Shown here piece by piece: positions 1-64,000 of a stretch of DNA of 64,000 nt. The position numbers and the translations under genes were made by a program. Numbering within the stretch: position 1 is the stretch's first letter; every line of letters begins with the position of its first letter. A model generated the notes under the pieces. The model was not told the origin of the DNA. It made no database searches and worked only from the letters and a program-made list of their open reading frames with translations. Source of the stretch: Antedon mediterranea (lineage: Eukaryota > Echinodermata > Crinoidea > Comatulida > Antedonidae); contig NC_092674.1 of assembly GCF_964355755.1 (NCBI RefSeq), positions 31,794,001-31,858,000 of the forward strand, in the 5' to 3' direction.

Positions 1-41
1 TCCTTTTATTATTCATATATTGCCATTTTAATTTATTATTT

Positions 42-1502
42 GTAGAGTTTTGAGAGGCAGTCAAATTATTGTTGGCTTTATTATTGATAATTTATTATGT
101 GTAGAGTTCTGAGAGGCAGTCAAATTATTGTTGGCTTTATTATTGATATTGCTGTTGTAATTTATTATGTGTAGAGTTCTGAGAGGCAGTCAAATTATTG
201 TTGGCTTTATTATTGATATTGCTGTTGTAATTTATTATGTGTAGAGTTCTAAGAGGCAGTCAAATTATTGTTGGCTTTATTATTGATATTGCTGTTGTAA
301 TTTATTATGTGTAGAGTTCTGAGAGGCTGTCAAATTATTGTTGGCTTTATTATTCATATTGCTGTTGTAATTTATTATGTGTAGAGTTCTAAGAGGCAGT
401 CAAATTATTGTTGGCTTTATTATTGATATTGCTGTTGTAATTTATTATGTGTAGAGTTCTAAGAGGCAGTCAAATTATTGTTGGCTTTATTATTGATATT
501 GCTGTTGTAATTTATTATGTGTAGAGTTCTGAGAGGCAGTCAAATTATTGTTGGCTTTATTATTGATATTGCTGTTGTAATTTATTATGTGTAGAGTTCT
601 AAGAGGCAGTCAAATTATTTTTGGCTTTATTATTCATATTGCTGTTGTAATTTATTATGTGTAGAGTTCTAAGAGGCAGTCAAATTATTGTTGGCTTTAT
701 TATTGATATTGCTGTTGTAATTTATTATGTGTAGAGTTCTAAGAGGCAGTCAAATTATTGTTGGCTTTATTATTCATATTGCTGTTGTAATTTATTATGT
801 GTAGAGTTCTAAGAGGCAGTCAAATTATTGTTGGCTTTATTATTGATATTGCTGTTGTAATTTATTATGTGTAGAGTTCTGAGAGGCAGTCAAATTATTG
901 TTGGCTTTATTATTCATATTGCTGTTGTAATTTATTATGTGTAGAGTTCTAAGAGGCAGTCAAATTATTGTTGACTTTATTATTGATATTGCTGTTGTAA
1001 TTTATTATGTGTAGAGTTCTGAGAGGCAGTCAAATTATTGTTGGCTTTATTATTCATATTGCTGTTGTAATTTATTATGTGTAGAGTTCTGAGAGGCAGT
1101 CAAATTATTGTTGGCTTTATTATTCATATTGCTGTTGTAATTTATTATGTGTAGAGTTCTGAGAGGCAGTCAAATTATTGTTGGCTTTATTATTCATATT
1201 GCTGTTGTAATTTATTATGTGTAGAGTTCTAAGAGGCAGTCAAATTATTATTGGCTTTATTATTGATATTGCTGTTGTAATTTATTATGTGTAGAGTTCT
1301 GAGAGGCAGTCAAATTATTGTTGGCTTTATTATTCATATTGCTGTTGTAATTTATTATGTGTAGAGTTCTGAGAGGCTGTCAAATTATTGTTGGCTTTAT
1401 TATTGATATTGCTTTTGTAATTTATTATATGTAGAGTTCTAAGAGGCAGTCAAATTGTTGTTGCCTTTTTCATTCATATTGCCATTATATGATTATTTGT
1501 AG
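42..1502. repeat. 70-bp intronic minisatellite containing decoy splice acceptors
   Basis: The motif GTAGAGTTCT recurs at 42, at 101, then every 70 bp to 1431 (20 regularly spaced units), and in modified form at 1499 where the real KIF3A exon starts. Units differ by a few substitutions, such as GAGAGG versus AAGAGG and GATATT versus CATATT. Each unit carries a TGTAG acceptor-like end followed by about 18 nt resembling the first codons of the downstream exon (G-S-E-R-Q-S). The array therefore looks like slippage amplification of an intron-exon junction. The true junction differs by GG after the AG, where the repeats have AG. Reading from a decoy reaches an in-frame TGA within the same unit. Confidence 0.95.
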
Positions 1503-4030
1503 GGTTCTGAGAGGCAGTCAAAAACTGGTGCATCTGGGCAGCGTTTGGTGGAAGCTACAAAAATCAACTTGTCTTTATCAACATTAGGAAATGTAATCTC
1601 ATCATTGGTAGATGGTAAAAGTACACACATTCCATACAGAAATTCAAAACTTACCAGACTACTGCAAGACTCTCTTGGAGGGAATGCTAAAACTGTTATG
1701 GTAAGTTTTACAAGAATTCCATTACATTTGTTATTAATTATACTTATTAACTTGCCAATGTATACTTTGATTTGTTCAAAAAGGATAGTTTGTAGCAAGA
1801 TTCTTGTATTTCATTTGTTTGCAGTGTGCAAACCTAGGGCCAGCGGAGTACAACTATGATGAAACAATAAGTACATTGAGGTATGCTAATCGGGCAAAGA
1901 ACATAAAAAACAAAGCCAAGATTAATGAAGATCCAAAAGATGCTCTACTCAGACAGTTCCAAAAGGAAATTGATGATCTTAAGAAGAAACTTCAGGATGG
2001 TAATTTCATTGTGATTAACATAGATAATATTTGTACTGTATAGACGCATTACCACCTGTATGATTACACTGTAGCTTTTTAATTAAATTTTGAATTTAAA
2101 TGATTGTTGATTTCAGGGGGGTCAGCGTCTGGTGATGAAGGAAGTGGAGATAAAGAATCGGAATCAGAAGAAGAGGAGGTTATAGGACCAGATGGAAAAA
2201 CAATGATAAGAAAGACAAAAACAAAAAGTAAGTTTTTAACATTAAAAAAGACAAAATGATGTCAGGTTTTTTCTTTTTTGTTGTTGCAAAAAACTTAATT
2301 TTATGTATTTCCCTTTTTGAAAAGATTGTGGTTAGGATTAATCTTTATACTCGGGTAAAACAAACATTTGATCTATAGCATCATTCTATGATTTAAGTTC
2401 TATTAAAATATACTGGTAATTTATTTTTACTAATTTAAGGTAAAAAGAAATTATCTCCTGAACAAATGGCAGAAATGCAAAGAAAAATAGATGAGGAGAG
2501 ACGGGCATTAGAGGCACAAAAAGACATGGAGGAAGACGAAAAAAATAAGGCAAAAGAATTACTAGAAAGGAGAGAAAATGACATAAAAAAGGCACAGTAG
2601 GTTCCATTGCGTAATAAAAATTTTATAGAAGTAATTATAATTAATCAATTCTGGGTACAGTATCTTTGACATTTATGTGACGTGAATGTGTGTTCTACCG
2701 CAAACACTTGTTATTCTAACATGACCTAAACACTGATATATATTCTTTGACTTACACTAAAGTGTATTTTCCTATAGTAATTTAGATTATTAATAGGTTT
2801 TGAGTAAAAATCATAAATACGATTTGTGAATTTATTAAACAATTTAAATTTTGTTTAACTAGGCAAGAACATGAACAACTTGCAGAGAAATTACAATCAA
2901 TTGAAAAAAAGTTGATTGTAGGAGGTGTCGACCTCCGTGAAAAAATGGAGGAGCAAGAACGGCTTCTCGAGGAATCCGCAAAAGAATTGGACACAAAGCG
3001 AGCTAAGGAAGAAGAGTTGAGAAAGAAACTTAAAGAAAAGGAAGAAGAACGGTTACAAATGGAAGAAGAGTATAGCAATCTACAAGAGGAGGCAGCAGGG
3101 AAAACAAAGAAGTTGAAGAAAGTGTGGACAATGTTGATGAGTGCCAAATCAGAAGTAATATTATTTTATATGAAATTGTTTTCCTTTTTCATGTTATTTT
3201 AAAGAATCCCTTATTTTACTATAAATAATGTTTTTGAAATTGTATATAGTTAGTATACACTCCTTTCTTACCCTAAGTAAGGAACTACAGTACTACTGTA
3301 TTGTTACATATTTACATACCAGGTAGATGATTTGCAACAGGAACACCAACGTGAGATGGAAGGTCTTCTTGAAAATGTACGTCAACTAAGTCGAGAGGTG
3401 CGTCTGCAAATGCTGCTCATTGACAGCTTTATCCCACCAGACTTTCAAGATATGATTGAGCAGTATGTACATTGGAATGAAGATATTGGCGAATGGCAGT
3501 TGGTAAGATTCACTTTCAAATTATAACAAGCTCACCAAACGCAGAGATGCAAAATTGAATGATTGCGAGAGAAACAAGAAACCTAAGTCGTGATGAGGAT
3601 TTGCCCACTTCATTTAATAGCCTAGTTATATATTTTTTTGTTTAATTTTTAGAAATGTGTTGCTTATACTGGCAACAACATGAGGAAACAGACTCCAATG
3701 CCAGAACGAGAGAAACAAAAGGACTATGGAGAAGTAGACCTTTCTCAAATTTATTTAGCATACACAGAAGATGGTGTGCGACAGAAATTTAAATCATCAA
3801 AATCTAAATCTGGAAGACCTAAGACAGCTTCAGGTCGACCGAAAACAGGGAAAAAGTGAGTCTGGTATTAATACTTTTTACTTTGATGATTGAATTGAAT
3901 GCTCTGATTTGTGATTGTTTAGACTACTTTTCATTTACTAAGACATTGACTAAGAAATCTTTGTGTTTTGTTTTTCAGAAAAAAGGGTGTCATTGGTTCC
4001 TCTGTGGACATAGATACTGTGTTGCAATGA
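1503..4030 (+). CDS. KIF3A: Kinesin-2 motor subunit KIF3A, 3' half (5' end outside window)
   Basis: KIF3A is a plus-end-directed microtubule motor that pairs with KIF3B or KIF3C and KAP3 to drive anterograde intraflagellar transport. Exons read as 1503-1700, 1825-1999, 2117-2227, 2440-2596, 2863-3154, 3323-3502, 3653-3855 and 3979-4030. All have GT-AG borders and phases that join in frame, giving 455 C-terminal residues. The first exon opens in the switch II region ([15 protein letters not shown]) and carries [14 protein letters not shown] and [19 protein letters not shown]. The next holds the neck linker region ([15 protein letters not shown]). An acidic and then lysine-rich stretch follows, then a coiled coil of about 200 residues ([20 protein letters not shown]), the [12 protein letters not shown] block and a basic tail ending VDIDTVLQ. 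The acidic stretch and tail fit KIF3A better than KIF3B. The ATP-binding P-loop lies upstream of the window. Confidence 0.96.
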
Positions 4031-4979
4031 TTGACTGTGAGGATTAAATTGTTAGATCTTGCATTACTAATTTAATTCAAATTAATGTACATTTATGTAA
4101 GGTAACAATAAGGATATTGCACTCAAAAGTTCTAAATTCTAAAAAGACTCTTTTCACAAAATTGTAAAAAAAAAATAAAAATGAAACAACCTATATAAAA
4201 TTCAGTGTTTCAATGTTTGCAGAATATGAGGAGCTTACATATCAAAATTGTTTGTTGTGTTCTGTTATTTTGTGTAATAAACTAAAACTTGATCCAAATG
4301 AGAGTAAATAAACTATTTACAGATACTTCATGACAATAGGAATCGAAAGTTTATAAAGTAGCTTAATATTGATTATGTGCAATTTAGATAACCACCGTGT
4401 AAAGAGCATGTACAATATATTAATGTATACAATGCATTTCTAGTATTCTAGTAGTCATTATCATTGAAAAATAGGTTTTTGTTTAAAAGATATATTTGGC
4501 AGAAATCCCAGTAATGTGATAAATTACTTGCAATGTGTATAATTACAGGAAAGATGTGTATTTGATTCCCAGTGTTCATTAGTAAAATGCAGTGTGCAGT
4601 AATTGTTTTGCTAAATAAATATTAAAGTTTTTAGTCAAAGAATTCCTCTGTTTTTATTTTATGATTATTTACATTATTATCGCCGCCATATTTTCCGCCA
4701 AGGCTGCTTTGATATTCGTTTTACATGGATTCACTTCATGTTGATCGATAATGTTATCATAAAAGTCATAATCGTATTATTTATTACAAGTATGGTGGTT
4801 TTTCACAATTCATTAAAGTCGCATGTTCACGTTTACTCTTTAACTCCTATTAATTATTTTTTAGAGATTTTACATAAATAATGTAATTTTACATAAATAA
4901 AGTTTCAACTCGCATAGTAGAGTTTTAGTGCGTTTTCTTTCTATGTTTCAAAATTTCCTGTTGATAGGTTAGTGACACA
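4031..4979 (+). other. KIF3A 3' UTR and intergenic spacer
   Basis: This is AT-rich sequence after the KIF3A stop. AATAAA signals lie at 4276-4281 and 4614-4619, so the transcript probably ends near 4300 or 4640. The remaining 300 bp up to the satellite contain no recognisable gene. A segment near 4960 (TGTTGATAGGTTA) recurs inside the satellite near 5130. Confidence 0.6.
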
Positions 4980-7900
4980 AAAATGACATAGCAATATTTT
5001 ATTACCGTATATTATACAATAGGACAGTATTATTAAAATGACATAGCAATATTTTATTACCGTATATTATACAATAGGACAGTATTATTAAAATGACATA
5101 GCAATATTTTATTACCGTATATAAATTCTGTTGATAGGTTATGAAATGACATAGCAATATTTTATTACCGTATATTATACAATTAGGACAGTATTATTAA
5201 AATGACATAGCAATATTTATTACCGTATATTATACAATAGGACAGTATTATTAAAATGACATAGCAATATTTTATTACCGTATATTATACAATAGGACAG
5301 TATTATTAAAATGACATAGCAATATTTTATTACCGTATATTATACAATAGGACAGTATTATTAAAATGACATAGCAATATTTTATTACCGTATATTATAC
5401 AATAGGACAGTATTATTAAAATGACATAGCAATATTTTATTACCGTATATTATACAATAGGACAGTATTATTAAAATGACATAGCAATATTTTATTACCG
5501 TATATTATACAATAGGACAGTATTATTAAAATGACATAGCAATATTTTATTACCGTATATTATACAATAGGACAGTATTATTAAAATGACATAGCAATAT
5601 TTTATTACCGTATATTATACAATAGGACAGTATTATTAAAATGACATAGCAATATTTTATTACCGTATATTATACAATAGGACAGTATTATTAAAATGAC
5701 ATAGCAATATTTTATTACCGTATATTATACAATAGGACAGTATTATTAAAATGACATAGCAATATTTTATTACCGTATATTATACAATAGGACAGTATTA
5801 TTAAAATGACATAGCAATATTTTATTACCGTATATTATACAATAGGACAGTATTATTAAAATGACATAGCAATATTTTATTACCGTATATTATACAATAG
5901 GACAGTATTATTAAAATGACATAGCAATATTTTATTACCGTATATTATACAATAGGACAGTATTATTAAAATGACATAGCAATATTTTATTACCGTATAT
6001 TATACAATAGGACAGTATTATTAAAATGACATAGCAATATTTTATTACCGTATATTATACAATAGGACAGTATTATTAAAATGACATAGCAATATTTTAT
6101 TACCGTATATTATACAATAGGACAGTATTATTAAAATGACATAGCAATATTTTATTACCGTATATTATACAATAGGACAGTATTATTAAAATGACATAGC
6201 AATATTTTATTACCGTATATTATACAATAGGACAGTATTATTAAAATGACATAGCAATATTTTATTACCGTATATTATACAATAGGACAGTATTATTAAA
6301 ATGACATAGCAATATTTTATTACCGTATATTATACAATAGGACAGTATTATTAAAATGACATAGCAATATTTTATTACCGTATATTATACAATAGGACAG
6401 TATTATTAAAATGACATAGCAATATTTTATTACCGTATATTATACAATAGGACAGTATTATTAAAATGACATAGCAATATTTTATTACCGTATATTATAC
6501 AATAGGACAGTATTATTAAAATGACATAGCAATATTTTATTACCGTATATTATACAATAGGACAGTATTATTAAAATGACATAGCAATATTTTATTACCG
6601 TATATTATACAATAGGACAGTATTATTAAAATGACATAGCAATATTTTATTACCGTATATTATACAATAGGACAGTATTATTAAAATGACATAGCAATAT
6701 TTTATTACCGTATATTATACAATAGGACAGTATTATTAAAATGACATAGCAATATTTTATTACCGTATATTATACAATAGGACAGTATTATTAAAATGAC
6801 ATAGCAATATTTTATTACCGTATATTATACAATAGGACAGTATTATTAAAATGACATAGCAATATTTTATTACCGTATATTATACAATAGGACAGTATTA
6901 TTAAAATGACATAGCAATATTTTATTACCGTATATTATACAATAGGACAGTATTATTAAAATGACATAGCAATATTTTATTACCGTATATTATACAATAG
7001 GACAGTATTATTAAAATGACATAGCAATATTTTATTACCGTATATTATACAATAGGACAGTATTATTAAAATGACATAGCAATATTTTATTACCGTATAT
7101 TATACAATAGGACAGTATTATTAAAATGACATAGCAATATTTTATTACCGTATATTATACAATAGGACAGTATTATTAAAATGACATAGCAATATTTTAT
7201 TACCGTATATTATACAATAGGACAGTATTATTAAAATGACATAGCAATATTTTATTACCGTATATTATACAATAGGACAGTATTATTAAAATGACATAGC
7301 AATATTTTATTACCGTATATTATACAATAGGACAGTATTATTAAAATGACATAGCAATATTTTATTACCGTATATTATACAATAGGACAGTATTATTAAA
7401 ATGACATAGCAATATTTTATTACCGTATATTATACAATAGGACAGTATTATTAAAATGACATAGCAATATTTTATTACCGTATATTATACAATAGGACAG
7501 TATTATTAAAATGACATAGCAATATTTTATTACCGTATATTATACAATAGGACAGTATTATTAAAATGACATAGCAATATTTTATTACCGTATATTATAC
7601 AATAGGACAGTATTATTAAAATGACATAGCAATATTTTATTACCGTATATTATACAATAGGACAGTATTATTAAAATGACATAGCAATATTTTATTACCG
7701 TATATTATACAATAGGACAGTATTATTAAAATGACATAGCAATATTTTATTACCGTATATTATACAATAGGACAGTATTATTAAAATGACATAGCAATAT
7801 TTTATTACCGTATATTATACAATAGGACAGTATTATTAAAATGACATAGCAATATTTTATTACCGTATATTATACAATAGGACAGTATTATTAAAATGAC

Positions 7901-8607
7901 ATAGCAATATTTTATTACCGTATATTATACAATAGGACAGTATTATTAAAATGACATAGCAATATTTTATTACCGTATATTATACAATAGGACAGTATTA
8001 TTAAAATGACATAGCAATATTTTATTACCGTATATTATACAATAGGACAGTATTATTAAAATGACATAGCAATATTTTATTACCGTATATTATACAATAG
8101 GACAGTATTATTAAAATGACATAGCAATATTTTATTACCGTATATTATACAATAGGACAGTATTATTAAAATGACATAGCAATATTTTATTACCGTATAT
8201 TATACAATAGGACAGTATTATTAAAATGACATAGCAATATTTTATTACCGTATATTATACAATAGGACAGTATTATTAAAATGACATAGCAATATTTTAT
8301 TACCGTATATTATACAATAGGACAGTATTATTAAAATGACATAGCAATATTTTATTACCGTATATTATACAATAGGACAGTATTATTAAAATGACATAGC
8401 AATATTTTATTACCGTATATTATACAATAGGACAGTATTATTAAAATGACATAGCAATATTTTATTACCGTATATTATACAATAGGACAGTATTATTAAA
8501 ATGACATAGCAATATTTTATTACCGTATATTATACAATAGGACAGTATTATTAAAATGACATAGCAATATTTTATTACCGTATATTATACAATAGGACAG
8601 TATTATT
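4980..8607. repeat. 55-bp satellite array, about 65 units
   Basis: The unit begins AAAATGACATAGCAATATTT and ends GGACAGTATTATT; the period is 55 bp. The first units (4980-5252) are irregular: one is truncated and followed by a copy of flanking DNA near 5124-5145, and single-base indels occur near 5180 and 5215. From 5253 to 8607 I count 61 consecutive units with no difference visible by eye. The unit contains no open frame of interest. Confidence 0.97.
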
Positions 8608-9278
8608 TCACTAATTTGTGGTTTGCTGTACTGTACTTGGAAAATCGATTATTTTCGTTTTTTTTAAAGCAGAAAGAGACCCATAAAACTCGTGTTTGAA
8701 ATTGTTATTTCCGTTTTCTGTCATGTTTATCATTTTCCCATGGTACTTCGGAAGTTTTCAAAGTTGACGATCTGTGTCATGTGATACAGTTCTATCACAA
8801 TCGTCTAAATTACCGATGGTACGGACGGATTTCCCTGGTAAACGGATTTTCGCGTAAATCAGTCTATAAACCAAAGTGCCTGTTGCTTGAACTGCATTGT
8901 TCAAATTCAATCCAATTGTTTGGACCATTCGCATCACTTGTACATTAGTGGCCAAGTAGGTAAGTTTGTACTATTTTGTTTGTGCTGCCTTAACTTGATC
9001 TATAATATTATGTTATTATATTATATTATAATGAATTATTGTAAACCAAAGTATATGCATACAGTAATGAATGAATAAAGAAGGGAGAGACCCATACAAG
9101 AAAAAAAACAATTGTTACTATAATGTGTGTTTCTATCGGTATGCTGCTGGAGTAGTAATAATATCATATACAAGATTGTTTTGCTTCCCAAATCAAATGA
9201 AAAGACAACTATCCATATGCACGGTACTTGATCTAAGTTTTATATTTTTTAAAGAAAATAAAAGTCGGTTTGAACAAC
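8608..9278 (+). other. 5' flank of the collagen gene with a possible untranslated exon
   Basis: No protein domain is recognised here. A good donor-like sequence (AAGTAG followed by GTAAGTTTG) near 8953-8967 could end a 5' untranslated exon of the collagen gene, but nothing proves it. An open frame on the opposite strand (8758-8955) resembles nothing I know. Confidence 0.3.
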
Positions 9279-12200
9279 ATGGCTCCAGTCGAAAGTTTTC
9301 CGCAATTAAATCGACGAAGAATAAGTGCGTCGGTTCAGTCAATTTTCAACGCTGTTGTAAGCGCTGCACTATTGGTATTGTGTACATATGTGTTTCTAAA
9401 GTTTAAGCAGCTGGACTCAAAGTTTGACGAGTTTCAGGTAGTCATGTTTAAAATAGTTTTTTTAGTTATTTCTAATAGCTAAATAATATAAACTAGTGTT
9501 TTTTTTTGGATAAGCAGACTGTAGTATAATTTTACAAATATACTGCGTTTAATTTATAGGCCTTTTGGATAAGTTCACTAATTAACTTGGCACTTGGCGG
9601 AATTAGTGTATTACTATTATTCCCAATACTATAAAGTGTTTTTTTAAACATCATCCTTAGACGGAAATTCCCGTAGTGAACCAGCGACAAGTAGCCCTAG
9701 AGGAAAAACCCCAAAAAACCACGAGTAACTGTACTATTCAATGTAAGTGCAATCTATAAAATAAGACGTAAATGCTGATGGTCCTGTACCATATTTTGAT
9801 GTTATTATAGTTTTATAATGCCCTATCAATTATGTAAACATTATGATGATATTCGGTAGTATTTGGTAGAAAATGTAATTGAAAACCTTTATCATTGCAG
9901 GTCCTCGTAGCCCAGCTCCTGGACCGGAAGGACTAAAATCAGCTCCTGGTGTACCAGGTAAATTATAGTACATTGCCACAGTTTTGGTTCCAATACGGTT
10001 TTTATACAAACGCAAATGTTTATATCTTGTCATGTTCCCATCCACTTTTACTTTTTTGTCGATTTTTGTTGTTTAGTCATTCGCGGTCAACACGCCACAG
10101 TGTTAAATTTTGATGTTGTTAATCTTTACATTAGAAGATTGTTAAAATCATGTAAATAAAACATTTTCCGGGCGGGAATCTAGCAGCTCTTCTAAGTTTG
10201 CAAAAGTATTCACGAAATGTGGAAAAGAAGCCCACCCAAGAGTAAATGGCTTCTTTTCGAGGTTTTATGGCAGTCTATTTAATGGAATGCCATGCAATTT
10301 TGTTTCTGATTTTAAAAAAGGTCCACTTGTTTAGGCCTGACATTTACAACCCACAAAAAATATCTCTCTTTCAAAATAAAAGAAAAAGAATATTCATTAT
10401 TTTCCATACAAAGAAAAAATATCCGTCGAGATTCGAACCAATCTAGAGCTGAGAGCACTCAAACCTGAGCATTACCCGTTACGCCACAATGTAGTACATG
10501 ACTTAACAGCTGATAGTAGTCTATTTATACGTGTATTGTACGTAATTCATCATTAGGTCATAAATATCATAATAACCTTGTTACCTCACGAAAATGACCA
10601 GTTAGCTCAGTCGTCTGAGCGTCATGTTAACAACACGTATGTCGTTGGTTCGATTCCCACGCTGGTCGGTGGAATAAAGTTAAAGCTATGCGAGCAACTG
10701 TGTTTGGGGTTCACAGAATTATACGTCCCCCTTTCCACGACATCAATGAATCTGGTGATGTGCTGGAAACGACCCCAAAAGGCTGTGGCAGGGCGTTAGT
10801 GCTATAGTGCTGAGAGCACATTTAACATATTTTTTTTTTATTTATTTTTTTTTTCAAACTTTATTCGATCTCGTAAATGTTATGTTTGGCGGCCTCAATT
10901 TTAAAAGAAATTAATATTTCATCGCAGGTGTATGCCCTGCGTTGTTATGCAATGGTTGTGTAGTGGGAAAGATGGATTGTTAGTCATTCGCGGTCAACAC
11001 GCCATACTGTTAAATTTTTATTTTGTCAATCAATGTTGCTACATTGGTAGCGAAATGTCCGATTCAATGCAAGATATTGTATTGTAATATGTTGAATGTT
11101 ATGAATAAACGTTTTGTGGTAGTTGGTGTGTATGGCCGCACCGTCCCAGAATAAACATGTTTTAAACATAGTTTGTCTTCGATGGATTTTGTATGGGGTT
11201 AATGGAGAGTGAAATAAGATCAAATAGTAGACAACCCCACCTACAATTTTGAAGTCGCATCTGGATAGTTGACATTTTAACATTATCATAATTGTCATAG
11301 GTGATTATGTATAGTAATAAGTATAAGTATAAGTTTCTGGGCTCTATTTTCATTATTAGCTCGATCATTCATTGTTTCTGCTTTACCGTTGCTTCCAATT
11401 GTGACAAAAAACGATTCAGTTTTTTTTTACAATTATGTATGCGGCCACGTTTAAAAGAAGAGCGATATTTCGATTGAATGAGATGGAATTTTGTGTCTTA
11501 ACAAACAATTAATGCATCAACTTTACAGGTGTTCCTGGTTACCCTGGTAACAATGGCGAGCCCGGAAGCAAAGGTGATCAAGGAAAAGAAGGTAAAACAA
11601 CTTTTATACATCATCATCATATGAAGTTTATGTGTGTTTGTTCATTCGTTCATTTTTTGCCACACCAACAGCGCGCGCGTCATCGCAACTAAAATGGTGG
11701 TATTATATAGAAAATGTAAACGAAAACCATTATCATTACAGGTTCCCGTGGCCCTCCTGGACCGGAAGGACCAAAAGCAGTTCCCGGTGTACCAGGTAAT
11801 TGGCACAATATTAATATGATGCGAATTAATTAATATACCGTCACTGTACCAAGAGAGGACGTATCAGTGTGTTACGCGTTATCTATCCACTCATTTTAGT
11901 GGTCAAATGATAGGATGGCAGCTCATTCTTGTTTTTGCTTCCGTTTTGACATCATCAACAAACGATTAGTTTTCGGGTTTTTTACACCATCATTTACATG
12001 CCGCGTAATCGAGTGATTTGTGTATTTTTAAACAAAAAATGCATCAACTTTACAGGTGTTCCTGGTTACCCTGGTAACAATGGTGAACCCGGCTGCAAAG
12101 GTGATCAGGGAATAAGAGGTAAAACTACTGATCATAGTCATCATCTTTATTATTATTATTATAATTACAACATTTGGACAAATTAGTAAAATAACTTTAT

Positions 12201-15200
12201 TTATCGTTATCATTAACATTACCATATCAGAGTTGATTGTCTTGTTGTAAACAAGAGTGTGATTAAATAAATAAATTAAATAATAATAAAAAAATATCAA
12301 TTATTATTGTGTACAAAAATCATTATAAATTGGTATGACTTATGTATCTTCTGTAACCATTTCCAACATTAATGACAATGCTGTCTGTTTATCCTTTTAG
12401 GTGCCAAGGGAGATATGGGTTTACAAGGTAAGACATTAATTGAGAATGATAATATTATTTGACAGTATTATTATAATGTTTGTTTCACAATTGATACATT
12501 CCATTCATAAATACTTTATATCAACATAATTTTGAAATCAAATTTTGCTAAATTATTTAATGCCTAGGTGAAATCGGATACACTGGCCAGTCTGGAGCAC
12601 AAGGTGAGCTGTTTATATATTTTATTTAAAACAAACAAATTTGATCACATTAAGTTCAAACAAGTTAATTATTTAAAAGAACAGAACACGATTGTATTAT
12701 TATATGTTTTAGGCCTACCGGGTGCTGTTGGATTACCAGGACCACGTGGACCAAAGGGTGCATCATGTAGGTATCTTACTTGATTAAATGTAATAACAAA
12801 TGCAATATTATATATACCAAATTATCGAGAAATGTTTTTTATCAATCTATTTTTAATAAACGAACCAATTTCAACAGAAAAAAGAAATACAATTAAAAAT
12901 GAAATATTTGTGGTATTTCACTCTTAAATAGCATCCCTAAAACAAGTTGAAACACTTGAGTCATGTGATGCCCTAAAGAAAGCCGGTGTTAAATTCAATG
13001 GTGTCTACATGATTGATCCCGACGGCCCTTCTTCTGGCTTGGATCCTTTTCAGGTAGTCTGTGATATGACGTCAGACCTATCTGTCGGTACGTATTTATG
13101 AAATTGATATTTTACTATGGCATGCATACCGATATATAGAATGACCTTTTAGAAACAACATACAATAACTCTTAGTTTTTAGCACCTTCAATGTTGGTAT
13201 CTTATTTATAAATCTGTATACTATTATTGAATTGTATTTACGTTCTTTTACATTACATTCAATAACCATTCATCTGACCATTTCTGAGCCAATTTAATTT
13301 TCGGTTTCCTCTCTATGATTTTTTATTATCTTGGCATCATGCAAACATATTACGTATTATCTTGTCTGGAAGTCTCCTACATATTTTTAGGGTACACAAC
13401 GATTCATCATGACAAAGAAGAAGAAGGTAACGTAAAAAATTATGAAGAGAAGGGATCTTTTCAAGTTATAGTTACCTATGCTCAAAACAGGCAGCAGATA
13501 GAAGCTATCAAAAACGTTTCAACTTCATGCAGACAATTTATTAAGGTGATTGACTAATTAAGTTCATGCAATAACATAATACATAGCTATACCTTTATAT
13601 AACCTTTATGTAGGTTTTTATGTTATACTGTAGCAATACTTTCCGAAGCACATTAAAGTAATAAAGTTACAAACTTGTCAATTTGTCAATTGATTTATTT
13701 TTTTTAAACATTTTCTTTCTTATAAAATTTTCTAGCATATAACTTTTGCTAAAATTATTAATATTTTATACTTTGTAATTCTCAACAGTACAACTGTATT
13801 GGATCTTTATTTACAAATGGTCATCAATATTGGAAGTCGGTAGATGGAGAAGATATGGTTAATTGGGGAGGAGTACCAACAGGAACCAAAGGCTGTGAAT
13901 GCTGGATGACAAGTACGTTGGACACAATATATTTTATAGATGGATTGAGTATTATTTTTAAAGAAACATTTACTCAAAAAGAACTTTTTTGAAGAACTAA
14001 AAAACATTTGCGTGTGTGACATGCGTGTTATGATAAGATTTTAAATATACTATTAAATAGTATATTTAAAATATTTTTAAAATGTATCCGAATCGAAACC
14101 GTTAAAGATATATAATTGTCGCCCCTAAACATTGTTGTTGTCGTTGAATATACCATTTTAATGTAACATAGTTAGTTTGACCATAAATTTAATATAAACA
14201 GTTATTTACCTGAAAAAACTGTAATTTAAAGCAAAAATTATTAAAAATGGCTGCCAGCCAATGGGTTTTTGGTTGAATGTAACCGTTTATTTTGTCATTT
14301 TGTAACACACATTTTTTTTTCTTGGTTTTTAGTCGCGTGGAAGCGACTCTATAGTTCACTATGTCGGTCGGTCGGTCTGTCTGTCTGTCTGTCTGTCGGT
14401 CTGTCTGTCGGTCTGTCTGTCTGTCTGTCTGTCGGTCCGGTATCACTATGCGTTTTATCGCTTTCTGACCTTATCTTGATATCAGTTTAATCTAGCTAGG
14501 TAAATTTTTCACAGTATATTTCTTATGGCCAGGAATCAATGTGGTTATGTTTTCACGGTGCGCAATAAAAAATTACGCGGTCTACGCACGATTTAACGAA
14601 ATCACGTTTGTAATCATATCTTCACAACCATGAATCACAATTAAATAAAATTTGGTACTCATAAATTTCAGGGCATAAATCATCATATGGCAATACAATT
14701 ACGTGCGTAGCGCATGTAACGCATGCGTACGCGCGCTTAACATTTTCAAAATTTATTTTCGATGAAATAAGAGTACATTTCAGGCAATTCTAAGCGTTTA
14801 CAAAATTGCCATGAGTGCGCATATTTTTGCGAGCGCACTGCGCGTTAAATGTTGTTGCGCACTCTTTTTGCCCGATTTCTGTTTTCTTGACTTACTTTTC
14901 AACTCGAAATTATGTTATACGAGCACGTCGAAAGTGACAGGCTACGCACGTGTAAATTTAAAAAAAATAAATGTTTTTAAAAATTTCAACATTTTTAAAC
15001 ATGTTCAGTAATTTCGGTCAGTATAGTTCACTATGTCGGTCGGTCGGTCTCTCTTGTCTGTCTGTCTGTCGGTCTGTCTGTCGGTCTGTCTGTCGGTCTG
15101 TCGGTCTGTCTGTCGGTCTGTCTGTCGGTCTGTCGGTCTGTCTGTCGGTCCGGTATCACTATGCATTGTAGCACGCGACTTAATGGCTGTTGGCCTTGTT

Positions 15201-15528
15201 TTTCTACAGAAGTGATTGACTTTGCTAAAACTACAAAATGGCTAATTCAAAGTCTCATTATTAATCTTCATTTTTCATGTTTGGGGGACAATAAATCTTT
15301 AAAGATACACAGAATAGTGTGCAAATGTATTATTTAATTATCATTTCAGGATCTTGTGATGATGTTACTAAACGTTGCAACTGTGACGTCAATGATGAAC
15401 TACCCCGTATGGACCAGGGCTATCTTACCGATAAAGCCACATTGCCAGTGTCAGAACTTCGTTTTGGTGACACGGGACATCAAAACGAAAGAGGTATCTA
15501 CACCTTGGGACCATTCCAATGTGCTTAA
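9279..15528 (+). CDS. Type II transmembrane collagen with a C-terminal CNTNAP/fibrinogen-like domain
   Basis: Thirteen exons join in frame (402 aa): 9279-9437, 9661-9742, 9901-9957, 11529-11591, 11742-11795, 12056-12118, 12401-12427, 12568-12603, 12713-12766, 12932-13087, 13391-13545, 13789-13912, 15350-15528. The ATG at 9279 follows AACAAC. Residues 1-22 are cytoplasmic and basic (NRRRISASVQS). A hydrophobic anchor follows at about 23-43 (AVVSAALLVLCTYVFLKF) with no cleavable signal, then a stalk. Short Gly-X-Y exons in phase 1 make an interrupted triple helix of about 40 triplets. The last 200 residues carry paired cysteines, GVYMIDPDG, a YWKSV...NWGG segment, CNCDVNDE and LGPFQC. They match the fibrinogen-like region of contactin-associated proteins and related collagen C-termini. 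Known relatives suggest a surface or shed matrix protein; the exact role is unknown. Confidence 0.88.
10150..10500 (-). mobile_element. Probable tRNA-derived SINE in collagen intron 3
   Basis: On the minus strand, 10494 down to about 10425 shows an A-box-like GTGGCGTAACGGGTAATGCTC and a B-box GGTTCGAATC, with spacing typical of a tRNA head. No perfect cloverleaf forms. The 5' and 3' limits are not defined by a clear target duplication. Confidence 0.45.
10596..10830 (+). mobile_element. tRNA-Val-like SINE in collagen intron 3
   Basis: The first 73 nt (10596-10668) fold roughly as a tRNA: acceptor GACCAGT/GCTGGTC, A-box TAGCTCAGTCGTCTGAGC, loop TTAACAA with anticodon AAC, and B-box GGTTCGATTCC. 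The anticodon and T stems contain mismatches, so this is a pseudo-tRNA. About 150 nt of unrelated body follow (to GCTGAGAGCAC near 10820), then a T-rich tract. This is typical SINE structure. The orthologous intron of the duplicated exon pair (11796-12055) lacks it. Confidence 0.65.
14358..14440. repeat. TCTG/TCGG tetranucleotide microsatellite
   Basis: Alternating TCTG and TCGG tetramers are flanked by TTCACTATG on the left and CCGGTATCACTATGC on the right. Confidence 0.9.
15032..15150. repeat. Second TCTG/TCGG microsatellite with the same flanks
   Basis: This tract has the same composition and the same TTCACTATG and CCGGTATCACTATGC flanks as the tract at 14358. The two were therefore copied as a unit and did not arise independently. 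Confidence 0.9.
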
Positions 15529-15594
15529 TAAAGCAAGACATTTTATAATTATTCGATGCTGATAATAACTACCGTACTATGCAAATTGTATCCT

Positions 15595-15600
15595 AATAAA
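15595..15600 (+). promoter_or_regulatory. Poly(A) signal of the collagen gene
   Basis: AATAAA lies 67 nt after the collagen stop codon and upstream of the transposon that begins at about 15936. Confidence 0.65.
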
Positions 15601-15935
15601 TGTACATTGTTGTTTTTATGGTAAAACAGTTACGATAATAGGCTACGATATTGAGTACGCTAACCTGTGGCATGCTTACTTCAGTGTTACCATGATAATT
15701 TAAGTATGCAAATCTACAGGACATGGCCTATTCGCAATGTATGTAATGTATAAGCACCGCAACATGCGTGCTTAAACGAACGCATTTTGTAATAGCATGC
15801 GCACAATACTTTTTAGAAATAGAAATTTTTTACATTAACTTTGCTCAAATCAACATATACACGGTCGCCTGAATAACTAAATGAACAAGCATCGTAATCA
15901 AATAGGCCTAAGTCTCATATTCAGAAAATATACGC

Positions 15936-17094
15936 GCCGGGCCGCGATTTTTTTTTTCGTACATAAGTTGGAGACCCCTCATGAAACGTCACAAAAATAC
16001 ACATGAATAATTCATCAGTTAAATTTGTTGTTCCGTGTGCACCCAAGCGTATAGCAACAAGAAGTGATTACACAAACAACTGCGATACGATTCTTTCTAC
16101 AGTAGGCCTAGGATTCTAAGTCAATTCACGTGATTGCCTTCGCGCACTATTCTTCACACAAAATGTGTCGAGTCGAGGCTAATCGACAGCTAGGCAAGAC
16201 ATTAAACTAAGTAGTAATTCATTGGACATAGCCCAAAGAAAACTTAGACCCACAAGAATAAAGAATGTGTATAATTTGTGTACTGTATTTTTTTAATTCT
16301 GCTATTTTATTATCAACAATATGCATGTACTCAAAGGAACTTTAAAAATGCGCGTATATGAACACATGAGATGGGAAGATTAGACCCACGAGAATAAAAA
16401 ATGTATTTTTGTGTAATGTTTAATGTTTAATTTTGCTGACTTATTACTCGGATTGTGTCATACCTAACACACACACGTCACACACACACACACACCCACA
16501 CAGCTACTAGACATGGGTTTAGAGACTAATAATTAGGCCTATAGTATTAATAGAAACTATAATTTTAACACGTAATTCTTTAGTAATAAATTATATTAAA
16601 AACACCATAAACTAAAGGCTGATTTTCGACAATCCACACAAAACGCCGCTATTCTTCTATGAAATCGCACGCCGCAACAACAGCGGAGATAGGCCTAGAA
16701 TCTTAAGCCTGGTTAAAATCGCTACATGACAGAGCGTAGCGATTCTATGGAAACGCTAGAGTTTATCGGGGATCTAGTACGCGTATACGATTCATCGCCG
16801 ACAAAATCGGCAAAGTTGAACATGGTTGAACTTTGCCGATTTGACTGCGATGAATCGGCGAGCCTTCCCGATTGTGTCGGCGACATCTGCGCGTGTAGCG
16901 ATTTTAATGGAAACGCTGTAGCGATTTTAATGGAAATCAGGCTTTACCGCACTTGTGTAATCACTTCTTGTTGCTATACGCTTGGGTGCACACGGAACAA
17001 GAAAATTTAACTGATGAATTATTCATGTTTATTTTGTGACGTTTCATGAGGGGGTCCCCAACTTATGTACGAAAAAAAAATCGCCGCCGGGCCG
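15936..17094. mobile_element. 1.16-kb non-autonomous DNA transposon, copy A
   Basis: The terminal inverted repeats are about 140 bp (left GCCGGGCCGCGATTTT; GACCCCTCATGAAACGTCAC; right end is the complement). The centre has a strong hairpin near 16803-16842 whose arms include ATCGGCAAAGTT. An almost identical copy lies in inverted orientation at 60841-61999. A 94-residue open frame spans the hairpin in both copies but resembles no transposase, so it is probably incidental. No target duplication is evident. It sits between the convergent collagen and SLC5 genes. Confidence 0.88.
17028..17033 (-). promoter_or_regulatory. Candidate SLC5 poly(A) signal inside the transposon
   Basis: Reading on from the SLC5 stop at 17142, the first AATAAA on the minus strand is at 17033-17028. 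That is within the inverted repeat of the 15936-17094 transposon. Confidence 0.45.
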
Positions 17095-17141
17095 ATCAAG
17101 TCTATTAGCGGTTTATATTTATAGCTCAAGCAGACCTATAC

Positions 17142-20100
17142 CTAACCATAATAGGCATAACAAAATATCCCAACCCCGATTAATATTACAACGTTAATGT
17201 TCATAATGCGGATCATTTTAGGGGTTTCATAAAGAGAAATCTGCTGATCATTCTTCTCATGGGTTTCTTCGTATGATTCCTCACTTTTTAGACTTTTAGA
17301 TGACACTCCACATATAAACAAGAACAACCAAGACCAAATATTACCTAAGTAAAGAAAAAAACCATCAATCGAATTTTCTGAAAACATAGCCGGCCTCCAA
17401 ACTCATACCTAAATGTCAATATTACAATATGCCTAATTCTTTTTTTTTAATTTTTTAATTATTGCTAAATGTCATACTAGAATCATCTGCAGTTGAATTG
17501 TCCTCTTCCTCTGTGTTTTTCCTAACTTTCTTCTCTAACATGTCACTATCTTCCTTCTGTATATCTTCTTTCTTGTTTTCTTTTACCTGGTCATGTTTGA
17601 GCATTTTATTTACAGGATCTACAGTGTCTCTATGTCTCGTCCACCATGTCATCCCAATTAACTGTTAATGAATTATGTAATAGTTTATTTTTACATTATG
17701 TGTTATACAGTATTAATTATTTATAAGGATCGACGAGAATGCAGGGGCTCTTTTGATTTCAATTTTCAACTAATTTATTTTTTACAATTTGTCGGATAGC
17801 GATGTGTAATACAATTCGTTTAACTTACTTGTTCTTGTGGCATAGGTTCAGTTAACAGGCTAACAACTACAGTAAATAGTATAGTTGATCCAAATAAAAA
17901 ACAAGCGAAATGAAGATAATGAAAATTTTTAATAAGATTTGGTCGAGTATCTGTTTCTGCACAAGCTGGTGGAGGATAAGTAAAATCCAGTACCAATCGA
18001 ACAAACCCAATCAGTAAGCCAGACATAAGCCCCCAGAATGCACCCTGTTTATAAAAACAACATTTATCAACAAATTATGATTGAATAATGTAAACACGAC
18101 GTGGTTGTATTGCATAGTGAATAGTTTGGACATTTCTGATGTTATTTTGACAGTATTATTTGTATCTGAAAACTAAATTACACTATAGTTGAAAAAATAT
18201 GTTATTATATTATGTATCATTATCTATAATGCAGTGTGTACATCGACTGGTTTACGCGTAGAGTTACTGTATTAACATAGTTAATACATCATCACTTATT
18301 CATACCTTTTCGTTCGTTCTTGTCCAAAACACTGCTAGTAGAAAAGTGGCAAAAAATGGTGGAGCAAAAAATGAAGCCATAGATTGGACGTAGACAAACA
18401 GCTCACCAGATCCATACGCTGTGATCAAAGGTAACCAAAGAACACTTACGATGACAAGGGCAACAGTGCTTACTCTAAATTAGTAGCAAAGATTTGAAAG
18501 AAATTAATTTCGTGTCATGTTTGTCAGTCTGTCGATTTCGTACGTATTTATCATTTTCATACTTCAACACGGTTGGTCATCGACATTGCCGTGGTATTTT
18601 TACATTTTTGATATATTTATTATAATAAAAGGAAACCCACCTTCCTACAACCATTAATTCAGCTTCCGATGCATTTTTTCTGATTCGAAGCCATATATCG
18701 ATTGTAAAAATCGTACTTGCACTATTAAATATAGAAGTCAGGGAACTCATAAGAGCTGCTAGCATGGCTGCCATCATTAGTCCCCTTAAACCTTATCCAG
18801 AGAAATGAATAGCATAATTCAATACCTTAATAATGTCAAAGTTTAAATGAGTCTCTGTTGTATATACACACGGGTTATAAAGCCTTACCTGTTGGCATTA
18901 ACTCTAGTACAAGTTTAGGATACGCAATGTTGGTGCAGCCCGCAGGTATACCGCATACAGCTTCGCATATTTCAGGGTCGGCACATGCCACTTCGTCTAC
19001 AAGAGTAATTAGAGGTAGCTAATTTTAACAGACAAATAGTCAGAAGTACCAAACTACTTACACTGAAATGTTAGACTATTCATCGGTTAAATCCACGCAG
19101 GTTCATCGGCGAGTGGATTTGGTAAAATGCATAATGTGCTGTAAAAAACAAATTGGCACGACGCGCAAGTAATCTTATTAATTTGTTTTTTAGTTTAGTT
19201 CAATTTTTATTAAACCAAATCACAAAAGTCTTCTGTAACAAATAAAACAAAGTTGAATAAATCGTTTTATTTTGTATTATTATTCTCAGTATTATTTAAT
19301 TTGTTGTAACACAGTACGAATTACTGACCTGGGTAAAGTGCTCTGCTGATCATACCGGGAAAAATCATTAAAAACATTGGAAGGATCTTGAAATAAGCAG
19401 CCATTATGGCACCAGCTTTTGCGTTTGTCAGATTCTTGGCAGATAATGTCCTCTGAACTATAACCTATGGCAAATAAATATAAAAACTGATTTAAGCTAC
19501 ATTAACATGACGCCGTATTCTTAAATAATGTAAGTCTTACAGAATTGAACCGTCAACCATGAAACGTGTAGCTTTATTATTTTATTTTCAGTAGGCAGTA
19601 TGTTGTTAGAGATAAAGAATTTAAAATATATCAAAAACCCTTAGGGCCTGCGTTTATATTTTAAACAAATTACCTGATTTGTGCAAAAAAACCAACCGGA
19701 TAATATATGAATACCAAATACCACACCAGGCCATGGTAAGGCAGGATCCTGAGCACTTCTGAATATATGAAACGATTCTTCTCCAGGTACACCACAAGTT
19801 GTATTACCCCATAATTGCGTTGTGTTCGGTACTGCTAGCATATATTTCAGATGAAGATTTTCCATTCCGTCAATTTCAATAAAAGCTATAGATAAATAAT
19901 TATTATGTCTATATTGTACTTTTACATTATCTATAGCGAAACATGTGTGTGTACTATACTTATATTTATTTGTTTTATAGAAATACCAATTAGGCCCGTT
20001 ATCAACAGCACATTCTTATTATAGGCTAGTAAAAACATTATTTATGTAATCATTTACCTATAATCATTAGAATAAATGCACCAAAAAGCATGACTACAGT

Positions 20101-22002
20101 CTGCAGCGCATCAGTGTATATAACAGCTTTTAATCCTCCGACGACCGTGTAGATAGCTGTTAAAAATAGCAGAAGACAAACGGACAAATAAAGTGGCCAT
20201 CCAAGCACTTGTTGTATTATTATTGCACCTGCATACATCTCACTCTGAAAGATCAATATAAATAGTAAGTACCAGTTTTTAATGGTTACATATTAGTTTT
20301 TGCATTTTAAAAATGTTGATTTATTTAGACAATTTTAACCTAATAAGAGATGTGAGCACTGCCATTCTTGTGTTTAGTGAGATATTTATTAAAGAATGCA
20401 TGACGACACGGCACAGCTTGCTAAGGCCCATGTGAATGGTATTAGTGGTATAAAGTTGAATTGATATTAAGATAAATATTTACCGATATAGATCCTATGA
20501 CGATCAAAATTAGTGATACCACGGCAATGTACATGCGCACACGGTTTCCGCCGTATCGTTTCTTCAAATATTCAGGCATAGTGTAAGCCTATATGGAATA
20601 AAGCCGTATGAACCATATGTAGTTTCAAACAATGAAACACACTATCATGATACATTGAGTGACACGTTATAATGGAATAATTAGGCGTATGTATGATTGG
20701 GATTAGAAACTTTAACGATGACTTCAAGAAGTAAATTAGATCTATAACGAATGACTACAATAAACAATACAAATAATTAATATTGAAATATTAAGAGATT
20801 TTTTAATCGCTAGTAATGACATTTTTTATTTTAAATATTTATGAACCATAATTTTAAGATTGTATTTTATTAATCATTGTTGTCCTATTTTATTTTGATA
20901 TTGTTATACTACATTTTTATACTATATTTTTATATCTGATTTTGTGAAGTGAACAATGCAATTTCAGGTTTTTTTAAACAATTTATCTGTATCTGTATCA
21001 AACATTGTAATTTACGTTAAACCAATCTAAAACGTGCTTTGTATTTTTGGGTCAAAAGTTGTTACTGAGTCAGCAACAACATCATCGACATTATATATTT
21101 ACCCCGGAAGACAAGTAAACTGGTGTGAACACAAATCCAAGTAGAGCTAAACACATAACACCCTGAAACAAAAGTAACCAAGCATTATTTAGTCTATATA
21201 ATGAAAATTGTTGTCTAATAGAATATATGAGTTAAGTGTGCAAAAGAAAGAAAGCATGACTTACTGAAAATTCGTAAGAAACAACAGCATAACCATTTGC
21301 CGCCGCTGTGCTTGCTAAACCGATAAACGACCCACTACCGATGTTACTTACATATATAGACATACCAACCTAATAGAAAACAACATATGAACATTTTTCT
21401 TCCTTATCAATACTTTTACAGAGTACAGTAAAACTTTAATGCGTGGTTACAAATTTGACCACATTGTCTTTAGAGTTTTACAAGGTGCATAAATTAAAAA
21501 TGTATAGCTGCTAAACAACTTACCAGCCACCAACTCATGTCTCTTCCTGCTAGAAAATATCCAGATGCGCTTCCCTTGTTTGATCCCCATGTTGACTATG
21601 GAAAAAACACTATACTTTTGGTTATAATTCTTATCCTTTCCTGTTGGTTTAGGTTTTATTATTAACATTATAAGCTGTAATTAAAGCTATAATTATTTTT
21701 TTTAAACATGCATATTTATCCACAATCAGGAAAAAAAATTGATTACATTGAGATTTTATCTTAGATACGAAAAATCGAAAAAAAAAACCAAGTTTTTGTA
21801 TATATAATATAATATAATAAATAAATGTATTTACTAATTCCCTAGCTCTTCCAAAATCCAGCTGGAATATACCCTCTTTTCATGCAAAACATACACAAAC
21901 TGTACAGTAGGACTGCAATTCACTTACCCAAATACCAATTCCAAACACAACGCAGAAATGAAGAACAATTATAACAATATCAATCGGATTAAGGTAACCC
22001 AT
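17142..22002 (-). CDS. SLC5A: SLC5 sodium/solute symporter, SGLT4/SMIT-like
   Basis: This encodes a plasma-membrane Na+-coupled symporter of the sodium/glucose cotransporter family. Fourteen exons join in frame to 660 aa, the normal family length: 22002-21928, 21595-21524, 21369-21265, 21162-21103, 20588-20484, 20244-20058, 19885-19674, 19464-19329, 18996-18889, 18791-18641, 18474-18306, 18044-17829, 17661-17478, 17344-17142. Family blocks seen include [12 protein letters not shown] (from residue 57), [70 protein letters not shown] and a C-terminal hydrophobic helix ending FCYAYYG. The Na2-site serines and the Gln matching human SGLT1 Q457 (here Q434) are kept. Several sugar-site positions differ: Ser63 at H83, and W-F-F-C-T-N (266-271) where SGLT1 has W-Y-W-C-T-D. 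The C-terminal tail before the last helix is very charged. The last intron was placed by phase and acceptor quality, so it is the least certain. Confidence 0.94.
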
Positions 22003-22960
22003 TTTCAAAATTAAAGATAGAAATAAAAATTAGTAGAAACAAGATCTGTTTTCTAGTATGCCTTTATTGGGCACAGTAGGTGTTCTCTGCAGATCCAACA
22101 AGTTGTTGACACAGACACTTTGCTATCAGAATAATCAAGATAACTTTGGGCTGAATCTCGACTTTTGCCCCCAATTACCATTTAATATTCATAATGTAGA
22201 CAAAACATGTTCTATTAACATCCTACAAGTTAGAGAGTTGCTTTTGTTAACTTATTATCCTCCAGATCATATGTTTCATAAATTAGGCCTACGGATCTTG
22301 TGATTTATTATTGGTTCAATCAATATATCAGTATACATTCCTCATCTTCTTGTCAGGTTGTCATTATGTCAATTCACGGTTATAAGTAGCAATGGGCATA
22401 TCGTGAGAGATAACCGGCGTTTGTCAGTCAAAATTGTGAGCTGATCTTGCTTCTCAGGTCAAAGGAGAAACACACCCAACGTGTACGGCCAAGGGTCAAA
22501 TCAAGATAGTTCTTTAATGTTTTAAAATTACCTTGTTGAGGTACAAGCTTATTGGATGTTTTCGAACACAGTGCACTCATAATTGTCGTTTTTTATTTTG
22601 ACTAATGTGTAAGGTCTTTGTAAATAACGTTTTGATAATGTTTTATAGTCAATAATAGGTTAATAGATACATAATAAGAATGTTTCGAAACTGGCCACTG
22701 TTTTCTTTGGCAACATATCTTTTCATCTGCTCGTCTTTGGAATGATTTGCTACTAAAGAGGCAACATCAATCGATATTTTCTTATTTTGATAGGATAGGA
22801 TAGACAGATTCCTTTTCACGCGAAAGCATTCTGTCATTCCGGCAAGCTTTCATATGGGAGCTTCAAAGTAATGGAGCGGTGTGTAAATGATTCCTCTGCT
22901 TCATCACCTTTTTTTTGTGGGTTATCTTAGGATTCTTTATGGATTAATATTAGGGTGGAT
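22003..22960. other. SLC5 5' flank
   Basis: No exon or repeat is recognised with confidence. The first part presumably holds the 5' UTR and promoter of the SLC5 gene. Short open frames on both strands have no recognisable domain. Confidence 0.4.
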
Positions 22961-22989
22961 GAAAATCACTTATTTTTATTTCTTTTTAA

Positions 22990-23792
22990 AAGTAAGACAT
23001 AAGTCAATTTTAATATCACTTTGTAAAGTTATAAAGTTATTTGTTATTATAAAGTTGAACATTTTATTTCTGAACTGGCTTATTGTAATTGGCGTGAAGT
23101 GTATGATACCAATGATACAACATACAGCCTATAATCATTTTAATGATATATTTCTGAATGTTTGTGATAAACATGCCCCAATTACAACGCAAAATCCAAA
23201 GAAACAGCATGTGGATAAACCTTGGCTTTCCAAAGCAATCAAGACAAGCATAAACAAAAAAGAACAAATGTACTCAAAGTGTATAAAAAGAAATGTTAAT
23301 CCAGAGATATTTTCACGCTATAAGAAGTACAGAAATATATTAACAAGTGTAATCAGAAAGGCTAAAAAAATATATTACGGTAAAAATATGGAACTATATA
23401 AACATGCTAATTAAAGGATCTAACTCTAATGATCACGGAAATCCTCTCGATACACTCAGAGGAGTCTATGACATGGGTGAACAATAAGTAACGGTCCAGA
23501 AAATTGTGCTTCAACTTTCAATAATTATTTTGTTAATATAGGGCCAAATTTAGCCAGCAAAATTAATGAAAACTCGTCACCACCTTCTGATTATTTACAA
23601 AATCCCATAACGCCTTCTTTTTTCTTGAAACCAATTACACATTATGAAATTGAAAATCTAATTAAAAATATAGATACAGGTATAAAGAAGTCATCTGGTT
23701 ATGATTACATGTCTGGTCGTCTAGTCAAAGACTCTGCTTCCCATATTAGTAGACCACTTGAGCATGTATTTAATTTATCATTTATTAAGTTC
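22990..23792 (+). mobile_element. LINE fragment (CR1/jockey type), broken
   Basis: Degenerate coding sequence for the region between endonuclease and reverse transcriptase. It shows KPWLSKAIKTSINKK, YKKYRNILTSVIRKAKK, then GPNLASKINE, a TPSFFLKPI block and the first reverse transcriptase block (KSSGYDYMSGRLVKD) up to LEHVFNLSFI. There are frameshifts near 23127 and 23420. It stops abruptly at about 23792, where a second element begins. Confidence 0.75.
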
Positions 23793-25948
23793 AATATCAA
23801 GGCCACCTGGCGTGTCATCAATTCTCTTCTTAAGTCAAATAAAAACGCACCTACCGATATTGAACTTTTAGCTGATGGAAAATTAATAAAAGAACCTTTA
23901 ATAGTAGCAAATCTATTCAATGACCACTTTACAAATATTGGACCCAACCTTGCTTGAAAAATAAACAATGACTCTGATAAAACTTTTCATCACTTCTTAC
24001 ATCCCCCTATTCCTAACTCAATTTTTCTTTCACCTGTAACCGAACAAGAAGTGCACAAAATCACAAATTCATTTAAAAGCAACAAGTTATTAAAAAATCC
24101 ATTGACACTATTCTCTCTCCTCTCACTTACATTTTTAATTTATCTCTTACATCTGGTGTTTTTCCCAACTCCCTAAAAATTGGTAAAGTTATTCCAATTT
24201 TCAAGAAAGGTAGCAAGTCCGATCCAAATAACTATCGTCCAATCTCCGGCCATCCTTCCCTTTTTTTCAAAGATTCTTGAAAAGATTATTTATAACCGCG
24301 TCTATGATTTTATAAGCAAGCACAATATTCTTTATAATAAACAATTCGGATTTAGGAAAAACTATTCTACGTCTTTTGCGCTAATTGATTTAACCAACAA
24401 CATTATTGATGCAATTCAAAACAATTCTTTTCCCTCTGGCTTGTTTATTGACCTGTCGAAAGCTTTTGATACTATTGACCATCATATTCTGATTACTAAA
24501 CTTTCAAATTATGGTATCCGTGGTGTTGCTCTTAAACTTTTAAACAATTACTTATCAAATAGATTTCAATCTACTTCTGTTAACAATCATACCTCTGATC
24601 TTAAGCCCATTACCTGTGGTGTTCCCCAAGGGTCCTTGCTTGGCCCTCTTTTATTTCTAATTTACATCAATGATTTACCAAACGCCTCAGATATCCTTAC
24701 CTTTTATCTTTATGCAGATGACACGACTTTATTTTATAAAAGTGTTAACTTTCAATCAATTTTTCATACTTTTAACCAAGAATTAATTAATATTAACGAT
24801 TATTTTAATGTGAATAAACTTTCAATAAACCTAAGTAAATGCAACTTTATGTTGTTTGGAATACGTCATCAAAAACTGACCGACGAGTCTCATAAAATTC
24901 TGATTGGTGATCAAGTAATCCCCCATGTTAAGCAAACCAAATTTCTAGGTGTTTTAATTGACCAAGAGCTAAATTTTAAAAATCATATAAAAGAAATTGA
25001 ATTAAAAATTTCTAAAAACATTGGCATACTTTATCGTCTGTCTTCCTTTTTACCGTCTCAAATTTTACGCAATATTTACTTTTCCTTTATTCTGCCTTTT
25101 ATTAGTTACTGTAACATTGTATGGGCCAATAATTACCCTTCAAATCTTAATAAAATACACGTCCTTCAAAAGAAAGCTGTTCGTCTTATCTCGGGTAACT
25201 CGTCTTGCTCATACTAATATCCTTTTTTATAACCTTAAACTCTTAACTGTGCACGATATTAATAAACTCCAACAATGCATTTTCGTTTATGAACATATTA
25301 ATTCCAAACTGCCTTCTAACTTTTCCTGTAATTTTTTAACTAACTCTGAAATCCATTCGTATAACACAAGAGCATCACGGGACCTTCATCTTCCTCAACC
25401 TAAACTAACTAAAATGAAACATAACATTCGCTATATAATAGTGGTTCTAAACTATTCAATAATCTACCTCCCGAAATTTCATCATCGTCTTCTAGCAAAA
25501 TGTTCTCTTTTAAACTTAAAGAATATCTTATTTCAAATTATAACTAATTGTTTTCTCTATTTTGTAATATTTTTTTAACTTTAGAAACTTTTTCGAAATT
25601 GCTTCCTTTACTGTTGGTGTGTGTGTGTGTGTCTGTTGATCTTTATGTGTTTGTGTAGTTATATGTTTACATTTATATATATAAGTATATAATCTCCTTA
25701 CATCCCATGGCTTCCCAACATACAAGTTTCAATTTGATTTTTTTTTTCCAATTGATCGATACTTTCTTGGGTTTTTTTGCCTCTTTCATTTTGTATATAA
25801 CTGAATCATCTTTTTATACATTATGATTTACTGTATTATATCTCTAAAAAAATATATATATATTTATTTATAAAATATCAGAAATTATAATGTTTTTTAC
25901 TCAAATATGAATGAAAGAAATAAATGTTTATTTGAATTTGAATTTGAG
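23793..25948 (+). mobile_element. Second LINE copy with reverse transcriptase, frameshifted
   Basis: This copy restarts in the linker region (TWRVINSLLKSNKN, FTNIGPNLA), although the preceding copy had already passed it. It runs through the reverse transcriptase: FIDLSKAFDTIDHHIL, GVPQGSLLGPLLFLIYINDL, catalytic YADDT, and FLGVLIDQELNFKNHI. After a frameshift near 25200 the C-terminal domain continues (KLQQCIFVYEHINSKLP). The copy has an internal stop at 23956 and a frameshift near 24100. The 3' UTR ends in TTTGAA repeats at 25930-25948, as in CR1/L2-like elements. It cannot be autonomous. Confidence 0.88.
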
Positions 25949-26201
25949 GTAAAGTCACTATTGGAATCTTCATTGACATGGCAAAGGCATTTGATACAAT
26001 TGATCATAATATTTTACTTAACAAACTTCATCACTACGGGATAAAAGGAATTTGCCTGGATTGGTTTAAAAGTTATCTAACAAACAGGAAACAGTTTGTA
26101 AATTATGGTGGATGCAACTCCACCGAAGAACGTATTACACATGGTGTGCCTCAGGGCTCTGTCCTGGGACCAAAACTTTTTCTTTTGTTTATAAATGACT
26201 C
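25949..26201 (+). mobile_element. Third LINE fragment, reverse transcriptase core only
   Basis: A short intact frame encodes FIDMAKAFDTIDHNILLNKL, GVPQGSVLGPKLFLLFIND and no more. It differs from the preceding copy, so it comes from another subfamily. It is cut by the start of the tRNA-containing array. Confidence 0.8.
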
Positions 26202-26413
26202 GAATTAATGTTCATTGCCTAATGTGTTTATATATATAAAAGTATCTCTTCGGAGATCCCGCCTCGTGTATAAAAATACTGAAAGATGAGGGCGTATCAA
26301 TTTGATCTCTGGTGCGCGTGCGTACAACTGAGGACTAGTGCTGTTCCGCCGTACCACCACGCCGAGAATGTTAAAGAGTCGCTATCCAATCGAGTTTGAA
26401 CAATACCATGAAA

Positions 26414-26485
26414 GCCCCAGTGGTCTAATGGTTAGGACATCAGCATATCAAGCAGGCGGTCCGAGTTCGAGTCTCGGTTGGGGCG
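26414..26485 (+). tRNA. tRNA-Asp(AUC)-like, unit 1 (mismatched anticodon stem)
   Basis: The acceptor GCCCCAG/TTGGGGC, D-arm and T-arm pair well. The anticodon stem TCAGC/GCAGG has one A-A mismatch. The loop ATATCAA gives anticodon ATC. A T-run pol III terminator follows at once. It is more likely part of a mobile repeat than a working tRNA. Confidence 0.45.
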
Positions 26486-26777
26486 ACTTTTTCTCATTCT
26501 CACAGATTTCCTCATCTTTATCGTTTCACATTAATTAATTAAATTTCAGTATATCACCGGGCGGTTTCGAATTAATGTTCATTGCCTAATGTGTTTATAT
26601 ATATAAAAGTATCTCTTCGGAGATCCCGCCTCGTGTATAAAAATACTGAAAGATGAGGGCGTATCAATTTGATCTCTGGTGCGCGTGCGTACAACTGAGG
26701 ACTAGTGCTGTTCCGCCGTACCACGCCGAGAATGTTAAAGAGTCGTTATCCAATCGAGTTCGAACAATACCATGAAA

Positions 26778-26849
26778 GCCCCAGTGGTCTAATGGTTAGG
26801 ACATCTGCATATCAAGCAGGCGGTCCGAGTTCGAGTCTCGGTTGGGGCG
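26778..26849 (+). tRNA. tRNA-Asp(AUC)-like, unit 2 (complete cloverleaf)
   Basis: All four stems pair: acceptor GCCCCAG/TTGGGGC with one G-T, D stem GTCT/GGAC, anticodon stem TCTGC/GCAGG with one T-G, and T stem CCGAG/CTCGG. T33, the TTCGA loop, discriminator G73 and a TTTTT terminator are present. The anticodon is ATC; animals normally read Asp codons with GTC. It could be a functional gene, a tRNA-derived SINE head, or a decoy. Confidence 0.55.
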
Positions 26850-27143
26850 ACTTTTTCTCATTCTCACAGATTTCCTCATCTTTATCGTTTCAAATTAATT
26901 AATTAAATCTCAGTATATCACCGGGCGGTTTAGAATTAATGTTCTTTGCCTATTGTGTTTATATATATAAAAGTATCTCTTCGGAGATCCCGTCTCGTGA
27001 ATAAAAATACTGAAAGATGAGGGCGTATTAATTTGATCTCTGTTGCGCGTGCGTACAACTGAGGACTAGTGCTGTTCCGCCGTACCACGCCGAGAATGTT
27101 ATAAAGAGTCGTTATCCAATCGAGTTCGAACAATACCATGAAA

Positions 27144-27215
27144 GCCCCAGTGGTCTAATGGTTAGGACATCTGCATATCAAGCAGGCGGTCCTAGTTCGA
27201 GTCTCGGTTGGGGCG
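27144..27215 (+). tRNA. tRNA-Asp(AUC)-like, unit 3 (T-stem mismatch)
   Basis: Same as unit 2 but with T stem CCTAG/CTCGG, one mismatch. The pol III terminator run is kept. Confidence 0.45.
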
Positions 27216-27507
27216 ACTTTTTCTCATTCTCACAGATTTCCTCATCTTTATCGTTTCAAATTAATTAATTAAATTTCAGTATATCACCGGGCGGTTTAGA
27301 ATTAATGTTCTTTGCCTATTGTGTTTATATATATAAAAGTATCTCTTCGGAGATCCCGTCTCGTGAATAAAAATACTGAAAGATGAGGGCGTATCAATTT
27401 GATCTCTGTTGCGCGTGCGTACAACTGAGGACTAGTGCTGTTTCGCCGTACCACGCCGAGAATGTTAAAGAGTCGTTATCCAATCGAGTTCGAACAATAC
27501 CATGAAA

Positions 27508-30500
27508 GCCCCAGTTAGTCCAGTCCCTAAGAGGAAATGATGTTACCATAGTGGATACAAGTGTGCCCTTTGGCATGTTGATAGAACATGATATGGAGAT
27601 ACCAAAACAAAGTTACTGGAAATCTGATTTGACCTCTGTGACCTCTGACCTCAATTTTTATATTTCTATCTTAAACAGCCATATCTCCGCAACGGGTTGG
27701 ACAATTGAAATGATATTGGTGTCAAATAGATCAAAGGGTACATATTTATATTCGCTCTAATAGAACTTTTTTCAAAAAAAACGACCGGAAATGTATTTTC
27801 TCAATGTTTTGACCTTTGACCTCGGCTTACTATATCTCAATAACTACTGGTCAAAATTTCTTGAAATTTGTTTCAAATTGTTAAGAGCATACATATTTAT
27901 ATATACTCTAATTAAACATGTTCTTCCAAATCCACAGGAAATGTCATTTACTGACCTTTGACCTTTAATGTTTAAATATGTCTCTATCTCTGTAACCAAA
28001 TGTCATAAAAAGTTCAACTTGGTGTCAAAATGTTCAAAATGTAAACATTTATATTAGCTCTAATAGAAGATGTTATCATATTTTTACTGGAATGCCAGTT
28101 TGAGGTATGACCAGGATATACTGTTAAGCGTGCGTGTGTCATACTTATAATAATATACCTAAAATATAGATTTAATGGACCAGAACTACATTCAATATCC
28201 TATTTAGCCTTTTAAAATTTTCTTAAAACTTAATGTTTAATTTAATTTCAATATATAATTCCATCGCATGGTAGGCCTACACCGTAAGAGCAACACTTAA
28301 TATCAACAAAAAATTAGATAAGCTTAAAAGTTAAATAACATTTAAAAAAAAGAAAGAAAATCAGGATCTTAAAGAAAGAAAAGAAGAATTAACCAATGCG
28401 ATTTGATACTCATAAAACATATGACCTAATTATCAATTAATTACTTAAAGTATGCTGAAAAAATAAAATGTTTGAAACAGTGAGGAAAAAGCGAAGAAAA
28501 GAAAAACATATGTTTAAAATATTAGAAATCTGAAAAGGATCAAAGACAAATTAATTACAAAGCTGATTTCTTTTCAAGAACATACTGTAGTGGAATATAA
28601 AAGGAAAACAAACCAGTGAGCAGTCAAAATTACCATCTTGGCTTGATGAGGCAATAACACATCAAGCTCATAACACTATACAACTAAATCTTTGAAACCA
28701 GAATAAATTAAGAGAAGCAATGATAATTATACTTTAATCCACAAAAACATGACAAAACTGACATCAACCATTACCGACCAAACGAACATTATCAAATGTA
28801 CACAAATAATTTACAAAAGTAATCAAAAAACAAAATAAACAAGTAAATAAACCAATATATAAGGCTTTATACAGTAGGACCATCTTATACAGTTTGTCAA
28901 TCAACTAAAATAAAAAGGAAATGAATATCACCAAATCTTTGATTTAGAGAGTATCAGAAAGCATTTGACTCAATAAAACATTACCATATTAGAGGGAAAT
29001 ATTATACCTCAACAAATATTGATTACGATCGTTCAAAGAGAAGTTAAGGAAGATTAGTAAGACAAGGCGACACTTAAGATCTTCGCTGCATTGGAAGAGG
29101 TGTTTAATCAAAGAGCTAATCTAAAAAATAGAGTAAATATCACTTTAAAGACAAAATAAACAGTTAATTTAACCAAAATCACATTGACTTCCAGCCTATT
29201 TTTTGCTTTGAATAACAGTTTTTTGGGGTATGCACTATATCATTTTTTTTTCAATCCAATTTTTGGTGAAACTATTATGTGTGACATTAAAATTGCATAT
29301 TCAACAAAAATATTTGTCAAAGTTACTTTTTTCAGGGGGAAAATAAGTATATCTTTAATAGCATGTGATATTATTAGCAAATATTTCAAATGTAGTTTTA
29401 AAACTTTCTCATTACAAACAATTGCCATAATTCTGATAACATTACAATACACCCATCCTCTGGGACTTATTTTCAAATGTAGCTAAAAACTTTCCAGTAC
29501 AATTCCGGCCATTTTGATGTGTATAGATGCATGCAGTAGCATTGGAAAAGCGAGAGAGGGAGAGGTGGTTGGGTTGATGGAGAGACACATATTTTTTACA
29601 TGTTCGTCTACACTATAAACTAGTTTAACAAAAAAGGTGTGATGTGCCCAAATATGGTAGTGATATGTCATTCATCGTGTCCATATATGGGCACATAACA
29701 TTTTTTGTCGCATAAAAATGTTATAGTGTAGACAGAGTTTAACATTTGTGTAACATGTAACAAAAATATGTGTCTCTCCATCCACCCCAACCCCTCCCCT
29801 CTCTCGATCTCTTTTTATAGATTATTAATTGCTAAATATATGCAAAACGATGGGTCATAGCTCAAAATGACATTTTCAATTGAATTCTGACAAAATATTT
29901 TGTTAGAGCAAATATAAATGTGTATATTCTAAACAATTTGACACCAAACTGAACTTTTTAAGACAAATAGTTACCGAGATATTGACATATTCAAACATTA
30001 GAGGTCAAGGGTCAAAAAAGCTTAATTTATGGTAATTTTTTTTAAAAGTTTCTATTAGACTAAATATTAGATTTATTTTCTTAACATTTTGAGCCCATTC
30101 TCAAATCTCTGAGATTGCGTGTTATTGAGATATTAGGCAATCAAGGTCAAAGGTCAAACTGAAAAATAAAGTCTTTGCGGCCATTTTTGTACAATTTTTT
30201 TCATTATAGCGAATATAAATATATATTTTCCAAGCATTTTGAAAAAAAAATAAATGTAAAATGTCCCTGCGTTGTCAAGATATGGCGATTTTTAGTTATA
30301 TAATAGAAAAATATAAAAATTGAGGTCAGAGGTCACAGAGGTCAAATCAGATTTCCATTAACTTTGTTTTGGCATCTCCACACTATACTCTACCAAACTG
30401 CTATATTGAAAAATTTGTATCCAGTGTGGTAACAATCCACCCCTTTTTCTCCCCTTAGGGACTGGACTAAGTGGTATAATGGTTAGGACATCTGCATATC

Positions 30501-30508
30501 AAGCAGGC
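27508..30508 (+). pseudogene. tRNA-like unit 4, split by a transposon
   Basis: The left part GCCCCAGT (27508-27515) stops where the transposon starts. After the element and a 3-bp duplication (30470-30472) the tRNA sequence continues from 30473 (GGTATAATGGTTAGGAC) to about 30508. There it departs from the other units at a probable SINE insertion. Confidence 0.85.
27516..30469. mobile_element. 2.95-kb long-TIR DNA transposon 1, non-autonomous
   Basis: The ends are TAGTCCAGTCCCTAAG and its complement, with imperfect inverted homology extending about 170 bp inwards. The flanking 3-bp duplication AGT is confirmed by the uninterrupted neighbouring units. Subterminal modules of about 130 bp repeat ATATTTATATTCGCTCTAAT and GACC/GGTC-rich DR1-like motifs. 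The middle (about 28915-29150) has a decayed reverse-transcriptase-like stretch (KAFDSI-like, RQGDT-like), and 29240-29370 resembles part of the TTAA MITE family. No transposase frame remains. Confidence 0.85.
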
Positions 30509-30521
30509 GGAACATGATCTC

Positions 30522-30880
30522 ATAATCGCGTCGAGCATAGCTCATTGGCGAATGTTCCGTATTTTTTAGTTGTATGAAAAAATGTCTCTGGCTGGATTCG
30601 AATCTGCAACCTCTCGCTTACAGGGCGAGTATCATACCACTAGACCACAGAGCCATGTATGGTATTATCACAGATTTTCACCCACCAGATACATTCTCTC
30701 ATACAGCAAACGCCCTCACAATCAGTGTGGAGGCTTGTTGACAAGTCAGAATAAATTCCAACTTTAATTCGCAACGGTTTTTTAAATAATATTGTGTATA
30801 TGTAAATCAATGATGTTGCGTAGCACTGTGTAAATTATATATAAATCATACTGTAAATTATAGAAACAGTGCTCATATTC
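30522..30880 (-). mobile_element. Probable tRNA-Pro-like SINE with 13-bp target duplication
   Basis: GGAACATGATCTC occurs at about 30509-30521 and again at about 30881-30893, flanking this segment. On the minus strand near 30655-30585 a tRNA-like sequence is seen (GGTCTAGTGGTATGATAC, loop CCTGTAA, GATTCGAATCC). Its T stem is broken, so it is a pseudo-tRNA head. Confidence 0.55.
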
Positions 30881-30894
30881 GGAACATGATCTCT

Positions 30895-31030
30895 CATATA
30901 TATATATATATAAACACAATAGGCAAAGAACATTAATTCTAAACCGCCCGGTGATATACTGAAATTGAATTAATTAATTTGAAACGATAAAGATGAGGAA
31001 ATCTGTGAGAATGAGAAAAAGTCGCCCCAA
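30895..31030 (-). repeat. Inverted partial copy of the 366-bp unit
   Basis: The reverse complement matches the tail and start of the array unit: GCGACTTTTTCTCATTCTC, then CACCGGGCGGTTTAGAATTA, then the TATATATA tract. The tRNA-like part is missing. Confidence 0.85.
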
Positions 31031-31502
31031 TATACATCTATTATTATTATTATTATTACTGTTATAACTATTATACTATTATTTCTTAGTAATTAAATTC
31101 TATCATAATATGATTTGTTTGATTTGAATACAATTGAAATCTTTTAGTTATACAGGGAGTAGAGAGCTAGATAGGCATGAAGTTGCCTTTTCTCTTCTTC
31201 CTTTGTATCCAATTATTTTAATGTTTTATATTATAATGTTATGTTTATGTATTTTTTTTGGATGAATAAAGAAAGAAATCAGTTTTTTTGTAATTCCGTT
31301 TTTTAACCGCCAAGAACTTATGTTTAATTTGTTTAGTTTGTTTCTTTATTTCCATTCACAAAAACATAAACATACATAAATAATCATTAAAAAACACAAA
31401 ATATGTGTTTTTGGTCTTCAACGCTGACTTGCACTTTTGGTACAATACTAAGTTACACTGACTGAATCGCATGAATTACAAACATGGTCACATGGTGCGT
31501 TG
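31031..31502. other. Repeat-derived spacer
   Basis: No gene is seen. GATGAATAAAGAAAGAAATC near 31260 resembles LINE 3' ends, and the segment 31310-31390 looks like a similar tail in the other orientation. Confidence 0.35.
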
Positions 31503-31880
31503 GCTCCGGGACGCGTAATTTTTTTTCCCAGGACGAACGTGGGCAGAATTCATGAATAATTCATGATTAATTATGACATAATAGGGAACATTATAGAGGG
31601 CGCTATATTAGAATGCAGAGAGACGTTTGCCAACCGAAATGTTTGGTCTAGTGGTAAAAGGCTTTAACCTATTACGCTGAAGCCCTCGGTTCGAGTTCTT
31701 TCATGAACATGTTTTTTTTAATAGTTGAGAGATATTATTTAGAGGGTTAGGTTTAGTATATTTAGGAAGTAGATCAGCTATCTTTCAATTCTTTATAATA
31801 GAAAATAAGTAAGGTAATGAATTATTCATGACTTCTGCCCACGTTCGTCCTGGAAAAAAAACAACACGCCTCCGGGACTT
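31503..31880. mobile_element. ~380-bp MITE with an internal tRNA-like sequence
   Basis: The inverted ends share CAGGACGAACGTGGGCAGAA followed by TCATGAATAATTCAT, in opposite orientation at about 31530 and 31850. Between them, 31640-31700 reads TTTGGTCTAGTGGTAAAAGG and CGGTTCGAGTTC, that is, tRNA A- and B-box-like motifs with standard spacing. No full cloverleaf forms. Confidence 0.65.
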
Positions 31881-32798
31881 TGATTGTGGTTAGGCTTCTT
31901 CTATACGATTACGTAGGTGATTCATTTGTAAATGTTTTACGAATTGTACATTGTGGCCTAATATTGAAGTTAGGCTTTTGAATGTGTGTGGCTGTTTGTA
32001 TTTTATAATGTTTGTTCTGTTGACGTACGGTCATGGTATGGATGAATGCATGCCTCGCTGGTATTTTTGTATACGAATGAAAACGCCACTGGTGCATTTT
32101 ACTACTGTACAATACAATGTTATTGACCAGAACGGCGCTCCATATGACCATCTTGAATTGTTTATTTTTTCGGATCGAACGTACGACGTATTTTATAAAT
32201 TTATTTAATGCTATTTAGGCCTAGGCCTAGTTATTTTTTCATGCTATATAGCCAATCCTACGCCTTTTAGTATTAATTGCAGTAAGCCTAGGCCTAAGCC
32301 ATTTTTATGGCCTAAGCTAGGCAGTACTATCCTAGTTGGTAGGCTACTCTTATGCTAACCTAGATGGTGGATTACGCGACGCCAGGCGACCCGGCCGCCT
32401 TCTAGCTAGGCTAGAGGCTGACCTAGCAGGCCTAGCATAGGCTATTTTAAAATGCTCAGGAATTTCCTTGCCCAATTTCAAATTGGTGCCCTTCTTTGTT
32501 ACAATTGCTCGGCGTCCCTGTTCCCTACTACAAATACAGTAGGCCTGGCCTACAGTCTGGCTGGGGGTGGGTTTTATAATACGTACAATAGCCTTTAGTT
32601 TAGGCCTCCGTCAGCCAATATTGATTATTATATTATAATTATAGTAATATATAGGTTTTTTAGGCCTAAGTATATAATATCATATAATATACTGTAGTAT
32701 ATTGCAACAGCCTGCTGTATATGAAATAGAATTACTTAATATTAATAATATTAATATATTGTTTTTTTTAAATAGTTCAAATTCAGGATTCACAGACT
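31881..32798 (+). other. Upstream region of SMIM20, rich in TAGGCCTA
   Basis: 32215-32680 contains a dense cluster of AGGCCT/CCTAGG palindromes and a small GC-rich patch near 32380. A T-rich tract ending in AAATAG at 32774 could be an acceptor for a coding exon preceded by an untranslated exon. No other gene is recognised. Confidence 0.4.
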
Positions 32799-34166
32799 AT
32801 GATTCCACTTCCAAGGACTGGTATCCGAAACAGGAATGGTCTTATCATTGCTGGTTTTATTGGCTTCATTGGCGTAGCTCTCTATCCTATTATTGTTCAG
32901 CCATATTTCGATCCTAAACCTTGGCGTAAGTTAGTCATTTTATAATCTTCGGCCCATTCAATTCTTGTAGACTTGACACTGTAATTATCCATGAGGCACT
33001 TGCTACTGGTGGTAACATAATCATGAATGCTTTCTTGCAGAACATACACAAAATGAGGCAAGGAAGGATATAAAACAAGAAGATATTCAACCAGGAGGTA
33101 TGTATTGTACACTAAATGCTCCATAAATGTTTTAATTTCTAAATGTCTTAAATTGTAATGATATCTCTGTTGTGAAGTTAAGTTAATGTTGTGCCATAAT
33201 AGACACGTTTTGCGCTCGCGAGGTCACCGTCAGTTTGACCTTTTAGTGGGTATACAATGGTAAACAAACACAGCGAGAGTTATGTTAAAGCATGGGAGAA
33301 CTGAGAGATGATCATCTTAAAAAGCAATCGTCAAAACTAGCCTTTGATGGAATGGCATGGTAAGGATGTTATTTATTTTCTAAACTTATGTTTTATATTC
33401 ACTGTAGAATTATTTGGGCATTTGGTTCGGAATTATCGACTTTATTTATGTATTGTCATTTTTGGTTTAACACTTAAGTATTACGGTGCATTTAATACAT
33501 GTTAACTGTTGATTTTATTTACAAATGTTGCGTAAATATATTAATTATTATCTTTCATTCTTCTTCATGCTCCTATTGCATCTTCCATGTATTATGTGAT
33601 GTTCTTCGGCGCTTAAACAGACACCCAAGGCTCCTAGGCCTAGTAGACGAAGTACCGCATCAGGCAACGCCACCGGGCGGGCGGAGAGGCACGAGCACAT
33701 CGTGGACGTACCTTTCCTTGAAAAATTTCCAAGATTTTGCGCCACTATCCTTCGGAGCTGACGCAAACCACTCAGCAAGTGTTTGAAAATTAAAAACAGG
33801 AATATTATTCAGTGATTTTGTGTAGTTAAATTAACGATTTATCCAACATATACAACATTTATGATGCACCTTGCAACAAAAGCACTCGGCAGTCGCCATT
33901 TCGCTATGCTTCAACACGCACTAGGCGAGAGGTGTTCGGTTTGTTTACAAATCTATACCCACAATTTCTGATTGGTCGCGAGCGCGAAACGTGTCTATTG
34001 AGCTAACAAATTCTGTATTGTAAGTATGTTGTTGGCAATTATTTCACTTATCATATCTTCATTTTAGTCAATTTTAAGTTCTCTATGGATTTATTTTTTT
34101 CCTACTTTAGGAATGAGAGTTTGGAGCGATCCCTTTTCACCAAGAAAAGACATTCCACAGAAATGA
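32799..34166 (+). CDS. SMIM20: SMIM20 / MITRAC7, mitochondrial cytochrome c oxidase assembly factor
   Basis: Three exons (32799-32925, 33041-33097, 34111-34166) join to 79 aa. Residues 1-14 are basic (PRTGIRNRN). A single membrane helix follows (GLIIAGFIGFIGVALYPII), then a hydrophilic segment with KQEDIQPGG and the family-diagnostic end MRVWSDPFSPRKD. Human SMIM20 has the same plan: an N-terminal helix, a VQEDVQPPG-like segment and a KVWSDPF end. The known role is binding newly made COX1 in the inner mitochondrial membrane and holding it for assembly. The chosen ATG is the first in frame with the helix; an upstream exon could add residues. Intron 2 carries an 0.8-kb inverted-repeat element. 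Confidence 0.9.
33198..33999. mobile_element. 0.8-kb inverted-repeat element in SMIM20 intron 2
   Basis: The ends AATAGACACGTTTTGCGCTC and the complementary copy at 33999 share about 75 bp of imperfect inverted homology, including AAACAAAC. On the minus strand an ATG at 33899 opens MATAECFCCKVHHKCC. A second short frame at about 33780-33660 reads QTLAEWFASAPKD then SWKFFKERYVHDV. I do not recognise the family; it may be a decayed transposon gene. Confidence 0.65.
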
Positions 34167-35085
34167 AGGTATATAAACGAGAAAGTGAAATTATTTATTG
34201 CAAATGAATAATAAATTAAATAGGTACTGTTATGCGCAAAATGCACATACAGGCATTTAATGTTTTTGTGTATATGCAAATGAATGATAAATTATTTGTG
34301 TTGTTAGCAAAAGCAAAAGCAAAGATGAATATTCATACAGTTAGAAGAATACTAAAAAAAACATTACTTCTTAAAATAAAAATAAACAATCATGCATTTC
34401 AAGGTTGACAGAAACTGCTTAAAAAAATTGCATAATTTATTGTAAACGAATATACACGTGAATATTAAAGGGAGCAGGTATAATAATATAGATTTTAATT
34501 CATCTGCCTTTGTGCAGAATATGGCAAGCACAATTCTGAATAGAGTATACACTCTAAACTGAGATCTGGTAATACTGTACTTCATATAACAAACTGGGAT
34601 CTGGTAGGCTATACTTTATATCTATTATAAACAACTGGGATCTACAATCCATATAAAACACTGAAATCTGCTAACTAAGCTTTATGTCAAGGCGTCACTG
34701 GAATTCACTTTTTGTGTGTATGCAATAGAAAAACATATTTAAGCTAACAATTAACAGATACTATCATCATTATTACAAATTATTAAACCACTCAAAGAAC
34801 TATCTTGAAAAAAAATTTGCATATCATGCATAATATTTAATTTTATGCCTTTACAAAAAATTACATTTTACAGTACTGCCTTATTTAGAAATACTCAACA
34901 CTGTAGGCCTACACAAACAACAGTACAAAGTGTGTACCTTATTTTAATGTGATATCAATTGTATTTAATATTTGAAAGATATCGTAAATGCTGTAAATAT
35001 ATCCAATAATTGCATTATTAATGTAATGTAAGGCATTGAAATTTATATTTATACTGGGTAACCTCTACTACATTGCTAGGCCTTT
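34167..35085 (+). other. SMIM20 3' UTR and spacer
   Basis: AT-rich DNA with no recognised gene. It contains short local repeats such as AACTGGGATCT near 34590-34640, and ATTTATACTGGGTAACCTCT near 35045, which is repeated at the tail of the adjoining SINE. Confidence 0.4.
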
Positions 35086-35089
35086 GTTT

Positions 35090-35402
35090 GTTATATATTT
35101 ATACTGGGTAACCTCTTCAGTCAAAGACTGGTCTCCCAGAGGGCCCAGTTGGTGATCAGTGGCTGTGATGTACTAATTCACCGGGGTAACCCCCTACTTG
35201 TCTCGAAAGATGTACTGCTACTAGGTTCTTTAGAGTGCACACGAGCTTGATGTGTACACTGGACCTACGGTTTATAGTCCTTACCCGAGAAAACTTGTTC
35301 TACCACCAGAACCATGGAGTGAGTGAGCTTCGAACCCCTGCCGAAGTTATGGCTAGGTAATTACGGTTCCACTGTCTTAACCGCTCGGCCACTCGCTCAC
35401 TA
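35090..35402 (-). mobile_element. tRNA-Leu/Ser-like SINE
   Basis: Read on the minus strand it starts GTGAGCGAGTGGCCGAGCGG TTAAGAC (class II tRNA-like A-box), then GGGGTTCGAAGC (B-box), a body of about 200 nt, and a tail with AGGTTACCCAGTATAAAT. The tail motif is present twice (35043 and 35097 on the plus strand). Confidence 0.78.
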
Positions 35403-35732
35403 CACCACCATTAAACAATATCATGCAATATTGCTATTCATTTAAGATTCTTTCATGGCTATAGACAATTGAATAATATTCCACAGAACACAAAATAAAT
35501 ATTTATGTTGTTGTGGAATAAAACATAATAATCATTTGATTGATTCACACATTTAGGTAGATAGATTATTACACTTTGCATACAAAGTAAAATATAAGAG
35601 GTATATCTATTAGAAATAATGTTTTTATTAAATGCCATCATATTATAATTTATTATTTGTTTATTGATATACCTGAACATTTATTTATTTACACATTACA
35701 CTAAGGCCATGGTTAAAAAAGTTTTTGCTGTG

Positions 35733-36214
35733 CACCAGGGGCTATAGGACCTTTCTAGTGCATCAGTAACTATCAGACTTTCTGTAGTAGTGCACCAGGG
35801 GCTATAGGACCTTTCTAGTGCATCAGTAACTATATGACTTTCTGTAGTAGTGCACCAGTGGCTATAGGACCTTTCTAGTGCATCAGTAACTATATGACTT
35901 TCTGTAGTAGTGCACCAGGGGCTATAGGACCTTTCTAGTGCATCAGTAACTATATGACTTTCTGTAGTAGTGCACCAGTGGCTATAGAACCTTTCTAGTG
36001 CATCAGTAACTATATGACTTTCTGTAGTAGTGCACCAGTGGCTATAGAACCTTTCTAGTGCATCAGTAACTATATGACTTTCTGTAGTAGTGCACCAGTG
36101 GCTATAGAACCTTTCTAGTGTATCAGTAACTATCAGACTTTCTGTAGTAGTGCACCAGTGGCTATAGAACCTTTCTAGTGCATCAGTAAACTATCAGACT
36201 TTCTGTAGTCAGTG
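35733..36214. repeat. 60-bp minisatellite, 8 units
   Basis: Units of exactly 60 bp contain GTGCACCAGGGGCTATAGGA and ACTTTCTGTAGTAG. They vary at a few positions (CAGGGG/CAGTGG, TATATG/TATCAG). Related CACCTATAG words continue near 36337-36360. Confidence 0.93.
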
Positions 36215-36622
36215 CTTATTCATCTAGTTGTACAACAGTGACAAGATTTTTTCTGCAATATTATGTAAAATTATTATATTATTTTTCTTTCATTATGCAG
36301 TTAGGCCTAGGCTATCCATCATTTCAGTTCTTCAGTGCACCTATAGGCCACCTATAGTGCACCATACAACAAAGTGACTATCTTTCCTGCAATCAGTTGC
36401 AATGACACCATATTTTGTGCGAGCAAGCTTTCAATGCTCTAAATCACATTTCTAAGTTATTTATTCCAAAACTTATTGCTATTTTAAAATTGCTTTTTTT
36501 TTTCTAATTTAATACATTTATAACCAACGTGGTCGTGTATAGTTTATTTATAAAGCCAAACACTATTGTAAACTACTGCAACTATGTTTCTTATTGTTGG
36601 AAGTATGAACTATATGGTAGTA

Positions 36623-39600
36623 TCATTTTAATAGGAGATAAAATGACCAGTACATTATATTAAATGTAATAAAGATGCAAGGAAAGAGTATCCTTGCCCA
36701 TTTATCAATGATATTAACATCTTTTATACCCGGAACCCTTATTCTTGGTCTCCGTTTATTTCTTTTTATAGGATTATTTATTTTTCTTGGACAATATACA
36801 ATGTTGTGGTTGGTCCGTCGACCATCAAGGCTTGTTTTGCGTCGATGTTTTAGGCCTAGTGTCGGTGTTCTACTTGGACCATCAAGTCCATTTAAGGTGT
36901 CCACATGAAATCCGGATTCCTCTTCTTCATCTTGCTGCTGTGAAAGACGTTTTCCTACACTTTGATTGGTCGGTATCTGTTGGGATAAAATGTTACGTCA
37001 TTCAGAAATAATTTGTTTTAATTAATTCTTAATTGTTCTTATCATAGTAACGAATGTTGTTTATTAAGTTTCTTTTTTTAATCTTTGTCTTTTTATTTAT
37101 TACTGTTTTTGTCTTGTTATGTATAGTGATAGGTTCCCGACACACCATTTTAAACTAGTGGGCACATAGTTAGTTATTTCTACTCTAGGCTAAATATTAC
37201 ATCATTTACATGCAAGTCGATCGCCATCATTTATTTGAATCTATTTATCTACACACATTTCTCATCTCCACATCGGTAATTTATTGTATTGTATTAGTAA
37301 AATTTCTAAAAAAATACTTGCTTCTGTATAATAACTATAATAGGTCGATCTTGGATTGGGTAAAATCTTTGTCTTCTCTTGTTGTTTTTTCTTTTTTTGT
37401 AGTGACCAATAACTAAAGTTGACAAGCGCGTATTCTAGGAGGGCAGCAAAGACAAAAGCGAAGCACGTGACCAGATAGATATCTATGGCTTTGATATATG
37501 AAATTCTTGGAAGTGTCTGACGGACGCTGATTGTTGTCATTGTTAATACAGTTGTGATACCTACAAAGATAAATGTTACAGATATCAAATATGTAGTTAT
37601 AATTCCACAAATATTATTGTTTAGAATACTTACAAACTGGCAATGTTGAGATCAGATTAATGTATCTAGAACAATAATATGGTTTACCCTTGATTTTAAG
37701 ATATTTTCAGGAAAGTAATATATAAGTTAGCGTTCAATAATAATTCTGTCAAAATGTCTAGTCTAGGCAATTAGCCATAATAATCGTAAACTAATTATTT
37801 AATTAAGATTATTCTTGTCATATATTTTTCCAATAATGTTTTATAAATAATATTTCTGATTGAGAAATTTACAAAATGTGTAAATATCTTTCTTGGTTTC
37901 ACTGAAGTGTACTTACTATTCCACACAAATTGTGAACGTTCATAATTATTAAGAAACATTTTCACCCAATACTCGGTGTATGTATACTTACTATTCCTCA
38001 CATTGTGAACGTTAATAATTATTAAGAAACATCTTCACCCAATACTCGGTGTATGTATACTTACTATTCCCCACACATTGTCAACGTTCATAATTATTAA
38101 GAAACATCTTCACCCAATACTCGGTGTAAGCACATGCACGAAACCATTTTTTGACTTTGCCAAATGATTATTTCATGCACTTCTGGTTAATATGAAGAAG
38201 CTCTGAAGTGTGTGGGTTAAGCTTAGATTAATGAAATAATGTGAAATTTTAATAGTTCCTTTTAGAAGATTTACCTACCATAGCATATTATGTAACAATA
38301 ATTACATAATGTTACATAGAAAGCTTTATAGTTTTACAAATCTAAAAGAAACATTTTTTAAAAAGAAAGTTTTAGTGATATGATGTTAGCCATGTTATTT
38401 AGTAATATTTTACCGAAATGAATCATTGTTGAGTTCATCCTTTGAAATAAAAACCAAAGCATTATCTGCATACTGTAGGCCTATGTTAACCCATTTAAAA
38501 ATCAAAATGACAGATAAATTGTGAATTAGTTAGCAAACTGTGCCACCACTTTAAATTAGTTATCGCGTATCCTTCAAGATATCAAAAATATCATTCAGAT
38601 TTATATTTTGATATAGTTAAATTATATATTTGCATAATTTATTTTACTAGATGATATATACTTGTATCTATGCTACGTGCTCTGGTCTTCACTTCATAAT
38701 GTTAAATAATAAGGATGTTAAAGATGAGTTTGCCTACTGAAATGTAATAGAACAAACACGCAACAGATAACACACATCTAAACAGATGAATAAGAATCAA
38801 TTGTTATTTAAATTTAGTATGAACCCCGCTACAAAATAAACATGATGCTGTTTCTTCATAAAATGGTGTATGACCTAATAAGCTCATGCAGCTGAGTGGT
38901 ACCGTTAGATTGCGCTTACCGAGGGCAACTCTAGCTGAGGTGGCTTCGTGGTTAATCCAAAAAGCAACCCACGACAATATGACGATCAGATTCGATGGAA
39001 GAAACGTTTGAAGGATGAAAAAACTTATATTTCTGCGCATCCGAAAAATTAAAGACAGGCGGGGGTACTGACCTGGATTTTGAAAGAAAAAAATATCTGT
39101 AACTTCATAAAACAAATGTTAACGACGATTCACCCGATCGTGTTACACCATTTTGATTTAAATATTAAAAACATTTTGGATTGCACGTGCGCGCCACAAA
39201 CGTAATTTAGCACTGACAACGCCATTTCAGCATTTCGCGACTTTACAACAAAAATATTTAATGAGTGTAACTCTTAGAAGGTGAATCGTCACAGCAATGT
39301 GTCGTCCTTACCAAGGGCAACCCTAGCGGCCGTAGCCTCATGGTTGATCCAGAATGCGACCCACGATAAGATTACAATCAGAGTACATGGTAGAAATGTT
39401 TGCAGTGCATGAGAGCCTATGTTACGACGCATCTGAAACGCTATGCTCAAACGCGAGTAATCACCTGAAAAGAGAGGTCAACCACTAATAACTTAACATG
39501 TTAACATTTTAATTTAACTCGCCTCTGAGTGTATCAATATACAAATTAATAATTTATAAAATTATATATAATCCGTATGTTGTGGAACACTGGTTTCGAG

Positions 39601-42600
39601 GGTTATTCTTTAATTCATTTAGTAAATACTATATTGACAATATGTTACTATACCTGTAGAAAAGTTTTGAACCTTAGCTTGAACACTATAATCAACTAAC
39701 GTAAACTGAGCCATGTCAATGTTCTCTGTACCTTCAATAGAGTTGTCACCGTACTCCCACCGATACATTATGTCTTCTGTTGTATACCCATCTAATACCA
39801 TAAAGAACAATGTATTCTTATCAATCAATCTAATTTCAAACTCTTTTCTTAAGGACCCCATTGGAAATAAGTCCTATAACTAGGACTTTCATGGGCTTTC
39901 CTTGCATCTCTAAATCTGATTTTTTATTTTACTTATTTAAATTGTATTATTAAAGATTTAGGCCTATTGTCCCTTGGAACACAGAAAAATGAAGGTCAAA
40001 ATATTCTAAATTTAAATTGGCCATATCAAAGTAATATTAAAGTTATTCACTTTAAGTCCAAAAACAACAAGTTTACGTAAGTAACAGGTAAATTAGTTTG
40101 ATTACATTTCGTCTGAAAAATCGTCGCGAGCTAAACTAAACAAAAATTTCAAACCACGAGTATGCATTATGCATATGCTAATTTGGATTGTTTACAACTC
40201 GTCACTGTTGAGAATGTGTTTTCACACAGATCGCGAGGGATTTATGATTTTATGATTATGCATACAGAGTAGCCAAACAAGCACGTTCCCATTATGGAAC
40301 ATGTTTTGATCGAAAACTTTGACTGGAAGTCAAAGTTATTTTTTGAACAAAAAAACGTCTGTGTTTTAGTTAAATGATTTTTTTTGGACTAATTTTTGGT
40401 GAAAGTTAATAACTATTATGAAACTTCAAAATGACCCACCCAGGGACAATACATCTTTAAATTGTAGTTAAGTACAAATAAAAGAGATTCAGTCAAAAAA
40501 GAATTTTAATAACAATGAAGGAACATTTTAAAAATGATTGTAATTATGTATGATATGTTTTTAGTAGACTAACTTTTAACTTGAATTTAATGTGTAATTA
40601 TGTATTTTCCCATGTCATGTATTTTGAGATGCAAATAAAACAAACCAAACTAAACCAAAACTGTGGTTGAAACAATTACAATTACAGAATTACTGTACTA
40701 ACAATTTATTTGTCGAAAACAAAATACAAAGATGGGCTTATGTTTAAATCTTGATGACTACCAAAAATCAGGTCAATCACTACATCAAGTCGAGTTTTCA
40801 AATCATTTTATAATCCTTCACATATACTTGCTTTTATATTTGTAACATGTGAACAACATTATTTACTTTATGATCTCAAACGTCATTGTCCAGTTAATTT
40901 GCTATTCCTTTCATCGTGTTTATATCAATACTTTCGTCCAAGCTTTTAGATAAAGATTAATTTAATTTGAAAATTATAAAATAATAGAATACTTTATGAT
41001 AGTTATAGTTTTAAAACATTTTATAAAATTAGAAAGCATCGCATTTGTAACGTGATTGCCTAAAGTCATCTCGTTTGAAAAACAACCATAATGTATGTCA
41101 TGTTGTGATTATGCGAACACTATAATAATAATACTTTTTATTTATCCTCCTAATACATTAAGTATGTCAGTTATTTTCTTAGAATCCATTACTTGACGTA
41201 ATGGATGAATGGATATGATATTGCATTCAGATTCAATAATCTTAACAATAGGTATACTTACAACTTTCAATTTCTAACGTACAGTTTTGTTCATCCATTG
41301 GATAATGTTGTAAGTCCATCATACACGATGCCACTGTTGTAATCCTAAAATAATCATATATATTAATGAATTAAATTACACAAATGTGACGCAACCATGA
41401 ATCATGTATCGATTGTCTTAACCAGGTGGAACATTCAGAAATCAGCTTATCATATGCATGTGGACTTTTTTGACATTCAATTAATCAATTATAAATTGTT
41501 CCATATAGGAAATGTAAAGACCGACCACTACGATAAAAAGCAATTGAACCGTTAGAAACATTCTCACATTAGTCATTAGATAGTAATTCTACATTGAACA
41601 GCATGTTAACATTTGGTTACTTAGTTTATTATAGACCATAGGAAAGGTAAAGACCGACCACTACGATAATAAAGCAATTGAACCGTTAGAAACATTCTCA
41701 CATTAGTCATTAGATAGTAATTCTACATTGAACAGCATGTTAACATTTGGTTACTTAGTTTATTATAGACCATAGGAAAGGTAAAGACCGACCACTACGA
41801 TAATAAAGCAATTGAACCGTTAGAAACATTCTCACATTAGTCATTAGATAGTAATTCTACATTGAACAGCATGTTAACATTTGGTTACTTAGTTTATTAT
41901 AGACCATAGGAAAGGTAAAGACCGACCACTACGATAATAAAGCAATTGAACCGTTAGAAACATTCTCACATTAGTCATTAGATATAGTAATTCTACATTG
42001 AACAGCATGTTAACATTTGGTTACTTAGTTTATTATAGACCATAGGAAAGGTAAAGACCGACCACTACGATAATAAAGCAATTGAACCGTTAGAAACATT
42101 CTAACACTCTCTTTCTCTGGAAACGTTTTCTGTCATTCCGACACGCTTTCCACGATTTGTTTCTATATTTCTCTGTTTTGGGCAGGATGGTTTGTTATTT
42201 TGATAATGGAGGTATAAAACTAATTTTATACCTCCATGTTGTAATAAGGTCTATATTTTTTATCTGGTTCATCCAGTTTTCTTTGGTAACCCTGGCGGTT
42301 TTTTTACTTTCTTTTCAGTTTCCTTCATTGCTTGTTTAATTGGCGTATCGTCTGGCGTATAGTATAATTATATGGCCATATAGTCCGGTGGCAGGAGGGG
42401 GGAATCACCACCCGAAAGGGGACAAATTGCCATCCAACTTTTCTAGACTAGAATTTTCCGTAGATTACGAATATGGAAGGTAATCGATCAGGATAGGAAG
42501 CGTTTTCGAGATATAAGGGGTCAAAGTTCAAAATTGACCAATTACAACAATGTATTATGTATATGTATTATAACAAATTTATTATGATGATTATAAGTGT

Positions 42601-45600
42601 CTATTCAATCACCTTATGAAAAAAAAATCCTTTGTGCTTAAGGGTCAAATGTCAATATTGGCCAATCATAGAACGTACCTATAAAACCAAATAAAAACTA
42701 ATATTTAATCAAAATTGGATTTTTTCCTGTTAATCAATCATACGCAACGTAAAAGAGCGAATACATCATTTCATCAGTTGAAATAAGGTCAATTTCATCA
42801 GTTGACATAAGGTCAAAGGTCAACATTTTAGTACGCGTATTAGTTAACAAATAAATGCAAAGTTGTCCAAACTATGATATTGATGGTTTTACAAGTAATC
42901 AAATTATTTGATTAGTAAAGTTATGTTATTTCATTATAATACTGTATTTAATCAAATCAGACTTCGATCAGGATAGGAAGCGAATAGGAAGAGATAAGGG
43001 GTCAAAGTTCAAAATTGACCAATTATAACAATGTATTATAACCAATTTATTAAAGTTCAATTTGGTCTTTCAATACATTTGTATGGTTATAGGTATTGTA
43101 TGGTGTTATTCAGTCGCCTTATAAAACAAATACTTCGCAATTAAAGGTCAAATGTCAATATTGACCAATCACACAATTTGCATTTAAAACCAAATAAAAA
43201 CTAACATTTAATACAAAATGTTATGTTTTATCATTCTGTTGAGACATCTATCAATCATACACAATCAAAAGAGCACATCTATCATTACACAAGTTGACAT
43301 GCGTCAAAGGTCAACATTTGAACAAATGATATACTAAATAATTAAAGTTATTCAAACTATGAGATCGATGTTCATAAATTTAATCACGTTATTTGATCAG
43401 TGAAGTTATGGTATTTTTATGTTTTTTCTAGTGCGCATTATTTTAAATGTATTAATATAATACTGTAAAATAAATAATAAAATTAATATTATGACGATTA
43501 AAATGTTATGATGTTAAAATGTTGCGCTATGACCAATGATTTGCCACTATACAGTTGCATTTATAAGGGCTACAATATTCGTTTTTGGAAAATAAACTAT
43601 TCATCAGAACCAGAGAATACATATTCGTGCAGGATAGGGAAGGCAGATCCAGGTGGCCAAACTCAATCCACAACTCACTACACAGACAGACCCCTATTTT
43701 TATATAGTTTGGCCCATACAGGAAAGAGTTTCCTGTATACAAGGATTCTAAAATAACCCATATGGATTTGCCCGAATGAACCCTCTAAGGACCCTTTTGG
43801 GATCTCTATGTGGTGTGCTTCTACATAAGGCCCTGTATTAGAAATTAGTATGGGGTAAATAGTTCATAGATGAACTATGGAATAAAACTAAATGTGCACC
43901 CTCAATCTTTAAATAACATTATTTATGGATTTGCCCAAATGGACCCAAGGCAGATTCTTCAGGGACCTTTCGGGGTTCTCTATGTGGGGCTACAAGAGAC
44001 CCTATATTGGAAATAATGTATGTGGGGTGAAAATGTGGGTTCATAGAGATATAATAAATATCCCTGTGCACCCTCGATCATCCATAAGGAACATTTTATG
44101 GATTTGCCCAAATTAACCCAAGGGCCGGTCGTTCTCCATGGATGGACATTAAGCTCCATAATGGAAATATAAGGGTTGACACTGTGAGTTCATATAGACA
44201 GGCGCGGCCCATGAATTAAGGTGCCTGTGCACTCTCGATCCTTAAGAAAAATTTATGGATTTGCTCAAATTAACCCAAGGGCCGGTCTTCCATGGACATT
44301 AAGTCCCATAATGGAAATATAATGGGTGACACTGTGGGTTTATATAGACAGGCAGAACCATGGAATAAAGCTGCCTGTGCACTCTCGATCCTTAAGGAAC
44401 ACTTATGGATTTGCCCAAATTAACCCAAGGGCCGGTCCTTCATGGATGGACATTAAGCCCCATAATGGAAATATAATGGGTGACACTGTGGGTTTATAAA
44501 GACAGGCACATGGAATAAAGCTGCCTGTGCACTCTCGATCCTTAAGGAACACTTATGGATTTGCCCAAATTAACCCCCAAAGGCCGGTCCTCCATGGATG
44601 GACATTAAGCTCCATAATGGACATATAACGGGTGACACTGTGGGTTCATAATAGACAGGCGGGGCCTATGGAATAAAGCTGCCTTGCACTCTCGATCCTT
44701 AAGGAACACTTATGGATTTGCCCAAATTAACCCAAGGGCCGGTCATCCATGGACATTAAGCCTCATAATGGAAATATAGGTGGTGACAATGTGGGTTTAT
44801 ATAGACAGGCACATGGAATAAAGCTGCCTGTGCACTCTCGATCCTTAAGGAACCGATTTGGATTTTGCCTAAAATGAAACAACAGCAGGTCATCTATTTA
44901 GACCCTTCTGTGGTTCTCTACTGTATGTTCAGTTCTACATTTGGCTCCTGTATCGGATCAATGCATTTGGCTACATAAGTTACTGTGTTACAAATATATC
45001 GGGTAACTATAACTGTAGGTTCCAATATTAAGCCATGGGAAAAGCCTGTCTGTGCACCCTCAATCTTTTTAAAAGGAACCCATATGGATTTGCCAAAATG
45101 AACCAACGGTAACTTCTGAATTCTCTATGAGCCGTAAATTTTGTTTATTGGAGATACATGGATACCTGATTGAAATTGCTCAAAAGAAAGACATTGTACT
45201 GTATAGTAATAGTATTATTCCCCTTCCACACCTCTTTGTATTAAATCCGCCCTGATAGGCTCTTATGTACAGGATTTCAAGGCAATAATCACACTTGTAT
45301 TTTTCAAACAGTATAATCTATTAGATTGAATAAAAATATCTATTATAAACAATTTGCCGTTAGAAATCTCTATGCCATGTCGTTATTTAGATGAGAAAAA
45401 CAGGTCAAAGGTTAAAATTACAGAAAAATAGGTGTTTCAGTCACTTTTGAAAAAAATGTTGCATTATGGCAAGTATAAACATATATATTGTGAACAATTT
45501 GACACCAAAATTGGCTCCTTACGACAAATATTTATTAATTTATGTTTTTATAACCTTATTCAATTATGTCAAAGGTTAATAACCACACTTCCGGTAATTT

Positions 45601-48600
45601 TCAAGCAATATCAACTGTTATACTGAATATAAATGTATATCTTGGGAACAATTTGCTCCTATTTTTAATTCTCTCCGACCTGCCGTTACTTAGATATAGC
45701 AAAAAGAGGTCAAAGGTCAAAATTGCTAACAATGGGGTTTCCGGTCAATTTTTCAAAGAAAGTTCTGTTAGAGCTAATATAAACATATACATTGTGAACA
45801 ATTTGACACCAAAATTATCTCACTACGTCCAGAATTTCCAGAGATATAGCATGTTTTTATATTGGTCAATTTTGAACTTTGACCCCTTATATCTCGAAAA
45901 CGCTTCCTATCCTGATCGATTACCTTCCATATTCGTAATCTACGGAAAATTCTGGTCTAGAAAAGTTGGATGGCAATTTGTCCCCTTTCTGGTGGTGATA
46001 TCCCCCCTCCTGCCACCGGACTAATACCATTTTAATCTTCTTCGATTAATTCTTTTACTCTATTCTTCTTGTCTAATTGTGTGTCATTAGATATATTAAT
46101 TCTACATTGATCAGCTTTTGGCTACTCGGTTATACCAATACAAGATACAACCTCAAATTTGACACAAACACAAAACATGCAAGTATAATAATACCTATAG
46201 TAATACCTTAACCCATATAAAATTGTTCCATCGTAATGTAGCCGAATGAGGCGGTTTTTAACCGTTATATCATGCACGAAAGACCTTTTGTCATTTACAA
46301 AGTATGTATCTGGAACCCATATATTATCTGCTTGTCTTCCATCCAGGGATATGTTGCCGAGCTCTTTTGTGTATTGTAGTCGTTTGTCTTGCCAGTACTG
46401 TCGGAAGTACATTGTGATTGTATATTCCTGTAAAAACAAAATATAACAAAATATAATTATGGTATTACTATGCAGTAGTAGTTTTATTAATTTTATTTAA
46501 CCTTGTTTTATAGTATTAAAGGTGACCCAGAATAAAGCACAGCAAAATTACAGAAAAATACAGACAAAATTATACTATAGTATAATAACAATGTTAAAAC
46601 AATAAAGATTTCAGGGTATGAACATGTTATTTATTGTAGGGAAACAAAATAAATATGGTATTTAAGTTATTATTTATGTATTTTAGGTACCGTACTGCCT
46701 CTGGACGATCTGGAGCTCGTGGGTTCTAGTTATCAAGTTAGTGAGTGGGAATTACGCCAGAGTATAGGGCAAAACAGCAATTACTATCGCTCCATTTATA
46801 TTAATGAATACGTACCTCTATTTACATTTATTCAGTTAAGTATGTTTTTCATTATCCAAAATTATCTGTTATGTTAATTTTCCTTGTTGTGAATAATAAT
46901 GAATATGGTATTATTTCATGGTTATATACAAGGTAGTCGGCAATATAACTACAATTAAAAAAATTAATGTATGTACGGTATTCAAGGATCAATATTTTTA
47001 ATTTGATATGTCTTGAACTGACAACATCGGGTAGCCTTACAGATTCTAAGGTTATAGTTTCATGTAACGCGACGCAAGTATAATTACGAAGATTCTCTCT
47101 GATTTGTTATTAATAACGTTATACTGTACATAATGCAGAAACGATGAAACTATCGTTCTTACCTCTAGTCACGTGCCTATGGGCGGCATAGATAACACAG
47201 CTTAATATCACAGCGAAATACATTGGAAACAATATCTAATTCATATTGGTATGCAAATTCCGTTGATAGTACATCTTATCGGGTAATTATATGTAACCAA
47301 TTATTCACCAAATCGATTATATTCAATTAAGTGCAGGATACTATAATCACTCCTAATGGTAATTTACTTGAATTGGTATCTACAATGAAAACCGCACCCT
47401 TACATCTCAATATTATTTAAATATTGGGCCACCCATCTTATGTAAACACGTGCTTTATGTAGTTCTATCAAAAATATCGATCTTTCACCCGATTCTTACG
47501 GTCATATCATCAGCAGATTCTTAAACAACGATTGCGATTATGTCATTTTTATGCTAAATATAAATGATTTAAAGGTGTATTATCCCCTAAAATCAAGAAA
47601 AATGAAGATTATTAAAATCAAACTTTGAATAGGCCATTTTGTAGTTTTAACAAAAGTAATTACTTCCGTAGAAAAAAGATATTTTCTTATAAAATGACAA
47701 AATAAATGGTCTAAATTCAACCAAAAACCTATTGGCTGGCAGCCAATTTTTCAGGTAAATAATTTTTTTTTCAATCCCATTTTTGGTCAAAGTGGATAAC
47801 TATTATGTGACATTAAAATGGTATATTCAACAACAAATATGTAGGCTAAAAAATTATTTTTCAGGGGGACAATACATATTTAAAACAAAAGTTTCTACTT
47901 ATATTTAAAAATTAAAAAAAACCAAATATAAAACGTCATGTGGCTCCAACATAAGGAATGGACATGAACTAATTATTAAAAAAAATAATTGGCAGAAGCC
48001 CTTTCGCAACACACAAATATTTGAGCCGATTTACAAGATGTTGCGGTAAAGACAAGATATTACCCGGGGCATGTTTGTACGAGAGCTGTAACTACAATTT
48101 AACCGATGCAATATTAAGCCTGTATTGGGTTTCAAATCAATCGAAATGTTCTTCTAACGAAATACCGCTGGCGATAGTTGAGATGATCATACTTAGGTAT
48201 ATATTGCTCGAACAATTTTGGTTGATAAAATGTTGAATAGTTACTATCCTTATACGAACATGTCGATGTATTTTTCTATTCAATATAGCATGTTATACGT
48301 ATAGTTATAATGATGATTAATGATAATTATGATAGGTATTATTACCGTCATGGTTATCATCTAAATAATTTAACACTACCACCTATGTCTTAATAGTGTA
48401 GGCTGGTATGTCGTTTATATGAATGTCGTGTATATTTTTTGTTAAAAGCAAACTTTGACTTTATTTCATATCTTGATAATATAAGGAATGAAAAAAAATA
48501 TGTTGCCATTTTTTCAAAAGACATTTAAAGGACCAAATTCAAGATGGCCACCAACATTCAAATAACCCTATTAAAAATCAGAATATCACCAATAATACAT

Positions 48601-51600
48601 ATTATGAATGTGGAAAAAGTCCGTTTTGATGGTATTACTGTAGCCATTATACAATCCTAACTGTGTAAAGTGATAATCTGTCGGCCATCTTGGATTTCAA
48701 AATGGCCACCACTAAAAATTAAATTCTTTAAATAATTTTTTTAAAATATGTGTGCATAAATTGTTGTTTGTACACAATGTTCTAAAATTGTCACTTCTCA
48801 CAGGATTATAAATTGTAAATATAAATCTAAAGTTGTCAATGTCCTCTCTCTATATAACAGATATATAATACCCCACTATGACTATTAAATTAAGTAATCG
48901 TTCAAAGTTGGAGTTGCAAAAGTATGGAACAAATTAACAATTTATATCAAATATTTAACAACAATTACGTCTAACTAGAGGGTTAGACCTCTAGTTCGTT
49001 CGCTCCCCTCTAGGAAGTGTAAACGAAGGTTCTCGGAAGGATAATGACTCGGGTAAAAAGGTTTTAGAAGGACGTTCTCCTTGTACATTTTCTGTCGGTT
49101 ACCATTATTGAAAATGCTTGACATTCGAAAAACTAAACCTACTCTGTTTCACAGTGTCTTAGATGATTGATAACATTTTAAAGTATAGTGTTTATTGTTG
49201 TATAGGGCGGAGGTGGAGGCAGAGTTCATTTGAGGGAGATGCTTATTCGAGGGATTTTTTAGTTTTAATAATATCGTAACATTCATAATCAAATAAAATC
49301 CTCTAATAGATATGAAAAGTGGTAAAAAATTATAACAAATGCTTGGTAAATTATAGTTAACAGTGTAATGAATTCTATTATAAATAGTATATACAATATT
49401 GTAGGTATAATTAATGTGGATGGGCATTTATTAGATAGTTGGGTAGGTGAAGGGGAGGGGGGGGGGGGTGTAGGCGATTATTATTCAAAGTGATGTTTTA
49501 TTGGGGAGGTGTTTATTCAAATAAATAACATCATAATACATTATTTAATTTAAACATCTTTTGAAACTAACTTCCGCGACAGTGTAGGCCGTTTCGGCCC
49601 AAGAAGGAAGATGTTTTAGACGGCTTGCAATATGGGCCCTAATGGGACACAGATAGCCTACAGTTATTCCTGCCAGCTTACTCAATAAAACTCGGCTATC
49701 GGGATTTTATTTTTTAACTACTGTACCTTCACACGCGCGGTCCGATCCGAAAATAAAAAAAAAAATAAAATAGCTACTAACGACCAACTTAACTGAAACC
49801 AGGTAGTTGCAAGGTGAACCTGTGAACTCATCGTGAACCCGGAAATTACTTTGACCGCGTACAATTGAAATTGAGTTGAAAATCTACCGATGAATCAGAA
49901 ATTTTGTTTTAAAACTCTTTATAATTATATTCCTAAGATAGAAATATGGAACAATATCGTAATAGTGAAAACTGTTTTACATTTCGCGGTACACCTGAGA
50001 TAGTTCAGGTAGGTATCCAAGGCAGAAATTTGTTCCAAAGTTTTTCCATTGTGCTCGCCTATGTCAGAATTAACCATAATTTATATATAGATTCTAAATT
50101 ACAGATCTCATTTCTTTTCATGAAACTGAAACTTGACAGGAGACAGGACCACAATATAAAACAAGTGCATTTATACCTTATTGTGAAATCCTGTATAAAT
50201 ATGTTAAATAATAAATGCGTTATTGCTATGTAATTCAATGTCTGAACCTTCAGGGCCAGTATGGTTGGTAAGTTTTCAACCGGTCAACTTTTGGCAGAAG
50301 CTTGAAGGAAATACAGATACAGCTCTGCCTATAAATAACCTTGTAAATGAATGAATTCCTACTTCTCATCTTCTACAATCTCAACCAATTTCATTAGATA
50401 TGTACCCCCTACAGCATTATACACTGGTTTGATGAGTGCACATGGTTGTGGTATAAAAACTCATGTACTAAGGAAAGACAAGAATGCCTGGTGATGACTC
50501 TTGCCCGAGATGAGTGGATTGTGAAAATAGTGTTGAGGCAAGTGCTTTTGTTGAAACTGAACTTGTATTACATATACAACCAGTGACACAAATATCTTAA
50601 ATGGACAAAAGCACACTAATTCTGCTTTCTCTCTACAACTTGCTTCTACAAATGCAGACGGAAAAAGAGATTCTAAGTCAAGTATCATTTTGTTTGAAAG
50701 AGGCTGATCATAAAGATATTAATTTGAATACATACAGAGAGTCGACGAAATCTAAATGATGTGGTTAAACTATATCCCTATATATGTATATGAGAGGACA
50801 TATATGTGTGGGACTTGCTGGATTTACATCAATTGATCCAGGGTCTTTGAGCGTGGTATCATTGGAATAACACAAATTAATGATTTCATCAGAGCTGGTA
50901 AATCTAGTTAACATTTAAAGAGAGATGATATCCCGATTAATGAAGAATGCTGCAATTCGCACAAAGGTGTTTGTTGGCCATGGCATGATGAAATTGGACA
51001 GAAAATGTTTGAGGCATTGGTAAAAGTCTTGTAGAAGGCAAACTGTCTATATGGGATCCTAAGAAAAAGACGAATATTGGCAAAAAATATATATGACGGT
51101 GAATACAGGTGACAAACTTATCAAAGTAAAAGAAGACTCCTATAGAGATTATTTGCCGGTGAAATGAGGTATTTCAGTTATTTTGCCAATTTGTTTCTGA
51201 ACAAGGTTGTTAGGAACGCAGATCAGTCTGTGGAAGTTTGATGGATACAGTAGTAGAGAACGAAGGAAGGTCAACTTACTGTATCGCATTCAAGATTAGA
51301 AATATTTCATTGAAGGACTTTGGCAGAGTTAGTTGTCATTTAACTGAAAAAGTTTATGAGATGTTTTAATATGAAGAAGTGTACTGTCAGTACAGTAGAC
51401 CTCCTGATGGTCAACATTTTGTGTTGATCACCATGTTGTTGTCATAAGCATATCATTTTGTATATTTCAATCTAATTTTATTTAACTTATACAAGTTTTA
51501 ATAAGAAATTTAACCCATTTTTAAAAAATGGCGGCCATTTTAAAATTCAAATTGGCCGCCATTTTGTGTTAATCACAAATTTTGTTGTCATAGGCCTATC

Positions 51601-52318
51601 ATTTTATGTGATTTCAATCAACGTCATAGCTTGCACATGTTTTAATAAGAAATTTAATCCATTTTTAAAAAATGGCGGCCATTTTGAAATTCAAAATGTC
51701 AGAATACTAATGAATATAGGTTTATAATAATTCTTATATAGCAGAGAACCCATATGAACTTAAAATATTATTCATAATGGGTGTTACTTTGTCCAATATG
51801 GTACATTTATTGGATATTTTACGTATTGGCGGCCATCTTGGATTTGACACCCTTAAGCTTTTTTAAAAAAATGGCAACATATTTTTTTCATTACTTTACA
51901 TCCTAAAGACACTAAATCAGCTGGAATTTTGCTTTTAACAAAAAAATGACACGAAATTACATAGTGGCCTACACTATAAGCCTATATTGTTGGTTGAGAA
52001 TTACTATAACTTCACTTTGTACTCAAACACATTTGTAGGCCTATTATAAAAAAACAGCAGTTCACTCATTTTGAATAAAGAGTATTAAACGATAAATTAA
52101 TTAAACTAATCATGTCTCGCTTGTAATTGATAATTATTATAAAGGCGTGATATGACTAAATGACTCTGACTGAAGTGTCTCGTTACGGTACGTCGAAGAA
52201 AATAATTAACACAAATTGGATTGCATGTGTATAAGAATAAAATGTATTACCATATTGACTTCAGAGAAGCTATTGATACTGGCTATTTCCATATCGACGC
52301 CAACCATAACCGCAGGAC
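36623..52318 (-). CDS. GABRB: GABA-A receptor beta-like subunit (5' end missing)
   Basis: Subunit of a pentameric anion channel. Exons in transcript order: 52318-52251 (SEVNM), 46427-46207 ([24 protein letters not shown]), 41344-41262 (Cys-loop, [12 protein letters not shown]), 39791-39654 (GYTTEDI, FSTG), then either 39464-39312 or 39072-38920 (M1), 37560-about 37318 (M2-M3, [17 protein letters not shown]), and about 36930-36623 (M4, [18 protein letters not shown]). GABA-contact residues are kept: Tyr in DTYF, E-S-Y before GYTT, and F-S-T-G-x-Y in loop C. The A-x-A-R-V-A-L-G sequence at the M2 start fits anion selectivity and is closest to vertebrate beta subunits. The M3-M4 loop join is unresolved: the best donor (phase 1) fits an AAG acceptor, but a phase-0 CAGCAG acceptor lies 4-7 nt upstream. 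Signal peptide and first extracellular exons were not found. Confidence 0.93.
37905..38130. repeat. ~70-bp tandem repeat, 3 units, in a GABA receptor intron
   Basis: TACTTACTATTCC, GTGAACGTT(C)ATAATTATT and CACCCAATACTCGGTGTA occur three times in succession with small changes. Confidence 0.88.
38920..39072 (-). CDS. GABRB: Alternative M1 exon B of the GABA receptor
   Basis: Also 153 nt, phase 1 at both ends, bordered by TTTCAAAATCCAG and GTAAGCGC. It encodes [29 protein letters not shown]1 and ARVALG. It is closer to canonical beta subunits than exon A. Only 239 nt separate the two exons. Using one or the other keeps frame; using both would repeat M1 and is unlikely to give a working channel. 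Confidence 0.92.
39312..39464 (-). CDS. GABRB: Alternative M1 exon A of the GABA receptor
   Basis: 153 nt, phase 1 at both ends, bordered by CTCTTTTCAG and GTAAGGAC. It encodes loop C Tyr, [18 protein letters not shown], the M1 helix and the start of M2 (ARVALG). Compared with exon B, 12 of 50 residues differ, mainly in the pre-M1 segment and upper M1. The Gly-Ser-His-Ala stretch is unusual for beta subunits. Confidence 0.92.
39950..40460. mobile_element. TTAA MITE, 511-bp copy
   Basis: Ends TTAAAGATTTAGGCCTATTG and GGGACAATACATCTTTAA, with TTAA on both sides. Its body is about 85 percent or more identical by eye to the element at 54272, in the same orientation (shared TATGCATTATGCATATGCTA). 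Confidence 0.82.
41519..42108. repeat. 134-bp tandem repeat, about 4.4 units
   Basis: GACCGACCACTACGATAATA recurs at 41519, 41652, 41786, 41920 and 42056. Units include GTTAGAAACATTCTCACATT and AACAGCATGTTAACATTTGG. A diverged fragment of the unit appears again at about 46085-46130, beyond transposon 2. Confidence 0.93.
42381..46023. mobile_element. 3.64-kb long-TIR DNA transposon 2, non-autonomous
   Basis: The ends are TAGTCCGGTGGCAGGAGGGG and its complement, with about 165 bp of near-perfect inverted repeat including GGATGGCAATTTGTCCCCTT. ATA is duplicated on both sides (42378-42380, 46024-46026). It shares TAGTCC termini, 3-bp duplications and subterminal GGTCAAAGGTCA-bearing modules with transposon 1, so both belong to one family. 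The interior holds an array of about 140-180-bp repeats and no transposase. Confidence 0.88.
43735..45110. repeat. Degenerate 140-180-bp tandem repeat inside transposon 2
   Basis: TATGGATTTGCCCAAAT, AACCCAAGGGCCGGTC, CATAATGGAAATATA and GTGCACTCTCGATCCTTAAG recur in order about eight times, with outer units more diverged. Confidence 0.88.
46440..47568. other. GABA receptor intron sequence
   Basis: No exon, repeat family or RNA gene is recognised in this 1.1-kb stretch. Confidence 0.4.
47569..47883. mobile_element. TTAA MITE, 315-bp copy
   Basis: Ends TTAAAGGTGTATTATCCCC and GGGGGACAATACATATTTAA. It contains CCTATTGGCTGGCAGCC, the complement of a segment in the 14102 element, and TTTTTGGTCAAAGTGGATAA, which is related to 29240-29370. 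Confidence 0.72.
48394..51976. mobile_element. 3.58-kb long-TIR DNA transposon 3
   Basis: The ends TAGTGTAGGC(T/C) and complement are flanked by a TAA duplication (48391-48393, 51977-51979). Inverted homology of about 170 bp includes TTGTTAAAAGCAAA and ATATGTTGCCATTTTTT. Subterminal regions repeat GGCCATCTTGGATTT and AATGGCGGCCATTTT. A first frame at 49946 ([13 protein letters not shown]) ends at a donor-like GTAGGT. 50240-51370 looks like a decayed coding region with fragments such as [12 protein letters not shown]; the family is not identified. Confidence 0.8.
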
Positions 52319-52989
52319 CTGTAAATAGATAATAATCTATTATTTCATTAGAAAATCTTCAGAAAATTATGAATCTTCTTCCGCTGAATTTCTAATAGTG
52401 GATTTAATAAATTTGTCTACTTATCTACATAAACAACGAAAATCAGCATGTGAGTATCGGCATTGCCTGATAAAGATAAAAAATCCCTTTTTCAAATCAT
52501 CAATCCTGCACTGATCTTTATTCAATAATATCAGAGAAACACAATTTAGGATTTAGCTAAAATAGTATAATTATTTATGTCAATATTAATATTAAAGTTA
52601 AGCTAATTTTTTTTCAAACTTTGGCTGGTTCCTTGAGATGTTTAAATATGTTATTACTGTCTTCTAGTGAATTTAAATTAATTACAATCGATCATAATTG
52701 TCAGCAACATTATGTAATAAATGGTTCAACTTGGAACCATTTTATATATACGTCTTTTAGTTAATTGCTTTCCAAGATCCAATGTAAAAATACAATATAT
52801 AATTATTTTAGTTGAGATTATAGGCCTATGCGTTTATGTGGTTTTCATGTCTTGATTTTATCTTGCCCGAGTCATGATTTTATTTTAGGTGGGTTAAATT
52901 ATGATTTTTATAAGATAACCGATCAGTTAATTGTATTTGAATAATAATAATAATACTGTTTGAGATGTTTATCAATATATTTTGATATT

Positions 52990-53107
52990 ATTTATATATT
53001 TATATATATAAACAAATCAGGCACAGAACATTAATTCTAAACCGCCCGGTGATATACTGAAATTTAATTAATTAATTTGAAACGATAAAGATGATGAAAT
53101 CTGTGAG

Positions 53108-53174
<67 letters not shown>
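52990..53174. repeat. Inverted copy of the 366-bp unit tail plus (TA)n tract
   Basis: 52990-53106 is the reverse complement of the array unit's tail and start (ACCGCCCGGTGATATACTGA). A pure TA run follows at 53108-53174, where the array unit would have its tRNA-like part. Confidence 0.88.
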
Positions 53175-53177
<3 letters not shown>

Positions 53178-54271
53178 CTAGTTTAATTATTTCTATATTG
53201 TAAATATTCAAGATTAAATTCGATATTATTTTAAAACCCTATATGTGAGACCTTACTCCTTTAATAAGCGCAATAATGTGTCCTTTCCTGACCCGTTGGT
53301 GAAGAATTTAAAATAGCTATTTGTACTCATTATAACACAGAGTGTATTGCCCTCTACATGCCGAAAACTTCAGCTGTTGCTAGTGGAAAGTGGGGGGGCC
53401 TGGTAACGTCATATTGAAATGAATTTACTTGCTGAGATTACTAAACAGATGTATAAATTAATGAAGGTGCAAAATAAACACAGTAGTAACAGACTATTAG
53501 ACTACCGTCACAGAGAGCTGTTTGAAATCGTCTAACTATCGCACTTTGGTGCACGTCTTTTCTGAACTCGTGTAAGTCGACATTGACAATGAAAGACCTA
53601 CAAAAGCTTCCATTCAGCTTTAGAATTGATTGAACTTGTTTCTTTAGTAATCTATCCTTGTATTTGCACAGTACCGTGCATGTCAACATAAATGTCAGTA
53701 TTGGTGATTTAGTTATGGCAAATAATGCAAGCAGTGGTAAATAATATTTTTAAAATCCCGTAAAGATACTTTATGAGTTCAATGTAAACTGAAAACATGT
53801 TTTCCGTTGGCAATACTATTGTTGAGATACTATACACGATATAATTATATAAATTCAAACACAAATCGATCGTAGCTTGAAAGTATGATAATGTTATTAA
53901 CTCCGTTAAGTAGTCTAATTTGTAAAATAGTTAATTATAGTAGTCAGTAATTACGGTACCCTTTGCTATCTTAGGTAGATTCTTGATCAGTTGATTTCAG
54001 CTATTATTACTGAAATACCATTGTATTAATAGATACTGTTAGTTACGATACGATATTATTTATGTCATTTTAACAACAAGGTACAAATGAAATTTGGTTG
54101 GTTTACATTTTGATTTACGTGCAATGTACAAAGAAAACAAAAAGCGTTTAACCAATGAATCTAAAGAGATCTGATGAACTTATACGTGTATAGAATTATA
54201 AACCAATGATTGTCGGCAACGTTTAGTGTTTTTATTCATAGTGATAAGTCTACTTACCAGTTTGGCTAAGC
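53175..54271. other. No recognisable gene
   Basis: An open frame on the minus strand (53689-53441) contains DRLLKKQVQS but does not continue into receptor-like sequence. I do not call it an upstream GABA receptor exon. Nothing else is seen. Confidence 0.4.
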
Positions 54272-54832
54272 TTAAAGATGTATTGTCCCTTGAAACACAA
54301 AAAAATAAAGGTCAAAATATTTAAAATTTAAAGTGGCCATGTCAAAGAAATATTAAAGTTATTCACTTTAAGTCGAAAATTTGAGCCAAAAACAACAAGT
54401 TTACGTAATTAACAGGTAAATTAGTTTGATTACATTTCATCTGGAAAATCGTCACGAGCGAAAGTAAACAAAGATTTCAAACCATGAGTACGCATTATGC
54501 ATATGCTAAATTAGGATTGTTTACAACTCGTCACGGTTAAGAAGGTATTTTCACACAGATCACGAGGAAGTTTTATGATTATGCATACAGAGTAGCCAAA
54601 CAAGCGCGTTTCATTATGGGATAGGCCTATGTTTTGATTGAAAACTTTGACTGGAAGTCAAAGTTATTTTTTTAACAAAAAAACGTCTGTATTTCAGTTA
54701 AATTTTTTTTTTTTCAAAACATTTTTGGTGATATTTAATAACTATTATGATACTTCAAAATTACCCACCTTTTTTCGAAATCTTTTATATTTTATTTTTT
54801 TGGAATTAGTCAAAGGGACAATACATCTTTAA
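54272..54832. mobile_element. TTAA MITE, 561-bp copy
   Basis: Ends TTAAAGATGTATTGTCCC and GGGACAATACATCTTTAA form an 18-bp perfect inverted repeat including TTAA. The body matches the copy at 39950. Confidence 0.88.
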
Positions 54833-55419
54833 AGAATTATTTAGATAATGTTATCCAAAGAATTACATATTATAAGCCCGAGAGCCACAAAATACAGTTT
54901 ATTATAAGCATATTCACTGTATCATTGCGTAGTGCTTTGAAAATGTGGAAAATATGCCTACTGAGTTGAGTTGCTACGAGATGGCTACCATTTTATAAAA
55001 AATGTAGAATCGTGGAAAACAAGCACAAATTTACCCCAGGGATGACATTCAATTATAAAGAAAATGGAGTAAATATATGTTCCCCTTTCTTAATTGTATT
55101 ATATTACGTCAATATGTTCATCGACCTCTCTGTTAGCAATTATTGTAAATTATACTTATACACTTTCAAAGCTGGGGGTGCATGTTTGCTTCTCTACTCT
55201 TTTTAATCCAGATAATTGGTCAACCTGTCTTTAATATACACAATTAACTATTTATATAAGACATCTATAAAACAATACCAGCATGATAATAGTGTAGGTG
55301 TCATAAATACACATCCTTGTAACTTAAAGGCAGATCAATATTTAGGAAAAAATTCGAATAAGAACAAAATCAAATTCCATTTTTAGTATTCTTATATGAA
55401 ATAAAAGCAAGATTTTATA

Positions 55420-55560
55420 GCTTACAATATATGCTGTAATATAATACCAGGGTTACCTAACCCTAACCCTAACCCTTACAATATATGCTGTAATATAATA
55501 CCAAACTAATATAGTTTATAGCTTACAATATATGCTGTAATATAATACCAAACTAATATA
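55420..55560. repeat. Local triplication with interstitial telomeric tract
   Basis: GCTTACAATATATGCTGTAA or its 3' part occurs three times (about 55421, 55477, 55523). Between the first and second copies lies CCTAACCCTAACCCTAACCC (55456-55475), about three telomere-type repeats. Confidence 0.85.
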
Positions 55561-56046
55561 GTTTTTAAAATGTTAAATTTAACAGATATGCGTAATGAAA
55601 CTTACAGCAGTAATCAATACAACGAAGCATGAGTGATAAATGTCCCAATATATTATGTATTCTAAACCGTAATATTGAAAAGCAATATTTCTATCATGAA
55701 CTTAATTAATTTATGAACACTGCATTTCATTGAAATACAAAATTGAATAATAAATCTTGGTTTTATCAACCAGGAATTATTTAAACATTGTTTTTTTATT
55801 ATCGGTTATAATTCATTGCTTCGATAATTCAATGTCAACGTCTAGAGTTCATTCTTTGCGTGTATGCATTTTTTAAAAGGAGTCTTGTAGTTCATGCATT
55901 TAAGCACCCTTCTTTTATTACGTCACGCTTCTATCCACTTTTCACGCAGAATATCACTCATGTATGATATTTACAAAAAAACATCGTGGTGTGATTCGAC
56001 ATGGTCAACTGGTGTGTGTGTGAATTTTTTTCTTAGTATCGAAATA

Positions 56047-56255
56047 AACAATATACTAGTAAACACAATGTGTAATCTTAAAACAATATACTAGTAAACT
56101 CAATGTGTAATCTTAAAACAATATACTAGTAAACACAATGTGTAATCTTAAAACAATATACTAGTAAACACAATGTGTAATCTTAGAACAATATACTAGT
56201 AAACACAATGTGTAATCTTAAAACACTATACTAGTAAACACAATGTGTAATCTTA
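56047..56255. repeat. 35-bp tandem repeat, 6 units
   Basis: The unit contains AACAATATACTAGTAAACAC and AATGTGTAATCTTAA; copies differ at one or two positions. Confidence 0.93.
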
Positions 56256-58329
56256 ACAGAACAACACTAATTCGATGTGAACATGCAATACATCAATTTA
56301 AACATTATAAACATAGTACACATTGAATAACAGCGTTGCCCTAACAACCAACAAACACCCATTTAATACTCAATATTAATAGAAAACGTGATGTATCCGT
56401 GAAAAGAATTGTTAATATTTCGCTTCAATATACGTTTCAACAAAACCGTGAGTTTGTTATTACAACAGCGTCTTTTGAAAAAAGGTAGCTATTTATTATG
56501 TAAGCATAAACGACGGTCTTGAATGTTATTATATCATAATATTTTATGCGTTCGTAGTCATTAAAACACTGAATTGCACTTGTCTATTGTGCAGTACATC
56601 TTGTTTTTGTAATTAATTAACTAATTTTGCTAAATTTTTGCTGAATATAAAGTAACATCAATAACCTCATTTATTAGTGTTCATTGTGTTGCGTATACAG
56701 GTAAATGGCAATAATGGGCTTATTGTAACTAACGTACGTCGTTATCGTTTTTCATCAATAGTTTTTAGAAACCGCGATCCTGGATATCAATCTTAAGTTC
56801 CATAGTTGGAATTTTTGGCTCAGAAGATTATATTTTGGGTAAATTTTAACCAATATGAGAAGAAAAAAATACTAAAATGTTTTGTATTTAATTAATACAA
56901 CCCATAACAGTTTAAACACCATCAGCAACAACAAGGTGCAGCCGTACTTTTTGCACGCGTACGTCCTACCACATGGCGAGTTTTAACATGTTTCTAAATA
57001 CGCCATAGTGCCGGCCCATTATTATGTATTGATTCAAACCTGGTGCTATCAGTTATCTTGAATCTAACTCGTGCGACAAATGCGATGAGAAACATGATAT
57101 TACAATAATTAAATTATTATACTGTTCAATGTTTAGAAGACTATCTAAATATGCCGCATACCATCGCCTAACAAATTTGAATGACAATGTTAAATGCAAG
57201 TGTTGTTTGTTAATGCGATTGAAACAATTCGAATTTAATATTCCTAGGTTTATTATAAAAAAGTGGATAAATATTACATATGCACAGTATGTCGGACGTG
57301 TTTCTCAAGTCAATAAATATCAACCTTAAACAAATTAGAATGTACACATATATATACAGTGCAGTAACGTCAATTTTTCTGAATGTTTTTTTTATTCTAA
57401 AAGTGTAATACAAATTCAAATTTAAATAAAACAGCCAAGATTCATTGTAGTATCAGTATTATCATCCATCATAATCCATTTCATACTGGTTTTATTATTT
57501 AACAAATCCTCATTCATCATGTTTCAATGTACAAGGGCAGTGTAACAAAATACGTTAACAGGCGGCATGGTGTCACCTTATTGGATCAATATACTATCAT
57601 AAATATAGGAACGAGTAAATTATATAATAAGATAACAGGAACAACTGAAAGTTATCTTTAATTATTGATGTCCATTGGGCTTATAATAATTAATTTACAT
57701 TGTTTGCAAACAATGTAAAGAAAGAGAATACTATTCTCTCATATTTTTACACTATAGTGCATAAATTTAAAAGGTCTTCTATGCATGGTCTGTTTTGTTT
57801 TTCAACTTCTGTTTTTGATGAAATGTATATATTTCATAGGCCTAATGTAAGTCTATAATGTTCAATTCAATCAAATTCAATTTATTTTCACAATACACAA
57901 AAACATACAGGAAAATACATACAATAAAGTAATGTGGGGGAGGGTCATATAAAGTCAGAAAGACTTTAAGTTTGACCCACTCAACATGTAAAAGAGACGT
58001 GGAACAAAATAATTTAAACATTAGGAACTTTTTGATTTACACGTCCACTTTCGACTAATACCCTATGACATCATTTTATGACGACTATCACGCTAACTGT
58101 CAAATGTCAGAACGTTTAAGTGGCATTTTCCGTTCGCCTCTCATTGAGTACGTAAGACACTGCAAAAAGTTTACCACAATCATGGCGGAGAATTATCTCG
58201 CGATTATTTTCTGGAATATAAGTAAACTGCGAATTATCAATTTTTGTTAGTATAAGATAGCAAAAACGTCAATGTTCAAATACTATTAATAGGCCACTTT
58301 TAAAATACTATAAAAATACTATCTCCAAA
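56256..58329. other. No recognisable gene
   Basis: AT-rich DNA with short open frames lacking any domain. TTCAATTCAATCAAATTCAA near 57860 resembles a LINE 3' end in reverse orientation. Confidence 0.4.
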
Positions 58330-58335
58330 CTTCGT

Positions 58336-59690
58336 GCACGTAATAGTGAAACAATAATAGGCTCCTCACTCACACACTCATTGACATTCAATAGGAAATA
58401 CTTGAATAGTGAAACAATATTAGGCTCCTCATTCACTCACTCATTGATATTCAATAGGAAATACTTGAATAGTGACCCTTGAATATTATCTATTTGAGTT
58501 TTAGTCACGCTATAGCGTTATAACAAACGCCAGTCTATGTTTTAGTAGAGCACAGAATCTATTTGAGTTATAGACATGCTATAGCGTTATATCAAACGCT
58601 AGTCTATGTTTCAGTAGAGCACCAGATCTATTTGAGTTTTAGACATGCTATAGCATTATAACAAACGCCAGTCTATGTTTCAGTAGAGCACCAGATCTAT
58701 TTGAGTTTTAGTCATGCTATAGCGTTTTAACAAACGCCAGTCTATGTTTCAGTAAAGCACCAGATCTATTTGAGTTGTAGTCATGCTATAGCGTTATAAC
58801 AAACGCTAGTCTATGTTTCAGTAAAGCACCAGATCTATTTGAGTTATAGTCATGCTATAGCGTTATAACAAACGCCAGTCTATGTTTCAGTAAAGCACCA
58901 GATCTATTTGAGTTATAGTCATGCTATAGCGTTATAAACAAACGCCAGTCTATGTTTCAGTAAAGCACCAGATCTATTTGAGTTGTAGTCATGCTATAGC
59001 GTTATAACAAACGCTAGTCTATGTTTCAGTAAAGCACCAGATCTATTTGAGTTGTAGTCATGCTATAGCGTTATAACAAACGCTAGTCTATGTTTCAGTA
59101 AAGCACCAGATCTATTTGAGTTGTAGTCATGCTATAGCGTTATAACAAACGCCAGTCTATGTTTTAGTAGAGCACCAGATCTATTTGAGTTATAGTCATG
59201 CTATAGCGTTATAACAAACGCCAGTCTATGTTTCAGTAAAGCACCAGATCTATTTGAGTTATAGTCATGTTATAGCGTTATAACAAACGCCAGTCTATGT
59301 TTCAGTAAAGCACCAGATCTATTTGAGTTATAGTCATGCTATAGCGTTATAACACACGCTAGTCTATGTTTCAGTAAAGCACCAGATCTATTTGAGTTAT
59401 AGTCATGCTATAGCGTTATAAACAAACGCCAGTCTATATTTCAGTAAAGCACCAGATCTATTTGAGTTGTAGTCATGCTATAGCGTTATAACAAACGCCA
59501 GTCTATGTTTCAGTAGAGCACCAGATCTATTTGAGTTGTAGTCATGCTATAGCGTTATAACAAACGCCAGTCTATGTTTCAGTAGAGCACCAGATCTATT
59601 TGAGTTGTAGTCATGCTATAGCGTTATAACACACGCCAGTCTATGTTTTAGTAAAGCACAGAATCTATTTGAGTTATGCGTAAGGGTTAG
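58336..59690. repeat. ~69-bp minisatellite, about 18 units, with a short duplicated leader
   Basis: A segment with GTGAAACAAT and TCAATAGGAAATACTTGAAT is duplicated at 58346-58470. From about 58484 a 68-70-bp unit follows (CATGCTATAGCGTTATAACA, CGCCAGTCTATGTTTCAGTA, AGATCTATTTGAGTT) to about 59690. A diverged last unit runs to 59760. Confidence 0.92.
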
Positions 59691-59759
59691 CGTTATCATA
59701 AACAAAATGAGCAAACGCTATATACGCTACAGTCTGTTTTTGCAGTAAATCACCAGAGC

Positions 59760-60769
59760 CTTTAAAATGCATACCGAATTTTATTGGCAAGAGAATTACT
59801 ACCATTGTATACGGTTGCTATAGATACCTTTGTGCTTTAAAAATATAAGTAAACGATACAAATTATTGTGTAATTTATATTGTAAATATTGGTATAATAA
59901 TAATACAAATGCATTATAAACTAATAATCTTGATTAGTTTATAGAATGCTCGAAGCATTTATTCTACAAGTGCACTGTCATTGTTATCTTTATCTTCGAC
60001 CTAAAACCATAAACTTGGCCATTAGAAATAGAAAAGAAAAACTTCTCCAAAAGCAGAATCCCCATATCTTAATTAATACAAACTGGTTCACACAACACAC
60101 GAACACACACACACACAACTGTATTCACTCTATATAAACTTAAATTAAACATTTAACAAAAAATAAAATAAATGTTAGCTTTGAATTGAATCAATCGAGT
60201 TGAATTTATAACCAACTGTATTTTCTCTGTTTTAACATGATGTTATATAAAATGACATTTTATTCAGAAAAAAGTTAAAAAATTAATTTTAGCCAATTAC
60301 ATGACTAATAATCACTTTGCAAGTTATTGACTTGGTAATTAGAGTGATTATTTTCTTTAAAAGTAATGTTCTACAATATTTGATAGTGGTGGAACTTTTA
60401 GCACATGTCGGTGATGAATAATTAATAACTGTACTATTGTTGTGTAATTAATGGATGATTGATTAGTGAAAGTAATTAATTATACACAATAACCATATAG
60501 AACGCCGGTGTATTGTAAAGGCCAATTTAGTTAGACAGACGAGCGGTAACGGTAAGCGGAAAACTTCGTAGCTTGACCACGTAAGAATCTGACCTATCCT
60601 TAGCGGAAACCACCAGTCCGCTCCGATTTGTGTGTAAATGGTAATTCGTGTCCGAAATAGAGCGTTAGCTGTCAAGAAGATTTCTGTCATAAGTATTTTT
60701 GTACCTCAATATATGCAATAGTTACAATGTCTTGGCATGACAATTGATATAATGTTGAAGGGGAACGTG
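59760..60769. other. No recognisable gene
   Basis: Intronic or intergenic AT-rich DNA with a short CACACA tract near 60105. A minus-strand open frame at 60690-60463 has no recognisable domain. Confidence 0.4.
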
Positions 60770-60770
60770 A

Positions 60771-60810
<40 letters not shown>

Positions 60811-60840
60811 TTTCGCGTTTCATGGTTAGGGTTAGGGTTA
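60770..60840. repeat. (TA)n tract and telomeric TTAGGG tract next to a transposon end
   Basis: TA dinucleotides run from about 60773 to 60806, followed by GGTTAGGGTTAGGGTTA at 60824-60840. Transposon copy B starts immediately after. Confidence 0.9.
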
Positions 60841-61999
60841 GCCGGGCCGCGATTTTTTTTTTCGTACATAAGTTGGGGACCCCCTCATGAAACGTCACAA
60901 AATAAACATGAATAATTCATCAGTTAAATTTTCTTGTTCCGTGTGCACCCAAGCGTATAGCAACAAGAAGTGATTACACAAGTGCGGTAAAGCCTGATTT
61001 CCATTAAAATCGCTACAGCGTTTCCATTAAAATCGCTACACGCGCAGATGTCGCCGACACAATCGGGAAGGCTCGCCGATTCATCGCAGTCAAATCGGCA
61101 AAGTTCAACCATGTTCAACTTTGCCGATTTTGTCGGCGATGAATCGTATACGCGTACTAGATCCCCGATAAACTCTAGCGTTTCCATAGAATCGCTACGC
61201 TCTGTCATGTAGCGATTTTAACCAGGCTTAAGATTCTAGGCCTATCTCCGCTGTTGTTGCGGCGTGCGATTTCATAGAAGAATAGCGGCGTTTTGTGTGG
61301 ATTGTCGAAAATCAGCCTTTAGTTTATGGTGTTTTTAATATAATTTATTACTAAAGAATTACGTGTTAAAATTATAGTTTCTATTAATACTATAGGCCTA
61401 ATTATTAGTCTCTAAACCCATGTCTAGTAGCTGTGTGGGTGTGTGTGTGTGTGACGTGTGTGTGTTAGGTATGACACAATCCGAGTAATAAGTCAGCAAA
61501 ATTAAACATTAAACATTACACAAAAATACATTTTTTATTCTCGTGGGTCTAATCTTCCCATCTCATGTGTTCATATACGCGCATTTTTAAAGTTCCTTTG
61601 AGTACATGCATATTGTTGATAATAAAATAGCAGAATTAAAAAAATACAGTACACAAATTATACACATTCTTTATTCTTGTGGGTCTAAGTTTTCTTTGGG
61701 CTATGTCCAATGAATTACTACTTAGTTTAATGTCTTGCCTAGCTGTCGATTAGCCTCGACTCGACACATTTTGTGTGAAGAATAGTGCGCGAAGGCAATC
61801 ACGTGAATTGACTTAGAATCCTAGGCCTACTGTAGAAAGAATCGTATCGCAGTTGTTTGTGTAATCACTTCTTGTTGCTATACACTTGGGTGCACACGGA
61901 ACAACAAATTTAACTGATGAATTATTCATGTGTATTTTTGTGACGTTTCATGAGGGGTCCCCAACTTATGTACGAAAAAAAAAATCGCAGCCGGGCCGG
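60841..61999. mobile_element. 1.16-kb non-autonomous DNA transposon, copy B (inverted relative to copy A)
   Basis: This is the reverse complement of 15936-17094 with only a few visible differences (for example CACTTGGG versus CGCTTGGG near 61885). Termini, hairpin and the incidental 94-residue frame (61208-60924, minus) are all kept. Confidence 0.9.
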
Positions 62000-63905
62000 C
62001 CGATAATATCATAAATTGACCATATTACTTTTCTTCACATCTACAACACTTTCAATATTAATGTTCAAATTAATTGCAGGTTAGATATTACCAGGGGCCA
62101 AAATACTGTGTCTCTTTCTCAACCTTTTTCGGTTTGCTTTTAATATGTCTAGTTCGTCTATCTATGGCCTATAGAGAACATTACGTAACATGATGTGTAT
62201 GCCTCATAATGTACTCAGTATTATGCATGACTTTGTATTGCTGTTTAACTTTGTTAAGTGAAAATTAAGTAGCATTCAGATGAATATAAGTGGGTTTTCA
62301 GAGTAGATTTAATTACTTATAGATGAACGGCCACGTGTAAAGGTTTACTATACTGATGTGTTGAAATAGTGTTTTATTGCCAAATAGTATTTCATCGCCA
62401 TAAAGTACTTAGCCAAAATCTTTATAGACCAACAATGTACCTGTATGTGACCTAATTGTAATTTTATAATGCATGGAATTGTGCAAGGAATTAAAACTGT
62501 TTGTTTATTTATTTTACAATTTGTTGTTTAATTTGTTTCATTCGGACTTTGTGTTTTACTTGTGTCATTACCACAAGTAGGGCTCGATCTGTACAGAATC
62601 TGTCGGCAATTGGAAGGTGCTGTATCTTTTACCGATACTCGATTCAAGTAAGTTCCCACCGGGTAACACTCTTGTGCAATTGATCTCTTCACAAACAAGA
62701 CAGAAATTACAACACAGTTATACGACACAATACGTATTATTAAGATAAATCTGAATAAATAAATAAATAGGTTATGATATCATAACTTTATTTTATTTCA
62801 AAATCATTACATTAGTTTAGAATGCAGAATCAGAGTTTTTAGGCTAATTAATAATCCTTTTAGACTATTTAAGTGATTTATACTATTTAAGTGATTTATA
62901 TGAAATGGTTGTTAGTTACTGTATATCTATCCTCCTCAAGAGGATCACATTTTGGCGTTCATTATATTTATTATGATCGTTCTAACAACATGCTAGGAAT
63001 TACAATGTTGACTTGCTCTTCAATATCAGCACAATTATCGTCTTTATTAGGCTAAGATTAGCTGTTAGAAACAATTAATTAGTGCCTGGTGGTAAACGAT
63101 GTGCTGTATTACAGACAGTGTCCATTAATAACAGAGACACAACGTAATGCTCATTATTAAATATATTAGTACTTGACAACAACGGGTTAATTATTGGTAT
63201 CCTGATAAGTTACAATTAGTATTTATTCATCAATTTCTTAAACTTAGTGTTATATTCACCGTGTTTTTGTTCGAATATCACATGCATTCACATTATTTTT
63301 TTTTACAATTCGTATTCATTATTCAGGTTACATAAATAACATAGGCTATTAATGGGCGTATCATAATAACACACCAAAGTATTATTGATTGGTTAATCTG
63401 TACAACTTAGTTTAAATAAAATTATTTTCTGTGCGATGGGACTAGAAAACTTACCAATACTATTTTGAACGTAGAATGAGAGCCGATGACATCCGATTAA
63501 TTAAGTAGGGCCTATGTAGGCCCTATAGAGAATCGTTGAATCATTCAACTAATATATTTTGACTATTGTTGGACGGGAAAGTGTTTGAGGAGGCACTGGT
63601 TTATAATAAATTACTGTCCGCTAAACTGGCCTACCATGAGTGGGGTAACTTTATTACGGTAATTAAAATCATGACTTATTACGTCTTATGATTAAACTCA
63701 TTAGATTATTGTGTGTCTTCTACATTTATTAGGACGTGTATGACGTATAGTTGGCGATAAAATTAGTTAGTTTGTAACATTTTATCTATTAAATAATCGG
63801 AAAGAGAACGAATTTTAAACTGCCCGGTGATAATCGGTCCATCAAAGTTATTTAAGCAATACCGTATATAGAACGATATTAGCGAGTCAAATTGCCAGAA
63901 GCGAT
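62000..63905. other. No recognisable gene
   Basis: The minus strand has a good donor-like TATTGGTAAGTTTTC near 63449-63463, but no coding frame leads into it. A fragment of the 366-bp unit tail (AAACTGCCCGGTGATA) is at about 63816-63831. Confidence 0.35.
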
Positions 63906-63908
63906 TAA

Positions 63909-64000
63909 ACAGTGGTCGAGGGGCGCGTTTACCGTACCTAAATAACCGGCAAAAGCACTGGTCGAGGGGCGCCGTTTACCGTACCTAAATAGCCAGTCGA
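63909..64000. repeat. Short direct repeat at the window edge
   Basis: TGGTCGAGGGGCGC(C)GTTTACC and GTACCTAAATA occur at 63912 and 63959; the repeat may continue outside the window. Confidence 0.8.

Follow-up and report, generated by a model that had tools for sequence, protein, structure and literature searches.

Tandem copies of the M1 exon in a GABA-A receptor beta-class subunit gene of the crinoid Antedon mediterranea, likely spliced one at a time

The window analysed here, a stretch of 64,000 nucleotides from Antedon mediterranea (C5:31794001-31858000, in a genome of 354 Mb and 18 contigs that was also scanned), carries on its minus strand a GABA-A receptor subunit gene with exons 3, 4, 5 and 6, two copies of exon 7 (7A and 7B), exon 8 and a last exon with M4. 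Its parts are listed below in window positions, in the order in which the gene is read.

52251..52318, minus strand: exon 3, 68 nt
46207..46427, minus strand: exon 4, ligand-binding domain, 221 nt, with a PF02931 match
41262..41344, minus strand: exon 5, Cys-loop, 83 nt
39654..39791, minus strand: exon 6, the common upstream exon, 138 nt, its peptide ending in QNFST
39465..39653, minus strand: intron 6, 189 nt, upstream of exon 7A
39312..39464, minus strand: exon 7A, 153 nt, phase 1-1, with a PF02932 match at C5:31833310-31833396
39073..39311, minus strand: intron between 7A and 7B, 239 nt, GT-AG
38920..39072, minus strand: exon 7B, 153 nt, phase 1-1, with a PF02932 match at C5:31832918-31833004
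37561..38919, minus strand: intron 7, 1359 nt, downstream of exon 7B
37406..37560, minus strand: start of exon 8, M2 and M3, as far as VNFSYW, the 3' limit being a candidate
36623..36976, minus strand: last exon, with part of the M3-M4 loop, M4 and the stop TGA (36623-36625), the acceptor that gives 36976 being a candidate

The open frame is continuous through exons 4-5-6-7A-8, and exon 7B has the same phase and the same ends as 7A. A match to exon 2 lies outside the window, at C5:31858732-31858788; an exon 1 was not found. Comparison of the exon 4-8 protein (isoform B peptide) with PDB chains gave beta-1 as the best match (376 bits), followed by beta-2 and beta-3 chains (369-372 bits), delta (282 bits), a chain that we take to be RDL (267 bits) and rho-1 (261 bits). 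The subunit is thus closest to beta over the ligand-binding domain and M1-M3, and on a tree of exon-7 peptides both copies join the vertebrate beta chains with a support of 89/95. Its product is, by sequence, a GABA-A receptor beta-class subunit, of the same class as vertebrate GABRB1-3, in line with the sequence-only reading that had called a GABA-A receptor subunit at this place. The Cys-loop and an anion-channel-type M2 start with the 9' Leu are both present, and the predicted function, that of the class, would be a GABA-gated chloride channel. The exon sizes of 68, 221, 83, 138 and 153 nt equal those of the vertebrate GABRB genes. The latter are not known to have more than one exon 7, whereas the present gene has two.

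Exons 7A and 7B form a tandem pair of adjacent, homologous exons with equal length, equal phase and intact splice sites, and lie exactly where the sequence-only reading had placed two 153-nt, phase 1 exons with acceptors and GTAAG donors. Both are of the GT-AG type, with AG acceptors (CTCTCTTTTCAG for exon 7A and TTTCAAAATCCAG for exon 7B) and the donors GTAAGG in 7A and GTAAGC in 7B. Each encodes the end of loop C, M1, the M1-M2 linker and M2 up to 4'. The two peptides have 39 of 51 residues in common and differ at 12, or agree at 40 of 52 when one adds the residue encoded across the junction with exon 8; these are the same 12 differences that lay behind the earlier figure of 38 of 50. At the DNA level 104 of the 153 nt are identical, with 40, 43 and 21 of 51 agreeing at the first, second and third codon positions, respectively.

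A profile built from 14 exon-7 peptides, 7A and 7B themselves included, found the pair in the six frames of the window at 89.3 and 88.6 bits; the other five places listed (E up to 5) had scores below zero, and no third copy of exon 7 was found in this search. The independent Pfam model PF02932 matched both exons in the genome scan, with 39.7 and 33.0 bits. Duplicates of exons 4, 5, 6, 8 and 9 were likewise sought in the window and none was found, the other matches being short and weak (E of at least 0.045). Exons 8 and 9 exist there in a single full copy, unlike the alternative 3' blocks of the unc-49 type, in which M1-M4 all lie in alternative exons.

Among the relatives, 7A and 7B come out as sisters. 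The tree of the 14 exon-7 peptides (52 columns), from which L006 was left out, as it was from the residue table, its peptide being cut at the locus border, joins the two with a support of 79/68, so that a sister relation inside the beta clade has moderate support from the peptides. Residues in common with beta-1 number 34 of 52 for 7A and 37 of 52 for 7B. In six paralogous anion-channel loci of the genome (L001-L004, L005/L006 and L007) no second M1 exon was found at E < 0.5, apart from one weak match in L003 (E 0.099) that contains a stop and was taken as chance. Only L001 among the six has a separate M1 exon, likewise of 153 nt; M1 and the start of M2 are encoded in one exon in L002, L003, L004, L006 and L007. 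Genome-wide, no other pair of PF02932 matches within 1 kb, on one strand and over the same M1 stretch, was seen among at least 72 matches (a table read by eye, with counts that are lower bounds).

By region, the two peptides differ at 5 of 12 columns in loop C and beta10, at 4 of 5 at the outer top of M1, at 2 of 9 in mid M1 and at 1 of 12 at the M1-M2 end. Residue numbers are those of chain 9ctv_D, offset by 60 from the query; on this scale exon position 3 is 205, a residue that we take to be the loop C Tyr, and position 17 is 219. The residue before this Tyr, position 2 (204), is Asp in 7A and Gln in 7B, a change that had already been noticed, and position 4 (206) is Ser in 7A and Pro in 7B. 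Further along, in the strand before M1, the exons have Ile/Leu at position 8, Ala/Ile at 9 and Gln/Arg at 11. The outer top of M1, positions 17-20 (beta 219-222), reads Gly-Ser-His-Ala in 7A and Ser-Phe-Phe-Ile in 7B, and positions 27-28 (229-230) are Cys-Thr in 7A and Ser-Asn in 7B, exchanges that had been described correctly as GSHA versus SFFI and PCTL versus PSNL. Position 46, the pore -2' residue, is Ala in 7A and Ser in 7B; this difference had been missed. The claim that changes cluster in pre-M1 and upper M1 survives for upper M1 and fails for pre-M1, where the residues RRNI are the same in both exons (0 of 4 differ). Clustering as such is weak in the tests: the longest run of differing columns is four (P 0.07 uniform, 0.11 weighted), and the P of 0.001 for a difference in every one of columns 17-20 was calculated post hoc.

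One could suppose that 7A and 7B are used alternatively and yet are equivalent, their differences being drift and the pair being kept for reasons of expression or splicing. In relatives, the differing columns are indeed more variable than the others by their mean entropy (1.65 vs 0.95), and 7A and 7B do not differ at the M1 drug contacts, which we take to be Gln224, position 227 and Pro228 in beta numbering. We nevertheless regard equivalence as unlikely, given where some of the other differences fall. In a reference set of 12 sequences (five paralogues from the same genome and seven PDB chains), Tyr occurs at position 18 in 11 and Leu in the remaining one, and position 19 is Phe or Tyr in all 12; at these near-invariant aromatic positions the exons differ, with Ser and His in 7A and Phe at both in 7B. 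The pore -2' residue, for which the two beta references have Ala and the ten remaining sequences Pro, differs as well. Moreover, columns 29-52 hold only one of the 12 differences (weighted P 0.012).

The divergence of the pair speaks of a long separate history. By the Nei-Gojobori count, pS between 7A and 7B is 0.80, saturated and beyond correction, and pN is 0.17, a combination that indicates an old duplication with both copies constrained. When one copy was left to drift neutrally until pS reached 0.6, pN ranged from 0.30 to 0.78 and in none of 2000 simulations was it as low as 0.17, which shows that both copies were constrained for most of their separate history; the open frame survived in 287 of the 2000 runs. 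Purifying selection has acted on 7A and 7B over most of their history, and the very recent death of one of them is compatible with these values. Recent gene conversion was considered as the source of the identity between the copies and rejected, because the DNA has diverged where the peptides are the same: in lower M1, 0 of 10 residues differ, yet 7 of 10 third positions do.

Such a recent death would make one exon, A or B, a relic that has lately dropped out of splicing and is decaying, in a gene that makes a single beta subunit. Exon A would be the candidate, with Ser-His where the references have Tyr (one Leu) and Phe or Tyr, as a relaxed copy might, and with a somewhat longer terminal branch on the tree (0.21 vs 0.14 for 7B). 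This explanation seems to us quite unlikely, since neither exon has a stop, acceptor and donor are intact in both, and pN is low at saturated pS with no neutral run reaching it. Among the 12 references 11 columns are invariant, and each copy conforms to them at 10; the A form also scores slightly above the B form on the Pfam membrane model (112.3 vs 107.0 bits).

Taken globally, these observations suggest a GABA-A beta gene in which exon 7 was duplicated in tandem and whose copies are likely spliced alternatively, one into each transcript, to give two beta subunits. Use of one copy at a time would follow from the protein itself, because a transcript with both exons would code for two M1 helices and one with neither exon would lack M1, while either one keeps the frame. 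On the Pfam membrane model the A form and the B form each have one matching stretch and a hypothetical double-inclusion form has two; with both exons skipped, the match begins at profile position 27 and M1 is missing. Mutually exclusive use is the best reading of the exon structure and, as had been proposed earlier for this pair, stays the likely one, in that two or zero M1 helices would be expected to break the fold. By this exon choice the animal probably makes two versions of an inhibitory channel.

The exon length leaves room for another outcome. With 153 nt divisible by 3 and phase 1-1, none of the four combinations (A, B, both, neither) closes the frame, and the pair might yield a frame-keeping regulatory isoform, containing both exons or lacking both, with the role of a non-channel or dominant-negative subunit. 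Such a by-product alone, however, would not be expected to keep two different M1 sequences under selection, and we consider this very unlikely. Finally, a duplication of one exon in the assembly or between haplotypes, raised earlier as a possibility and suggested by adjacency alone, has a negligible probability, being ruled out by the divergence of the pair (104 of 153 nt and 21 of 51 third positions identical, pS 0.80) and being at odds with the absence of 7A and 7B from the repeat finder's list.

If the two copies are used in a mutually exclusive manner, the means of exclusion would have to lie outside the reading frame: as the frame is open in all four cases, neither the frame nor NMD can enforce exclusivity. 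By the usual yardstick an intron of 239 nt is too long for steric exclusion, and the splice sites of 7A and 7B are GT-AG, U2-type in look and without U12 look; intron length and site type speak against steric exclusion and against U2/U12 incompatibility. By elimination, exclusivity would be brought about by protein regulators, or by an RNA structure not visible in one genome. A search for competing docking structures in the three introns gave best energies of -15.8, -14.0 and -14.8, against minima of -16.8, -16.6 and -15.0 in 20 shuffles each; a coarser step was used in scanning the shuffles, a bias, if there is one, in favour of the real sequence, and intron 6 was taken as 39465-39654, one base over. 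Duplexes between whole introns were equalled by shuffles in 2 of 60 cases for intron 6 with the middle intron, in 51 for intron 6 with intron 7 and in 15 for the middle intron with intron 7. No selector structure beating the shuffles was found in these three introns of one genome, a comparison that is by its nature without covariation.

Mechanistically, the swapped residues are found next to Tyr205 of loop C, at the outer top of M1 and at pore -2', and on account of these locations the exon switch would tune gating, desensitization and the response to modulators. Two functional ideas had been put forward from the sequence, a tuning of gating and a tuning of sensitivity to lipophilic modulators; the former stands as the stronger and the latter is weakened by the sameness of the M1 drug contacts in 7A and 7B. 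Gly219 of beta is kept in 7A and replaced by Ser in 7B, and mutational work by Chang et al. from 2003 on a residue that we presume to be this Gly219 is reportedly, going by its title, in line with a gating role. As to the linker, the accessible part of one study describes an influence of the beta2 M1-M2 linker on desensitization, which became 50-fold faster when beta2 was given the linker of rho1 (PMC4410641).

The outer end of M2, encoded in exon 8 (37514-37531, minus strand) and common to isoforms A and B, reads ISVRQT, six residues as against eight in the beta-1 and beta-3 PDB chains. It is two residues shorter than in these chains and than in the six paralogous loci compared (L001-L004, L006 and L007), which likewise have eight, with the loss around 15'-18'. 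We take beta 15' to be a determinant of etomidate action and the beta His at 17' to be a zinc and proton site. Given Ser-His at the M1 top and Ala at -2', in a subunit without two residues near the 17' His site, isoform A could conceivably be an inhibitory receptor tuned by protons or zinc, and isoform B, blind to pH, would desensitize differently, which would make the pair a gating splice switch in the membrane domain, at positions to which mutagenesis has pointed in mammalian studies. This proposal is tentative, and we consider it unlikely.

Tandem alternative exons are already known in the Cys-loop superfamily. In insects, according to the available excerpts, Rdl exons 3 and 6 and GluCl exon 3 are mutually exclusive and lie at ligand-binding loops (PMC2064938), in agreement with the earlier statement that the alternative exons of RDL and GluCl are extracellular, and tandem alternative exons also occur in the nAChR genes, at alpha4 exon 4 and alpha6 exons 3 and 8 (PMC2064938, PMC1919356). 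As far as these texts go, the window gene resembles insect Rdl and GluCl in having tandem homologous exons in a Cys-loop anion-channel gene, with a one-for-one swap of a segment. It differs in that their exons encode extracellular ligand-binding loops, whereas exon 7 encodes M1, the M1-M2 linker and the pore entrance, and in being of beta type, not Rdl or GluCl.

A closer parallel in position is insect nAChR alpha6, whose mutually exclusive exons are described, in the portions of the sources at hand, as including part of TM2 (PMC6393475) and whose exon 8 extends to the exon 9 boundary at the top of TM3 (PMC3644170). Like 7A/7B, the alpha6 exons 8a/8b/8c are copies of one exon that stand in tandem and code for part of a Cys-loop receptor's membrane domain, and transcripts of them have been published (PMC6393475, PMC1919356, PMC3644170). 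However, alpha6 is nicotinic and by this partial account swaps part of TM2, while the window gene swaps M1 and has most of M2 and all of M3 in common.

In C. elegans unc-49, by the sections of the literature available, one extracellular block can be joined to any of three alternative blocks on its 3' side, each with transmembrane segments of its own (PMC6920096), so that this gene, like ours, is a GABA receptor gene in which splicing changes transmembrane segments including M1 (PMC6920096, PMC11296113). The same sections have unc-49 swapping whole 3' exon blocks, to give subunits A, B and C, and place it phylogenetically closer to RDL; the window gene, on the other hand, is beta-type and swaps one internal exon with the rest in common. 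The earlier assertion that no swap of M1 was known in this family was too strong in view of the transmembrane blocks of unc-49 (PMC6920096) and of the part of M2 swapped in alpha6 (PMC6393475), as these are described in the excerpts. For a swap of a single M1 exon, or a duplicated M1 exon, in a GABA-A gene no report was found in the open-licence literature, a weak absence, and the M1 exon of a GABA-A beta gene may in that limited sense be a place for tandem alternative exons that had not been reported.

Should both forms be expressed, the gene would provide a natural exchange of M1 in an otherwise constant GABA-A beta subunit, in which the 12 differences could be tested singly, including those at beta 219, at the aromatic pair 220-221 and at -2', which bear on the coupling of agonist binding to gating and on desensitization. 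GABA-A diversity could then be created in the membrane domain by one exon choice, as compared with the up to 19 GABA-A subunits that the consulted part of one account gives for mammals (PMC11296113).

The surroundings of the gene hold further receptor genes. An alpha/gamma-like GABA-A subunit gene (L001, C5:31883000-31888500, plus strand) stands head-to-head with the beta gene, its exon 4 about 25 kb beyond exon 2 of the latter on the opposite strand. Its alpha-like M2 (L001:3001-3060), SLAILTILTITT, runs across an exon join and has Leu at 6' where the compared relatives have Thr, a replacement that, we presume, may alter picrotoxin sensitivity. More anion-channel genes (L002, L003 and L004) are found at a distance of about 0.3 Mb on the same contig, and on another contig Cys-loop receptor matches form a large cluster (G000, C3:6653495-6946354), in which some contain stops and two neighbours are equal in score. 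Two HCN genes were also compared with PDB chains. One came closest to the sea urchin chain 2ptm (287 bits, against 256 for HCN4), which fits the earlier assumption of an echinoderm source; the other had a higher score with HCN2 (160 bits) than with 2ptm (141 bits), and for its N-terminal part the chains listed were HCN1, HCN3, HCN4 and KCNH, so that the comparison falls short of proving that assumption.

Several tandem repeats accompany the beta gene. Just 3' of it, at 35730-36215, a 60-bp unit is repeated 8.1 times with 97% matches inside a minus-strand frame that runs over 164 codons from stop to stop, where it amounts to a 20-residue repeat. Intron 7 contains a tandem repeat of period 73-75 at 37910-38128, and the large intron between exons 4 and 5 contains two more, at 41505-42106 (134 bp x 4.5) and 44063-44853 (150 bp x 5.2). 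Elsewhere in the window, three tandem tRNA genes about 365 bp apart occupy 26414-27215 (called by ARAGORN as Asp, with the unusual anticodon ATC), and Rfam tRNA matches were also found at 10596 on the plus strand and at 30583 on the minus strand.
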